This document shows positions 1 through 64,000 of a stretch of 64,000 nucleotides of DNA, piece after piece. The DNA is from Tulasnella sp. 424 (lineage: Eukaryota > Basidiomycota > Agaricomycetes > Cantharellales > Tulasnellaceae), in contig WSUB01000008.1 of NCBI GenBank assembly GCA_019633425.1, positions 248,001 through 312,000 on the forward strand, read 5' to 3'. Position 1 is the stretch's first letter; each line of letters begins with the position of its first letter. Under the pieces are notes generated by a model. That model was given only the letters and a program-made list of their open reading frames with translations. It did not search any database and was not told the DNA's origin. Made by a program: the position numbers and the translations under genes.

Positions 1-886
1 TTCAGTCTTCTCGCTTGGCAAAGACGATGCTGTTGTTGACGGAGAAAGTTCCGGGCTTGCGCTCTCACCCATTGCTTCAAGAGCCGTCCTCAAAGCATCT
101 TGGTGTAGGGAATCCCAACCCCCGCGTAGCCCAATGTAAACGATTCGATCTAGAATTCGAGTGACTTCTTCCTCCCTACAGAGGTTTCAAAAGCGAAGAT
201 GAGAATTTGACACGACCATGACATCCACCATGCGCTCCCTGGAAACCCACCTTGTTCGCAACTCTTCCCACTGCTCTTCAGCAGCTTTCTTCGAATCCGC
301 GAGCTTCTGCTCCAACTCCGCCACTTTAGTCTGCAACTCCTCGATATTCTCGTCTATGGCATCTCGTCGCTTCGAGGTTGAACGTGACGACCGCCACGTT
401 TCTGCCAGAACCAATGTCGCCGCGACCGCGAACAGAAATCCTTCCGCTAACATGTTCGCACCGTTTTGGATGGCCCTATAAACTTGGGAACAAGTCTGTG
501 GTCAGCAAAATTGCAAAAGAAACGGACGTATCAAGGTATAACGAGGGGCACGCACCGGGCTTCGGACAATGGCTTTATGGCCTTGGGAGCTTCGCCAAGC
601 AAGGATACTCGTAGTCTGTATTCGCTTCGGTACGACCATTGGGCGAGGTTGACGCATATCTGACGGAAACGTGGATGCCTTTCATGGTATATTGCCGTCA
701 GTGTTTTGGAGGCACTTTGTAACAGGATCGACGACGCACTCTTGCGACTGCTGCTTGATTTGGTTGCTAATTGGCTTCGCGAGAGTCTAGTGTGAAGGCA
801 TAGGGAAGTTAGATAGCTAGGTATAATCCACTTGCTAGAGTGTTCCTTACTCGTATTACTAGCGCACCAAGCTTGACGCTTGCCAT
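1..886 (-). CDS. OPA3: OPA3-like mitochondrial protein (3' end outside window)
   Basis: Homologue of optic atrophy 3, a small mitochondrial membrane-associated protein linked to mitochondrial shape; its biochemical role is not settled. The gene reads leftwards from ATG at 886. Exon 1 (886-851) encodes MASVKLGALVIR. Exon 2 (786-740) encodes the LAKPISNQIK segment. Exon 3 (678-556) carries HPRFRQICVNLAQ and PLSEAR. Exon 4 starts at 475 with AIQNGANMLAEGFLF, a hydrophobic stretch, and runs into a coiled coil (ENIEELQTKVAELEQKL). The last visible exon, from about 176, carries ILDRIVYIGLRGGW and is still open at base 1. The exon 4/5 junction is uncertain: a 36-nt intron with a GTCAAA donor or a 42-nt one with GTGTCA both keep frame. 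The succession of family motifs makes the assignment strong. Confidence 0.9.
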
Positions 887-1130
887 TGTGGACGGGAGAG
901 TACGGATGGGTCGGGCATGGTTGGCGGTCTCGCTCGTCCAAATAGAAATAGCTACGCGCTCAGGGATTTTCTTTGGCCAACGCGTCCTGCGGCATCGGCT
1001 TCTGCACAGCACCTCGGATACCCGACCACGACAAGTAAAATACGGTACAGAATGGAAAGCCAAGGAGCTACAGATGAGATGCTTAAGATCGGACGCAATA
1101 ACAAATCCTCTTCCAGTTTCGCCATCCCGT

Positions 1131-2357
1131 TTAGTGCCTTGCCTTCTTTTTCGCGGGCTTCTCCAAGTCTATCGACTCAGCATCCTCATCCTCATCCTCG
1201 TCCTCCTCTTCGCTTCCACTGCCGATGTCTTCGTCCCGTCCCTAATTGAGAGCGAGTCAGGTAACCGCACACTCCAGAAACCACACGAGGGAGCGCCCCC
1301 CAACGTACATTTGGTCCTTTCCCGAGGAAATAGTTGATAGCATGGACGTAGATATCCTCCTCGAATGTGCTTGCAAGCTGATCCAAATGCCCGGGTGTAA
1401 GAGGCGAGGCACGACAGTTAAAAATAGCAATATCCTCACATCTTTGGGATCATCTGCGTGCTCGAACCAGTTAAAGAAACTGCCTGGATCCAGAACGTCC
1501 TCCTCATCGTCATCTTCGTTCTTCCGTGGATGCTGTTTAGTGAGGTTCTTCGCGTCGGACTTCCAGTTGATTTTGATAGACTGTCCGATTGGGTTTTGGT
1601 AGATCAGCCCACATGTGCTCCCTCGTGCGCGAACGCCTACCCACCTGTGGTTTGATATCCTTGTCCCAATCGAACTCCAATTGCGCTTCGCTGATACCAT
1701 CCTCGCCAGGCTCCGACGATGGGACATCTGCAGCATCCTCTGGTGGAGCCGGAACGTACTTGAATTCCTTCTTCAGCACGGGGTCACTGAAATACGGGTT
1801 CTCTGAAAAGTGCTACGAAACCCCAAAGTGCACGTCAGAATCACCTGACACTTGTACAATCATACTATTGATCCATCCAACTCACGAACTCCGCAGTGAA
1901 TGCGCGAGGCTCCTTGGCGTCGCGCACGATCCACAAATCCGTCAGGTAGGACATGGCCACGATATCATCTCGATGTTGCAGTTCCATTTCCATCGGGCCA
2001 TGGTTCTCCAGTACGTGTGGCCAAAACTTGGGGATTTTGGAAACAACCGCTCGTCGTTGTTCGTAATAAGGTTGGAGCTTGGAGTACGCCATGTAATCTA
2101 GCCAAGCACAACATCATCTCAGACCTTCCTGCCATCACTGAGGTAGAGAAATGAAATCTAGATCAACGAACCTCGAGCCAAATGTGCCCTTCTCATCACA
2201 GCTATTAGATGTCAACAGATCCAGATCTCAGAGTGGGGTTCTCGAAGTGGAGGAAACACGGCAAAAGTTCCGTACTCTTGTCGAAGTCTTCAAGCTCTTC
2301 GATGAGTTCGTCCTCCATGTCATCAGCAGAGGCATTCGTCTTGGAGGGTGAGGGCAT
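1131..2357 (-). CDS. SET: SET/NAP-family histone chaperone
   Basis: Nucleosome assembly protein family, closest in motif layout to SET/TAF-I; these nuclear proteins bind histones and deposit or remove them from chromatin. ATG is at 2357 (MPSPSKTNASADDMEDELIE, acidic start). The NAP core follows: KIPKFWPHVLENH and YLTDLWIVRDAKEPRAFTAEF, then SENPYFSDPVLKKEFKYV, then SIKINWKSDAKNLTK, equivalent to the IKWKSGKDLT segment of human SET. PGSFFNWFEHADDP and EEDIYVHAINYFLGKG close the earmuff domain. The last exon encodes an Asp/Glu run ending in EKPAKKKARH and TAA at 1131, so the protein has the usual acidic tail plus a basic end. At least five short introns are implied; exon 2 near 2160-2230 is not firmly resolved. 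VPS75 is the alternative relative. Confidence 0.87.
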
Positions 2358-2979
2358 TTCTGGTGGTGCGTTTCTTTGAGTTTAGTTGCTGGTCTAGACT
2401 GGAAAGAAATTTAATTCCGATGCAGCATTAGTTCAGGACCGTATTATTGCGATCTCACGGTTCGAATAATGCGATCTATAGCTTTGTCAGCAGGCCCCTA
2501 CAAGCCCTACACTCCTTCCATCAAGACGCAATAGACACGGAACCAGAGCACTCAGCGAAAACGATGAAAGCATCTAATCGTGTGTACTTGTTCGAAATAG
2601 TTGAAACAGGACAAGAACTCTAAAAATATAAGAAGACTACACGCGAAACTCCTGATCGAGAGTTCTTCGAACGAAAAAAAAAAGGGATAAAGAGAAACAT
2701 CAAAAGAAAGCAGGGAACGGTCGACTGGTCGAGCGTTGCAGGGACAGCAACGACAATAAAATACAAAGCGAACAAAGGAAAGAAGGGGAAACGCGAGAAT
2801 TCCGACCTCCCAAAAACGATATGGAAACAAGAGTGAAAGATAGTGACTTGGTAAGCAGGTTGAGCGAGGAGAGAGAGAGAACGAAATTGAAATATGACTT
2901 CTGCGTGAGCGAAGGCATGCCAAAGCATTTAAGCAAGCGGGAGGCGAGGGAAAAGTGCCCCCTCCACCCATTGGTAGTG
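2358..2979. other. Intergenic: SET promoter and upstream gene's 3' UTR
   Basis: A 622-base gap between the start of the SET-like gene and the end of the polyQ gene, both read leftwards. It is A/G-rich with short A tracts near 2670-2710. No coding signal or RNA gene seen. Confidence 0.5.
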
Positions 2980-5451
2980 TTATAGCACGTTTCGACCAGA
3001 ATTCAAGTTGGTATACGGATCTTGTGCAGCCATCCTAGCCGCTTCCCGCTGCAACCGTTCCAACTGAGCCAACCGCCGAGCCAACGCCTGCTGCTCGGCC
3101 AACGCTTGCTGGTACACCAGGCTCTGCGTGTAATCCTGGGCACCAGCAACGCCCAGCGCAACTTGCTGTGGCTGTTGCGGTGGTTGTTGTTGCTGCGGTT
3201 GCGGCTGTATAGTATAATTCGGAGTCAACAGTCCAGTACCAGACTGGAAAAGAGGTTGAGATTGTTGTTGTTGTTGTTGTTGAGTGGGGAGATGCGTCCC
3301 TTGGTTGGACAGGTTGAGGGGGAATTGAGATCCATTAGCAGCGCCGTACAGGGCCGAGACTATTGTTGGATCCAGCATAGACAACGGAGGCTGTTTCGGT
3401 TGCTGTTGCTGCTGCTGCTGTGCTTGCTGCTGTTGCGGCGTTGGCCAGCCGAGGCTAAGGGGATTCTGTATTAACGACAGCTGCCCAACGGCGGTGGCAA
3501 GAGGGTCCGGTAGTGGTCTCGATACCCTCCCGCCACCGGGGCTCGTTGGAGGACGAAGTGAGTCTTGCGGTACCGCGGACGCTCGGGACAGTTGTTGTGG
3601 TTGTTGTTGAACGACCGAGGTACCACCATTCGCGTAAGTCGGGTAAACCTGCTGCTGCAATCGGCCCGCACTCGTTCCACCCACGTCTCCATTTGGTTCC
3701 CCTCCCCCTTGAGCAGACATCGGGTACAATCCACCCAAGTTTGTCTCCCCTCCTCCGGCTGACAGGACAGTTGCATTGCTTGGTTGGTAAGGCGTGGAGG
3801 ATGCGGAGCTGGTTGCGCTGGCGTTGGACGAATACGATGGTGTCATATGACCCGACTGCGTTCGTGAATGTCGCGGGAAGGACGAGAGGAGGGATGGCTG
3901 GGACGGACGATGCCGTAGGACTTGCTGTTGCTGATAGAGAGTTGATGGTACAACAACTTGCCGAGCGGGTTGTTCCGCTTGCTGGGCTGGGGCCCCATCG
4001 TAGGTCACGGAGCCCTCGCTAGCTCCTCCAGGTGGCGACAGGGAATCCTCCATCGACACAGGAGTTTCAATCCGCTCCACTTCCTGTATAGTCTCGCCTG
4101 CGAAGGGATTCTGCCACACAGTCTGCTGCTCCGCCTGACCCTGCCAACTATCCGCTGCTTCGCTCCCGTACGAACTCTCTGCGTAGCTCGTTGTGGTCGA
4201 GACGATCGAATCCCTCCTCCAATTATCCTCCGAGAGTGCCGAGACTGAAGGACTGACGCTCCGATGAGACGGGGACGGCCGACCGAGAGACGACATGGTC
4301 AAAGGGGCGCTGTAGCTCGAAGGCGCATAGACAGATTGCCCATCTTCAACCGACGTCGCGTTCGGTGAGCTCGCTATGGACTCTGCGTAAGGTGATGAGA
4401 GGATCGAAGGCGTGTAATTGGACGAAGAACCTGTGTAGAACGAGCCCGTTTGCCGAGACTCGCATCGTTGCGAAGCGGAAGCGGCTCGCCCAGACGAGGG
4501 AGGATGAGGAGGGGTTGGGTGTACGCCATTGGCTAGCGTCGACGTGGATGGCTGAGGCTTTGCTCGCGCTCCGGCACCACCGGCTCCTCCCCGACCGTAA
4601 TACTATTCCAAGACAGCGAGAAGTCAGCTTGGATGAGATACGAAGGGAGGAGGGAAATGCGCCTTACCACCGCCTTAGCTTCGGGTGGTAGCGCTGTATT
4701 ATTCCCACCTGTAGATAGAATAGACAAGCGCAACATTATGAGTGGACCATTTTTGAGCGCGCTCCCTTTTTTCCCCGGGCTTTTACGCTGACTCACCACC
4801 GCCAAGGACTTCCTTCACCACTTTTTTGCCCACTGAAAAGATTGCCTTGCTCTTTTTCGGGGGTTGTTGAGCCGTGCCTGGAGAAGAAGTTGTGCCCGCA
4901 TGGCCGTCAAGGGCTTCCCCGCCTTGTCCCGCCTCCGCAGCGAAGCCTGCTGGAGGACCGAATGTATAGCCTCCGCCTTGCGGCAGGGAGGTCGTAGACG
5001 ACGATGTGTATGTCGGTAACGATAACGATGACGAGGAGGCGGTCACGTCGAAGCTCTCAAAGGATTTGAATTGATAATGTCTTGTGGGGACGAGCGGTTC
5101 GTCGGGGTTGGCTTTGGTTTCGGCGATGGATTTGGCACTGGAAGCCTTTCGACTTGGGGGTTTGGATGGGCCGCCGACGCCTCTGGATGACCTCCGACGC
5201 CGTCTTTCGGGAGCGATGTAGCTGCTGGCTGGGGTTGTTGATGTTGACGTAGCGCTGGCTTCGGCCATATCGGATCGGTTGCTAGGGCCGGCGCTCGTGG
5301 TCGATCCTGAAGTTTGAGCCCCAAAGGTTGATGAATGCCCTTGGTGTTGGTGAGGGTAGACGTTGGAGAGGGAGAGTTGGGACATGGAAGATGAAGGGGT
5401 GGAGGAATGATTGCGATGATGATGGAGAGGTAAAGCATATGGGTGAGACAT
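2980..5451 (-). CDS. PolyQ- and serine-rich protein of unknown function
   Basis: I do not recognise a domain. ATG at 5451 opens a 5' exon (to about 4799) rich in Ser, Pro and His, with a basic patch (ERRRRRSSRG) that could act as a nuclear signal, and ending SKAIFSVGKKVVKEVLGG. A very small exon follows (about 4720-4680; GNNTALPPEAKAV). The long last exon has several CAG/CAA-encoded glutamine runs, an NPF motif (QNPFAGETIQ) and a terminal helix rich in Ala, Gln and Arg (ALAEQQALARRLAQLERLQREA) likely to form a coiled coil. Total about 770 residues. The splice joint into the last exon near 4602 is unresolved: the obvious acceptor gives a different frame from the clearly coding one. Low-complexity composition suggests a scaffold or transcription-linked protein; that is only a guess. 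Confidence 0.65.
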
Positions 5452-7060
5452 TCTTCCGATGATTGTGGGTCCTGGGTGAGTTGAGATGTGGGTTGTGCCT
5501 CTACTTTTCCTCTAGCGGCAGTTTGTTGGAAAAAGAAGACACAGAACAAGAGTATAGGTAGAGAAGAGAGAGAGAGAGAGGGAAGAGAGAGAGGAGAAAT
5601 CTCTGAGCTTGGGTTGGGTGTAGATAAGCCTTTACACTACTCGGAATATTTGGAAGAGATGTGGGACGCGTGGTACCTGTTGAGAGGGGGTTGACGCGTG
5701 GGTGTCTAGCAAGAATAGTAGTATGCAGACAAGGTAAGATTAGCGTCCCCCGTCTAGAGGTGCGGGGGGACTCAGTTGCTGCGATGGGGGGAGGAGAACA
5801 AGAGACGCATGGTGGGTGATTGGCAACAACCAGATAAAAAGGAGGCGTATGGTATCTCTCTGCCACTGATTGATGTTGCCTGGTGAGCTGAGGGCGCTCT
5901 GGGCTTTCGTTGGCAAGAGAGGCGGTGCAAAGAAACTCTGCACCTTTCGGCCCACTCCGGTTCTCCCTAAGGGGTAAAATTCGTCCACGCTTCGCATCCA
6001 ATTGCGAAAATCCCACTCGATTCCCGGACTCTCCTCGCCCCCTCCCCGGCCAACACACAACACTTACCGACACAGGTTGCTCGTCTACTACGCACATATC
6101 ACGCTTGTTACAGTCTAGCTCGGGGGGACACCGCCTAGTCCCAGCGTCAAAGCTCGATCGTACCCGCAGCCCTCGGGGGCAATCGTGTGGGCGTTCCCAA
6201 GTTGCCAAAGGGTCGTTCAACGCGCACACGACGCACTCAAAGGGAGGGTTGCTCGTCGTCGTGTCCGTACCTTAGAGAAGAGACAAAAGAAGAGTAATAA
6301 CCTTTGGGAGAACGATTAGTAGAAGACAAAGCCACACTTCTTGAGATTTAGACCTGGCATGTCGACATCCGATCGCTCCGACACGGTTCAAGAACTTTGC
6401 GCACCATATGGTCCTCCCCCCGAGACCCCCAACCCCCCCCCCCCCCAACTTCCCCGTTCTCCGTGATATCGAAAGGATCTGTAGGGTTCGAGCTCCCTAA
6501 TACATACAAACCGCAGGAAGAATAGAGCCACTTCGGAATGGCGCTCAGGAAGCGAGGCGCGTAAACTAGGGCTCCAACATTCAACGCCACTAAGTAAACA
6601 GGGCTCACTCCAACCCCCGATCTCCGTGCAAGCCAAGCTTTGGAGCCTCACAACCCAACCCATCGATCCCGCGCAGACGTTCAAGCCCCCCAACGGATCT
6701 TCTAAGCCGAACCCATTTATTAACCTCGACCCCGTCCACGAGAACATTGTTTCTTTTCCGATCCCTCCCTCTCTACTCTTCCCTCTCGTCGTCCTTAACC
6801 CCCCATACCTACCATACATTATCTCCTAAACTCCATTTCCCTGCTCGACGACACTTGAAACACACGGTGCGTTCATCCCGAACTTTGCCGCGAGGTCAAC
6901 GTAGACTTCTGTCTCTAACATCGCCCGGTCCTTGTATATCGACTTCAGGTCTAGCGCAAAAACAACCCCCCACCACGCATCTTGAAACACTTTCATGCCC
7001 GTCATCCGCAGTACTCCAATCTAAGAAAGAACCCATCCCAATCCTCGCTTATTCATTTGC
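5452..7060. promoter_or_regulatory. Long divergent intergenic region
   Basis: About 1.6 kb between two divergently read low-complexity genes. It contains pyrimidine-rich stretches, including C/T-rich tracts near 6740-6800 typical of fungal promoters, and a 14-C run. No convincing exon chain was found. 5' UTR introns are possible. Confidence 0.4.
6433..6446. repeat. Homopolymer C run
   Basis: Fourteen consecutive C residues in the divergent promoter region. Such runs are unstable in replication and prone to sequencing length error. Confidence 0.95.
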
Positions 7061-7720
7061 ATGTCACCAATATCTCGCCAAACCTCCTATTCCACTCAGC
7101 CGCATGATCACCGGGACCCGACCACCGTTACCAACAACAACAGCAGCAGCGTCAATAACAGCAACGTAGGCAAACTCAATTCAAGTACCAACATCGCCTC
7201 GGACGCTATGCTCCGGCCTCCACCCCGAATCTCCTCAGCGTACCGCCGGACGCTGGAGACCTACGGCGGCTCGCAAACCGGATCCATCGACCTCGACACG
7301 TTCGACGTTCCTTGTCCCCCAAGCGCGCCTATGCCTTCGCCGAGGGCTTTACGATTCGCATCTTCAGATGGATTCGCCATGACAGTGCCAGCTACGGAGA
7401 AGGACAACAGTAACGGTGGAGCGCGCGGCAGAAGAAAGTCCGGCTGCCCCAGCGGCGGCGGCGGCGGCAATCATTCATTCCCGTCCTCGTCTTCCTCCTC
7501 GGCGACGTCATCTTCTTCGAATTCCTCGTCAGTCGGCAACCTCCCGGACTTGGGCGAGGTGGATCTGAACGACGGGAAGAACAAAGAAAGGCCGCAGAGG
7601 TTCAAGGCTGTTATTCACTTCAAACGCAGAGACACCGCTTCGTCCGGGAGATCTCGACAAGGAAGTGGTGCTGGTCGGCTTCCGCGATCCAACGGAGAGA
7701 ACTACGGCGACTCGCCTTGA
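7061..7720 (+). CDS. Serine/asparagine-rich hypothetical protein
   Basis: An uninterrupted 219-codon frame from ATG at 7061. Product not recognised. It starts with an Asn/Ser-rich segment, has a more ordered-looking middle (PPPRISSAYRRTLETYGG, then SIDLDTFDVPCPPSAP) and a long Ser run, and ends with a basic segment (RFKAVIHFKRRDTASS). No membrane span, signal peptide or catalytic motif is visible. Bases after the stop show T-rich sequence and an AATAAA-like element near 7927, consistent with a 3' end. Upstream exons in the preceding 300 bases cannot be excluded. The product is probably largely disordered. Confidence 0.55.
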   Translation: MSPISRQTSYSTQPHDHRDPTTVTNNNSSSVNNSNVGKLNSSTNIASDAMLRPPPRISSAYRRTLETYGGSQTGSIDLDTFDVPCPPSAPMPSPRALRFASSDGFAMTVPATEKDNSNGGARGRRKSGCPSGGGGGNHSFPSSSSSSATSSSSNSSSVGNLPDLGEVDLNDGKNKERPQRFKAVIHFKRRDTASSGRSRQGSGAGRLPRSNGENYGDSP

Positions 7721-10700
7721 AACTCTTTGGTCTTTGTGCGTGCGAGGTAAGTCTTGGGTGGGGTGTAGCCAAAGACATCAAGTTGAAACGACCTCGGACG
7801 CTCAACTTGGGAACGCCCACTCCTCTGCCACAGCTATGCCAAAACGACAAACAAAGTATTCTATTGATCAGTGCCTTTACTTGTATTTGTTTCTGCCCAA
7901 CTTTCAGTTCTCTCGAGATACACAAAATAAAGCTTTCGTCCATCCCACAGCCACCGACTTGTCCTTCGACCCTCCCGCGTCTATTTTGTTCACTCCCGTT
8001 GTAAATAAAAGGTCCATTTCTTCTCCTCTTTTGGGTCTATAGTGGAGTTTAGCCAGATAAAACAAATGTATTTTTTACGACTGCGCTCGACCTCTTTGCT
8101 GTGCTCGCGCTCCCGTGTCGTTGAGGTCCAGCTGGTCTCGGCGTCCGGTCCGGCTGTGTGCGTTGCGAGCTATTAACCTTTCTGGACGGCGCATCCCCAG
8201 CCGCTCTCGACTCTCATCCAGACATAACACGAGTTTGTTAACCAAGTTCCGCTAGTTACGTACACTGCCTAGAACGGTGGCGGCGACTTTGCCAAAAGTC
8301 TAATGAAAGCTTGTCAAGCCGCAAAAGATCCCTGTTTTGGGAGTCCCCCGCGGATCTTGGGTTTTTTAAATGACCTCTGCCGTTACCGCCAATTACTTGG
8401 CCTCCCGAAGTACCTGGCTGTCAAGTATTTGAGTGATCGGAGGGAAAGAAATTGCTCAACGGGCACATGTGATGCCTGACGTATGCATCGTGAAGTTTAT
8501 CCAGCTGTGGCGCAAGTTATTTCGCAGGGGGGGGGGGGGGGCGCTTCGGGAACTGGAAGACCAAAGAGTTTACTATATCGCATGATCTTAGACGTACTTC
8601 GGGAGCTATCCCGGAAGCTATCTTACATTCCGGACAAGTGCTAATGGAGTTGAGCACGGGATCGAAGTGGGTCAGACGCCCGCTGGAGCCGAGAGCACCA
8701 CATACGTTGGAGCGGAGGACCCAATCACTCTACCGGCGGAATCCATACATGCATATGGTGTCGAGAAATTTCATGAATGGTTCAATAAATTGGAGATCTA
8801 ACGGCCTTGATGGATATCTCCCCGACGTCCCATGCGTCCTTGGCGCGTTCAGCGCTTGGGCCATCGCGGGCTGCCCCATTGGTGAACAAAGTGGGAGCAA
8901 GTGGAACTGTCGGAAACAGTACGGATGAGATAGGACTTTTACAAGCTCGTTCTATTCGATATGAACGGGTGATTCAGAAGCGCGATGTCGCGTCTCGATA
9001 GCTGTGATGACGCTCCCCAGTTTCCTGGCGTAGAGCTCCTCGCGAATACAGCCCAAGGCGTACTGATCAGATGACGAAGTGGTACTTTCGATTCATGACC
9101 GTTTATGGATAAGATAATGACGACTGCCTCTCGTGGCACATAAAGGGAAGCTAGTGCACTATATTCCGCTCGACGCGGAACTTGCCTTCACATCGCCGAC
9201 ATCAGGCTCTGTGCTTTGAGATGTCGGATGTGCATTTTTATTAGTTACCCAGTATAGAAGAATCGGAAGATATTAATATGCTGTGAGAGGAATGCCCGCG
9301 AGGCCATGCTCTGAGCGAAAACGATAGATACAGCCTAAGTGCCAGCGAGGACAATCACACGGGTTGTAACGAGCTAAGGCTGTGGCCTAAGAATAAGAAT
9401 CTACGAGTCTTCTGGTGGCGATGATTCGTCAATGTGCCTGACGTAAAATATGGAGGAAAGGCGGACCAACGCTTATCGCTGGTTGGGGAGAGACGTCGCC
9501 GATACGACGGCAATATTATTCCTCAGCACGTCGTACCAAAGGGTATTTGAGGCGGGGAACACTATGCCAGATTTAAAGTCAATTACTCGCTGCCATCGCT
9601 CTCATGTGCTATTCCATAACGGTGCTGGAATGCTCAAAAGCATGGGCACTACTACGGTAACCTCACATCGTGGCCAGAAGCCAAAGCTTGATCTTACAGC
9701 CCAAAATTACCAATCCGAATACGATATGGTGGAAATAAAAAGAGCGACGGGGGGTAATCGTAGCCATCGGTATTTCGTTCATACTGCAGCTGATGGGCTC
9801 GAACGACAAATGGTGGAACGCCGCCGTGCAATAGTGACAAATGAAGCTGGCGGACACTGCCGCCCACATCAAAAAACCAACAGGACGATCGTATGGTCCA
9901 ATCTAGCTTCCTTGTCAAGCCCCACTAAATTTGATGGGCAGCTTGACGATCCTTCAAACTTCGCAAGGTTATCTGATGACAGGTGATGAATTATAAGAAC
10001 CCCCAAGAACACTTCTCGGTTTTGCACTGCGTGCCTCCCTGTGTTAAATCGTCGTTTCTATTATTCTATGTACCCCTTCATTCGTAAAATAAATTCAAGG
10101 CATGCCACAGAAAGTTGGAGGTGCAGGATTACCGCAAAGAAGTCTCGCGGCAGAGACATCAACGGACCAATCAGAGGTCGTTTCCAGAGGTGCACGTCGG
10201 CTAGGGCGGAAATGAACGGTCCCTTCCAGAAGGGGCAGCTCGCGAGTGGCTCCAGCTTGATGAGGAAAAAGAGAGCCAGTCAAAATTTGCGAACGAAATC
10301 GAAGTCGATGGTTGCCGGAGGGTGGTGATGGGCAAAAGCGCGACACACGGTGACCGTCGGCGATCGAGATCCCCCACCCACATAGCACATGGTTGCAAAA
10401 TCCAAAGACGGCGACACGTTTATCACTTATCCTTGTGGACCAGAGCAGAGATAAGGTCGATTGTCTACGCAAATGGTTGTGTATCTTCCTTTGAATGAAA
10501 AGCGCTTTTTTTGTTGTCCTGACGTTCTGGGCTCAGCGAAGGCGAAGGCCAACGGCTATTTCGCAGATTCCGTCACCTCCAGCCAAAGGGTTGTTGTTCG
10601 AAGTGAATCATGACCCAAGGATCGTTAAAAAGCCGACGTGCCTCTGGCAACGAGAAAGGCAGACTGTAACGAGACAGACACTGTGTGCTCTGAGCGCTTT

Positions 10701-11389
10701 CCAGCGAGTCGTCAAAAAAGACGCCGGGATGTTCTTCGGGAGTCGGGAGAAATAGAGCGGGTCGCTCAAGCCGCCAAACGGAACCACAAAGGGGCGGATA
10801 TGGGTAAGGGAATGTAATCACCGTGAGCTGGCAGAATTATTATGGAGCCCAGTATAAGGTAGAAAGGCTGGTGGGTGGAGGAGAACGGAAAGATGGGGTT
10901 GTCGTTGGTGGTGTAATTTGATGTTGCTTGTGGGCGGGGGACTACCCTGAGGCACGGCGATCTGCGATGTTCAAGTCCTATTGATGGAATTGGTTTCTCG
11001 ACTGAATCTTCTTCTCCTCCTCCTCCCGCTCCTTTTATCATGCTCCCTTAAGCTCCGGTCCTCATCTCCCTTCTCTCTATCCTTATCCTTGTCCACGACC
11101 CATCCTCAACGCTCCTACGCACGCCTGCAAGACCCGGCGTCTTTTTTTCCGTCACGCAGCCTCACTCGCTTGGTCGCTACTCGTCTCGTCATCAATTTCA
11201 TCTACTTGAGCCATTTTCTCGCTAAGGACGGCGCCTTATTCCACCCTACCTCTCTCGTCATTCAAGCCAGCGGACTATTCCGGGGCGGATTACCGCGCCG
11301 TTCATAGACTCTGAAAGGAGCAGCGTCGCGTTTTTCTCGCCAATTATTTCCTACCCTGCCGGTCAACATTGCAAGTCCCTCTCCAGCCC
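7721..11389. other. 3.7-kb intergenic region without a convincing gene
   Basis: The longest gene-poor stretch in the window. After a 3' UTR-like segment the sequence holds only short overlapping frames. The largest, 9450-9986 on the plus strand (178 codons), has no recognisable motif, biased composition or splice partners, so I do not call it a gene. There are no long terminal repeats, reverse transcriptase or transposase motifs, and no tRNA. Bases 11000-11330 are C/T-rich, consistent with the promoter and 5' UTR of the methyltransferase gene. It could contain a non-coding RNA or a degraded element too old to recognise. Confidence 0.45.
8527..8541. repeat. Homopolymer G run
   Basis: Fifteen consecutive G residues inside the gene-poor region. 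Confidence 0.95.
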
Positions 11390-14300
11390 ATGGCCCAGTC
11401 CACCTCATACCTTGGGGTCCAGTACAACTGGAAGCCAGGTGCAACTTCGTCAATCGCCTCAGCAGCGTCTTCGCGCTCGAGTTTGCACATCGCGACAGAG
11501 TCCAACGCAATCACCCAGCGAAATCAGGAACTGCGTCGGAAAGCCTTTGAAAAGCGCGACTCCAAGTTTGTTATCACGAATGGAGCCAGAAGACACGGTC
11601 TACGAAAGGAGGTAGCGCCGTATCCGATGTGCTACAACCATGAAGCACTAGATATGTGAGCAAGGCGCAGGCGCCGATTCCGTCAATTACGCTTCTCTCT
11701 CCTTCTGACCGCGTCTGTTTATCGCCCGCATTACCGTTGCACCATCCCTCTTGCCCACTCTCAGCGACACCATTGACCATTGCGCGTTATGGGGCACCCG
11801 AGGTGGTCCGTCAGATTTCGACTTCAAGGAACCACCAAAGCGTTCCCTTGATTTGGGTGAGTGTGGACGCCGTGGTCGCTTTCTGCACCCCATATTTTTT
11901 TTTTTGCCTGACTCCCGATCAATTGTTCCTCCCAGGGTGCGGGCATGCTAGTGAGCTAGTCGTGGGTTTACCATCAATTGCACGGCAGGACTGAAGCGTG
12001 TCTTTCTTCTTAACAGCCTGGATACTGCAGACAGCCAAGGTCTGGAAGGTACGTCGAGCGCCCGGTCCTAAGGTTCATCCACGGCAACTCGGCTAAAACA
12101 GATTTTTTCCCCCGCTCGTCTGGGTTTCAGACCACTCATTTTGTCGGATTCGATTTGGTAAAAGACCAGCCGGACCTCTCACTCTACCCAGACATTGCGG
12201 ATCGAGTAGAATGGGTGCATGGAAACTTGTGCGTACACAAACAAAGTCACTGTATGATGACAAAAAAAGCCGCTGACCCCTGACCGGTTTTCCTGCTTCC
12301 CTACTCCCTTTCTCCCTGTGGCTTCTTTTTTCTTTCTATTCGGTCGCGGCTCCTGTGTGCGGCAATTCCGAATTCTTGTAGCCTTACCCAGCCGCTACCC
12401 TTTCCGACTGGTTCGTTTGACCACGTCTACTGTCGGACGATAGAGATGGCTGTCAGAGAAGATCAGGTTCGTCAAGGTTTTACTCTCCGGATTTCACTTC
12501 TCCGTTTGGCAGTCCGGCAGAACCTGACCCGGTACCTTTGTTTATCCAGTGGGATTTTGTAATTTCTGTACGCGACGCCTCTTCCGGCGGTCCCCGTTTC
12601 TCCAAATGACGCGTAAGTACTGATTGCCACGTAAATTTCACAGGAAATTGTTCGCATCCTGAAACCAGGGGGTGCCGCGGAGTTCATGTTCAACGGTGCG
12701 TCCTTTGGCCTGTGTTGTAAAAGCGAGGAAAGGCTCAACTAGCGTTTCAGACATTTTATTTCCTTACATCACTTTGCCACCTGCAGAGAGGAAGCTCTTG
12801 CACAAAGCGCCGCCATACGAGCCTCCACCACCCCCGCCTATACTTCCCGGTTTTGGCTATCCATCACATGCGGCTCCTTCTGTGCATTCCCAGAACCCCA
12901 CCTCCGTGTCCACCTTTAACGCCAACTTACGGCAGCAAAGCAAAACCCTGACCAATCGAGCTCGGAAGGCAATCAACAACATGGTTACTCAAACTCAAGG
13001 CATTACGCATGATGTGAACGGACATGGTAAAGGCCGACCCCATGGACCAGACGATGTGGACGAAGACGTGCGTTCAGCCTCGGGCTCAGGCGTCATGTCG
13101 GCTTCGACGTCACAGCTCTCCAACGCAAGTTCCGGCAAGTTGTCAATTTCCGACCCACAGGCGTTCGACGCCTCCGATGCCCCGCCTGTACCAAGAATAC
13201 CCCCCTCCATCATTACGCGGCCCTCCATGTCCTCGCATCGTGAACCAACACCGCCCCGACACGTTCACGAATGGCTGGAGGACATCTTCTACGCCATGTT
13301 TGAACGACGGTTCATAAACGTAACACCTACACGGATTTTGCCGAATTACCTTAACATTCACTTGAATGGGGTCACTGCGGGTCAGCATGTGAAGATGCCG
13401 ATGATCAAACCGGGAACCATTTACGCGTATATGGATGAAGAAACAGAAGGTGGGAGTACAGCGGGGAGTACCACGGATGAAGAGGGTTCGCGGCGACCGC
13501 CTGCTCCTCCAACTCCGCCCCCAAAAGATACTGCGGAGACCCCTACTCCGGCTACGGCGGTGCCCGCCACTGCAAGCGAAATCAAAGCGAAAAAGAGGTC
13601 TTCGATGACACTCTATGCGGAGGAAGTCCCAACCATCACTCCGGTGAAGCCGCCAGCGCCCAAGAGTAAAGGGAGGGCGCGCTCGGTGGACAGCACCTCT
13701 CTCAAGGTTCAGACGAACGTACCTGCCAACGGTTCATCGAACCCGCCATCTTCATCTTCCCCAAATATCGTCGTGGATGAGGCTCAGGAAGCGTTTCACG
13801 GCGATGATCGATCGCAAGTTCCATCATCCGCTACCCCCGCTACCTTGTCGACCATCTCCTCCGTGAGCTCGCCTCCTTCTTCATTTTCATTATCGCAGCA
13901 CGACGCCAGCAGCGCTAGGACGGTATTCAAGCCTGCCGGCCGCCCTGGGACGGCTCCATCAGGACCCCCACCATCGTTCTTGGGCTTGAAGCGAAAGCCA
14001 ACCACCAAGCCGACGGAAGTGACTACGATGGTGTTTGAGTTGCAGGAGCACGTTGTGGTGGGAGGTAGTCGGGCTGCAGATATTGTAGTGGACAGTGTGG
14101 CGACGATTGCTGGAAGAGAAAGGACTCATTCGTCCGCGTCCGGCTCACAATCGGCGAGCAGGTCTGAGGCCTCTTTGTCGGTTCCCCCCGAGGACCAGAA
14201 GGAGCCTGAGCCGAAAGCAGAAAAGCAGAAGCAGACCCCCCAGGCTCCTAAGAAGAGGAAGAGGAAGCCCTTGAAGTTCGTCGCTGCCAGCCAAGCGTTG

Positions 14301-14958
14301 ACAATGATGCTTGTGCGGTCTTACAAAGGTGCGGCCCAAGTCGTAATGAGTGTATGGCATCGATGGGACCTGACGCTCTTGGTTTGTTATAGCTGTCTTG
14401 GCCTGTCGAGAAGACATGTTTGAAGAACTGCTCCTGCAGAATGGGATTCCCGAGTCGGCGAACGGGGATCCCGACCACCCGGAGAAGAGCAAAGTAGCTG
14501 CTTTGAGAGAGAAGTTTGACCATGCGTTTGATCATTACATCTCGTAAGCGCCTCGGACCTCCCTGTATGTTTTGTGCCGTTCTGACTAATGATCGCTCGA
14601 TCTTAGTGATATGAGAGATGTAGCAGCTATCGGAGACGGCTTAGTCTATGCCCTGGGAATGAAGCGACCGGCAAAGGCGGCATTGACGCCCGCGCAAGAG
14701 ATGGACGAGCGAGTGTCTCGCGAGAAGCGCGTCGAAAAGACGCTTGGTCTCATTGGCTGGGCATACAGACCCCAATCGATGGTGCAACTTGCAGATGGAG
14801 ATCGCGGGCGCTCGGGATCCGCGGAGCACGGTCGCAAATCTCTTGGGCAGGTGAAACCCACACCGGATTTGGAAGAAGAAGAGCCTTGCCTTTTCCGGTC
14901 GACGAGAGTGTATGCAGGGTTCAAACGAATGACCTTTACAAAGCCATCGCCACCGTAA
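11390..14958 (+). CDS. SAM-dependent methyltransferase with long C-terminal extension
   Basis: Class I S-adenosylmethionine methyltransferase; substrate unknown. ATG at 11390 (MAQSTSYLGVQYNW). Early exons give RRHGLRKEVAPYPMCYNHEALDM, a lead-in common in fungal methyltransferase-domain proteins. The Rossmann core is spread over small exons: PPKRSLDLG plus CGHA (motif I, SAM binding), WILQTAKVWK, THFVGFDLVKDQPDLSLYP, IADRVEWVHGN, LPFPTGSFDHVYCRTIEMAV and EIVRILKPGGAAEFMFN. From about 12786 a long exon carries a Pro/Ser/Thr-rich region with a short ordered block (VHEWLEDIFYAMFERRFINVTPTRILPNYLN), a basic patch (KKRKRKPLKF) and VLACREDMFEELL. The last exon ends FKRMTFTKPSPP, TAA at 14956. At least eight introns. 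The family includes LaeA-like regulators, but nothing here proves that role. Confidence 0.82.
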
Positions 14959-15341
14959 TGTGGGGGCCCATTATACCCATTTTCGATATCCCACTGTATC
15001 GACTTATCTTCCCTTCCCCTCTCGCTTCTTTTTTTTTTTCCCGTTTCTTTTTACCCCTTAATGGATGTATGTATACTATCATTATACCTTGTCGATGAAA
15101 GTTATTCGGACAGTGGCACACCGAATACCGGACGAACTATGGGCGGCTTTCCTTAGGCTATCGTTATTGCTCATCACAGGGGTTTTGTTTACACAATCAG
15201 AATTACTTGGGAACTTTTTGCGCCATCCGCATCGAATTGCCTCGCAACTAATCTTCATCACCACTTCCGCTCACTGCGTAGGGTATCGATCGATCTAATA
15301 CTCCGAGGGGACTATTTATACCTCAAGCGCATCTAGCAAAT
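14959..15341 (+). promoter_or_regulatory. Upstream region of glutathione reductase gene
   Basis: Spans the methyltransferase 3' UTR (T-rich at 15030-15050) and the next promoter. A TATA-like element (TATTTATA) at 15313-15320 lies only about 22 bases before the ATG at 15342. That closeness suggests transcripts may start near or after this codon, which would favour the internal cytosolic start. Confidence 0.4.
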
Positions 15342-17357
15342 ATGTTCGCAGGTCGGACCAGCATCGCTCTCCGTCGTCAGCTACCATCGCCCTCTTCACC
15401 TTCAGTCAGACTTGCAATCGTCAGTCAGTCTGCGAATCAATCAGCGTTAGTCCTCGTGAAACTGATCGACGTCCTTTCATGATCTAGGTATACCGTTCTC
15501 TTTCAACCATGCCGCCAGTCACTAAAGCAGAAGCAACAACCGACAAGTACGACTACGTCGTCCTCGGCGGTGGTAGCGGAGGTGTCGCGAGCGCTGTACG
15601 TTCCGAATCCCGTTGTTTGCAAGCAGAGCGTTTCTAATTGCTCTCGTTGCAGCGTCGTGCAGCTAACTATGGCAAGAAAGTCGCCTTGATCGAGTCGACT
15701 GGGCGTCTGGGCGGAACTTGCGTCAACGTTGGTGAGGAATCGAAACCATGACTTTAGTTAGGAATAACGCCTGACGTCAGCCCTCGCTCAGGTTGCGTCC
15801 CCAAGAAGATTATGTGGTACGCTGCAGATGAAGCTGAGCGTCTCAGAAACGCCGCGTCCTATGGCTTCCCCAACTCGGTCAACACCGCAGCTAAATTCGA
15901 TTGGGACTCGTTCAAGCCAAAGCGCGACGCGTACATCAGGAAGCTGAATGGCATCTACGACAGCAACTTGGCGAGGGAGAACGTCGAGTACCATCATGGA
16001 CACGCCCGTATCAAGGACCCCAACACCGTCGAGATCACCACTCAAGACGGAAAGAAATACGACTTGAAGACGGATTACATCGGTATCACCACTGGTGGTC
16101 GGCCTGTTATTCCTTCCGATGAGGACGTCCCTGGAGCCTCACTTGGTGTCGACTCGGATGGCTTCTTCGACCTTCCATCCCAGCCGAAACGCGTCGCCGT
16201 CATCGGAGCAGGCTACATCGCCGTCGAGTTGGCTGGAATCTTCAACGCGTTGGGGACCGAAACTCACATCTTGACTCGTGGTGAAACCGTTCTCCGAACT
16301 TTCGACCCCGACATCCAAAATACCCTCACGCCGTGGATGGAGCACACCGGCATCCACGTCCATAAAAACACCAATGTTGCTAAACTTGAAGGGCAAAAGG
16401 GCGGCCCGATCACCGTGCATACCAAGCAAGGAGAGACCATTGAAGTCGACACCGTTCTCTGGGCCATTGGAAGGAGGTCGAATACCGAAGACATTGGTCT
16501 GAAGAACGTCCCCGAAATCAAGGTTAACAAGCACGGAGACATCGTTGTTGACGAGTGGCAGGCAACTCCTTACAAATCGATCTTTGCCCTCGGAGACGTT
16601 GCTGGAAAGGCCCTCCTCACCCCCGTCGCCATCGCTGCAGGCCGGAGATTGTCCAACCGTATCTTTGGTCCAGAGAAGTTCAAGAACGACAAGTTGGATT
16701 ATACCAATATCCCGACGGTTGTTTTCGCGTACGGAATGCAAATGCACTCTCTGCGGAACGCTAGCTAACACGTCCGCTTCATGATAGACATCCCACCATC
16801 GGTACCGTCGGTCTCACTGAGCCAGAAGCCCGCGCGAAGTATGGCGACGCCGTAAAGATCTGTACGTATTTCCCTGGGCCCTCTTTCAAGGCTTCAACTG
16901 ACGCGGCAAAATAGACAAATCATCTTTCAAAGCCCTCTACTTCTCCATGATTGAGGAACACCACAAAGAGCCGTCCATGTTCAAGCTCATCGTCCAAGGT
17001 CCCGAGGAGAAAGTTGTGGGCATCCATATCCTCGGAATGGGCTGCGACGAGGTCATGCAGGGCTTCGGCGTTGCCGTGAAGATGGGAGGTGTGTCTCGTC
17101 GAGGTCCGCCACTAGGGCGAGTTGGTTCTGATGATCGGTCTCGTTCACAGCTCGGAAGCAGGATTTGGACGACACTGTCGCTATTCATCCAACGTACGTG
17201 TTTTCCCGGTCTTGCGAACGCTCTGATGTGATATTCACTAACTTTATTCCTTACTGTTGATTAGCTCTGCTGAGGGTAAGATTTTCGTTTTATGTGATTC
17301 CTGCTCCAGCACTAACCAATCTACTCGTCCCCTTCAGAACTTGTCACCCTTCGATAA
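15342..17357 (+). CDS. GLR1: Glutathione reductase, probably dual-targeted
   Basis: NADPH- and FAD-dependent reduction of oxidised glutathione. The core begins YDYVVLGGGSGGVASA (FAD-binding GxGxxG). The redox disulfide is GGTCVNVG-CVPKK, with an intron between the two cysteines. PKRVAVIGAGYIAVELAG is the NADPH fold and GDVAGKALLTPVAIAAGR the second FAD contact. The dimer domain carries HPTIGTVGLTEPEA and ends with the catalytic HPTSAEELVTLR, TAA at 17355. Exon 1 (15342-15419) plus exon 2 give a 34-residue Arg/Ser-rich leader (MFAGRTSIALRRQL, YRSLST) before a second Met at 15509 (MPPVTKAEA). Yeast GLR1 makes mitochondrial and cytosolic forms from two AUGs; I infer the same here. Length is normal for the family. 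Confidence 0.95.
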
Positions 17358-17714
17358 ATGCGCAGACCGATTATTGTGGTGTTTTCGATATTATTACTGT
17401 AGCTTTCATCGAAATTGTACAGTTCATTCAAGTGCGAAAGTCTTCTGATGCGCGCGTGCGGCTGTTGTCGGCACAACTCAAGGACCTCACATATAGCGAG
17501 CATCGTTCGGTGTTGTCCACCACGAACGGAGAACACAAGGTCACGCATTTTTGTGAGAAACATCATGAAACCATCGTATACCGCGAGCGAAAACTACATG
17601 AGAATATAAACAAATGACTGAATGCGAGAAGTGGAACGAACCCGAGATCAACAACAACGGATAGTAAATACAACCAGAGAGTAGGAGAAAGAGGAAAAAT
17701 ACAACTAGATGCGT
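17358..17714. other. Convergent 3' ends of GLR1 and TEF3
   Basis: A 357-base gap between two tail-to-tail genes. T-rich and A-rich stretches fit the two 3' UTRs. No further gene seen. Confidence 0.5.
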
Positions 17715-20700
17715 TTATTCCTCATCGGAGAAGACCTCCTCACCCCTCTTGCGGCGGGCCATACGATCCTTCTTGGCCTTGCGAGCCTCGGCAGCGGTGA
17801 GCTTCTTCTTGCCCTTGCCCTTGTCGACCTTGTTGCCCATGGCATCATACTCATCATCGTCGGCACCACCCTTCTTGTCGATACGAGCTCCAGAGCCCTG
17901 GCCTTCAACCCAGTTGTGTCCGGAAGCCTCGAGGGAACCGTCACGCATGGCCCAGACTTCCTTGCAGAGGGACTCGGAGAAGTCGCGAGAGTGGGTGATG
18001 ACGAGGACACCACCTTCGAACTCCTTGAGGGCCTCGATGAGGGCAGCGAGGGACTCGCGGTCGAGGTAGTTGGTAGGTTCGTCGAGCATGAGGACGTGGG
18101 GGCGGCGCCAGGTGGCAGCACCGAGGACGATCTTGACCTTTTGACCACCAGAGAGACCGCGCATGGTGTTGTGGGAGACGAACTCGGGCTCGAGACCAAA
18201 GTCGGCGAAGTGCTTCTCGATCTCCTTGCGGACGAGAGGACGAAGCATACCAAGGCGTTGAGCCTCACGGGTGTCGATCTCGATGACTTTCTGTTAATCG
18301 GAAGCAAGTCCTGTCAGCGTCTCGTCATCGAGAAAGAACTGGACGGGATAGCTTACCTTTTCGAAGCCACGCTTGACAAGTTCGTCACGAGGCATCCACT
18401 GGTTGTCAGCCGAGCTCATGCCCTTGAACGAGATCTCGTATTCGTAAGATTGCTTAAGCTTCTTCCTGTTAACGATCTCCTCGATCTGGCGCTTGACACC
18501 CTCGACGACGACGATGGCACCTTCCTTCATCTTCTTCTCCTCGTCAGCGCTGATGACACGGGTAGCCTTCATCATCTCCTCGATATCCTCGCCAGTCTGG
18601 TAACGCCAGAGCATGTACTCGAGGGGAGTCTTGTCGAGGTGCTGGTCAATGTGGTGGAAAGCGTGCTGGGCGACGTAGCCGATGACCAAGTTGGGGTGCT
18701 TCCAGACTTCACCGCCCTTGTTGGGTTCCATATCACCGATCAAAAGCTTGACGAGGGTGGATTTACCGGAACCGTTGGGACCCAAGATGGCGACACGGGA
18801 GGAGAGCGAGACTTGGAGGGTGATGTCGTAGAGCTGCTGGACGGGCTGAGTGGGGTACTGGAAGCCGACCTTGCGCATCTTCATCAAAGCCTTCTCCTTG
18901 GTCTTGACACCATCGAGGAACGGTGGCTCAGGGAAGCGGAACTTGTACTCGCTGTCAACCTGGAGGCTGTAGTACGACTTAGCCTCGGGAACGGCCTTGA
19001 CGAAGGCCTCGAGGTTGCCCCTATAACGCTTGACCTTGAAGCGGTTGAGGTGAAGAACGTCGGTGATGACGTTGTTGAGGAAGGAGGAATCGTGCGAGAC
19101 GATGATCGAAGTGCAGTTCGTGAGGCTGGTGAGGTACTGCTCCAACCAAGCGACATTGACGACGTCCAAGTGATTAGTGGGTTCGTCGAGGAGAAGGATG
19201 TCGGCGCGGAAGAGGATAGCACGGGCAAGGGCCAACTTCATCTTCCAACCACCGGAGAGGGAACCGATGGCGTGTTGCTGGCGAACGTCGGTGAAGCCAA
19301 CAGAGGCGAGAGTCTCAATGACGTCCTCCTTAGTAGCCTGGACACGCTTGTCGTCCAAAATGAAGTTGAGGACGGTGGTGGACTCCTCAGAGCCGTCAAT
19401 GTCGTGCTCGACGTAGAAGGTGCGGACCTGATCGGGCGAGGGGAAGCCCTCAACCTGACCGTTGGTGATGGCGCGCATGAGGGTGGACTTGCCGGTACCG
19501 TTGCGACCGCAGAGACCGTAGCGGTGGCCACGCTTGAGACGGAGGGTAGCAGTGTTCAAGAGGATCTTGGCACCGTAGGCGAGGGAGAACTGGCAGTTGC
19601 AGAGATCCTCACCCTGCTCCTCGTCCTCAGGAACATCCTCGTCATCGTCGTCCTCGTTGGCACACTTGAGCAAGACATCGCGAGCGATAGCCTGGGGCTC
19701 GGGAGTGACGGTGATGAAAGCGAGGTAAGGAGAGAGAGCCTTCTCCCAGTCGGCAACCTCGAAATTGCGGCTGGCGACGAGGGAAGCGGCAAGCTCAGAG
19801 ATGTAGACGACAACGGGGTCGGCGGCCTTGGGAGCGGATGTGACACCAGCCTTGGTGTAGACACCAACGACAATCTTGGCGATGGCAGCAGCGTCGGCGA
19901 GCTTGAGCGGGGGGAGGTCAGAGCCATCACCCTCGGGGATCTTGGAGACCTCGCGGAGGGTCTTGATGGCGCGCTGAGTAACACTGCGGGCCTCGGGATC
20001 AGCCATGCCCTCCTCCATCTTGATGAGACCGGGGAGAAGCTTGGGGACGAAGGGCCTGACGGTGTACTCGTTGTCGACGAGCTTGGACATGTTGTCAACG
20101 ATGACGGCAACCTTGCGACGGGTCGCAGTGGCCTTCTCGTTGATACCACGAGCGAGGAGGGGAACCATGAGGGAGAGAGTGGGGGCATCGACCTCGGAGA
20201 CGAAAGTGGTAGCCGAGAGGAGCATGATGGTGTTGGGCACTTCCTCGACGGGGTTTTGGAGAGCCTTGATCATCGCAGGGATGAGCTTCTCAACGTCTAA
20301 AAGTCAAACGGAACGGCGGGCCGAGGAAGTCAGTCAGGTTCGGTCCGCAAGGTGCACCGCAAGAGGCAATTCAGCTCACCTTTGTTGGAGACAAGGGAAG
20401 TGGTCTTGGTGAGAGACTCCTTAGCAGCCTTCTTGACTTCAGCCTTGGTGTCCCAAACAGCCTCAGCGAGGACGGGGATGATGTCGGGAGTGAGCTTGGC
20501 AACTTGGACTGGAGCCTTGGCGATGAGGTTGTCGAGGATCTCGAGGCAGCCGATCTTGACCTGGTACTTGCCGTTCTCCTTGATCTGCTTGAGCAGAATG
20601 GGCAAGAGAGTGGCGGTGGCCCAAGGAGACATGTGGGAGGTGATGTCCTTAACCGCCTTGACAGCAGCCTTGGCCACAACGGGCATCTTATCGGCAAAGG

Positions 20701-21064
20701 TCTCGAGGAGAGTGGACATGACGCCCTTCTCGACCGAGTTTACGATGATGAGCTCAATAGCGGTGGGGCACTTGGTGGCGAAAGTGGAGATGGCCTTGGC
20801 GGCAGCCTCCCGGGCGGCGGGAGATTTTTTGTCATTGAGGGCCTTGACGGCGGCGGTGGCAAAGTCGGCACTAATGAAGGCGGCGGGGCCATCCTTCTGG
20901 GCGAGGGCAGCGAGGTCAGTGGCAGCGCTTTCGCGAGCCTTTTTGTCGGAGGCGAAGAGAGCCTGAGTATTAAAAGTGGCAGTGGCCGGTGCGACGGTGG
21001 GCTTGATTGGGGCGGCGACCGTGGTGGCGGCGGGGGCAGGTGCAGAAACAGCAGCGGGAGCCAT
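17715..21064 (-). CDS. TEF3: Translation elongation factor 3
   Basis: Fungal eEF3, a ribosome-bound ATPase that helps release E-site tRNA each elongation cycle. Three exons (21064-20380, 20296-18357, 18290-17715) give 1,066 residues, close to the yeast protein. The N-terminal third is HEAT-like helices rich in Ala, Lys and Val. The first ABC domain has Walker [10 protein letters not shown], signature LSGGWK and Walker [13 protein letters not shown]. The second has [15 protein letters not shown] and [11 protein letters not shown], and an insertion between Walker A and signature that matches the family's chromodomain-like region. The C-terminus is Lys/Arg-rich ([18 protein letters not shown]), as in yeast where it binds ribosomes. 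Codon use is strongly biased to C- or G-ending codons, typical of a very highly expressed gene; this bias also opens a long meaningless frame on the opposite strand. Confidence 0.97.
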
Positions 21065-21644
21065 TGCAGAAGATCTGTCGGGGAACATGATCAGCAAAAG
21101 AGGGCAGAGGAGTTGAGGTGGATACAGGTGTGTGGGTGGTGGTGCTTACCTATAAGTAGTCTATATGCAAGATGCGGGTAATGAAATCTATGCGGAGACG
21201 GTGTGGTAATGCGATAACGTCTAATGGAGCAGAGAGACAGATAGGATACGTCTAAATGAGAATTCCCTGGGGCTACAAGCAGGAAAGAGGGAGAGTAGGG
21301 GGGAGGGAGGCGAGGGGAAAGTTGATGGATGGGGGGAAGGTGAAAAGAGGACCAGTCTTATAGCCAACGTCAAAATTTCAGACGCAAACAGCTGCAAACG
21401 GAAAAAACTTGCTGGCGACGAGTGGGCGGCACAACAAGCCCCAGGACAAGTAGAACCGGTTGCACTCCGGGGGAAATGATTATTCGATTTTTCGTGGAGA
21501 CGGGTATGTGTCTGTCACAGACGGTGAGGTGTGCGTTTGTTTGGGCTGTCCCTAATTGGACCGTACACACACGTAGAAAAGCAAACGAACGGATGGGATT
21601 GGGTCCGATACAATGGAAACGCCGCCTCAGAACACACGTTGAAC
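21065..21644. promoter_or_regulatory. TEF3 promoter and VPH1 3' flank
   Basis: 580 bases upstream of TEF3, with purine-rich sequence (long GGGA/GAGG stretches at 21285-21355) that reads as a C/T-rich promoter on the coding strand. A 5' UTR intron could lie just upstream of the ATG. No gene found. Confidence 0.45.
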
Positions 21645-24600
21645 TTATTGATCCACCTCCTGCACCTTTGCAAAAGAAACGGGCGTAAAAGCCTATAAAG
21701 GGAAAAATTGTATCAGTCAAAAGCAGCTCCACAGCCGGTATTAGATAAAAAACCACGTACGTAGCCACCAGCCTGGTAGTGCTTGCCGTTGGCCTCGACC
21801 CTAAAAAAACATCAAATTTGGTAAGTGATGAAAAATTTTCAACCAGCAACCGGAAAGATATTCCGGAGGGACGTACCAGTGCAACCGAAGAGCGTGCAAG
21901 AACGCAGAAAGCCCCTGGAAACACGTGCATTGAAAAAAAAAAAAAGTTTGAAGGGCAGGTCAGCAATTCGGAAACCGAACATCGTTAACCGGGGCTTCCC
22001 CATTCGACAACCCCGCATTTCCGCGCCCATCCATCCCCGAGACCGCATCTCCGCGCAGCCCGTCCAACCGCGCGGGGAAAACAGGGGGACGAAATACGAC
22101 ACGAAGACGAGAAAGAGAAAAACCCCGGAGCTTAAACCACTCACCTCCATGACACACAGGATGAACACCGTCAGTTGGAACCACATCAAGAACATGAACA
22201 TCAAAAACAGCACAGCCCCAACACCGCCCGGAACAAACGCCGACTCGATCGTCATCGTGTAAAGCACCTCTGACAGCTGTGCGTGCGCTAGCGAGAGGGC
22301 CCACAATCGAAGATAACTTGCGGTATTTGAGATGCAGCCAAGGCAGAACTCGATCGTATGGATGACCTGATGAATGATAACTTCACCCATCTCGAAACCC
22401 TAATTTCCCAAGTTGGGAAAAAATTGAGTGCGGGGAAAAAGACGTGGTCAGCGTCCCACAAAATTTCAGAGAAGCGCCGAGACAAATGCGCATCTCGCTT
22501 TGCCAAAACGCTAGAATTGGAAAAACTCACATGTTCTTCTTCTTCACCGGCTCCATCAGCCGGACCTGCTCCGTTTCCACCACGTCCATTAGGACCGTGT
22601 CCTTCCTCCTCGGTCTCGTCAACGCTGCTCCTTCGTCCATCTTCCTCATGCTCATTAGCGGATACTCCGACATAGCCAGCAGCCGACGTCTTCTGATGTT
22701 CGCGCCACTCTAGGTAAGGCTTGGTGCAGAGCATCCAAGGCACGCAAATTCCCGCAAGCCCCAACAGGAGCAATTGCACCCCAGCTTGACCGGCAAACAT
22801 CGGGTCCTCGACCGTTCCGGGGGAAAGGAACATGTAGATCAACATGTTCAAGAGCGATGGAGGATTTCCAGCTCCAGGAGCTGACCAGTCGGTGCACCAC
22901 TTCTTGATAATCATCACCACCAAGTAACCGAAGATCGACTCGAGGAAAACGAGCTGAGGAATGAACTCGGCCCAGATGCTTGAGATCCGCTTGAAGTGGA
23001 TGTGGTTGGGTACTTGCAGGCAGCAGGCAAACGTCATCTAGATTGGGGACGTATCGAGTTGAGACCCCTACTTTTTACCCCGGATAGGGACGAAGGAAAC
23101 TTACGTGTATCACACCAAGAATGATCGACAACTTCATTTTGTACGAGTTGGTGAAAACCAGGGCGTTTTCCGATCCGTGCCATGCGGGGTCGAGGCCGAA
23201 GGGATACGTGTGGCCGGTGGGGATGGCCGTCAACGTGCCGTTACCCTCGTGAGGCCATTCCCAGCCAGAGTGCCAGATGTGCAACGACTTGGAGAAGATA
23301 TCGTTATAGATTAGCCCAGTGAACATGGAGAACATGCCCATGAGAAGGATGATGTAGCGACCGCTGTTCAATTCGGGTATTCTCGTCAGAATGCCGAATT
23401 TTCTATTTAAGACGCCGGTTCACTTACTAGAAGAACGTTCCAAGCATCTCTCCAATATCAACCTTCTGGATCTTCTTTTCGTAGAAAATCATCGCAGATG
23501 CGGTCAAAGTGACGAGGACACCATGTCCCAAATCACCGAACATGACAGCGAACAAGAAGGGGAAAGTCACGACGGCGAACAAGCCAGGATTGACTTCCTG
23601 ATAGGTAGCAATGCCATAGCTATCGATGATGGTTTGGAAGCCTTCCGTGAACTTGTTGACACGGTGGAAAGTTGGGGGTTGCTTTGCCGTGTGAAGCTCC
23701 TGGAGGATCGGTGGGACACTTGTCTGCGCTATCTCCTGTTATCGGGAAGCTTTTGAGTAAGAGCATTTAACTCAAGCACTTCAAGTTTAAAACTCACGGT
23801 AGCGTGGCGAAGGGCCAAAACGATCCTGGGGACGTCGCGGGTGGGGACCCAGCCTTCCGCAATCAAGGTCTTGCGCCTCGCATCGTAGTTGAACAAGTTG
23901 AGGGTCTCGTAGATGAGCTTCTCCCTGTTAACAGCATCCTTCCAGCTCTCCAACGAGTCCGCAATCTTGGCCAACTCAGCCTTTCGCGTCGCTTCGGTAT
24001 TGTACAAGACATGTCCGATATCCTCCAATCTTGCGTTAACCTCCCTCAGGGCGTCGTTGCGCTTGTCGGCATTAGCGTCGATAGGGTACAGCGTGGCGCC
24101 CATCGACTCAGCGACCTTGCGGATCTTGGCGAGAAGTTGTTCGCCATGGGCGAAGATGATGAAGACGTTCTTGCGGTGTTCGGCTCCCGTGGTTGGGTCG
24201 ATGAAGACTTGCTCAATGTCGGTGTGGTTCATATAAAGGTTGCCACGCAAGACACGCCAGAGAACTCTTTCAAAGGTAGGAACACGAGCGCGGTCGATGG
24301 TACCAGCAACGAACCTAGATGGAAAGAGTGGGTCATGTCAGTACTTATAGGAGGCGCGGCGCAACAACACCGGAGAAAAAAGCCGTACTCCAAGTCGAAT
24401 TGGACGGTTCCCTCCCTCGCGTGCGTCTGACTCTCTGCATCTCCAGCGAGTAAAGGTGTAGTGCCGTCGTCGAACGAGGTGCGGATCTCCTGTTCCCTGC
24501 TTCCAGCCTGCGGAGGTGCCATAACATCAGAAACTAACACCGCAGTCCGCATTACAACTTCTCCCTCCGGGATGAAGAACCCACCCTGTCAAAGAACACC

Positions 24601-25167
24601 GCAGTCTCTCGAAGAACGTGCCTCGCCTCTTGGAGTTCTCGGGTGCGAGTGCTGAGGGTGGCATAGCTTTCGTTCATTTGAACGAGACGAGCTTCGTGCT
24701 CGTTCAGCTTGACCTCCAACTCGTCTCGCATTTGCGCTACGCGAGGACCGACAAGGAGCATCGGAGCGGATTCATCGAGAGGTCGAGTGGGAATGCTTTC
24801 TTTCTCGACTTGGCCGCTGAAGAAGCGGACTCGGCGGGCCATTTCGTCGATGCGCCGGATCTCACCGACGAATGAGCGTTGGAACGGGTTAACCTCCGGG
24901 TTAAGCTGAAGGTGATAGATTAGTACCCCCATGCAGAGATACGTAGATATGCATCCGTACATCTTTGAACTGGACATTGCCAAGTTCTGCTAGTTCTGCG
25001 ATGGTGTCATGGGCAACTTCGGTTGGAATGAAGAGCTGCACCAAGCTCATCTCTTCCGAGCCTGTTCAAATAAAAAAACCCCCCACACAAAATATCTCAT
25101 TAGACTGTGGCCTATAATCTCCCTCTGAATGGTGCGACGTACGGAAGAGACTTGGATAGGAAGTCAT
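21645..25167 (-). CDS. VPH1: V-type proton ATPase subunit a
   Basis: Membrane-sector stator subunit that forms the proton half-channels of the vacuolar ATPase. ATG at 25167 (MTSYPSLF); exon 2 gives [23 protein letters not shown], the conserved start of the cytosolic domain. Then come [24 protein letters not shown], the coiled-coil arms, GATLYPID and [12 protein letters not shown]. The membrane half includes [17 protein letters not shown] and [20 protein letters not shown] helix sequence. It then has [20 protein letters not shown], whose Arg corresponds to the essential proton-channel arginine of yeast Vph1. Small last exons give [25 protein letters not shown] and [18 protein letters not shown] at 21645. 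About ten introns. Whether it is the vacuolar or Golgi isoform cannot be told from sequence alone. Confidence 0.95.
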
Positions 25168-25298
25168 GGTGGGCAGCCCAAGGTTAAGGAGAGAAATGGG
25201 AAAGGCTGCGTCGATGGTTGTAATGCCAACACCTCAGATGTCCGTGTAAACGCCGAACGACTGCGTCACGCTTCCCTTCCGACCACCCACTCGCCAAA
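25168..25298. promoter_or_regulatory. Divergent promoter, VPH1 / ITFG1-like gene
   Basis: Only 131 bases separate the two opposing start codons, so both genes must share control sequence here. Confidence 0.6.
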
Positions 25299-27975
25299 AT
25301 GACACTTAAGGCGGGTCTCCTAGTACTATCTCTAGTCTTACCATTCTCGGTACACGGATTCGTCTGGCCGTTCTCCAAAAAGCGCTTTACCTCAAATGGA
25401 CTCATAGGAGCTGGACCATTGGGTTTGGACGGTGTCGATGGTCGGGTTGCGGCTTTCGGCGACTTCGGAGGGGATCAATTGTCAGTGTCAAATGCTATGC
25501 AAGGCGGTTAATCGTGCGATGAGGCTGACATGTTCTCAAATGTAGCCTTGATGTAGTGACGCTGAGTGAAGATCAGCGTACTTTGACCCTGTACAATTGG
25601 GATCACGGTGAGGGGATGTTCATTCCGGCATCAGACGCCATTTCTCATAAAACGATCTGCAGATCAATTCCGCTTTACGCAGAGTACCGTGATAAGTGTT
25701 CCGACAAGGGTGCTGAACGTCGTCCCGGGCGACTTCACTCATGATGGAAAGCTTGACCTGCTGGTCATGTCGCAAGCCCCGGACTCGGGGTCGCAGTTGG
25801 ACATCGGTTTATATGTAGGCTCCAGTGGAGGGCTAAGTGCGTTGCATGCGGCTTCTTGTAGCGTGAAGCTTTACAAACTGATGCACTCCGCACCGCAGCA
25901 ACCCCCCCAATGCCAGTGCCCCGCTCGACCCTCGCTCAGCCGATACCAATAGACACAAACGGAGACATGAAGATCGATCTACTGGGTCTTTCTCCCGCAT
26001 CCTCGACTCAATCATACCTGAGGATATGGCAGAATACCTGGAACCCACAGAGTCCAGGGAACTCGACGCTGTTCAATTTGGTCAACCCATCATTCACAGG
26101 AAATGATCCATGCGAGCTGGCTGATCCTCATAGCAGCGCCGTGCTGGACTTTGACGGAGACTGCCTGGCTGGTCAGTAGCGCTTTGGGTTTTCTTCGAGC
26201 CAGCAATCACTCAATTCTCGATTGTAGACCTTTTCATGGTGTGCAAGACCGTCCAACCGGGACAGCTGTCCTATCAAATCTGGTTAAATGACAAGAGTGG
26301 CTCGTTCCGGTTCTCTCAAGGAGGCAATCTGCCTCAAGGAGCTGGGCAAATAACCTTTGCCGACATTGGTAACCATCAACCCTGGCTTGATTTGCAGTGT
26401 GACTGATACCTGACCGGCCATAGACCGTGATGGCACCATCGACATGGTGTTCCCCACCTGCAACTCTGTATCAAGCACGACAGGCGTCGGGACGGATTGC
26501 TACATCAACATCGTCTACAACAAGCAGAGACCACTTTGCTCAAATGCTGCTCTAACCAACCGGAACTGTCGATTCCCTGAAGACCTGTGCACCGCCGACC
26601 CATCGTTCACGTTCGACTTTACTGATTCTATTGACAATGACGTGAGCACTCTCGAGCACCCTGAGCATTAGTTGAAATTGACTGAAACCCTGCGCAATCT
26701 CATCCTAGGGTTACGTTCGTTTCCCGCTCTCAACCCTCATGCAAAACTTCGACACAGACCGGATCGGTCTACTCATAAACGATAACACCTATAACCCGCC
26801 TTTACCCCTCGGCATCAAAATAGGAGATGCAGACTTAGACGGCTTCCCGGACATGCTACCTATCATCGCTCATAACGGCAATGTCGCCGGCATCTCGACC
26901 ACTCCCTACCTGCTGCATTCAGTTCCATGCGATGACGCTGCCAGGAAGAAAATTGGGAAGTGTCCTCAAGGCCGACGTTTCTTTCAGCCCGTGACGAAGA
27001 ATGTTGGACCGTTGGAAGAGATCACGGACGCAAGAGGAGTTGCATTTTTAGACATGGATGAAGATGTGCGCCGTGTCTTACTTAGTTCTCTATGCGTGCA
27101 CTGAAGTGACGGTTCAACAGGGGACGCTAGATATCCTAGTCCAAAGGACCGGAAAGCAGACCAACCAGAAGGTTTCATTCATTCAAAATAACTTCTTCCA
27201 CGACGCATTCTTCTTGAAGGCAATTGGTATGTGATTAGTATTCTATGCTTTGGCTCCCAGAGTAGCTCATTCGTCGTCCTCTAGTGCTCAATGGAGCGTG
27301 CAACGGCCTTTGTGTCCCTTACAATTCAAGCGAACCGCGATATCATGTACGATACTTTGAATCTTCCCTGTTGTCCTGTCATACTCATTCTCCGCGCAGC
27401 CCTTCGGTGTTAGCTATTCGGGAGCCACTTTCAAGTACACAGTCATTGATACCAATGGTCGTCGTACTGCTGCACAAGGTCTGGATCGTATATCGCGGGT
27501 CACAAAATGTCTTAGAGTGCTAATATCTTCCTCTAGTCGCCCAACTTCCTCAAACATCATATCACTCGCTGCAAACACCGTATTCCTTCTTCGGGCTTGG
27601 TCGAACCAACAATTACATCGAAAACCTCTTTGTAGGGAGTACGAAGCATGCTCCCGAACACTTCATTAACATGGAAGGCGTCATTCCCAACTCAAGAGTC
27701 GTGATTATGCCTCCAGCAAATGACGACAGCTCGTGGAAGCGAGAGCTATACCTTCGACCAGGAGAATGGATTCCTTGGGTAACACTCACGATTGTTATTG
27801 CAACGGTTATTCTGGGTATCGTAGTCTTCGTACTGCATCTGAACGAAAAGGTACGATCTTTCGGGCCGGCTCGCGAAAGAAACCTCGTCGCTAACGATAT
27901 CCTTTACCCCTTCAGCGAGAGGATGAGTTGGAGAGACGTAGAGCATTACATCATATCAACTTCGATGCACTGTAG
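25299..27975 (+). CDS. ITFG1: ITFG1/TIP-like FG-GAP repeat membrane protein
   Basis: Type I membrane protein of the T-cell immunomodulatory protein (TIP/ITFG1) family; function in fungi unknown. ATG at 25299 starts a signal peptide (MTLKAGLLVLSLVLPFSVHG). The lumenal part contains FG-GAP/VCBS-type calcium-loop repeats: FGDFGGDQ with LDVVTLSED, GDFTHDGKLDLLVM, IDTNGDMKIDLLGLS, DRDGTIDMVFPTC, GDADLDGFPDMLPI and a split DMDED/GTLDILVQ. Several Cys and N-glycosylation sites follow, with a membrane span WIPWVTLTIVIATVILGIVV. The short cytosolic tail is split by an intron and ends EDELERRRALHHINFDAL, TAG at 27973. The tail resembles that of animal ITFG1. About a dozen introns. The gene ends 20 bases from the converging LACTB2-like gene. 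Confidence 0.9.
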
Positions 27976-27995
27976 CTTACTATGTTCCCTTGTAA

Positions 27996-29236
27996 TCAAA
28001 TTTCGGAAACCTGTTCCACTTCCGGGACCCATCTCCAGACGTCGGTTCTCATTTCCATACCTTCGGACCTCTTATCTCTTTGCACCCGTCCTTCTTTCTC
28101 CAACTTCAGGAGATGCATTGCGACGCTATACCCGGCCGCTTGCCAGATGGACTGCGGGTAGGACGCATAGACTACAGCAACGACCTGCTCTATCGTCCAA
28201 CCATTTGGGTGTTCGCCAGCGGGCTGAGGGGTCTCCAATACGGCGATTATTTCTCTCTCCCTCTCCAGCCGATGTTTGATGTACTCCTCGAGCTTAGCTC
28301 TAGCGTCTTCCACAACCTGGCCGTGGCCTGGATGGATGTGTATCGACCTGTCACCGTCCTTGCTTGCCAAAATTCCCTGCAGCCGGTGCAGGCTGTCGAG
28401 GTAGGTGGAAAGGTCTTCGAAGACAGCTGTGCCGTGACCAAGAATACCATCTCCTGTGAACAATACATAGTCTTCTTCCAACCACATCGAGACTGAGTCG
28501 CTTGTGTGTCCTGGAGTGTGGATGATCTCCAACGTCGTTCCGTTGTCCACCGCCTTTATGACCTGGCCGTCGGCTAGGTCATGGAAGTATGGAACTTGTT
28601 CTGCTTTCTCTGGTCTGTGGTAGAGATCCGGGTTTTCGGCGAGCCAGGCCTGCGTTTTCTCGAGGGAATCATCGAAACTAGATGTAGATTTCCGAATGAA
28701 GGTCTTGGTTGGATCTTCGAGGGGATACTTGTGCAGGCGTGGTGGGACGTAAGGTCGGTCAGGGTCCGAAAGCTTTCGGAGCATGGTAAGGATCGAGGGG
28801 AGACCGCAATGGTGATCACCATGTCGGTGAGTGATTATGATATCACTAATAAGACGGCCACCTGTTGCTCCGGGAGCTTCGCTGCGCAGAGTTTGCCTTA
28901 GGAGGGGGATGTACTCCTCCTTTCCTTCCCCGGTGTCGATCAGGATCCAAGGAGGACGACGCCCCACCAGATATGTGTTCGTTCCTAGACGACACAGAAG
29001 TTAGAAATATGAGAGAGAATAATCGAGCCAAGCTAACTTGCCTTGTAGTGTGAATTTTCCCGGGTTCTGATGTGCTGTCAGCAACCTTTACCCCACTAAT
29101 CAACGAGCAACCACAAACCTGTCCTAGGATACGCAAAACACGGTCCGAAAGCTAAATGGAAGACGTTAGGCTTCCATCGGCACAGCTGGGCCAGCATTCT
29201 CACTCTGGTTACTGGAGGGAGCGTTTCAACGTTCAT
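27996..29236 (-). CDS. LACTB2: LACTB2-like metallo-beta-lactamase fold hydrolase
   Basis: Human LACTB2 is a mitochondrial endoribonuclease; fungal relatives include thioesterases, so the substrate here is open. ATG at 29236 (MNVETLPPVTRV). A small exon ends GKFTLQ and splices through a GC-AG intron (28985-29041) into GTNTYLVGRRPPWILIDTG. The metal-binding motif is THRHGDHHCG; further ligands lie in HTPGHTSDS, FTGDGILGHG and HPGHG. The C-terminal winged-helix segment (WTIEQVVAVVYASYP, then AAGYSVAMHLLKLEKEGRV) is typical of LACTB2. No clear mitochondrial presequence is visible. The gene converges on the ITFG1-like gene with 20 bases between stops, so their 3' UTRs probably overlap. Confidence 0.9.
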
Positions 29237-29423
29237 GGTGTTTCGGTAAGATGTAAAGCACGAATGACGTTAACTTTGGATTACTAAAGTAGGCCGACAT
29301 TCGACAAACGGGTGGATTCTAGGATGCTCACTCATTACTTACAAAGACCACGAGCAGCTGACATTGTGCGAAGGGCGGAGACTTTTTTTATCAACACGAA
29401 GTAGTACAGTAAGGGAAATGGTG

Positions 29424-31751
29424 TCACTGGCCCCAACGTTGTCTTCGCCCGCCCCCTCCACCTCCACCTCCTCCCCTATATCCGCCACCGCCGCCCCGCT
29501 GATTGCCTCTCCCACTCCAACCATTAGGTCCATTAGGTCCATCTTGATTACTTTGTTCCCCAAAGCCCGGAAACATGGAATTCTGACTAGGCAAAGCCGC
29601 CTCGCTCCTTCCGGCAACAGCAGCACCGCCAGTGCTGCCGCCCCCAAATCCAGGAATAAAGTCCTCCTCGCCACCACCGCTGGCCAATCCAGGAACACCC
29701 ATCCCCATGCCAGGTGGTTGGAACCCACCCTGGCGATTGAATCCGTCGTCGAAACCTCCACCACCAAAGCCTGCGTCTTGCGCGGCAGCGCCGGCGAAAC
29801 CCAAGCCTGGCACGTAGTCCTCGTCCTCTTCTTGTTGGTCGTCATCCTTGGAGTCGATCGGCTTCTCTCCTCCAGCTTTCCATTCTCCTCCGACATCAGA
29901 AGGTCTCTCCCTGCTCCAGAAGCGGGTGGTGTAATCGTTGGAGGCCGAGACGAGGATGTGGCCGAGGGGATGATAGGCGAGGCACCAAACGTTTGAGTCG
30001 TGCGCTTCGTCTACTGAAGTTCGTGGTGTTGGTGTTGGAGAATCTAAGGACCAATGCACGATGGCACCCTCTGAGCCACCCGAAACCAGAATGGAGGAGT
30101 GAGTCGGATGCCAGGCAACGGCTGAAGGATAATTTGCTATCAGCCGCAATGTGATGGAAAGCACTGGTGGGCACGTACAACAAACTTCTTTCTTGTGACC
30201 TTTAAAGCAAACGAACTCCTTCATCGCGCGGATATCGAATACTCGTAAGGTTTGGTCGCGGGAGGCAGACGCGATCATGTCACCGTTGATACTCCAAGCG
30301 ATGGACTGGATTGTGTTCTTGTGGCTATAACTACAGGGCCAAGAGATACTCTGAGCCTTGTATCACAGAAGGGAGAAGAAGATACGAACATAGCAGAGAG
30401 GGCTTGACCACTTCGTGGATCCCAAAACTTGACTAACTTGTCTTTACTCCCCGAAGCAAGCAGACCTTTGGTCGGGTGCCATTCCACGCATTTGACATCC
30501 CAGCCATGTCCTGCCAGATATCATGTCAAGTAGACCCTCTACGGATGTTAATATACACGGACCTGTGAAGGTTCTCTCCTCTCTCATTGTCTCAAACGAC
30601 CAGAGTTTGAGCTTGGAGTCGTCACTGCATGTTACGAACCGCGCATCATCCGGACTGAAGCTCAGCCCACGGACGGACTCTCGATGTGCAGGCCAAGCTG
30701 CAACATTGTTCATGTTTGGTTGGAAGTACTTCACCACGCCAGAGTCATCTGAGGAGGCAAGGAAGGTCCCTGAATGGTTGAAGCGTATGGCCCGTATAGT
30801 CGAATCGTGTGCTTGCAAAATTGTCTCGAAATTGAACGTCAGACCATTCCACAGGGTGAATTCGCCGCTAGCAGAGCCCGTCAATATTCTTCGTGCTTCG
30901 GGCGTCCACTTCAAATGAACCCATCAGCTCAAGAAAGTTGAACGGGGAGCTTAACCCATACCGTAACCACGTTAACGGGGTATTTGATTTTGTTCGTAGA
31001 AGTATGGACGAATTTCGTGCACAAAGAGGTTGAAGGGTTGCTAGGATATGCGTTGGGGGGAAGTAGCTATAAGTTTCAAGCTATCAGTACTGTGATATCG
31101 AACGTCATTATCAACAACCTCGCCCGATATGACAGGTTGGGCGGGTGTTCATTTATGCAACAGTCGGAGCATGTCACTTCTCGTTATCTCGAAAAAGATA
31201 TGTCCTCAGAGAAGCTGAGGTCCTGGTGATTAGCGGACGACCTTTGGTCAACTGCTCGTTCCAGTGTTGCTCGACTCCCTTGCAAGCCAGCCAAGCGAAT
31301 CCGGTTTCTCAAGCTCCGCTCCTCAAGCAGAGGTGTCTCCAATCCAAACTGAGAAGACCGAAGATATGATAAACAGTGACTACCACTTACATCAACTACG
31401 TAGGTCGCTGCTGGTCTCATAGCGGGTAAGTAGTTGCGGTTGGGACGCGTTTTTCGAAGCTACAAATAATGGTGAATGAGCGACAAAGCCGTGCCACAAA
31501 ATTTAGAAACGTACATCGTTCCATCTCCCGATCCCGCCATGATAGTCGACAGTCTTTCTCGGCTTGACTTTCTTGATGGCCCTTGGATCCATCCCAGCCT
31601 TTTGGGCTGCCTCTTCTTGTGCCAGTCGTTCGAGGTCAGGCCCTGGCGGCTCTGGCTCTTCTAAGTATTTTGAGGGCCTCCAAGCATTCTCGTCTAGTAT
31701 TGGTGGCTTATGAGGGAGGAGATACGGAACAGAGCTTGAAGACGCTGACAT
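29424..31751 (-). CDS. PFS2: Polyadenylation factor subunit PFS2 (WDR33 type)
   Basis: WD40 scaffold of the nuclear mRNA cleavage and polyadenylation factor. ATG at 31751 ([17 protein letters not shown]). The conserved lead-in is [18 protein letters not shown], then [21 protein letters not shown] repeats follow over exons down to about 29900: [114 protein letters not shown] and [20 protein letters not shown]. The tail is acidic, then Gly-rich with a terminal RGG-like run, as in many fungal homologues. About seven introns. Confidence 0.95.
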
Positions 31752-31875
31752 CGGGTGGCTGGGGAGACGTAGAACGACAAACAAACTGTTGGGTTTGCCA
31801 CGGCTCCCGTACAGCATTTCTCGGCGCCTTCAAGTTGTAGAGCGCTTCCTTCCACGACCATCCCATACCCCTCCA
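31752..31875. promoter_or_regulatory. Short divergent promoter, PFS2 / ABCG transporter
   Basis: Only 124 bases lie between the start codons of the two opposing genes. Regulatory sequence must be shared or extend into transcribed sequence. Confidence 0.6.
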
Positions 31876-34800
31876 ATGGCCCCAGCCATCCTCTGGGCTC
31901 TAATAGGGCTGCTACCAACAGGAATCTTGGCCCAGACAACTTGCTCAAATTACGGCTCGGCAAATGGGACTCAATGCGCCTGTCCACCCGGTTTTGCTGG
32001 TTCAACTTGTGCGGAAGCCACTTGCGGTGGCACCATTTTTCAAGGACTCTCCCGGCCACTCGCTTCTGCCACCAACGGACTCTCGAACATAACCACCTGT
32101 CCTTGCCAAGACGGATGGGGCGGCGTCGGATGCAACGTATGCCAGACCAACCAAGCTTGCCAGTCAGGCTACAACTCGGTTTTTGGCGATGCAGCAAGTA
32201 CTGCGGCCGCAACTGGCTTCGATGCCTCATTGCAATGCAACACTGCACCACGAGTGTACGCAAGTGGTGAGATGAGCTGCCAAGTTATTGTAAGTCCTCG
32301 GGCTCCGCATACTATCCCCAGAAGAAGCCCCTAATCTATCTGCTTATGTCACACTCCGCAGAACCCAACCTTGCAAGGCATGTCATTCTTTCGCTAAATA
32401 TAGATGAACTCCCTCTAACTGATGTGGTTCGAACAGCATTGTATCCTGGCAGGACGGAATTGAACATTCTTCGCACAATCGATCCCTCGCTGTCGACATT
32501 GAGAAACATTTCAGACCTTGGTGACAAAGGCTCCGTCCGCGCTCAGCTTTGGTACAACGATGTCGAAACCTTCTACTGTCAAGCCAGTAATTGCACTCAA
32601 AGTGAAGACTCGTCGTCGGGCGCTGTTTCGTGGCAGTGCGACACCCTGTCCTGCACCTGTATACCAGGATCTCCTCTTTGTGGAGCCAATCCGGTCCGTC
32701 CGTCAGACCTCATGACTTTCGCTTTCTATTGACATCCCCTTGTCCCGAATAGATTGCCGACTTGACCAAAACGATCAACAGCCTCGGTGGCACCCTGGGA
32801 ATTAAATGCGACCCACCATCAAATGGCTCTTCCACCTGCTCGTTTGTTCAAGACATCCTAAAGAGTCTATTTGGCGCGAACGGACTCCAGCTGTCGAGTT
32901 GTACCTTCGGCGAGTGCGTTCAGAACGCTGTCGTTACTGGAAACTCCAATTCTACAGCAACGACCACCTCTTCAGGCGGATCGTCCCTTGGTGGAGGTGT
33001 GATCGCTGGTCTTGCTGTCGTCGGTGCCCTCCTTCTACTCGCTGTCATTGGCATAGTTTGGGGCTGGTTGGTTCAGAGAAAGGCGAGGGCTGCTGCTGGA
33101 AGTGGACTCGGAGGGACCGCATCCCAGGCCGAGCGGAAAGCAGGAGTGGGCATTGAGTGGGTAGATGTCGGTTACACCATTCAGACCAGAAAGAGGGGTG
33201 GATTGCTTCCAACGAGGGGCGCAAATGACTTTGATGACGGGAAAGTTATTCTTAACGGGATCAGCGGTCGGGTTCAACCTGGAGAGATGATGGCCATTCT
33301 TGGCCCAAGTGGTACGTCAATACATCTTCCCATCCGCTCGACTCGTGGTAACACAAAAAAAATCTTATTTAGGTGCTGGGAAGACTAGTTTGATCGAGCT
33401 CCTTGCTGGCAAGAACAAGGATGGAATTGCATCAGGCGCATTAACCTTCTTCACTCCTTCGGGCACCCCACCTCCTCGACGACCTCGTATCGGATTCGTG
33501 GACCAAACGGACATACTGCCTTCAACACTCACAGTCAAAGAAGCTCTGCTCTTTGCGGCACGGTTGCGCCTTCCAGAATCGGTGTCAGAAGCAGACAAAG
33601 CCGCAAGAGTTTTTGAAGTCATGCAGCAACTAGGCATCTCAGACCTTGCCGACATGAAGATTGGTGGAACATTCGGTCAAGGCAGAGGCGTTAGTGGGGG
33701 CGAAATGAGAAGGATCAGCATTGGTCTCGAGCTTGTTGCCAGGCCGGAAATTCTCATCCTTGACGAACCGGTGAGCGCTCCCTTGAACCTCGATCACCCT
33801 TTCCGGCTCTTTCTAACTCTAGGGTGCATCTGTTAGACTTCGGGCCTGGACTCCGCCTCCGCTCTCAAAGTGGCCACCGTCCTCCAACAGCTTGCGCGCG
33901 ACCCGGACAGCCCCACGACTGTCATTGCATCCATCCATCAACCAAGGTGCGAGAAATTCATTTTCCTGGCATAGTGCCGTACTGAATTACTTCCTTAGCT
34001 CCCAGTTATACCGTACATTTGATCAACTGCTTGTACTCTCAAAGGGTCGCACCTTGTATTCTGGTGCAGGCGGAGCTGCCCCAACCACTTACTTCGCTTC
34101 CCGAGGGTATCCTTGCCCCGATATGTACAACCCTGCGGATCATCTTCTGGATCTTGCTACGGCACCCCCATCTACTTTGACGAGCCGGCCAAACGTCTCT
34201 TCTTCATCAACTGAAGGCCCTCCCGGGAAAGTGACCAACGGCACTCCAGGGGAGAAGGATGCCCTCGAACTTAGACCCCTTGGAAGCAACTCTCCATCCA
34301 GGAAATGGATTGGCTCAAGGGATGGAAAACTTGCAACGTCTCATCCAGACTCTCTGGGTTACCCCTCTACATTCTTAACCCAGCTAGAAGTCTTGTCAGG
34401 AAGGGAGTGGACAAATTTGAAGAGGTTCGTTGCTTTCTCCGCTATTGGACTTTGATATCGGCTCTGAAAGTATTCTATGCTGGGTCTCATTAGGGACAAG
34501 TCCCTCTTCATTGCCCACTTCGGGGTGGCGGCGATCCTTGGTGTCTTCTGTGGTGCGTTTATCACCAGCCGCTCAGCGTCGAGCGGTGTTATAACGTCAA
34601 CATATCCTTCCAGGTGGACTCTATTACAATACCGGGATAACGATTGCTGGTTTCCAATCCCGCGTCGGATGTCTATTCTTCTTGGTATGCCTGCTCAGCT
34701 TAAATCTAAGGACGTAGCTGTGACTGATTGCATACTCGTAGGGATCTCTGATCTCGTTCATGTCACTAAGTGCGCTGTACAACATTGTTGAAATCAAGCC

Positions 34801-35618
34801 ATTGTTCCTGCGTGAACGAGCTGGAAGATACTACAGGTAACTTTAGCCCTCCACACCATGGCATTATCAAGTGCTAACTCGATACCATCAGTCCCTCCGC
34901 CTGGCTCTTGGCCCGCGTATTATTTGATGTCATACCGCTCCGAATCATACCGACGATCGTAGTATCGACGATGTTCGTGTTTCCGCTGACACAGCTGAAA
35001 CATAACGCTGACCTAGACGCTCGAATAGCACGTATTGGATGGCTGGCCTTTCTGCCGATGCAGCACGGTTCTTCAAGTTCCTTCTCATTCTTGTGCTCTT
35101 CTCCCTGGCAATGGCACTGTATAACTTCCTGCTAGCCTGTACTTTCAGCAACGGGGGCATTGCGATCTTGCTGTCGGCGTTGTTTAATCTCTTTACGATG
35201 ACGTTTGCCGGCTTCTGTAAGTTTGTTCCATGGTCTAAATGGCCCGCGGACTTATCCTGTCTTTTGCAGTTGTTCACTTGGACACCATCCCTCCTGTCCT
35301 TCGCTGGCTGCAGTGGCTCTGCCCATTGAAATACTGCCTTGAGGCTCTCAGCGTTAATGAGGTCGGCTCCGGTCTGATGATCCAAGACTCGTTGCAAGGC
35401 GTTCCCGTCAACATCTCGGCGCAACTGATTATGACGATGCTCTTCGGTTTCGGCCCCAACAACTATTACAGGTATTTAGTTTACTTAAAGCCGCCTCAAT
35501 CTTACGGCTAAGCGAATTGTGATTTTATAGGGACGTGCTCGTCATCTTCGCCTTTGTCGCCGGATTTGCAGTTGCGACCATTGGCACTGTTTGGTGGCTC
35601 TTGCGCGAGCGCCGATAG
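31876..35618 (+). CDS. ABCG-family transporter with Cys-rich lumenal domain
   Basis: Half-size ABC transporter in reverse order (ATPase then membrane domain), resembling yeast Adp1. ATG at 31876 starts a signal peptide (MAPAILWALIGLLPTGILAQ). An EGF-like Cys-rich region follows (CACPPGFAGSTC, CPCQDGWGGVGC) and a first span (GVIAGLAVVGALLLLAVIG). The ATPase has Walker A GPSG-AGKT split by an intron, signature VSGGEMRR, Walker B ILILDEP-TSGLD also split, and H-loop ASIHQPSSQ. A Ser/Pro-rich linker leads to six predicted spans, including SLISFMSLSALYNIVEIKP, LARVLFDVIPLRIIPTIVV and DVLVIFAFVAGFAVATIGTVWWLL, stop TAG at 35616. More than ten introns. All ATPase motifs are intact. Substrate unknown. 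Confidence 0.93.
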
Positions 35619-35930
35619 AAGTCTGGGTATCGTTTCACTGTTTGGTGGTCTCTTCCGGTTATTCTGATATATATACCCTTCGTACATTACGCGCTCGCGG
35701 GTATTCGTTGATTTTGTACATGTTTCATACAGGTTTGTTGCTCTCACAATTAGGACTGTTCTCTCGTTTCAGTTTTCCCCTTTTCTTGCTTTCCGTCGGC
35801 GGAGATCAATTACCACAGATTATATACATAAACACCCTTTTTTCATCTACAACCCGAATGGCTCATTGCTCGATCAACAGCGCAATATAGGAGACGAGTG
35901 CTGAGGTCTCCTTCAAAGTTTTTTCCACGA
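35619..35930. other. Convergent 3' flanks
   Basis: 312 bases between the ABCG stop and the stop of the opposing basic protein gene; T-rich, consistent with two 3' UTRs. Confidence 0.45.
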
Positions 35931-36748
35931 CTAGCCGCCTGCGGTGTCCCTGAATCGCTTCGGAGCGACACGCGTACGAGAGGGTCTTGAAGACTGCAGA
36001 TGAGAGCCTAGAGTTAACGATGCAACCGTCAGAAACGGGGCTCAATTACCTGGGAAGTCTGCGGAGACGACAAAGCTGTCTTTGAACGTGTATCGACTCG
36101 AGCGTGGTTCTCTTGGGTCTCCGTTCCGAGCGGCTTCTTGCCTTTACTTGTCGTAACCCTAGAGCCACCAGTCTTGGCTGTGGGTTGCGGAGCAGGGGCG
36201 CACAAAGCGGATCAGCTGGGTCAAACAAAGTACCTTAGAGACCGTACCTTTTCTTGTAACTGCCACCTTGGCTTTAGCCCTCGTAGCTCGGGCAGAGGGC
36301 GTCCTCGCAGTTGCTACGGGCTTCTGCTGCTCCTGCTCAACGGCTGCGTCCTTCTTGGCGATTCGCTTCGCTGCAGGTTTCTTGCTTTTCGTAGCGTTTG
36401 CTACCCTGCTTGCCTGATGGATTCAAAGATCGCTGAGCCTGCGGGAAACCACACAACACAGAAGGAACTCACCCTGGCGGCTTTGGCCTTTTGCAAAGCA
36501 GTTACGGGCCTCGCAGCGATACGACTCGACGAACGCTCTCCCTTCGCAGTTTTTAAAGACGGTTGCACATTCGTTTTTCCGTCCAAAGCAGCCAGACGCT
36601 TTCGGAGTTGAAGTACCGTCTGCTCAGCCTTGAGTGCTCGTTTCTCGTTGAAGAGAGCACGACGCTCGGCTTCAAGGGCTTGGTTTCGATACCGTACACT
36701 CTCCTCCAGCTGGCTCACTGCGCTAGGGTACGACCTCCTGGGCGGCAT
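35931..36748 (-). CDS. Small basic coiled-coil protein, function unknown
   Basis: Not recognised. ATG at 36748 begins MPPRRSYPSAVSQLEESVRY and enters a helix rich in Glu, Arg and Leu (ALEAERRALFNEKRALKAEQTVLQLRKRLA), very likely a coiled coil. After KAKAA an intron leads to a Lys/Ala-rich, histone H1-like stretch (ATKSKKPAAKRIAKKDAA, ARATRAKAKVAVTRK). A further exon gives AKTGGSRVTTSKGKKPLG, and the last exon gives SSRPSRTRVAPKRFRDTAGG with TAG at 35931-35933. The final acceptor was chosen because it keeps an Arg-rich frame and a nearby stop. Composition suggests a nuclear, DNA- or microtubule-binding protein; that is inference. Confidence 0.65.
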
Positions 36749-37099
36749 GTTGGTGTTACTTTCTGAATTACGGGCTTGAGGGAGATTGGTTCGATAATGA
36801 GGGGTTGCCCTTCAATGCAAACCACTGGTGTGTGGAAAGTACTTAAGTGTGATATGAAACGAGGTCGCCGTGTATGACGCCGTCGAGATTGCGCGGTTCT
36901 CGTGGTTTCCATTCCCAACATAAACACGACCTTGAACCTGCTGCTACGGCTCACAAACCCTTTGCTTACGACCTGATACCCTGTTATTTTACTTGACGTA
37001 CACTTGGATCTCCAATCTATATCTCGAAATCGCTGCTCTAGGATCAACCTCCACCTGGTCAACCGCTCCAAACCCGTTAACCCCACCAGGAATAGATAA
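36749..37099. promoter_or_regulatory. Divergent promoter, basic protein / EI24-like gene
   Basis: 351 bases between opposing start codons. No extra gene; ordinary mixed sequence. Confidence 0.45.
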
Positions 37100-39294
37100 A
37101 TGTCTTCAACGAACTATTACGCAACACCTCCGCAAGGCCAGCCCTTTGGATCTCAAGCATCGGGATTCGGTGGTGCATGGGGTATGGGTGGATCAGGATA
37201 CACTTCGGCATCACAAGAACCTCTGTCGGTCTCCACGACGTTGGGGTTGCAAGTTGAATGGGCTGTTCAAGGTGTACTTGATGCTGTGAACTTTCAGAGA
37301 GTTTTGAAGCTTGTGCAAGAGTAAGTTCAGTGCTCTGTTGGCTTTTCCTTGCGCTCAGACTGACAGCGTTGGATGATCGAAGGGACTCTGAGATCAGTGC
37401 ACTTGGTGCGTCCCTTTGTCTTGCGCTAAAGCTTCCCACTGATGGCAGGCGCTTTCGTTGTAGTTGTTAAATCCGCTATCCTTAACGCCCTTTCCATAAC
37501 TTCTGTCGGAGTCTTCGATTGGTTCATCTTACCTTTACTCGACCCTGGCAACCGTAAATGGTTCCACCGGCACTTCGAGGCGCTCTATCAAGGGCTTTGG
37601 CTGGCTCCTTTGGTTGCGCTATCTCTGTTCTTGAATGTACGCCGCGCTCGGACATCTTCTATTCGTGGTTCTAGAAAAAAGGGCAGCTGATTCGAGGGGG
37701 ACGTGTAGCTCACCTGGTGCTCTCAAATTGCTGAACGCACTTTTCAAATCAAGCATGGACGAAAGGCATACTCCGCATCTCCATATAGCGGGTGAGTCTT
37801 GTACTTAACAAGTTTTTTTTTGCGTGATGTCCTTTGATGCGGAAATGCTGATGGTGGGGGTGCTCTATCATTTATTTGCCTTGCGGAAACCCGATCGATG
37901 CCTGCGCCTGCCGGTTTCGCTCATCGGAATTCCAAATGAACCTCCAACCTTCGACAACGCCCAAATCTCTTCACTAAACTCATTTTCCACGGCGTGTTCT
38001 GGGTTTCTCTTGTAGAATGGTCGCACATATTGCCGGGTCCGCGTACCGGGTCATTTTGATTGCATCATATCTCATCCTCGGCTTCCTCCTGGAGTACGTG
38101 CCGTATGTGGGCACGATCCTGTCGTTCATCTACATCTGCTATGTCAATTCGTGAGTAACCCCCCAATCTTCTCCCATTTCTGCGTGAAGCTCAAGTTGAC
38201 CCTCGGGGGGTGTTGCTTCAGGTATTATTGCTTCGAGTGAGTTGAGGTTCCGTCTAATGGTTCTGGATTTCCCTGATCGAGGAATGGGTTCTCAGATATC
38301 TATGGATATCTCGTGGAATGACGCTGTCTCAGCGTGTTAAGCATGAGGAAGAGAGATGGGCGTATTACTTTGCATTCGGTGAGTTAGTCTCTGCTGGATA
38401 GGTGGAAGAGGACCCCGCTCAGCGCTTCTTGATTGCCCTTCTGTTGTCTTGACCGTCTACCCTCTTTTTGGTATATTTGGACCACCATTGCTGTCGGGAA
38501 TTTCCTTGCTTTAGGATTTCCTTCCGCGTTTCTGTGTTTGTGGGGGAGCAGTCTCGCCAACGCAGCTGTCTTCGCTCTCATCTTCCCATACGTGAGTCTC
38601 TAACCTTCATTATGTTTAGGCTGTGCGCGAGACATTCTGATCGCTTCTTATTTCAAACCATGGGCGTTCTTTTCTTCTGGGTCTTGCCTTCGTTCTTGGG
38701 GGTGTGCACGACGGTCATGTAGTTTATCATTCAAGCGATGCACGCCACACCTGTCCCAGCGAACCCTCATTCCCCGAGCTCTAGTGGGCTTCAGAGCGGA
38801 CCAATGTCATCACAGGATTTCAGTCATGGAGTAGGGGGTCCAGGCGCAAGTCCAAATCCGCTTGTACCCGTCCGTCTTCCTATCTTTGCACCCGTGATCA
38901 TTGTACGTATCAGCGGCCAACTGGAGACCCTCCTTTATTTTTCCTTCTTTCCTTGGTACTCACGTCACTTTTTTTCCTATACGTCCCGGACCGCTTACCT
39001 CTGCTACTCGCGTTGGGGGTTTTCTGGGATCTTAACTTCCTGCTTTAGGCAAACGATGCACTCGTCCGGCTTCTTTCCGTTACCGGTGCTTCGAGAGCGA
39101 CAAAACGTTCGTTGGGTCTTACGACTCTCGCCTCTGCTGAGGAGGGGGGATCGGATCTCATTGGAGGAGAGAGCGCAGCGTCCATCGGGCTATCCCCCAT
39201 AAACTCTGGCAAGTTCGGCTACGCGAGTCCCGTTGGGAATGGGAGTGGTGGCAGCGGGGCGAGATATCGGGTTAGGAGGACGAAAGCGGACTGA
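37100..39294 (+). CDS. EI24: EI24-domain multi-span membrane protein
   Basis: Related to etoposide-induced 2.4 (EI24/PIG8), an ER membrane protein linked in animals to apoptosis and autophagy. ATG at 37100 (MSSTNYYATPPQGQPFG). Exon 1 gives a Gly/Ser-rich start and VEWAVQGVLDAVNFQRVLKL. The next exon carries KSAILNALSITSVGVFDWFILPLL and the span LWLAPLVALSLFLN. Later exons give MVAHIAGSAYRVILIASYLILG, LEYVPYVGTILSFIYICYV, an amphipathic stretch (SQRVKHEEERWAYYFAFG), FPSAFLCLWGSSLANAAVFA and a Ser/Gly-rich tail ending YRVRRTKAD, TGA at 39292. About nine introns, some boundaries approximate. Membrane layout and the KSAILNAL segment support the family, but the sequence is divergent. Confidence 0.78.
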
Positions 39295-41836
39295 TTACGC
39301 TTTATTTCGTGGGGTTGGGACCGCTAGTTGGGTTTTTTGGGAGGTGGTTAGGGTTGAGGATAATAATGGAAAAAAGGATTGAGGTCGATTTCGCTTGACC
39401 GAGTAAGAGTCCGGGGAGTGGTCTAGAGATCGTGTGTTCTGTGACGAACTCGTCAAAGATGACCAAAGAGAGGATCAGAGTATACGCAAGGTGGGCTGAC
39501 AAGAAGCCTCTGCACGATGTGCTTCTTTTTCAGATGCATCAAGTGAGCGTAAGCGCGGTCTTTTCGCATCTCCCCCGGGTCCGCGGCTTGGGTTGCGGGT
39601 GCTTCTTTTTGCGGTCCAAATAGGCTCTAGAGCAAGAGTTTATTTTTAAGAAAAGAAATAGACGAGAGGATACCGATCAGAAGAGATGGGATGATGGTCC
39701 ATCGACTCGCGAACTCTTTGGACACAGCCTATCTACTCTGTGTTACCCTTATGCTGCTCATCAAGACCCCGAGAGCGAGTCTTGTCCGTGACATCCTGAG
39801 GCTTCTGTTCTCTTGCCTTCGCGCGTGTTATCTCTATTTGAAGTCATAGCACACTCTCCCATCCAACCGCAGTACATGCCGTCTTGCACCACTCAGAGAC
39901 AACGAGTGGTCGTCGGTCGGGAGAAATTCGGAACCGTATCCCTGCATTGACTCGGACTCCGACTGACAGCCTCCGCTCTTCTTCAATCCCGTGAGCTCTG
40001 TGAGTACGTTTATCGCTAATAAGCATGGGACGATGCGCGCTGCAACGACAAGCCTGGGTATTGTGATCTTGAAAAGTGTAGGGTGGCATGCATCATACGC
40101 ACGCACACGCGTGGCAAGGAAGATCGGGTTTGCGTACATATTGATTAGCGCCTTATGGAAGCGTATCCTCCCCCACCGCTAAACCAACTACCCTCGGCCG
40201 CGCCTGGGAGTCGCCGAACTATGCAATCTACCTCCATTCAGTACATTCGGTACACGCTTACGGAGTGAGAGATACATACACATCATTAATCGTGAGTCGA
40301 GTGGCGTTGACGCTATGCCTTCTTGTCCCCGATAAAAGATAGGCCACCAAGTTTGGATCGCTCCGAGGCCCTATTGGCAAGCCTAGCTAGGGTTCTCAGG
40401 AATTCGGGATCTTTTCATTTGCCCACGTTTTCCTCGAGACAACTCAGCAAAAACATTTTAGACAAGACACAAAGTCTCGGATGAACCAGAAAAGAAATGA
40501 TACTGCCACCTAGTCGCAACACGTGTGCGAAGCCACATCCCACTAGACTCTAAATAAAAGAATCGCTCGCATGGTTTTAGTTTACCGCGCGACGCAAATC
40601 CTAATCCGTAGACAAAAAAAAAAAACAACGTTGCGCGTCGTGCACACACACATCGAGGCTAAACGATCCAGAAGGTTGTCCATGTCGTTTGAATTCATCT
40701 CTTTCCTATTATTACGAATTCACGCTTACGGGTTCGGGCATAGTCCTGCCAGCGGCCAGCCATTCAGATCGTTCCCCGGGCCCCCCCTTCCTCCACACGC
40801 CTGCTTACGCGCAAGAGGGTTTAGGTGCATCTTTGCCGTAAAGGAAAAAGAAAAAAGAAGCTCAACGGAGAAGAATTCTTCGTCGCCCACGGGCAAGTGG
40901 TACAAACTACTTATTCGGAGGGTTAAAGAGGCAAAAAAGAAAATAAAAAAGGAAGCGCTTCTATTTTCAATGTCTAACTTTTTTGTAATTGGGAGCTCGA
41001 TCTTCGCCTCCCTATTCACACTAGCTAGAAAAGAACACCGGTAGTTTGCAGAGCTAAAATGCCACGCTACGACACCAATGACGTGTTTTCGAAATTTGGG
41101 CCCAACCCAAAACCCAACCGGACGTCCTCCGAGAACTCCCAACCGGGCCGCCGGAGAGTCTCGCCCATTCTGCACAGTTGCGAAGGTCAGGATGGGACTT
41201 ACCGGGGGACCCAAAAGAATAGACCCCGAAGCGTGGGCTGAGACGAAGCCGTGGCCACATCTCGTGGCGCGCGGGAGTAAGCGAACGAGCTGGCATGGGT
41301 CTTTTGCTGGGTCGCGCGGTCTGAGTTAGTTATGTACGGATGCGGGGAGCTCGGTCAGACGAAAAGGGACAAAGCGAGATGCGGAGTGGGGACAGTGGGG
41401 AGATCTGTTGGGCCAGAAAGAAGTCCAAAACTTTTGTCATGGTTCCGGCGGCGCACCACCACGAAACTCTCACAAAGAGAGAGACACAGAGCGAGACCGC
41501 AGGACCCCGGAACTAACTATCCACTTTCGTTCACTTACGACCGGTTCCGGATATTGGTCCTCGAGGTGGTAGGTAAGCAACAATCCCAAAGTCTGGGCAC
41601 ACAATTCAGATATGGTCCGGCAACGAGAGTCTGGGGAGCGGTCCGGCGGCGCCGCTACCCAGCTGCGTTCATCGTGTATATTCGGGAATGATAAGTTCGA
41701 AAACAGCCATAAAGATCATGCCTAAGCCGGAAAGAGTATATGGTGGGAGCCTGGTCACTAAGGAAGAGCCAACTCAGTACTAATGGACGTGATTGAAGTC
41801 GTTCTCCTTACCTCTTCCCGAGAGTGGTAAATCGAT
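39295..41836. other. 2.5-kb intergenic region between convergent genes
   Basis: Lies between the 3' ends of the EI24-like and SLC35F6-like genes, too long for 3' UTRs alone. Only short unrelated frames occur, the largest about 160 codons at 40571-41044 with no motif. A mononucleotide A tract is near 40614-40625. No terminal repeat, transposase or tRNA seen. Confidence 0.45.
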
Positions 41837-43733
41837 TTAATCCCTGGTTGGTGGCGGGACGACGTCGAACCCAGTCCTTCCTTCGTCACTCGGCAAAACA
41901 GCAGTCTCGTTCAAATGTCTCCCCGCAAGAATGGCTCTCTCCTCCTCTTCTCCTGCCAAGAGCGGCGAGTTCTCATCGACGCCTTGGTGGTGGTGCGATG
42001 GGCGAACAAAGACAGGTGGCAAGACGATGTTGTTGAAGACAAACGTTCCGTAGACGAGGAGAGCGAAACCAGTGATTTGGAGGAGCGAGAATGGGAATTG
42101 AAGGACTTCCCATCCGAGACCGAGCGAGACGATCCAGATTCCGAGGGTACGGCAGGTGTCGATCGTGCTTCGAGCGGTGGCTAGTAAGGCGGCGACAAGG
42201 TTAATTTCGGGCGAGATACGAAGAGGGAATAGAGTGGACATACCGCTGACGCTCCTCGTAACGCTTAATCCAAAGAAGTTGAAGAACCCAATGCTCATCG
42301 CGATGATGAAGCTGCTGACAAGCACGTTCCTGTTGTCCACCATCTGTCTGTATCCTCTGGGCAAGTCGAACCACACGGTCAGGTCCTTCATGGTGTACAG
42401 CAATGGCATGACAGCCAAAATGCTGATCAAGCCAAAAGTTCCCTCCAAGCCGACGGCAACGAGAGGAGTGACCGAGTATTTCGCCATGACCTTCTCTTCG
42501 ATTACGAATTGCGCTGCGGTGAAGAGTTGGGCGAAGAGGATGAAGAGGACGCCGATGAGGACTCGGGCGGCGTCTGTGGGGTCGGCTACGCTGGCGCTCG
42601 GGATGAGCGCGCGGCGGAAGGCGTCGGGGATGGAAACATCTTCGGTGATGGATTTCTTGATGAGAGAGCCACTGAGGCCGACGATCGATACGCCGATCAT
42701 GACCGTGATGAGGGAGAGCCATCTGTGAAAGGAATCACATGTCAGGAGCGGGTTAAAGCGATAAGGGTCCCACAAAAGTGACGTACTGATAGAGGAAAAG
42801 ACGGCGACGGAGGAAGATGACTGAGAAGATGCCCACCCAGAGGACAAGAGCACCTCGGGTCATTTCTAATTATTGGGGTTTCATGAAGAGGTGTCGTCAG
42901 TGAAAGTGCATCTTTGGAGATACGTTTTTTACCCACGGTAGATCGACACGGGAGTGTACAGTAGTCCGACGTTCATAAGCTAAAAACAACGGTTACTATA
43001 CTTTTTCTCGATGTCCGTTTGGTGCTGGAGGTGCTTACGGTGGTTCCGGTCAAGTCGCATGCGGCGGGCAAGAAGAATAGGAGAACCTTCCACCCTTTGA
43101 GTTCCAATCCTTTGACATGATCGACCTCCTCTGGCTCATCGTCGGCAAGCATTGGGGCCGGGTTCCTCTTGTTCTTGAGATAAGTGTAGAGAACGGGGAG
43201 GAAGCCTAACAGGAATGGGCCAGTGAGCGGGACTCCGACCCCCGCAATAATTACGAGGACTTACATCCAACTTCGCCGACGAACATCTGCAACGTCTGCC
43301 ATACTGGTTGCTCAAAGTAAACGCGAGTGGTCGGGTCGTCGAGTGGTCCGCAGTTCTCGACGCATTGCATGTCCTGCCATTTGGTCCACAGGGAATTTGA
43401 GCACCCTATATGGCGTTAAACATGTGGCGCCAAGATCCGGAACATGAGTCGTCAGCCAAACGGGTTCATACGACGGAGGGCGAGCGCGAGTGGGGCTCGG
43501 AGACGAATCCCGGGATGGTAATGAGTAACGCAAGCAGGGTGAACGAAAGCTTAGAGAGTGCAAGACAGCGAGAGTGGTTTGTCTCGGGAGAAGCGTTGGC
43601 TCATTGACAAGACGTCAGAGTGTCGATCCGTTATTCGGATAATACGACGCCCAAAAATAGAAGAGAAGATAATGACTGTACCTGTTATTAGCATGCCCGC
43701 TATAAGGAATGAGATATACGCATCGTTGGCCAT
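41837..43733 (-). CDS. SLC35F6: SLC35F6-like membrane transporter (DMT superfamily)
   Basis: Drug/metabolite transporter superfamily protein with about ten membrane spans; human SLC35F6 is lysosomal/mitochondrial and its substrate is not established. ATG at 43733 (MANDAYISFLIAGMLITG). After an intron: CSNSLWTKWQDMQCVENC, equivalent to the conserved N-terminal TGSxNT-KWAD segment. Then FVGEVGC, the loop NPAPMLADDEPEEVDHVKG, FFLPAACDLTGTTLMNVGLLYTPVSIYRMTRGALVLWVG with the family's short proline-containing helices, WLSLITVMIGVSIVGLSG, LFTAAQFVIEEKVM and a hydrophilic tail with ENSPLLAGEEEERAIL, stop at 41837. The tail motif SPLL-type acidic dileucine may direct it to the vacuole; that is inference. 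About six introns. Confidence 0.88.
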
Positions 43734-44311
43734 GACTGTTGGGCTGTGTTGTGTGGTTGGTGGAAAAGGAAAGGAGCTTGATGGCAGGCGTGGGAAGCGG
43801 AGGGGTAGTTTGGGCGACGGCGAAGGAGGCCCAGGCTGCTTTTCGAATCAATTCACAGAAAAGCGCTGCCGGGCCCGTTTCATTGCCCCCCCAGTTCTGT
43901 TTTGATGGGCGATCAGGATTTAACTTATGGGCGCATCTTCGTTGGGCCTATTGGGCTATGTGGGCCACCACGACTCGCATCTAAATGCAGGGAATCACGC
44001 GCTTCTTCTCCGTGTCCGTGGAGAGTCAAGCTAATGACGTCCCAGAAAGAAAGTCAAGGTGGTACTAGTATTGGGACTAGATTTGCAAGTTGGTGTGTTT
44101 AGGTGTGTTGTGTGTGTGGGCTGAGAGGGAAGAGTTCTCCCGTAAAGTAAACGAAGGAAGCATCCCATTAGAACCCTGAGACCCCCAGTCACCCTCTAGA
44201 CCCTGACAGCCCACTTGGCCCACTTCATAACACTTTAAGTACTCCTCCCCCGACCTTCTGCCTCTCTCCCGTACCCGCTCCTCCTTCCTTCTTCCTCCTC
44301 TCCTCCCCCCC
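43734..44311. promoter_or_regulatory. Divergent promoter, SLC35F6-like / arrestin-like genes
   Basis: 578 bases between opposing starts. Bases 44225-44311 are C/T-rich directly before the arrestin ATG, typical of a fungal 5' UTR. No gene seen. Confidence 0.5.
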
Positions 44312-47300
44312 ATGGTCCACCTCTCCCTCACTCCTCTCAACGGCAACCAATCTGCATCCAAAGGATGGCCATTTCAAGGCGTATTCGGTCTCACTCACAT
44401 CACCACCCACGGCACCATCCGCACGCGTCTTGGTGACGACAGAACACCCTTACTCGCAAGCAGGATCGCAGTATTAGTGCGCTGCTATGAGGCGCGCTTG
44501 AACAGGCTTGGAGGAGTGTCCCAGACCAACGTCCTCGTCGAGCAGAGCCAGACGCTCTGGAGTCCCGACGCATCTCAAGAATTCGCTCCTGTAGGCGACT
44601 TGGACTTGCCCTTTCGATTCGTCCTCCCACCGGACTTGCAAGGCCCATCGACATGCCATATGCAAGACTATCGCGTCTTCTGGAGGATCGAAGCAGGTCA
44701 GTCCCCAAATTTCCAAGAGAAGACCCTTTTTGGGTATTTTGTACCCGCCAGTCTAATCTCGAATTTCGCTCTTGGCTTTTTCCCGTTGCTATTTACAGTC
44801 GTCAACCATGTCCCACTCGTCGGCCAAGGTACTCGCCAAGTGAAGGCCTTCGACTTGCACTTTATCCGACACGACTCGCCTTCGTCATCCGGTGCTTCGT
44901 CGTCGACCTTCCATGTCGCCTCTGCGAGACTTCCCTCGTGCTCCTACTCCCTGTCCGTACCCTCACACCCTCTCGGCCCAGAAGACCCAATACCCATCGC
45001 CTTGCGCGTCTTCACTACTCAACCGGCTGCTAGCGTAGCCCGAGTGAGCGTCTCGGTCGAACGGAGGATGGAATTCCGCGGCGAGCCGTCAAAGCGCTCG
45101 TCTTCATCCTCGTCCAAGCGCGATGCACTCCCTACCCCGCCTTCGACCGCATCATCGATGTCATCCACAGACGACCCACAACATCACCCTTCACCGCTTT
45201 CCTCCACAGCCCACTTGAACAGCAGTCAGCCCACCCCGTCAAAGTCAAAGGGAAAGTCGAAAGATAACTCCTCTTCCCTTAACTTGGATCAATTAGGCAA
45301 CTCGATGCTCCGAGCAACTAAACGGACAACTTCATACTTTCTCTTCTCCTCGTCATCTTCGACTTCTTCGCCCTCCGCCACCCCATCTCCATCGTCATCC
45401 TCCGCGCTCGCTCCCCCGCCTACAGCCACAACGCCGACATCTGACTCGCCTTCGCCGACGACTGTGCCGCACACCGTGTCCGACGTAGCACCATTTGCAT
45501 TCTCGGTGCCGACGTATCCCCGACCCAGCGTTACCACTTCTTCGCCTTCTCCTACTTCATGGGGTCCAGCATTGCCGTCCACGACGACCACAAGTGCTTC
45601 GCAACAGCCCATATCTTCGCCTTCTTCAAACCCGAATAACAACCCCGGCAACTCAGCGGCGCCTATTGGCGTCGTCAAGACTACAACTCAAACTGTCGCA
45701 TCCCTTGAAAAGGCAAAGACCGATTTGTCGTCGATCGAACCCACAGAAGAAGGTGTGAAATGGTGTTTGGATACCGAGGACTTGTGTTTACCGGTGCAAA
45801 AACCGGGTCATTGGAGTTTGGGAGAGACCATGTCTACCAACTTGGTGGCGATTCGGTTCTTTCTGTGTGTCAAGGTGCGTGACCGTTTTAGTTGCGACAA
45901 TTAACGTTTTGCTGACGACCCTTTTTGACGCGCAGTTGACCATTTCGGCGCCGACGAACACGGGCAGCATTTCTTCGACCTCGTCCTTGTCCGGGTCGAG
46001 CTCGCACTTGACTGAAGTCGCTCTGCCTGCTCGGGAGATCCAAGTCGTCGCCATCTCCGCTGCTCGTCGCGCGTACGTGCTCGCCAAGGTCGAACAAACG
46101 AAAGCCACCCGAGCGGCCTCCAAGAGCGCTCCCGCCTCCGCGACCACATCCCCCGATGGACACCTCGCTCCTCCCTCATCATCGTCACCCGCCTCTACTC
46201 GCCCGACACGTCGTCTGCGGAGCACACGCGACGCGCATAATTCCCATTCACCGCTCGGGTCCTCTGCGGAACGCGAACACCAGAAGAAGAAATCCAAGAA
46301 GCGCCTTCGCAGTGAACGCGAAAAGGACAACGACGCGCTTCCGTTGCCATCGCCACCTCCCAGTCCTTATGAATTCCACCTCCAGTTACCCGATGCCGCG
46401 AGCTCGACGTCGTCTACCGTGCCACTGCTCCGCGGGCACAAGCCCACAAGGCTAGTTATCCCCTCGGAAGAAGAGGAGGAGGAGGATGGCGAGGATGTGA
46501 AGATGAGCTCGCCTGTCAGAGGATCGGATGAGAGTTTGAACGAGTCGGACGATGGGTTCTTCGTCATGTCGGGTGACCTGAGTATGCAGAAGATGTCGAA
46601 GAGGTTGCCGAAGCCCGCGCACGCTTCGTCGCCTGCCAGTTCATCTTCCCCTCGCCATCAACATAATCTTCGGTCGGGTCCTCGGTCACCGACGTTGGCA
46701 TCGTCACCTCGCGCTGGTTCCTCGTCCAAGTCGAAGAACAACCGTGATGTGAGTGGCAACAAGTCGAAGGGTGCCAGCAGCGCATTCAAGAGCTTCGTGT
46801 CGTTTGGAAGCAGTGCTGGACGGCGGCCGGTAACGGCTGATCCAGGTCGACGGAGCTCAGAGACCGAGATGGAGATGTCGCAGGGCTATCAACGGGCTAC
46901 CAGCGTTGGAGCAGTTTCGCCTACTGGTGTTCTCTTACTCGCTGAGCGAATGGGAGAGCTGATGGATCTCGAGGAAGAGGAAGATCAACGAGAGGACGAA
47001 GATAACCCATTCTCGTTCTCCCCTCCTCCGCCGGATATGCCTCCAACTTTACCAGACATTCAGGTCGAAGCGGCGTCAGTCAGGAGCCCGTCCTCGAGCC
47101 CCGCTTCGTCGGCTTCGACGATCACTATCAGGCAGTCCCCCGTTCCCGCTTCCACGTCCGCTGTTCGGGCGAACCTGGCGATGGCGTTGTTGGAAAGAGA
47201 GTGGGAGGAAGAGCTTAGCCGGAAGGAATCGGCTAGTCGTATAGGTGGTGAAGAGATTGGCTCAGAGAGGGAGTTTGCTGGGCAATGCAGGAGACGGCGG

Positions 47301-47333
47301 ACTCAGACGAGAGAACTGGCTGCTGCTGAGTAG
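44312..47333 (+). CDS. Alpha-arrestin-like protein with long Ser-rich insert and tail
   Basis: Probably an arrestin-related trafficking adaptor; such proteins recruit ubiquitin ligases to membrane cargo. ATG at 44312 (MVHLSLTPLNG). Exon 1 (to about 44697) carries an arrestin N-lobe pattern: GWPFQGVFGLTHITTHGTIR, ASRIAVLVRCYEARL, QTLWSPDASQEFAPVGDLDLPFRFVLPPD and CHMQDYRVFWRIEA. The second exon gives the rest of the beta-sandwich (CSYSLSVPSHPLGPEDPIPIALRVF, ARVSVSVERRMEF), interrupted by about 180 Ser/Thr/Pro-rich residues, then WSLGETMSTNLVAIRFFLCVK. The third exon (45946-47333) starts LTISAP and ALPAREIQVVAISAARRAYVL, then becomes disordered and ends ELAAAE with TAG. No PPxY motif stood out. 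Divergence and size lower certainty. Confidence 0.72.
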
Positions 47334-48233
47334 ATCATCGTCGACGTCACGCCTGTCCCGTCCGTGATTTTGGTGTCTCGCTTCGTTTCGTCAGGCTAGT
47401 AGCCTCGACCATTCACATTCCTTCGATTATTGCTTCGTTCTCTGTACTATGCCCATATGAAATATGTGGTGCAATCTTTCTCCCCTCCTTGGTTTCGTTC
47501 TCTGTTCACTTTTTTTTCTGGGTTCTCTCTCTATCGCAATGTACAAAAAACAAATCAACATGTCTTGCAACATTCTCTTCTGCACTCTATCCCCCTTTCT
47601 CCCCTTTTAGTTTGGGCCTTGGCATATATACTTTTAGCACTCTCCGCGTTTGGGAATAATCTTGTATCATTATTTTGCCTTTATCGTGCTAATCGAATCG
47701 CACACACCAACTAGCATTTGAAAATTCCACAATGGGTCTTTGCGCGCGCGCATCCGTCGGCATCTTCCTGTTGCCACTCCAGCTCCTTCTGGATGGGTTT
47801 GTGGTGACGTATATAGGAATTTAGTAATTTTGATGGTAGTCGTCGTCGACCCTTACCGGTCTCGAGACTCGGTCGACGACACCGACCCAACAAAGGGTTT
47901 CAGATCTAATCATTTTGCCACGACTCGGTCGCCGATCCGGTGGATGTAAACCCCCGAGTGACTGAAACAAGGAATAATTAAAGCGCGAGTAAGAGGCGGG
48001 TGATCGGCCGCAAGCCATATGTGTAGCCCATCTGGGGACGTCGTGCGGCGCGTCGGGGGGCGGGCGGCATTGCCGTAATAATCCAACGACCCAAAGAAGG
48101 TAACTCGGAGAGGGAAATACTTAGAAGCTCCGCAGGCCGCCATAAATGTCTGGTGGGCGGGCAGGGCAGAGCGGGCTCCCACAGCCAAATTAAGCGTTCA
48201 TTGGGCAGAGATCGCTAAGCCCTTTTGATAGAA
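47334..48233. other. Intergenic: arrestin 3' UTR and flank of interrupted frame
   Basis: 900 bases, T-rich up to about 47700 (3' UTR), then mixed sequence. No gene or repeat recognised. Confidence 0.45.
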
Positions 48234-48710
48234 ATGCCTTCAGGATCAAGATCGAGACTTTCCGAGGCTTGCGCAATCACCGCCAAGCCCCACAAAGCCT
48301 CAACAGTTGGAGAGCTTGTCGCCAATCTTGGCGCACAATTGCCGATGATCAAAGAATGTATTTGTATTTCCGGGCAGACCCCCGAATTTGTCGACGTGTA
48401 TGCATGTGCAACTTCGTCGATAACCTTTGGAAAGCAATGGGGCTTGCGAACTAACTTCTTCTTCTTCCATCCGATAGATGAAAGGTCTTTTGTTACGAAT
48501 CGGTTCGAGGGGTGCGAGGGGTCCCGGGAGGATGCACAACATGACCACCTTGTCTGGATACTCGATGGGGAATCCTTTGCACTTGTTGCACGCTGGGAGG
48601 GGCCGAACTTCGGGATGAGACAGACAGGAGAAGTTTGCATCTCGCTTGGGTCGGCATGGGACTCACTTCATGGCATGGATTTTCATGAGAATTGCGAAGA
48701 AGGTTCGAAT
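48234..48710 (+). pseudogene. 5' part of an uncharacterised frame cut by the transposon
   Basis: Open frame from ATG at 48234 (MPSGSRSRLSEACAITAK) for 159 codons up to the target-site copy at 48704-48710. Without the insertion the frame would continue in phase into 55370-55486, giving 197 residues and a TAG stop. The protein is not recognised; visible segments include ASTVGELVANLGAQLP, ATSSITFGKQWGLRTNFFFF and HDHLVWILDGESFALVARW. No signal peptide or membrane span. The uninterrupted join across a 6.6-kb insertion suggests it was coding, but a chance open frame of this length cannot be excluded, and it may belong to a larger spliced gene. Confidence 0.45.
48704..48710. repeat. Left target-site duplication (TTCGAAT)
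   Basis: Seven bases directly abutting the left terminal inverted repeat; an identical copy abuts the right end at 55363. The core TTCGAA is palindromic. Confidence 0.9.
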
Positions 48711-48917
48711 CTAGTCTCTCGGGTCAGACGTTCACCCTCCGGTAACTTATTTGTGTCGTGGGAATCAGGCAAGCTGAGGACACAAAGTTCCGTCTGGAAC
48801 GTCTGACCGATTTCGTTTGGTGGCTTAGCGGAAACGACCGGTACCCCAAACCCCCCCTCACCGCATACCATTCCCGCCCCCGCAGCCCCTCCCAGACCAC
48901 TTCTACGTATTATTTAA
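48711..48917 (+). repeat. Left terminal inverted repeat (207 bp)
   Basis: Begins CTAGTCTCTCGGG and matches the reverse complement of 55156-55362 at every base I compared. Inside it, GGTCAGACGTTC (48722-48733) is inverted at 48797-48808. Nested between them, TTTGTGTC (48750-48757) is inverted at 48779-48786. A C-rich block follows, and TATTATTTAA (48908-48917) ends the repeat, about 110 bases before the DUF6589 ATG. Confidence 0.95.
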
Positions 48918-49026
48918 CCTCTGTACGTCAATTATATGCCTTGAGATGACCGAAAAGAGTGGTTCGAGTGACTCGGTTGGTGAACCGCCACCCCTCAGCG
49001 GTTGACTCTACGGCGAAGCCCAATTA

Positions 49027-52000
49027 ATGCCTACCAGCACTAATCATAACACATGGAACCTGGACCAACCGTTACTAGAAAATGAAACGCTTCATCAACG
49101 ACAGCGAGCAAGAAAGGTTGTGCGGATTCTGGAGTTTATGGGTCAATGCAACATGGATGTCGCGACATTTCTCGCCGCCCTCGTCGGGATCGACAATCCG
49201 GCCTGTTTCAGACTTCCCAAGTGTTCCAAGGCGCGCGGATCGTTCTATCGTCATGACCTATTTCTCGAGATTATCCGATACTGGCTCCGTCATCCCAATA
49301 ATTACGCTGGCCCGAAGGGCATCCTCCGCCCATTAATGATCAACGACGTGACCAGACTCATGGAGACCGAGCTCAACAAGTTTGGGAAGCGAATGGCAAA
49401 GGCAACCCCTGACCATTTGACTCTCACTTCGTTTGATTTCAATCATGAGCTGGAATGGGTCAAGGAGAATATGAAGGTCGTTTGGGGGGTACTTCACCGA
49501 GTCGCGACCACAAAGAGAGCCGAAAAGGAGAATACCAAGAAAGACCCTGAAATGGTACGTATATTGTGAATGATACCGATGTTGTAAGATGTGAACTTAG
49601 CTCAATTGGCAACCTCCCAGTTCCTCTTAATCGCAATAGGGCAACTGGCATACTCTCGGTCGAACCAAAATAACAAACTCGCCCAGCTCTTTGCAATCTT
49701 CTTCCAAGGAATTGGAATGCCTTCTCGCGCATTCGAAATCCTTCACCAAGTTCGTATATGCATGTCCCAGTCGTGGGCGGACAACGCCCTCGCAACCCTC
49801 TCTGAGGAGCGGATGCAGGAGATGGCCACCGACCTCAAGACATTTGCTTCATTTCTCAGCGGCGACAATATAAACATTGCACACCGAGTCTTCTCGCAAA
49901 GAGTATACAACCGGAACCTCTTCGAAAGCGGGACAGCTGCCACCGCCTTTATCACATCCCAACCACCTCTGCCCGCGGCCATCGCCGAAGAACACATCAG
50001 AAAGGCTCGGAAGCATCGTACCATTACCATTGACGACTTCATAAATAGCGGTGCCGCGGAGAGGCTCCGAGCATTTGAAATCCATCACATTGTTTCCATT
50101 CTTCTCGACTCTTATTGGTTCCGTCACTATAAGCTCCGCGATGACGACGCCCTTCAACCTCCAGCGCCTGTCCGATTAGCGCCTCGAGGTCCGGGAAATA
50201 AAATGAAGAAATACGTACTTAGAACTATGAAGATAGACCAGTCTTCATACGAGGGGAATTGCGATTAGTTCGAGGACGCCTTGAAACAAATGGGGTTCGC
50301 AACGAGTTTGGAGACGAAGGAGTTGGCGAGCTCCAAAGTTGTGACTGTGATTGGAGATGAACTCACTCACAAATGCTTTCGCGGGCTAAAGCGCTTCAGG
50401 GCCGGTGACCGAAACGGGTTCGAGCGGTTCGACTTTCTGAATGAAAGCATCGGGTGGTTTCATGTCCTCATGACATTGGCGCAGTCGATGTGGCAAGTGC
50501 ATTCGGGATCCAAACTCGGGACTGGACTCGCTCGAAATGTCCTGCTCCTGCAGCGTATTCACTTTAAAGGTGGAGCTCAAGACAAACCGCAGAAGCCAAC
50601 TCACCGGGCAACGGCACGGGGAAAGACCAAAGACGGGCAACCGTCGGATGCACAGCCAAACAACACTGCCGATATCGACCCAGAGATTCAGGAGAATCTC
50701 TCAAATGCAGGAGCACCCATGATGTCTGGGAAGAAGGCAGCGCAGCTAAGCTATCACGACCTCGATGAGCTGATCACCCAAGTCCTGAAAGCCCATGTCT
50801 TGAATGCGTGGCTTAGGGCCTCGAGGTGCGACAAGTTAGAAGACCTAAAGAACTGGGAGCCATCGCCGACCAAGCTTGTGGAGTTAGGGACGAAGATTTT
50901 GGATGAATTCGGTTCGTCAAAAGCTTTGCAGCAGACCGACCCTTCAGCAGTGGTGTCGAAGTCAAGGGCAAGAAGACCAAAACCAAAGCCGACAGAAGGT
51001 AGTTCCAATGAGTCGATGGCGGCAGAAGGAGAAAATGATGACTCAATGGCTGTCGATGAGGGGCTGGGACCCGGAACGCAGCCGGAGCCCGCAGCAGGCT
51101 CGAAGGATAAATCACTGTCGGAGACTGCCAAAACCCACCAAGGCACAATCTTTGAGAACGGCGTGCGCTTTACTCGAGATGCACTGTATTACTACTCTTT
51201 GAGACTTGCCATTCGAGAAGGTGATGTTGGAAGGATGGAAGATCTGATTCGGCCTCTCGCGGTCATGTTCAAAGGGGCCGGACACCCGAAGTATGCGATA
51301 TTGATGGCGGAAGTGCTCCAGAAGCTTAAAAATGAGTATCCTGCGGAATTAAGGTAACTTTCATTGAATGTTCCTGGTAGTGGTGTCTCGGCCTGAATTT
51401 CGTCGATTTAACAGGGATTTTGTCACGGATTACTGTTGGGTTGTAAGCCGAACTGGAAGAGGTGGCACATTCCATCCAGTCGATCAAGCACAGGAACATG
51501 TTAATTTGCACCTCAAGGTATTTCACGTGCGATTTGGGAGTCGGGTCATCCGACCAGCGCGTTACAGGGCTGACACGATTCACCAGGTCGTCCATGCAGC
51601 CAAAGGGTCAAACAGTTCATGGGACTACCTGTCTAAAATGTCGCCTGCAATACCCACCTATCAAAGTTTAGCTGCAACCATGGGCAGGGGATTCCCCTCT
51701 TCCCAAACCGGAACCTCTCATACCTCCCCTGACGACACCCTTGATATCCGGCTCCTTGTTGAACAGCTCCAACAAGACCGTGTCACAGACAAGGAGCATT
51801 CAAATGGATCGCATAGCGAGGCTGATCCAACAAAAGGTCTACGAAAGGTGACTCCGTCTGTTGATGTCTTTGGTGAAGGGTGGTCGGCTCTATCCACGGG
51901 AAAATTTCTGAGTGATTGGAAGAACCGGAGAAAATCAATAAAATCCAAATCAGATATATGGGATGAAGTAGAAACCACTTCCGGAGGAATCGAGGGCCGC

Positions 52001-52300
52001 TCTACACGTGGAAGCGAAGTCCCTCCTGGGGAGCCAGAGACCCAACCAGAGACAGACATCACGCCCATGATGGCAGTACCTCCGGACAATGACGAGGACA
52101 ATGACAGTAACGGGAGAATTTATTTTCAAGAGGATCTGGATGGCTACGAGTTACAAGATTGGGATTTAGGCGAGATGCCTGAGGTTATGGAGCACCTTGC
52201 TCAAGTTCCCCTTCCTGGGACGGAGTTTGATGGCGACCTCGACCACGACCACGACCCCGCCCTCGCCCTCGCCCGCGACCTCGAGCTGTTCCATGTGTAG
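49027..52300 (+). CDS. DUF6589 protein, presumed transposase, with one in-frame TAG
   Basis: Member of a family (DUF6589) that I know from many copies in Agaricomycetes. Its role is not established; I infer transposase because it is one of only two genes in a bounded DNA transposon. Exons: 49027-49554, 49621-51353 and 51415-52300, phase-consistent, 1,048 residues if the TAG is read through. Family landmarks are NMDVATFLAALVG near the start, TMKIDQSSYEGN, VIGDELTHKCFRGLKRFRA and GWFHVLMTLAQSMW. Later come GDVGRMEDLIRPLAVMFKG and DFVTDYCWVVSRTGR with HPVDQAQEHVN. The Asp in GDELT (about residue 422) is a candidate catalytic acid. TAG at 50266-50268 falls at about residue 392, between EGNCD and FEDALKQMG. 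The last 116 bases overlap the helicase gene on the other strand. Without read-through the main conserved part is lost. Confidence 0.85.
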
Positions 52301-55086
52301 CGTTAGTAGTGGAGTCATCGGTAGCAATGTTAGAGGCCTTTCGTTTTCTTGTTGTCGGAGGGCGCGAGCTTGGCATAAACATCGGGGTCTCGAGGCGTGC
52401 CAGCTGCAGAGCGGAGGCTGGTCCCGGAGTGCCCGGATTATACTGTGAAGATGATGATGCGAAAGGCTGGAGCTCTGCAAAGGGGTAAGGAAGACCCGCG
52501 CTAGGTAAAAAGGCAGTCCCGCCGGACGTTGTGGGGTAATTCGACGGTCCCGGAGTGCTAGCGGACTGGACCTGCATCAGTTCGGGTGGAGCGGTATTCT
52601 CTTGACCTGCTATTGAAGAGGTAGAAGGAGTTGAGGCTCGATCAAATGCTAGCCACGCCGGAATCTGAAGCCTCCGCTCGACCAATGGTTGGCGGGAACG
52701 GGCAGCGGAAGATCCTGGTGGTGGGAGGGTCAGTGACTGAGAGGGAGTACCATATGGCGAGAAATGGCAAGAATATGGCACTTGATGAGGCAGCTGCCCA
52801 GAGCCGGAGTTGGCTTGTGTCGGTTCTGGTGACTCCCGGATGTTCGGTACTACGTCAGTTTCGCCGAAGTGGTTAGAGTCCTGTTCTGCCTGTGGCCGTC
52901 GTCGCGCTTCGACGTCCCCAATGGTGGCAAGTACGTCGTTCCCGTAGCTATGGAGCCTCGACCAACAGGGTTTCAGTACCTTCTCTAGGTCAGGTATTGC
53001 CTTCAGATTTCTTCGAGACGCGACTTGTTTCAGGTGGCTGTCGGACATGAGGGCTATCGGTGGTAAGTCTCCTAGACCCTTATCCGCCCTCCATAACGTC
53101 AGTCTGAGATTGGCGAGAGCTTCTTGACATTCACGCAGCTCGGAGCCTCGCCGTTTGGGGTACGGACTTTTCTTCTTAGAGACTAAAGTCACTTCCTCGT
53201 CTTCGCTCTTGATTTCAATATCTGGATCAGTGTCCGAGTTACTTGACGTCTCACTCTCGATATTGCACTCATAGGAGTCTCTCAAGTCTGGAGGGAATGA
53301 GCCCGGGTCGCAACGGTCACAACAAATAAAAGAGGTTTCTTGAGAAGATCTTGTCAGCTTTCAGTCAAAAGGCGGAAAGGTTGGGTGCACCTAGCCTCTC
53401 TGGACCTCCATATATCACGTCCGTTGTGTGTCTTCGGCATCCGCTCGAGCGTATGATAGTGAGAAGGTCAGGAGATACTCGCTTCATGTTCGAGCGGCCT
53501 TTTGATCTTCGCTCAGCTTCGGCTTCCCCATCATAGAGTTCAACAGCTGGAGGGCCTCCGTCTTCCTGAGATGCCTCGTTCTCCTCGTTATCCTCAGGTT
53601 CGTCCGGGTCCTCGACCACCGCCTCATCCTCCGATACCTCCGTATCGAAGACAGACCGTTCGATGATTAGAGTTGCAAAAGACTGCAGTGTCCCGTCTCG
53701 TCCGGCTCGTCCAGCTCGCTGCAGCCATGTAGACAAATTGTCCGGACACCCCCAATTCCCGACATGCTTCACACCCGGAAAGCTCAGTCCCTGTGTGGAA
53801 AGCTGTTAGGCTTAGAGCCAAAGGCGATGAGAAGGATGAAAAGACTTGCCATGGCAGTTATATCAGTTGAAAAAAGTCCTCTTATCTTCCCTTCCGAGCT
53901 CATAAAGTCGCGAATGACGCTCTCCTTCGTTGATTGACCACGCAACGAAAAACAATAGTCCACTTGTTCATGCATTGATGCAAGCAAGAGGGCGCAAGCT
54001 TTCTGGTAGCAGGTAATAACTTGTTCACGAGTCTGAGAGAATAGGATGAACTTGTCCAAAACGGTGTCAGGCGGCGGATCTGCCGGTATGAAGAGGAGCA
54101 AGTCCGGAGACGGATTGTCATGTGTGCCCATCATCCGTACAACCCGATGAGCGATATTTGGGCGATCACAAGCTAGGTTAATGAAGAGGGACTTTGTTTC
54201 GGTAAGAGATAGGCTTCGTGTTACTTCTTCCCGGACAGCTGGCTTGAGAGTCGCTGACAACGCTAGGAGAGGTGTGTTACGGTCAAAGTAAGCACGGATC
54301 GACGATATTTTGGCATAGTCGCGCCGAAAGTTCTTCCCCCATAGATGAACACAGTGGACTTCATCAACAACCATATACTGGAGAAGAGAGCGGTACTTCG
54401 TCGAAATAAGGATATCTCCGAAACCTTTGTTCCGTAAGACCATTTCGGGAGACGTGATAATGACTCGGAAGCGATCAGCCTTAATTTCCTGTGAGCAAGA
54501 AGTTCTTTATTCAGTCCCATATCAAAATCTACTGGACACTTAGCACGTGCTTTAAAAAGGGTGGCCGTTGCAGTGGTCCCGTTGATTACAGCCGTCTGGA
54601 GCCCCATCTCATTGAAATCTGCGGCCTTGAAGGGTGAAATGAAATCATTAAGATAGCTATCAAATAGTATATCATACAAGTTTCACCTGAGCCGCTTGCA
54701 ATGCGTTCAGCGGCGATAAAATCAAAACAAAGCCTCGGTCCTTGACCAGCATCGGAAGGATGATGGGGAGTGTTTTGCCCGCGCTGGTTGGAGCGGTAAC
54801 TAGGCAATCATAACCATTCAGAATTGCTGATGTTGCGGCCGCTTGCCAGTCGTAAGGTGTCTTCTGAAGTTTTGCTTGCGCGGCTGCAGTGACCTCTTCG
54901 ACTCGCTCGCGGTGTTCGGCGGTTTCAAGATATTCAACCGCTCCCTGGACGTTCAATTCTGTGAGGGAAGTGCGGAAAATGGTATCGAGAACTTACATCG
55001 ACGATCATGCGCGGCTTGGCAACCTCCGAAGGGAACGTAGCCACAGAAGGGGCACCAGGGCGTACGAGATCCGGCTCGGTCGGCAT
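52185..55086 (-). CDS. RecQ-like SF2 DNA helicase of the transposon
   Basis: ATP-dependent DNA helicase, apparently intact: six exons (55086-54997, 54944-54687, 54625-54533, 54488-53850, 53790-53391, 53338-52185) keep phase to give 877 residues. Motif I is APTSAGKT (81-88), Ia SPLNALQAAQ, II VVDEVHCVHLWG (DEVH at 189-192), III ALSATL, IV ILFSQTREQ, V STDITAMGLSFPGVKHVGNWG and VI QRAGRAGRDG (384-393). A RecQ zinc site follows, GCRRHTTDVIYGG then CCDRCDP across an intron, then a divergent helical region (ELRECQEALANLRLTLWR) in the place of RQC/HRDC. The tail is disordered and ends in an Arg-Gly repeat. Intron 4 (53791-53849) has a GC donor. In exon 2 the acceptor CCAG before GGAGCGG was chosen because the nearer one meets a stop. 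Related helicases occur near telomeres and in mobile DNA of basidiomycetes. Confidence 0.9.
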
Positions 55087-55155
55087 GGCCCGGTGACGGT
55101 ATTTTATTTCGAGCCGTTTTCAGAGTTATAAAGACGTAGACGATTTCTAGGAAGT

Positions 55156-55362
55156 TTAAATAATACGTAGAAGTGGTCTGGGAGGGGCTGCGGGGGCGGG
55201 AATGGTATGCGGTGAGGGGGGGTTTGGGGTACCGGTCGTTTCCGCTAAGCCACCAAACGAAATCGGTCAGACGTTCCAGACGGAACTTTGTGTCCTCAGC
55301 TTGCCTGATTCCCACGACACAAATAAGTTACCGGAGGGTGAACGTCTGACCCGAGAGACTAG
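55156..55362 (-). repeat. Right terminal inverted repeat (207 bp)
   Basis: Exact inverted copy of 48711-48917. Its inner TATA-like end lies 70 bases upstream of the helicase ATG at 55086, so it probably supplies that gene's promoter as the left copy does for DUF6589. Confidence 0.95.
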
Positions 55363-55369
55363 TTCGAAT
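55363..55369. repeat. Right target-site duplication (TTCGAAT)
   Basis: Direct copy of 48704-48710, immediately outside the right terminal inverted repeat. Confidence 0.9.
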
Positions 55370-55486
55370 CCCCGAGACAGAATAGAGTCGCCGGTAATTG
55401 CAAGTGTTTGCTTCGCTGCCCGAAACAAGCGCCACAACTTAGATCATTGTCTCCCACCGTTCGGCTTCGTCGTTCCCGTCCATTAG
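55370..55486 (+). pseudogene. 3' part of the frame cut by the transposon
   Basis: Thirty-nine codons in phase with 48234-48710 if the element and one target copy are removed: PRDRIESPVIASVCFAARNK and onward to FGFVVPVH, then TAG at 55484-55486. Unrecognised. Confidence 0.45.
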
Positions 55487-55960
55487 AACAAGCTTTTCCC
55501 GCCAAGACACAACCTATACCTTATCTGCTTGGTTTCAAACAGAATGTGTGCTAGTAATATCGCATGGGGTCGATGGACAGTCGTGTCTTCAGCGTGTAAG
55601 TGCTCCCGTTCTTTTAACGACTCTTTGGTATGCCGCTAGTGTCTCTGTCTTGGTCGGCTTGGACCATCTGCACGCCCGAAGTTCTGTTCGGAGACGGTCC
55701 CAAGGGCACGTGTATTCACGCCAGAGACACATCATCATCTGCGATGCGAAAGCAATAATCTCGGGGCAGCGGTCTGCACTGTTACTCAGTTTTCGGCACT
55801 CCTCAGCCGTGATGGTGGGAGGGCACAAGGAACCGAGACCGACCAATGCTGCCCTACTGCCCCTCTTCCTTCTTGTCAACCATGGATCACGAGGAGCAGG
55901 GTACTCGATGCTGATCACTTTTTTCTTTCTTTCCACCCTTTTTTCGCTTTTCAATTCATT
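55487..55960. other. Intergenic
   Basis: 474 bases with no clear gene. Bases 55915-55960 are T/C-rich just before a possible start codon at 55961. Confidence 0.4.
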
Positions 55961-56871
55961 ATGTCGAACGACGCTGAATTATCTCGGCGAATCTCGAACC
56001 TCGAACGAACTGCGGATCATCAATTTCCTTGGTTCGGACAAAAAACCACCCTCGGCCTCGGATTCGGAACCACCTATCCTTAATCGACCTAAATTGCGGC
56101 GGTATCCGGGTTGTTGTAATCTATGCCCGTTCGAACGACACCCGAGAAGTGGTTGGGTTTGGTGAGTGAATATGCAGTGTTACGAACCCACGCGAGAGGA
56201 CTTCGTCCGAGTCTCTCGGAGTTCTGCAACACATGGCTGACTTTCGCGCACTTTCGCTGTTGGGCAATCTCTCGTGCACACGATATCAATGTACGTCTTA
56301 CTGGGGTAATGGGGGATCTTGGTTTAGGCTATCTTCTTATGAAAGGCAAGTCCTCCCGCGCTGTCGTATCATGACCTTCGTCGAAGCCTCTCAGGCCTTT
56401 GACTGTTGGTCTCGGATCGCCTCATGGCTTTCTCAACTAAGCTTAGACTGGGAACTAAATTCGCTCCTTCTTTTCTTAATCTCTTCTCGCGCACGACAGC
56501 AACCACGCCGACCGAGAAGGAATACTACGACGTGCGTCCGAATTCACCCTAACCTCCTTCCCTCGCGATATCCTCCGATTGGCTGACCAACAAAATAACA
56601 TCATTATCTCTTTAATTTTCGAACGTGCAATTCAATTATTGCCATCCAAAAACAGTCACTTTCACCCGACCTCAAGAAGAAAGTTGATGCCTTCCGAGCT
56701 CAGCTCGCAGAAGAGGAGAAACGAAGGGATTTGGTACGTGGCGCTCCTTTGCTCTTTCTGTCTTGCACCTAAGCTCACGCATTTGATGCACCACGTATGT
56801 GTCCTCGACAGGCTGCGCAGCCAGAAGCCGACAAGCCTGTGTGGGCAGAAGGGAGGAAACCTGCTTCGTAA
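55961..56871 (+). CDS. Possible small spliced gene, product unknown
   Basis: Two 3' exons are well supported. 56656-56733 encodes SLSPDLKKKVDAFRAQLAEE and EKRRDL between a clean acceptor and GTACGT donor. 56812-56871 encodes AAQPEADKPVWAEGRKPAS and a TAA. Together they form a charged helix and a polar tail. The proposed start is ATG at 55961 (MSNDAELSRRISNLERTADH), preceded by a T/C-rich 5' UTR-like stretch, but I could not trace the exons between about 56050 and 56655. I do not recognise the family. It converges on the JAC1 gene. Confidence 0.45.
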
Positions 56872-57233
56872 ACGTGAGGCCCAGCGTGGGCCTCGTTCAA
56901 GTCTCGTCCGTCTGTTTGCTTTGCATATCCTCCCTGCCTCGTTATCGATTGTATATCACAACTCGAACGTACACCCGGAGCATCTGGTCTCACGCCCATC
57001 GCATCCACTCTCTTGTCATTATACACTTCTATGCTCTATCGCAGATACAAGTCGCCTCCTCAAGATTCAGCGCTTTACAACAGAATCTAGTGATAAGGCA
57101 GCCGGTGAATTAGACAAAGCCTCAATAGCTTGTCGCAAAGTAGGATGTTACGTCTGACAATGCCCCGTAGAGGGATTGGTGACTTTTTGGCCCGCTCTTG
57201 GTCAACTTGAGGGAAATGTCTCAGTCGACTCGA
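56872..57233. other. Convergent 3' flanks
   Basis: 362 bases between the possible small gene and the JAC1 stop. No gene seen. Confidence 0.4.
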
Positions 57234-58082
57234 TCAGTGCAACAGGTGCAGCTTTTGTTTGATCGCTCTGTCGATCCTATCCCAATAAATAAGGCGTATC
57301 AACTCCTCCTTCGCTTTGTGGTAGTCGGGAAGGTCGAAAGCGTTCTCCAGGTCTGCAATCGTCCCGCTCATTCGAGCTGAGAAGTGCCCATCCCTCGGGT
57401 GGTCAGCTCCGCAACTCCAGATATTCAGCACGAAAAGCAGGGCTCACCGTCATTGCTATGTTTTATATATTCAATTGTCTCCTTTTCAGCCGAAGCGTCG
57501 ATTTCCTCCATTGTCTCCATCACTTCCGACAGGGCGTCGAGATCTTCTAAAAGGGGATCTTCTTCTTGAATGCCCAGCCCTTGGAGCTCTAACAGATACT
57601 GAGCTCGTGGGATGGGCTCTTGGAGAGTCTTGTAAGCGTCGTTTACGCGAGAGGAAAGCCGTTCGGCAAGCAAACGTTCCTTCTATTTGTGGAAAGGCGA
57701 CGCGTCAGTTAGAAGGAAGCGAGGGCCGGAGGCCGATACAGAGACGGCATACCTCTCCTCTAGCCGACCACATATCTGGGTGGCAAACCTGTTGTGCCCT
57801 CAAGAAATTTCTCCTCAAGTCCTTTGGGTCAACTCGGAATGGATTTGGGTTGCTCGGGACGCCCAGGATATCATGACACCGCTCGGAGGGAGAAACGTCC
57901 CCGATGGTCCAGCAGTTCGTGCATGACGGGAGACGAGTTGGTAAAGGTCGACCGCAAGATGGGCATGTTGAGGTCAAGGTCGATGCTGTGGATTGAAGTC
58001 TTCGGGCGGACAGGGCAAATGCAGGAGCCGATGACCTAGTTACTGATTGCGCTCTAATAGTCTGTCGTATTATGGAGAACAT
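57234..58082 (-). CDS. JAC1: Mitochondrial J-protein co-chaperone HSC20/JAC1
   Basis: Type III J-protein that delivers the Fe-S scaffold protein to mitochondrial Hsp70 for cluster transfer. ATG at 58082 opens a typical mitochondrial presequence (MFSIIRQTIRAQSVTRSS, ARRLQST). A zinc-finger-like pair follows (CPSCGRPLP, then CTNCW), as in human HSCB but not in yeast Jac1. The J-domain has CHDILGVPSNPNPFRVDPKD and the HPD motif in AQQVCHPDMWS. The C-terminal helical domain that binds the scaffold has ERLSSRVNDAYKTLQEPIPR, AQYLLELQG, EEDPLLEDLDALSEVMETME and a last exon ending LIYWDRIDRAIKQKLHLLH, TGA at 57234-57236. Three exons; length about 240 residues fits the family. Confidence 0.94.
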
Positions 58083-58756
58083 ACTGCTAAGTTGAGGACG
58101 TCTTGAAGGGATGGTAGGATTAATGAAAATGAAGGTGGTTCAAAAGTAAGCGTCTCAAAGGCGTGTGACTTCGGTGTTTATCGGTTTGACCGGACCTCAT
58201 GAGCTTGCCGATAGACTGTCGTCATGTATCGGCATGATATCAAACTTTCGCCGTTATCTTATCGGATCAACCATATCAGAGCTTGTGACGCCAAGATGTC
58301 AGCACGCCAGTTACAGTTGACATGCCGGACTACAATCTCCAAAGATGGCCTTCACACGCGAGGGCTCCGGGGATGGCACTTGCACCATGATTTTCTCTGC
58401 GGGGTGGGCGGTACGAAGAAGATTAGCGCGCAATGCGATCCTCAAGCTTCAAGGGTGCATTGACTAGCCTGGGAGGCTGATTTGCTTACGAACTGTGTAA
58501 CCCATGCAAACACCTCGAATCGCTTGCTACGAATAAACCGTTCACCTTTTAGGCGAGGGAGGGCCTCGGGGATACTATTCGGACACGACGCGCAGAAGAA
58601 CTACCCTGACAAATAGGCAAGTGATCGGTCGGGGAAGGCGGTGGCGGCAACTGATTTATTGCCGTTCCGTCCGATGAAGCCAGCGCATTTCGTTTGTTCC
58701 TTTCCCCTTACTACTACGCAGTACTCTGCCCTCTTACTGTCTCAATAGCTTTACAA
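58083..58756. promoter_or_regulatory. JAC1 upstream and esterase A upstream region
   Basis: 674 bases between divergent genes. From about 58450 the sequence (GGTGCATTGACTAGCCTGGG and onward) recurs before esterase B near 60605, so this is the left edge of the duplicated block. Bases 58730-58756 recur before all three esterases. Confidence 0.5.
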
Positions 58757-59810
58757 ATGCCCACTAAGGAAGTCGACGCTATTCTCCTTTTTGGAGATTC
58801 TATCACCCAAGGAGCATGGGAGGAAGGAGGCTTCGCTCAACGTTTAGCATGTCAGTCTATTTTGCCCTTGTCGATTTTGACGCCCGCTAACATTGAACTT
58901 CAATCTGGCACCTGTAGACGTTTACGCTCGAAAGCTAGACGTTATTAACAGAGGTCTCTCCGGATACAACTCGGAGTGGGCGTTACCAGTCTTTGAACAA
59001 GTTGGTGCCAGTGCAACGTTAACGCGGTGGGAAAACGTCTCACTAATCAGTGTTGCAAACGCAGGTCGTCCCCAAAAAGGGCGCCATAGGACCCAAGATC
59101 AAGCTTCTAACGATCTGGTTGGGAGCGAATGATGCTTGCCTCTTGCCCAGTCCACAACACGTTAGTCCGGTCAAGCCATCCGCCCTGTTCCTGCCTGACG
59201 CCCGCCATGTTGCCTAGCTTTCCCTAGACCGATTCATCGCCAACCTCAGGCAAATGGTTTCGATGGTCCAGTCTCCAGACTCCGAGTACTACTCTCCCGA
59301 GACGCGTATCATCCTTATTACACCGCCGCCATTCAGCGAAGCTGCTCGCGCCGCGGACCTTGCCGCTCGAGATCCACCGATGGCCCTCGACAGGAAGTCC
59401 GAAGTTACGAAGAAGTTCGCCGACGCGGTGATCGAGCTCGGTAAAGAACTGGACGTACCAGTCGTGGATGTGTACACGCCCATCTGGAAGGCCACCGATA
59501 ATGGAGATCCCAAGAAGCTGGGAAAGTATCTGTACGACGGGCTACACCTGTCTAGAGAAGGCTACGCCGTATGTTTTTCCGTACACCTTGACGCTCGCTA
59601 TCGCTGAAGTAAACCCTTTCTAGGTCATGTACGAGCTCTTGATCCAGACAATAAAAACCAAGTTCCCCGAACTGCATTACGATGCTTTGCCGATGGTTTT
59701 CCCCGGGTACGTGGGTTTTCAAAGTCTCTCGACCTACCAATCATACTAATTGCTTGACCCGTAGCTGGAAAGACTTGGACTGGAGCAACGCCCGAGCATC
59801 CATCTTTTGA
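58757..59810 (+). CDS. IAH1: IAH1-like SGNH esterase, copy A
   Basis: GDSL/SGNH hydrolase related to isoamyl acetate-hydrolysing esterase, which cleaves short acetate esters. Six exons (58757-58850, 58918-59000, 59065-59160, 59218-59568, 59624-59706, 59765-59810) give 250 residues, near the human IAH1 length. Block I LLFGDSITQGAW holds the catalytic Ser. Block II is VINRGLSGYNSEWALP (Gly), block III TIWLGANDACLLP (Asn). Block V YDGLHLSREGY holds Asp and His. The end is PGWKDLDWSNARAS. All catalytic residues are present and this copy has the canonical block I, so it is the best candidate for the ancestral function. No signal peptide, so probably cytosolic. Confidence 0.93.
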
Positions 59811-60833
59811 GACTTCTTGTGAACACCTTATCGTACGAGCCTGGTAAACAGTCGCCAGTCTGCAGATTGTTCTGTTCTAAGATCTGTTTAGAGTGCATAA
59901 TACTAGAAAGCGAAACAGCGACCGGATGTGTCCGCTCCAAGCCCCGAGCTTGGTTTGCCTGCACGAGACAGTCGATAAGACGGACTCCACCCCGATGACT
60001 CCGGTCAGGGCCAACTTAACATGTAACTGCAACGAAAAAATGTAGAGAACAAGAAAGGGTTTGAATAAGACGCCAAAGGTGATCAAGAAACACTAGTCAA
60101 AGATACTAGGACAAAAATTGCGAGGACACTCGCGTTTCTCGAAAGAGGACATTCACACGTGAAGAGTGAGAGGTCCGTTTTGCTGAAGGCGAAAGGTTGA
60201 CCTCAGGTCATGCGGGAGTTCATCATCGAATCATTTAGGACGTGTTTGACGATGGTTGGTTCGGCGGGGTTGCGCTTGTTACGGAGGATGTCTCTGAGAG
60301 GAATCGTTCGGCAATCTGGAGGCTAGGCTGAGAGTTGACGGAAGAACCTTGTAATCCAGAGCACCGTTCTTTCGCTCGGCACCAGCCTCAGTAGCGTCGT
60401 CATCTGTAAAAGCAATGGAGCTCCAGGTTATGGCCCGAGCTCCCATACCTGGAGGCCGCAAGCTCTCAGACGAAAGTGCAGCTTCCAGAGCTGGAGTGGG
60501 CGTGGTAACGTTGCGCTGAACCGGGGTGATAGCACCGGATTTGCGGGCCTGGTGTTGAAGGTATGTCGTTGCTGGTTGCGGTAACGCCCTCGACTACGGC
60601 TCAAGGGTGCACGAACTAGCCTGGGACGCTGATTTGCTTAACTGTGTAACCTATGTAAACATTTTGAATCTTGTAAATGAGCCGGAAGTGACCAGAGGGC
60701 CGAGCCTTAGGACCGCTAAATCCGTAAGGTTTCGACACAAAATATCGATCATGTCCCATCCGATGAGCCTAACACACTCATCTGTTCCTTCTACGCAGTA
60801 CTCTTCCCTCTCACTATCTCGATAGCTCGACAA
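59811..60833. other. Spacer between esterases A and B
   Basis: About 1 kb. It holds the esterase A 3' flank, a minus-strand coding-like fragment (60204-60480, listed separately) and, from about 60600, a copy of the upstream sequence seen before esterase A. Confidence 0.6.
60204..60480 (-). pseudogene. Duplicated minus-strand gene fragment, copy 1
   Basis: Read leftwards, it matches 63727-64000. Shared segments include PPGMGARAITWSS, AFTDDDATEAG and NGALDYKVLPST, then in another frame DILRNKRNPAEPTIVKHVL ending in TGA at about 60204. It has five bases more than the other copy (near 60318), which breaks the shared frame. No start or upstream exons are seen here, so it is probably a remnant carried by the duplication. 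Confidence 0.45.
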
Positions 60834-61885
60834 ATGCCAACCAAAATAGTCGACGTCATTCTCCTTTTTGGAGATTCTCAGACTCAAGGCGCATGGGAAG
60901 AAGGAGGCTTTGCCCAACGCTTAGCTTGTGAGTACTCTTTTTGCCCTTGTCGAGTTTGAACGCCCAGTAAAATTGTACCTCTATCTGGCATCTGGAGACG
61001 TTTACGTCCGAAAGCTAGACGTTATTAACAGAGGTCTCTCTGGATACAACTCGGAGTGGGCGCTACCAGTCTTCGAACAAGTCTGTGGCCGAGCAACGCG
61101 CCGGGAAAAGGTTTCGCTGACCAGTCCCGGGAGCGCAGGTCTTGCCCAAAAAGGACGCCATAGGACCAAAGGTCAAGCTTTTAACGCTCTGGTTGGGAGG
61201 GAACGATACTTGCATCTTGCCCAGTGCACAACACGTCAGTTTGCCGAGCCACCTGCTACATTTCTGTCCGACGCCCACGATATTGTCTAGCTTCCCCTAG
61301 ACCGATTCGTTGTCAACCTCAGGCAAATGGTTTCTATGGTTCAGTCTCCCGACTCCGAATACTACTCTCCCGAGACGCGTATCATTCTTATTACACCCGC
61401 GCCCATCAACGAAGCTGTCCGCGCCGCGACGCTTGGCTCCCGAGACCCGCCGATTGCCCTCGATAGAAAGTCTGAGGTTACGAAGAAGTACGCCGAAGCG
61501 GTGATCAAACTCGGTCAAGAACTAAACGTACCTGTCTTGGATGTGTACACGCCCATCTGGGAGGCCACCGATAATGGAGATCCCAAGAAGCTGGAGAGGT
61601 ATCTGTACGACGGGTTACACCTATCGAAAGAAGGTTACGCCGTAGGTCTTTCTGTGCACCTGCATGACGCTCAGTATCGCTGAGGCAAACCCTTCCAGGT
61701 CCTGTACGACCTCTTGATCCAGACAATCAAAACCAAGTTCCCCGAACTGCATTACGACGCTTTGCCGATGGACTTCCCCGGGTATGTGGGGTTTCAAAGC
61801 CTCTCGACGTACCAATCATCCTAATTGCTTGACCCGTAGCTGGAAAGACTTGGACTGGAGCAATGCCCGAGCATCCATCCTTTGA
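60834..61885 (+). CDS. IAH1-like SGNH esterase, copy B
   Basis: Second tandem copy with the same six-exon plan and intact splice sites; stop TGA at 61883-61885. Block I reads LLFGDSQTQGAW (Ile to Gln after the catalytic Ser). Block II is VINRGLSGYN, block III TLWLGGNDTCILP (Ala to Gly, Ala to Thr). Block V YDGLHLSKEGY is intact. Catalytic Ser, Gly, Asn, Asp and His are all kept, so it should encode an enzyme, perhaps with altered substrate preference. Exon 2 uses a GGAG acceptor where A and C have GTAG. Confidence 0.9.
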
Positions 61886-62265
61886 GACTTCTTGTGAACA
61901 CCTTATCGTACGAGCATGGCAAACAGTCGCCAGTATGCAAACTATTCTGTTCGCAGACTTGTTTAGAGTGCATATTATTAAAAAGTGAAATATCAACCGC
62001 ATGTGTCCGCGTTTGCCTACACGGGACAACCGACTAGCCGGACTCCATTCCAATGGCTCCGGTCAGTTCTCTGCATAAACGGCCAATTTAATCAGGACTG
62101 CTAAATCCGTAGGGTTTGCTGATGGACGATATCGAAACGATATCTTGATACATATCAAGCCATATCTACGGCCGTCCCGTCCGATGAGCCTAGCGCACAT
62201 ATTTGTTCCTTTCCCGCTACTACTACGCAGCACTCTGCACTCTTACTGCATCAATAGCTCGACAA
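61886..62265. other. Spacer between esterases B and C
   Basis: 380 bases. Starts like the 3' flank of copy A, then passes after GGTCAGTTCTCTGC into sequence matching the upstream region of copy B. No minus-strand fragment here. Confidence 0.55.
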
Positions 62266-63319
62266 ATGCCAACCAAAATAGTCGACGTCATTCTTCTTTT
62301 TGGGGATTCGGGCACCGAAGGTGCATGGGAGGAAGGAGCATTCGTCCAACGCTTAGCTTGTTAGTACTATTTCCGGTCGTGTCGACTTTGGGCGCCCACT
62401 AGCATTGTACCTCTATCTGGCACCTGTAGACGATTACGCTCGAAAGCTAGACGTTATTAACAGAGGTCTCTCCGGATACAACTCGGAGTGGGCGCTACCA
62501 GTCTTCGAACAAGTCTGTGGCCGAGCAACGCGCTGGGAAAAGGTTTCGCTGACCAGTCCCGGGAGCACAGGTCTTTCCCCAAAAGGGTGCCATAGGACCA
62601 AAGGTCAAGCTTTTAACGATCTGGTTTGGAGGGAATGATGCTTGCCTCTTGCCCAGCCCACAACACGTCAGTCCGGCCAAGATATCCGCCCCATTCCTGC
62701 CTGACGACTGCCATGTCGCCTAGCTTCCCCTAGACCGATTCATCGCCAGCCTCAGACAAATGGTTTCCATGGTTCAGTCTCCAGACTCCCAATACTACTC
62801 TCCCGAGACACGCATCATCCTTATTACACCCCCGCCCTTCAACGAAGCTGTCCGCGCGGCGAGACTTGCCGCCAGAGACCCGCCGATTGCCCTCGACAGA
62901 AAGTCTGGAGTTACGAGGAAGTACGCCGACGCGGTGATCGAGCTCGGTAAAGAACTGAACGTACCAGCCTTGGATGTGTACACACCCATCTGGGAGGCCA
63001 CCGATAATGGAGATCCGAAGAAGCTGGAGAAGTATCTGTACGACGGGCTACATCCGTCTAAAGAAGGTTACGCCGTATGTTTTTCCGTGCACCTCCTTGG
63101 CCCTCGGTATCGCTGAGGCAAACCCTTGCCAGGTCATATACGACCTCTTGATCCAGACGATCGAGACGAAGTTTCCCGAACTGCATTATGACGCTTTGCC
63201 GATGGTTTTCCCCGGGTACGTGGGGTTTCAAAGTCTCTCGACCTACCAGTCATCCTAATTGCTTGACTCGTAGCTGGAAAGACTTGGATTGGAGCAACGC
63301 CCGAGCATCCATCTTTTGA
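62266..63319 (+). CDS. IAH1-like SGNH esterase, copy C
   Basis: Third tandem copy, six exons, TGA at 63317-63319. Block I reads LLFGDSGTEGAW and continues EEGAFVQRLA; block II is intact. Block III TIWFGGNDACLLP keeps Asn. Block V YDGLHPSKEGY keeps Asp and His but has Pro after His. Exon 1 donor is GTTAGT rather than GTGAGT or GTCAGT. Open throughout, so probably functional, though it carries the most changes at conserved blocks of the three. Confidence 0.88.
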
Positions 63320-63726
63320 GGCTTCTTGTGAACCGTGAGCCTGGTAAACAGTCACCAGTCTGCAAATCGCATGTCCTAAGACGTATTCAGAGTGCGTAAT
63401 ACTAGAAACTTGAAAGTGAAATATCAGCCGCATGCGTCCGCTCCAAGCCCCGAGCTTGGTTTGCCTCCATGAGACACTCGGACTCCACCCCAACGGCTCC
63501 GGTCAGTTCTCCGCATAAATGGCCAATTTAACACGTAACTGCAACTAAAAAAAGGTAGAAAACAAGAAAGGGTTTGAAAAAGACGCCAAAGGCGATCGAG
63601 AAACACTAGTCTAAGATATCAGTACAAAAATTGCGGGAACACTCGCCCTTCTCAAAAGAGGACATGTACATGTGAAGGGGGGAAGGGAAGGTCCGTTTTG
63701 CTGAAGGCGAAAAGTTGACCTCAGGT
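63320..63726. other. 3' flank of esterase C
   Basis: 407 bases matching the 3' flank of esterase A (for example GAAACACTAGTC near 63600 and 60090). No gene. Confidence 0.55.
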
Positions 63727-64000
63727 CATGCAGGATTTCATCATTAAATCGTTTAGGCCGTGCTTGATGATGGTTGGTTCGGCGGGGTTGCGCTTATCAT
63801 GGAGGATGTCTCCGAGAGGAGAGGTTCGGTAATCTGGAGACTGGGAGTTGATGGAAGAACCTTGTAATTCAGAGCACCGTTCTCTCGTTCGACACCGGCC
63901 TCAGACGCATCGTCATCTGTAAAAGCAAAGGAGCTCGAGGTTATGGTACGAGCTCCCATCCCTGGGGGATACAGACTCTCGGACGAAAGTGCAGCTTCCG
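63727..64000 (-). CDS. Minus-strand gene 3' part, copy 2 (runs off window)
   Basis: Open, coding-like sequence read leftwards from the right edge: LYPPGMGARTITSSS, AFTDDDASEAGVERENGALN, then (in a second frame) QGSSINSQSPDYRTSPLGDI and KRNPAEPTIIKHGLNDLMM to a TGA near 63727. The frame change must be bridged by an intron I could not place. Product unknown. The fuller gene probably lies to the right of the window; 60204-60480 is its duplicated remnant. Confidence 0.4.

Follow-up and report, generated by a model that had tools for sequence, protein, structure and literature searches.

A Tulasnella DNA transposon pairing DUF6589, a putative DDE transposase, with a RecQ-family helicase

Results

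Organisation of the element

The window, a stretch of 64 kb from the genome of Tulasnella sp. 424 (Basidiomycota, Agaricomycetes, Cantharellales), contains a DNA transposon of 6,650 bp (48712-55361) with perfect inverted ends of 209 bp and two convergent genes (Table 1). The arms match each other perfectly in inverted orientation over 210/210 bases (48711-48920 and 55153-55362), a span that includes the outer base of the target-site duplication on each side. No other inverted pair of at least 80 nt was reported within the window. The perfectly inverted termini of the original prediction are borne out. The outermost base of these apparent arms is part of the duplication. The repeat appears one base longer per side because the outer G and C of the duplication are complementary, and so also fit the inverted repeat. 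The true repeat starts with TAGTCTCTCGGG, and the borders of the element with its flanks read GTTCGAATC/TAGTCTC...GAGACTA/GTTCGAATC. An earlier reading of a 7 bp duplication arose from taking the inner seven bases of the 9 bp sequence.

Table 1. Features of the element and their positions in the window.
Feature	Position	Strand	Basis
Left target-site duplication GTTCGAATC, 9 bp	48703..48711	.	Sequence; exact match to 55362-55370
Left terminal inverted repeat, 209 bp, start TAGTCTCTCGGGTCAGACG	48712..48920	+	Arm match 100%; true start from copy comparison
DUF6589 gene, putative DDE transposase	49027..52300	+	PF20231 matches; splice sites, frame; relatives P0001, P0002
First candidate catalytic Asp codon, GDNxN motif, predicted strand 1	49864..49866	+	Aligned P0004 D77 / P0006 D281
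In-frame TAG stop in conserved stretch of DUF6589 gene	50266..50268	+	Frame; relatives keep stretch as coding
Second candidate catalytic Asp codon, GDELT motif, after predicted strand 4	50356..50358	+	Aligned P0004 D246 / P0006 D453
Candidate catalytic Glu codon, QEH motif, after helical insertion	51494..51496	+	Aligned P0004 E491 / P0006 E697
RecQ-family helicase gene, 873 aa, six exons	52185..55086	-	Spliced model; Pfam DEAD, Helicase_C
Right terminal inverted repeat, 209 bp	55153..55361	-	Arm match
Right target-site duplication GTTCGAATC, 9 bp	55362..55370	.	Sequence

Nine ORFs of the element were scanned against Pfam. PF20231 (DUF6589) was above cut-off in three exon ORFs on the forward strand and DEAD and Helicase_C on the reverse strand, with no other family above cut-off in the nine, so that the convergent pair of a DUF6589 gene and a RecQ-like helicase gene, as first proposed, holds. 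The tails of the two genes overlap by 116 bp. In the spliced helicase model the Pfam matches are strong (DEAD, 3.4e-22; Helicase_C, 2.5e-15), and the closest solved structure is RECQ5 (E 1.4e-30), followed by bacterial RecQ, BLM, WRN, RECQ1 and RECQ4. This model requires two GC-AG introns (53849 and 54544, reverse strand), which is unusual for one gene; its relative on contig C37 has GT at both of the corresponding intron places, as judged by eye.

The coding parts of the DUF6589 model are 49027-49554, 49621-51353, 51415-51517 and 51587-52300, and they are interrupted by one in-frame TAG. A public model from Tulasnella sp. 425 (P0001) omits the 54 bp around this codon (50215-50268). Omission of those 54 bp would delete conserved residues, and the transposase of the window copy is therefore probably defective. 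Despite two ends that are perfectly alike, this copy is probably non-autonomous now, to judge by the in-frame stop that interrupts the transposase gene. P0001 and the window DUF6589 product are 99% identical over 92% of the latter, the query for this match and for that of P0002 being an earlier DUF6589 model in which a conserved stretch was taken as an intron and a 69-bp intron was left in. Given this identity, and contigs of 535,562 versus 535,953 bases, the same insertion may be common to isolates 424 and 425. In its public model the C37 protein of Tulasnella sp. 424 (P0002) is without a stretch kept by most relatives, and the C37 copy too may be damaged or misassembled. Three protein searches for DUF6589 relatives, each covering no more than about 8,000 candidates, returned at least two, at least four and at least six proteins, and the family is also present in Boletus edulis (P0006) and Hermanssonia centrifuga (P0005).

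The insertion site, GGTTCGAATCC (48702-48711 / 55362-55371), resembles a tRNA B box. Targeting of tRNA genes was considered and rejected: ARAGORN predicted no tRNA either across the window or after the flanks had been rejoined, and the duplications at other loci are unrelated in sequence. Elsewhere in the window, at 58693-64000, there are three tandem gene copies which are 72-90% alike and lie ~2.07 and 1.43 kb apart; the stretch of the first matches GDSL lipase/acylhydrolase.

Ends and duplications of genomic copies

The 46.8-Mb assembly (448 contigs) was searched for further copies. The end pattern TAGYCTCYCNGGYCAGRCG, with no more than one mismatch, was found at 30 sites in the genome versus 0 for the reversed control, and the end pattern of the C37 family at 21 versus 0. 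A looser pattern, allowing up to three mismatches, gave 29 sites versus 7 for its reversed control. Forty-five stretches around end matches or DUF6589 genes of the same genome were searched for paired ends together with the window, giving 46 in all, two of which (L027 and L046) overlap. Two recognisable ends were present in 11 of the 46; the remaining 35 have one or none within the pieces fetched.

Perfect 9-bp duplications flank eight of the 11 two-ended loci (the window, L022, L025, L043, L047, L048, L050 and L051). In all eight the match ends at exactly 9 bp, and the duplicated sequences differ among loci. A further locus, L049, has a duplication matching at 8/9 positions, and L026 and L027 have none. 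These counts rest on 13 end pairs across the 11 loci, leaving out a window pair with a chance internal match (53275) and scoring L026 (two pairs) and L027 as misses. Since the duplication is exact at the same boundary in 8/11 loci, with one more at 8/9, it is not a product of chance, and the 7 bp originally proposed must give way to 9 bp.

Three of these copies (L025, L047 and L048) are only 169, 196 and 192 bases in length and consist of little beyond the two ends, yet have 9-bp duplications. Another, L050 (C400:120200-122054; 1,855 bases), keeps a helicase coding sequence within a perfect 9-bp duplication and has no DUF6589 match. Helicase-like matches without a DUF6589 match were also found on C400, C357, C358, C240 and C193, for example, of which those at L050 (C400) and L049 (C240) are end-bounded copies. 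End-only and helicase-only copies with 9-bp duplications indicate that the ends suffice in cis and that the transposase can act in trans.

An inverted copy of the element's own end motif lies ~85 bases into each repeat (48795-48810 and the matching place of the right repeat). Shuffled sequences did as well in 16/2000 cases for the window family, 104/2000 for C280 and 1609/2000 for C37. By this shuffle test the inner copy, a possible transposase site, is suggestive in the window family, weak in C280 and absent in C37.

Recurrence of the gene pair

PF20231 has 13 matches in the genome, on C280, C427, C37, C322 and C414, which mark at least five DUF6589 loci. Three are near full-length, namely those of the window, C37 and C280, each with a RecQ gene convergent to it. 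Around the DUF6589 fragments on C322 and C414, the stretches read gave no helicase match. Both the window element and that of C37 end in inverted repeats and are flanked by perfect 9-bp duplications; the C37 arms are 164 bases in length and 96% alike, and the C37 duplication is CCAAGCTAT. The C280 element is degraded, with a 62-base inverted pair that is 79% alike, outer ends that start CTGCCTC rather than TAG and, with the boundary placed by eye, a duplication matching at 8/9 positions. The original prediction had called for a search of the host genome for DUF6589 beside RecQ between inverted repeats with 7-bp duplications. The pairing does recur, in two of three cases with inverted ends and perfect duplications, but the duplications are of 9 bp.

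Predicted fold of the DUF6589 protein

Structure models of two DUF6589 proteins, which are predictions of moderate confidence, match RNase H transposases best (Hermes and the P element). For each model the best 13 VIA-align rows are RNase H recombinases, while no Foldseek E value is below 0.001. Asp, Asp and Glu stand at the expected places in the predicted models, in keeping with the fold proposed beforehand. Both candidate Asp residues are invariant in an alignment of ten sequences, and the candidate Glu is present in 5/10, those that extend that far. The Pfam DUF6589 model begins downstream of the first candidate Asp, and this omission is offered as a reason why the family has so far gone unrecognised. 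At the level of sequence, no match to a Pfam hAT, P or MULE model was listed when ten DUF6589 proteins were compared at E values up to 1, and a search of PDB sequences with a DUF6589 profile returned nothing at E up to 1. Searches among mobile elements of other kinds were negative: viral contigs contained no relative (of 34 pattern matches, 0 were confirmed) and neither did the plasmids searched, 58 bases of the left end did not match phages, and the fold comparison gave no match to a virus below E 0.3. Taken together, the predicted models support DUF6589 as a transposase with the helicase as its partner, a proposal that also draws support from the convergent RecQ gene at 3/3 near full-length loci.

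Discussion

Comparison with known transposons

We consider it highly probable that the unit represents an AcademH-type DNA transposon of the cut-and-paste kind, with the DUF6589 protein as its DDE transposase. AcademH, of the Academ superfamily, is reportedly due to Kojima (2020, Mob DNA 11:15). The label is given with a reservation: kinship of DUF6589 to Academ transposases, the defining feature, is presumed, and the fit is by host, helicase and duplication length. All three agree with AcademH as citing papers describe it, and no differences were found in a comparison by those descriptions. PMC10045372 gives AcademH duplications of 9 or 10 bp and ties the lineage to a helicase, as opposed to a nuclease and 3 or 4 bp in AcademX. 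Here 8/11 loci have exactly 9 bp, one has 8/9 and two have none, and a helicase is present, RecQ being mentioned for Academ in PMC3627910. An RNase H-fold DDE transposase is likewise indicated, by the predicted models and with moderate confidence. AcademH elements are described in PMC10799480 as low-copy in Basidiomycota, Ascomycota and Mucoromycota, and putative nonautonomous Academ elements are noted in Marasmius oreades in PMC8290104. AcademX, the other Academ lineage named in PMC10045372, differs by its nuclease and shorter duplications from the Tulasnella element. The 3-4 bp initially attributed to Academ as a whole thus stands for AcademX and fails for AcademH, going by PMC10045372. Moreover, the suggestion of an undescribed superfamily, which was drawn from the 7-bp value, is unsupported now that 9 bp fits AcademH as portrayed there.

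Could the element nevertheless stand apart from Academ? DUF6589 would then be most of a DDE transposase domain and mushroom DUF6589 genes would be transposases, forming a distinct superfamily that has a Hermes/P-like fold and is regularly partnered by RecQ, the helicase and 9-bp duplication having been acquired independently. In favour of such a separate, undescribed DDE superfamily, no paper on DUF6589 was found, and PF20231 appeared solely in an unrelated physics paper, in a search that did not extend to subscription literature or Repbase. We regard it as unlikely, given that a fungal host, a helicase and a duplication of 9 bp are jointly what the literature cited above describes for AcademH or Academ. 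The predicted RNase H core, with its helical insertion before the Glu, is shared with hAT (Hermes) and P element transposases; the Tulasnella element differs from both in its paired helicase, and its 9 bp differs from the 8 bp usual for hAT, for which PMC12730594 also gives 5, 6 or 7 in named variants.

The remaining explanations are less probable again. MULEs have long inverted repeats. In favour of a Mutator-like element, one of the fold matches of the second DUF6589 model was ISCth4, an IS256-family transposase. Against it, no MULE model of Pfam is listed for the ten proteins up to an E of 1, and a RecQ partner is not known to be a MULE trait. Even with 9 bp falling inside the range of 4-10 bp that PMC10045372 states jointly for MuDR and IS256, we hold this reading to be very improbable. 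A KolobokH element is scarcely credible: KolobokH does encode RecQ and is found in fungi only, and one red-alga Kolobok carries RecQ on the complementary strand, as the Tulasnella element does, but Kolobok duplications are TTAA-specific and of 4 bp and the KolobokH helicase is located downstream from the transposase domain (all from PMC9587614), whereas here the helicase gene is convergent and the duplications are 9 bp, non-TTAA and different among eight perfect loci. Just as remote is a reading of DUF6589 and helicase as passenger genes in an element moved by another protein. That the machinery can act in trans, as such a reading would need, is shown by the very short copies reduced to their ends. 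Against it, the scan of nine ORFs recognised nothing besides these two genes between the ends, three elements have this gene pair in common and the predicted DUF6589 models match transposases best.

Proposed mechanism and implications

For an AcademH-type element, we infer the following course of transposition. The DUF6589 protein would adopt an RNase H fold in which, as in the transposases of Hermes (hAT) and the P element, a large insertion made up entirely of helices precedes the catalytic Glu. It would bind the long inverted repeats, excise the element and join its ends to the target with a 9-bp stagger, with gap repair giving rise to the 9-bp duplications. A probable role of the RecQ-type helicase is to unwind DNA or remodel it around the steps of strand transfer or repair.

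The element itself fits a kind of transposon already described, and the 7-bp value, had it stood uncorrected, would have pointed wrongly to a new superfamily. Within the literature searched, the link between PF20231 and AcademH may be new in print. Read this way, a Pfam family of unknown function gains a testable function, that of a DDE transposase, and DUF6589 would be tied to a lineage of transposons that is already described but has an unexplained helicase partner.
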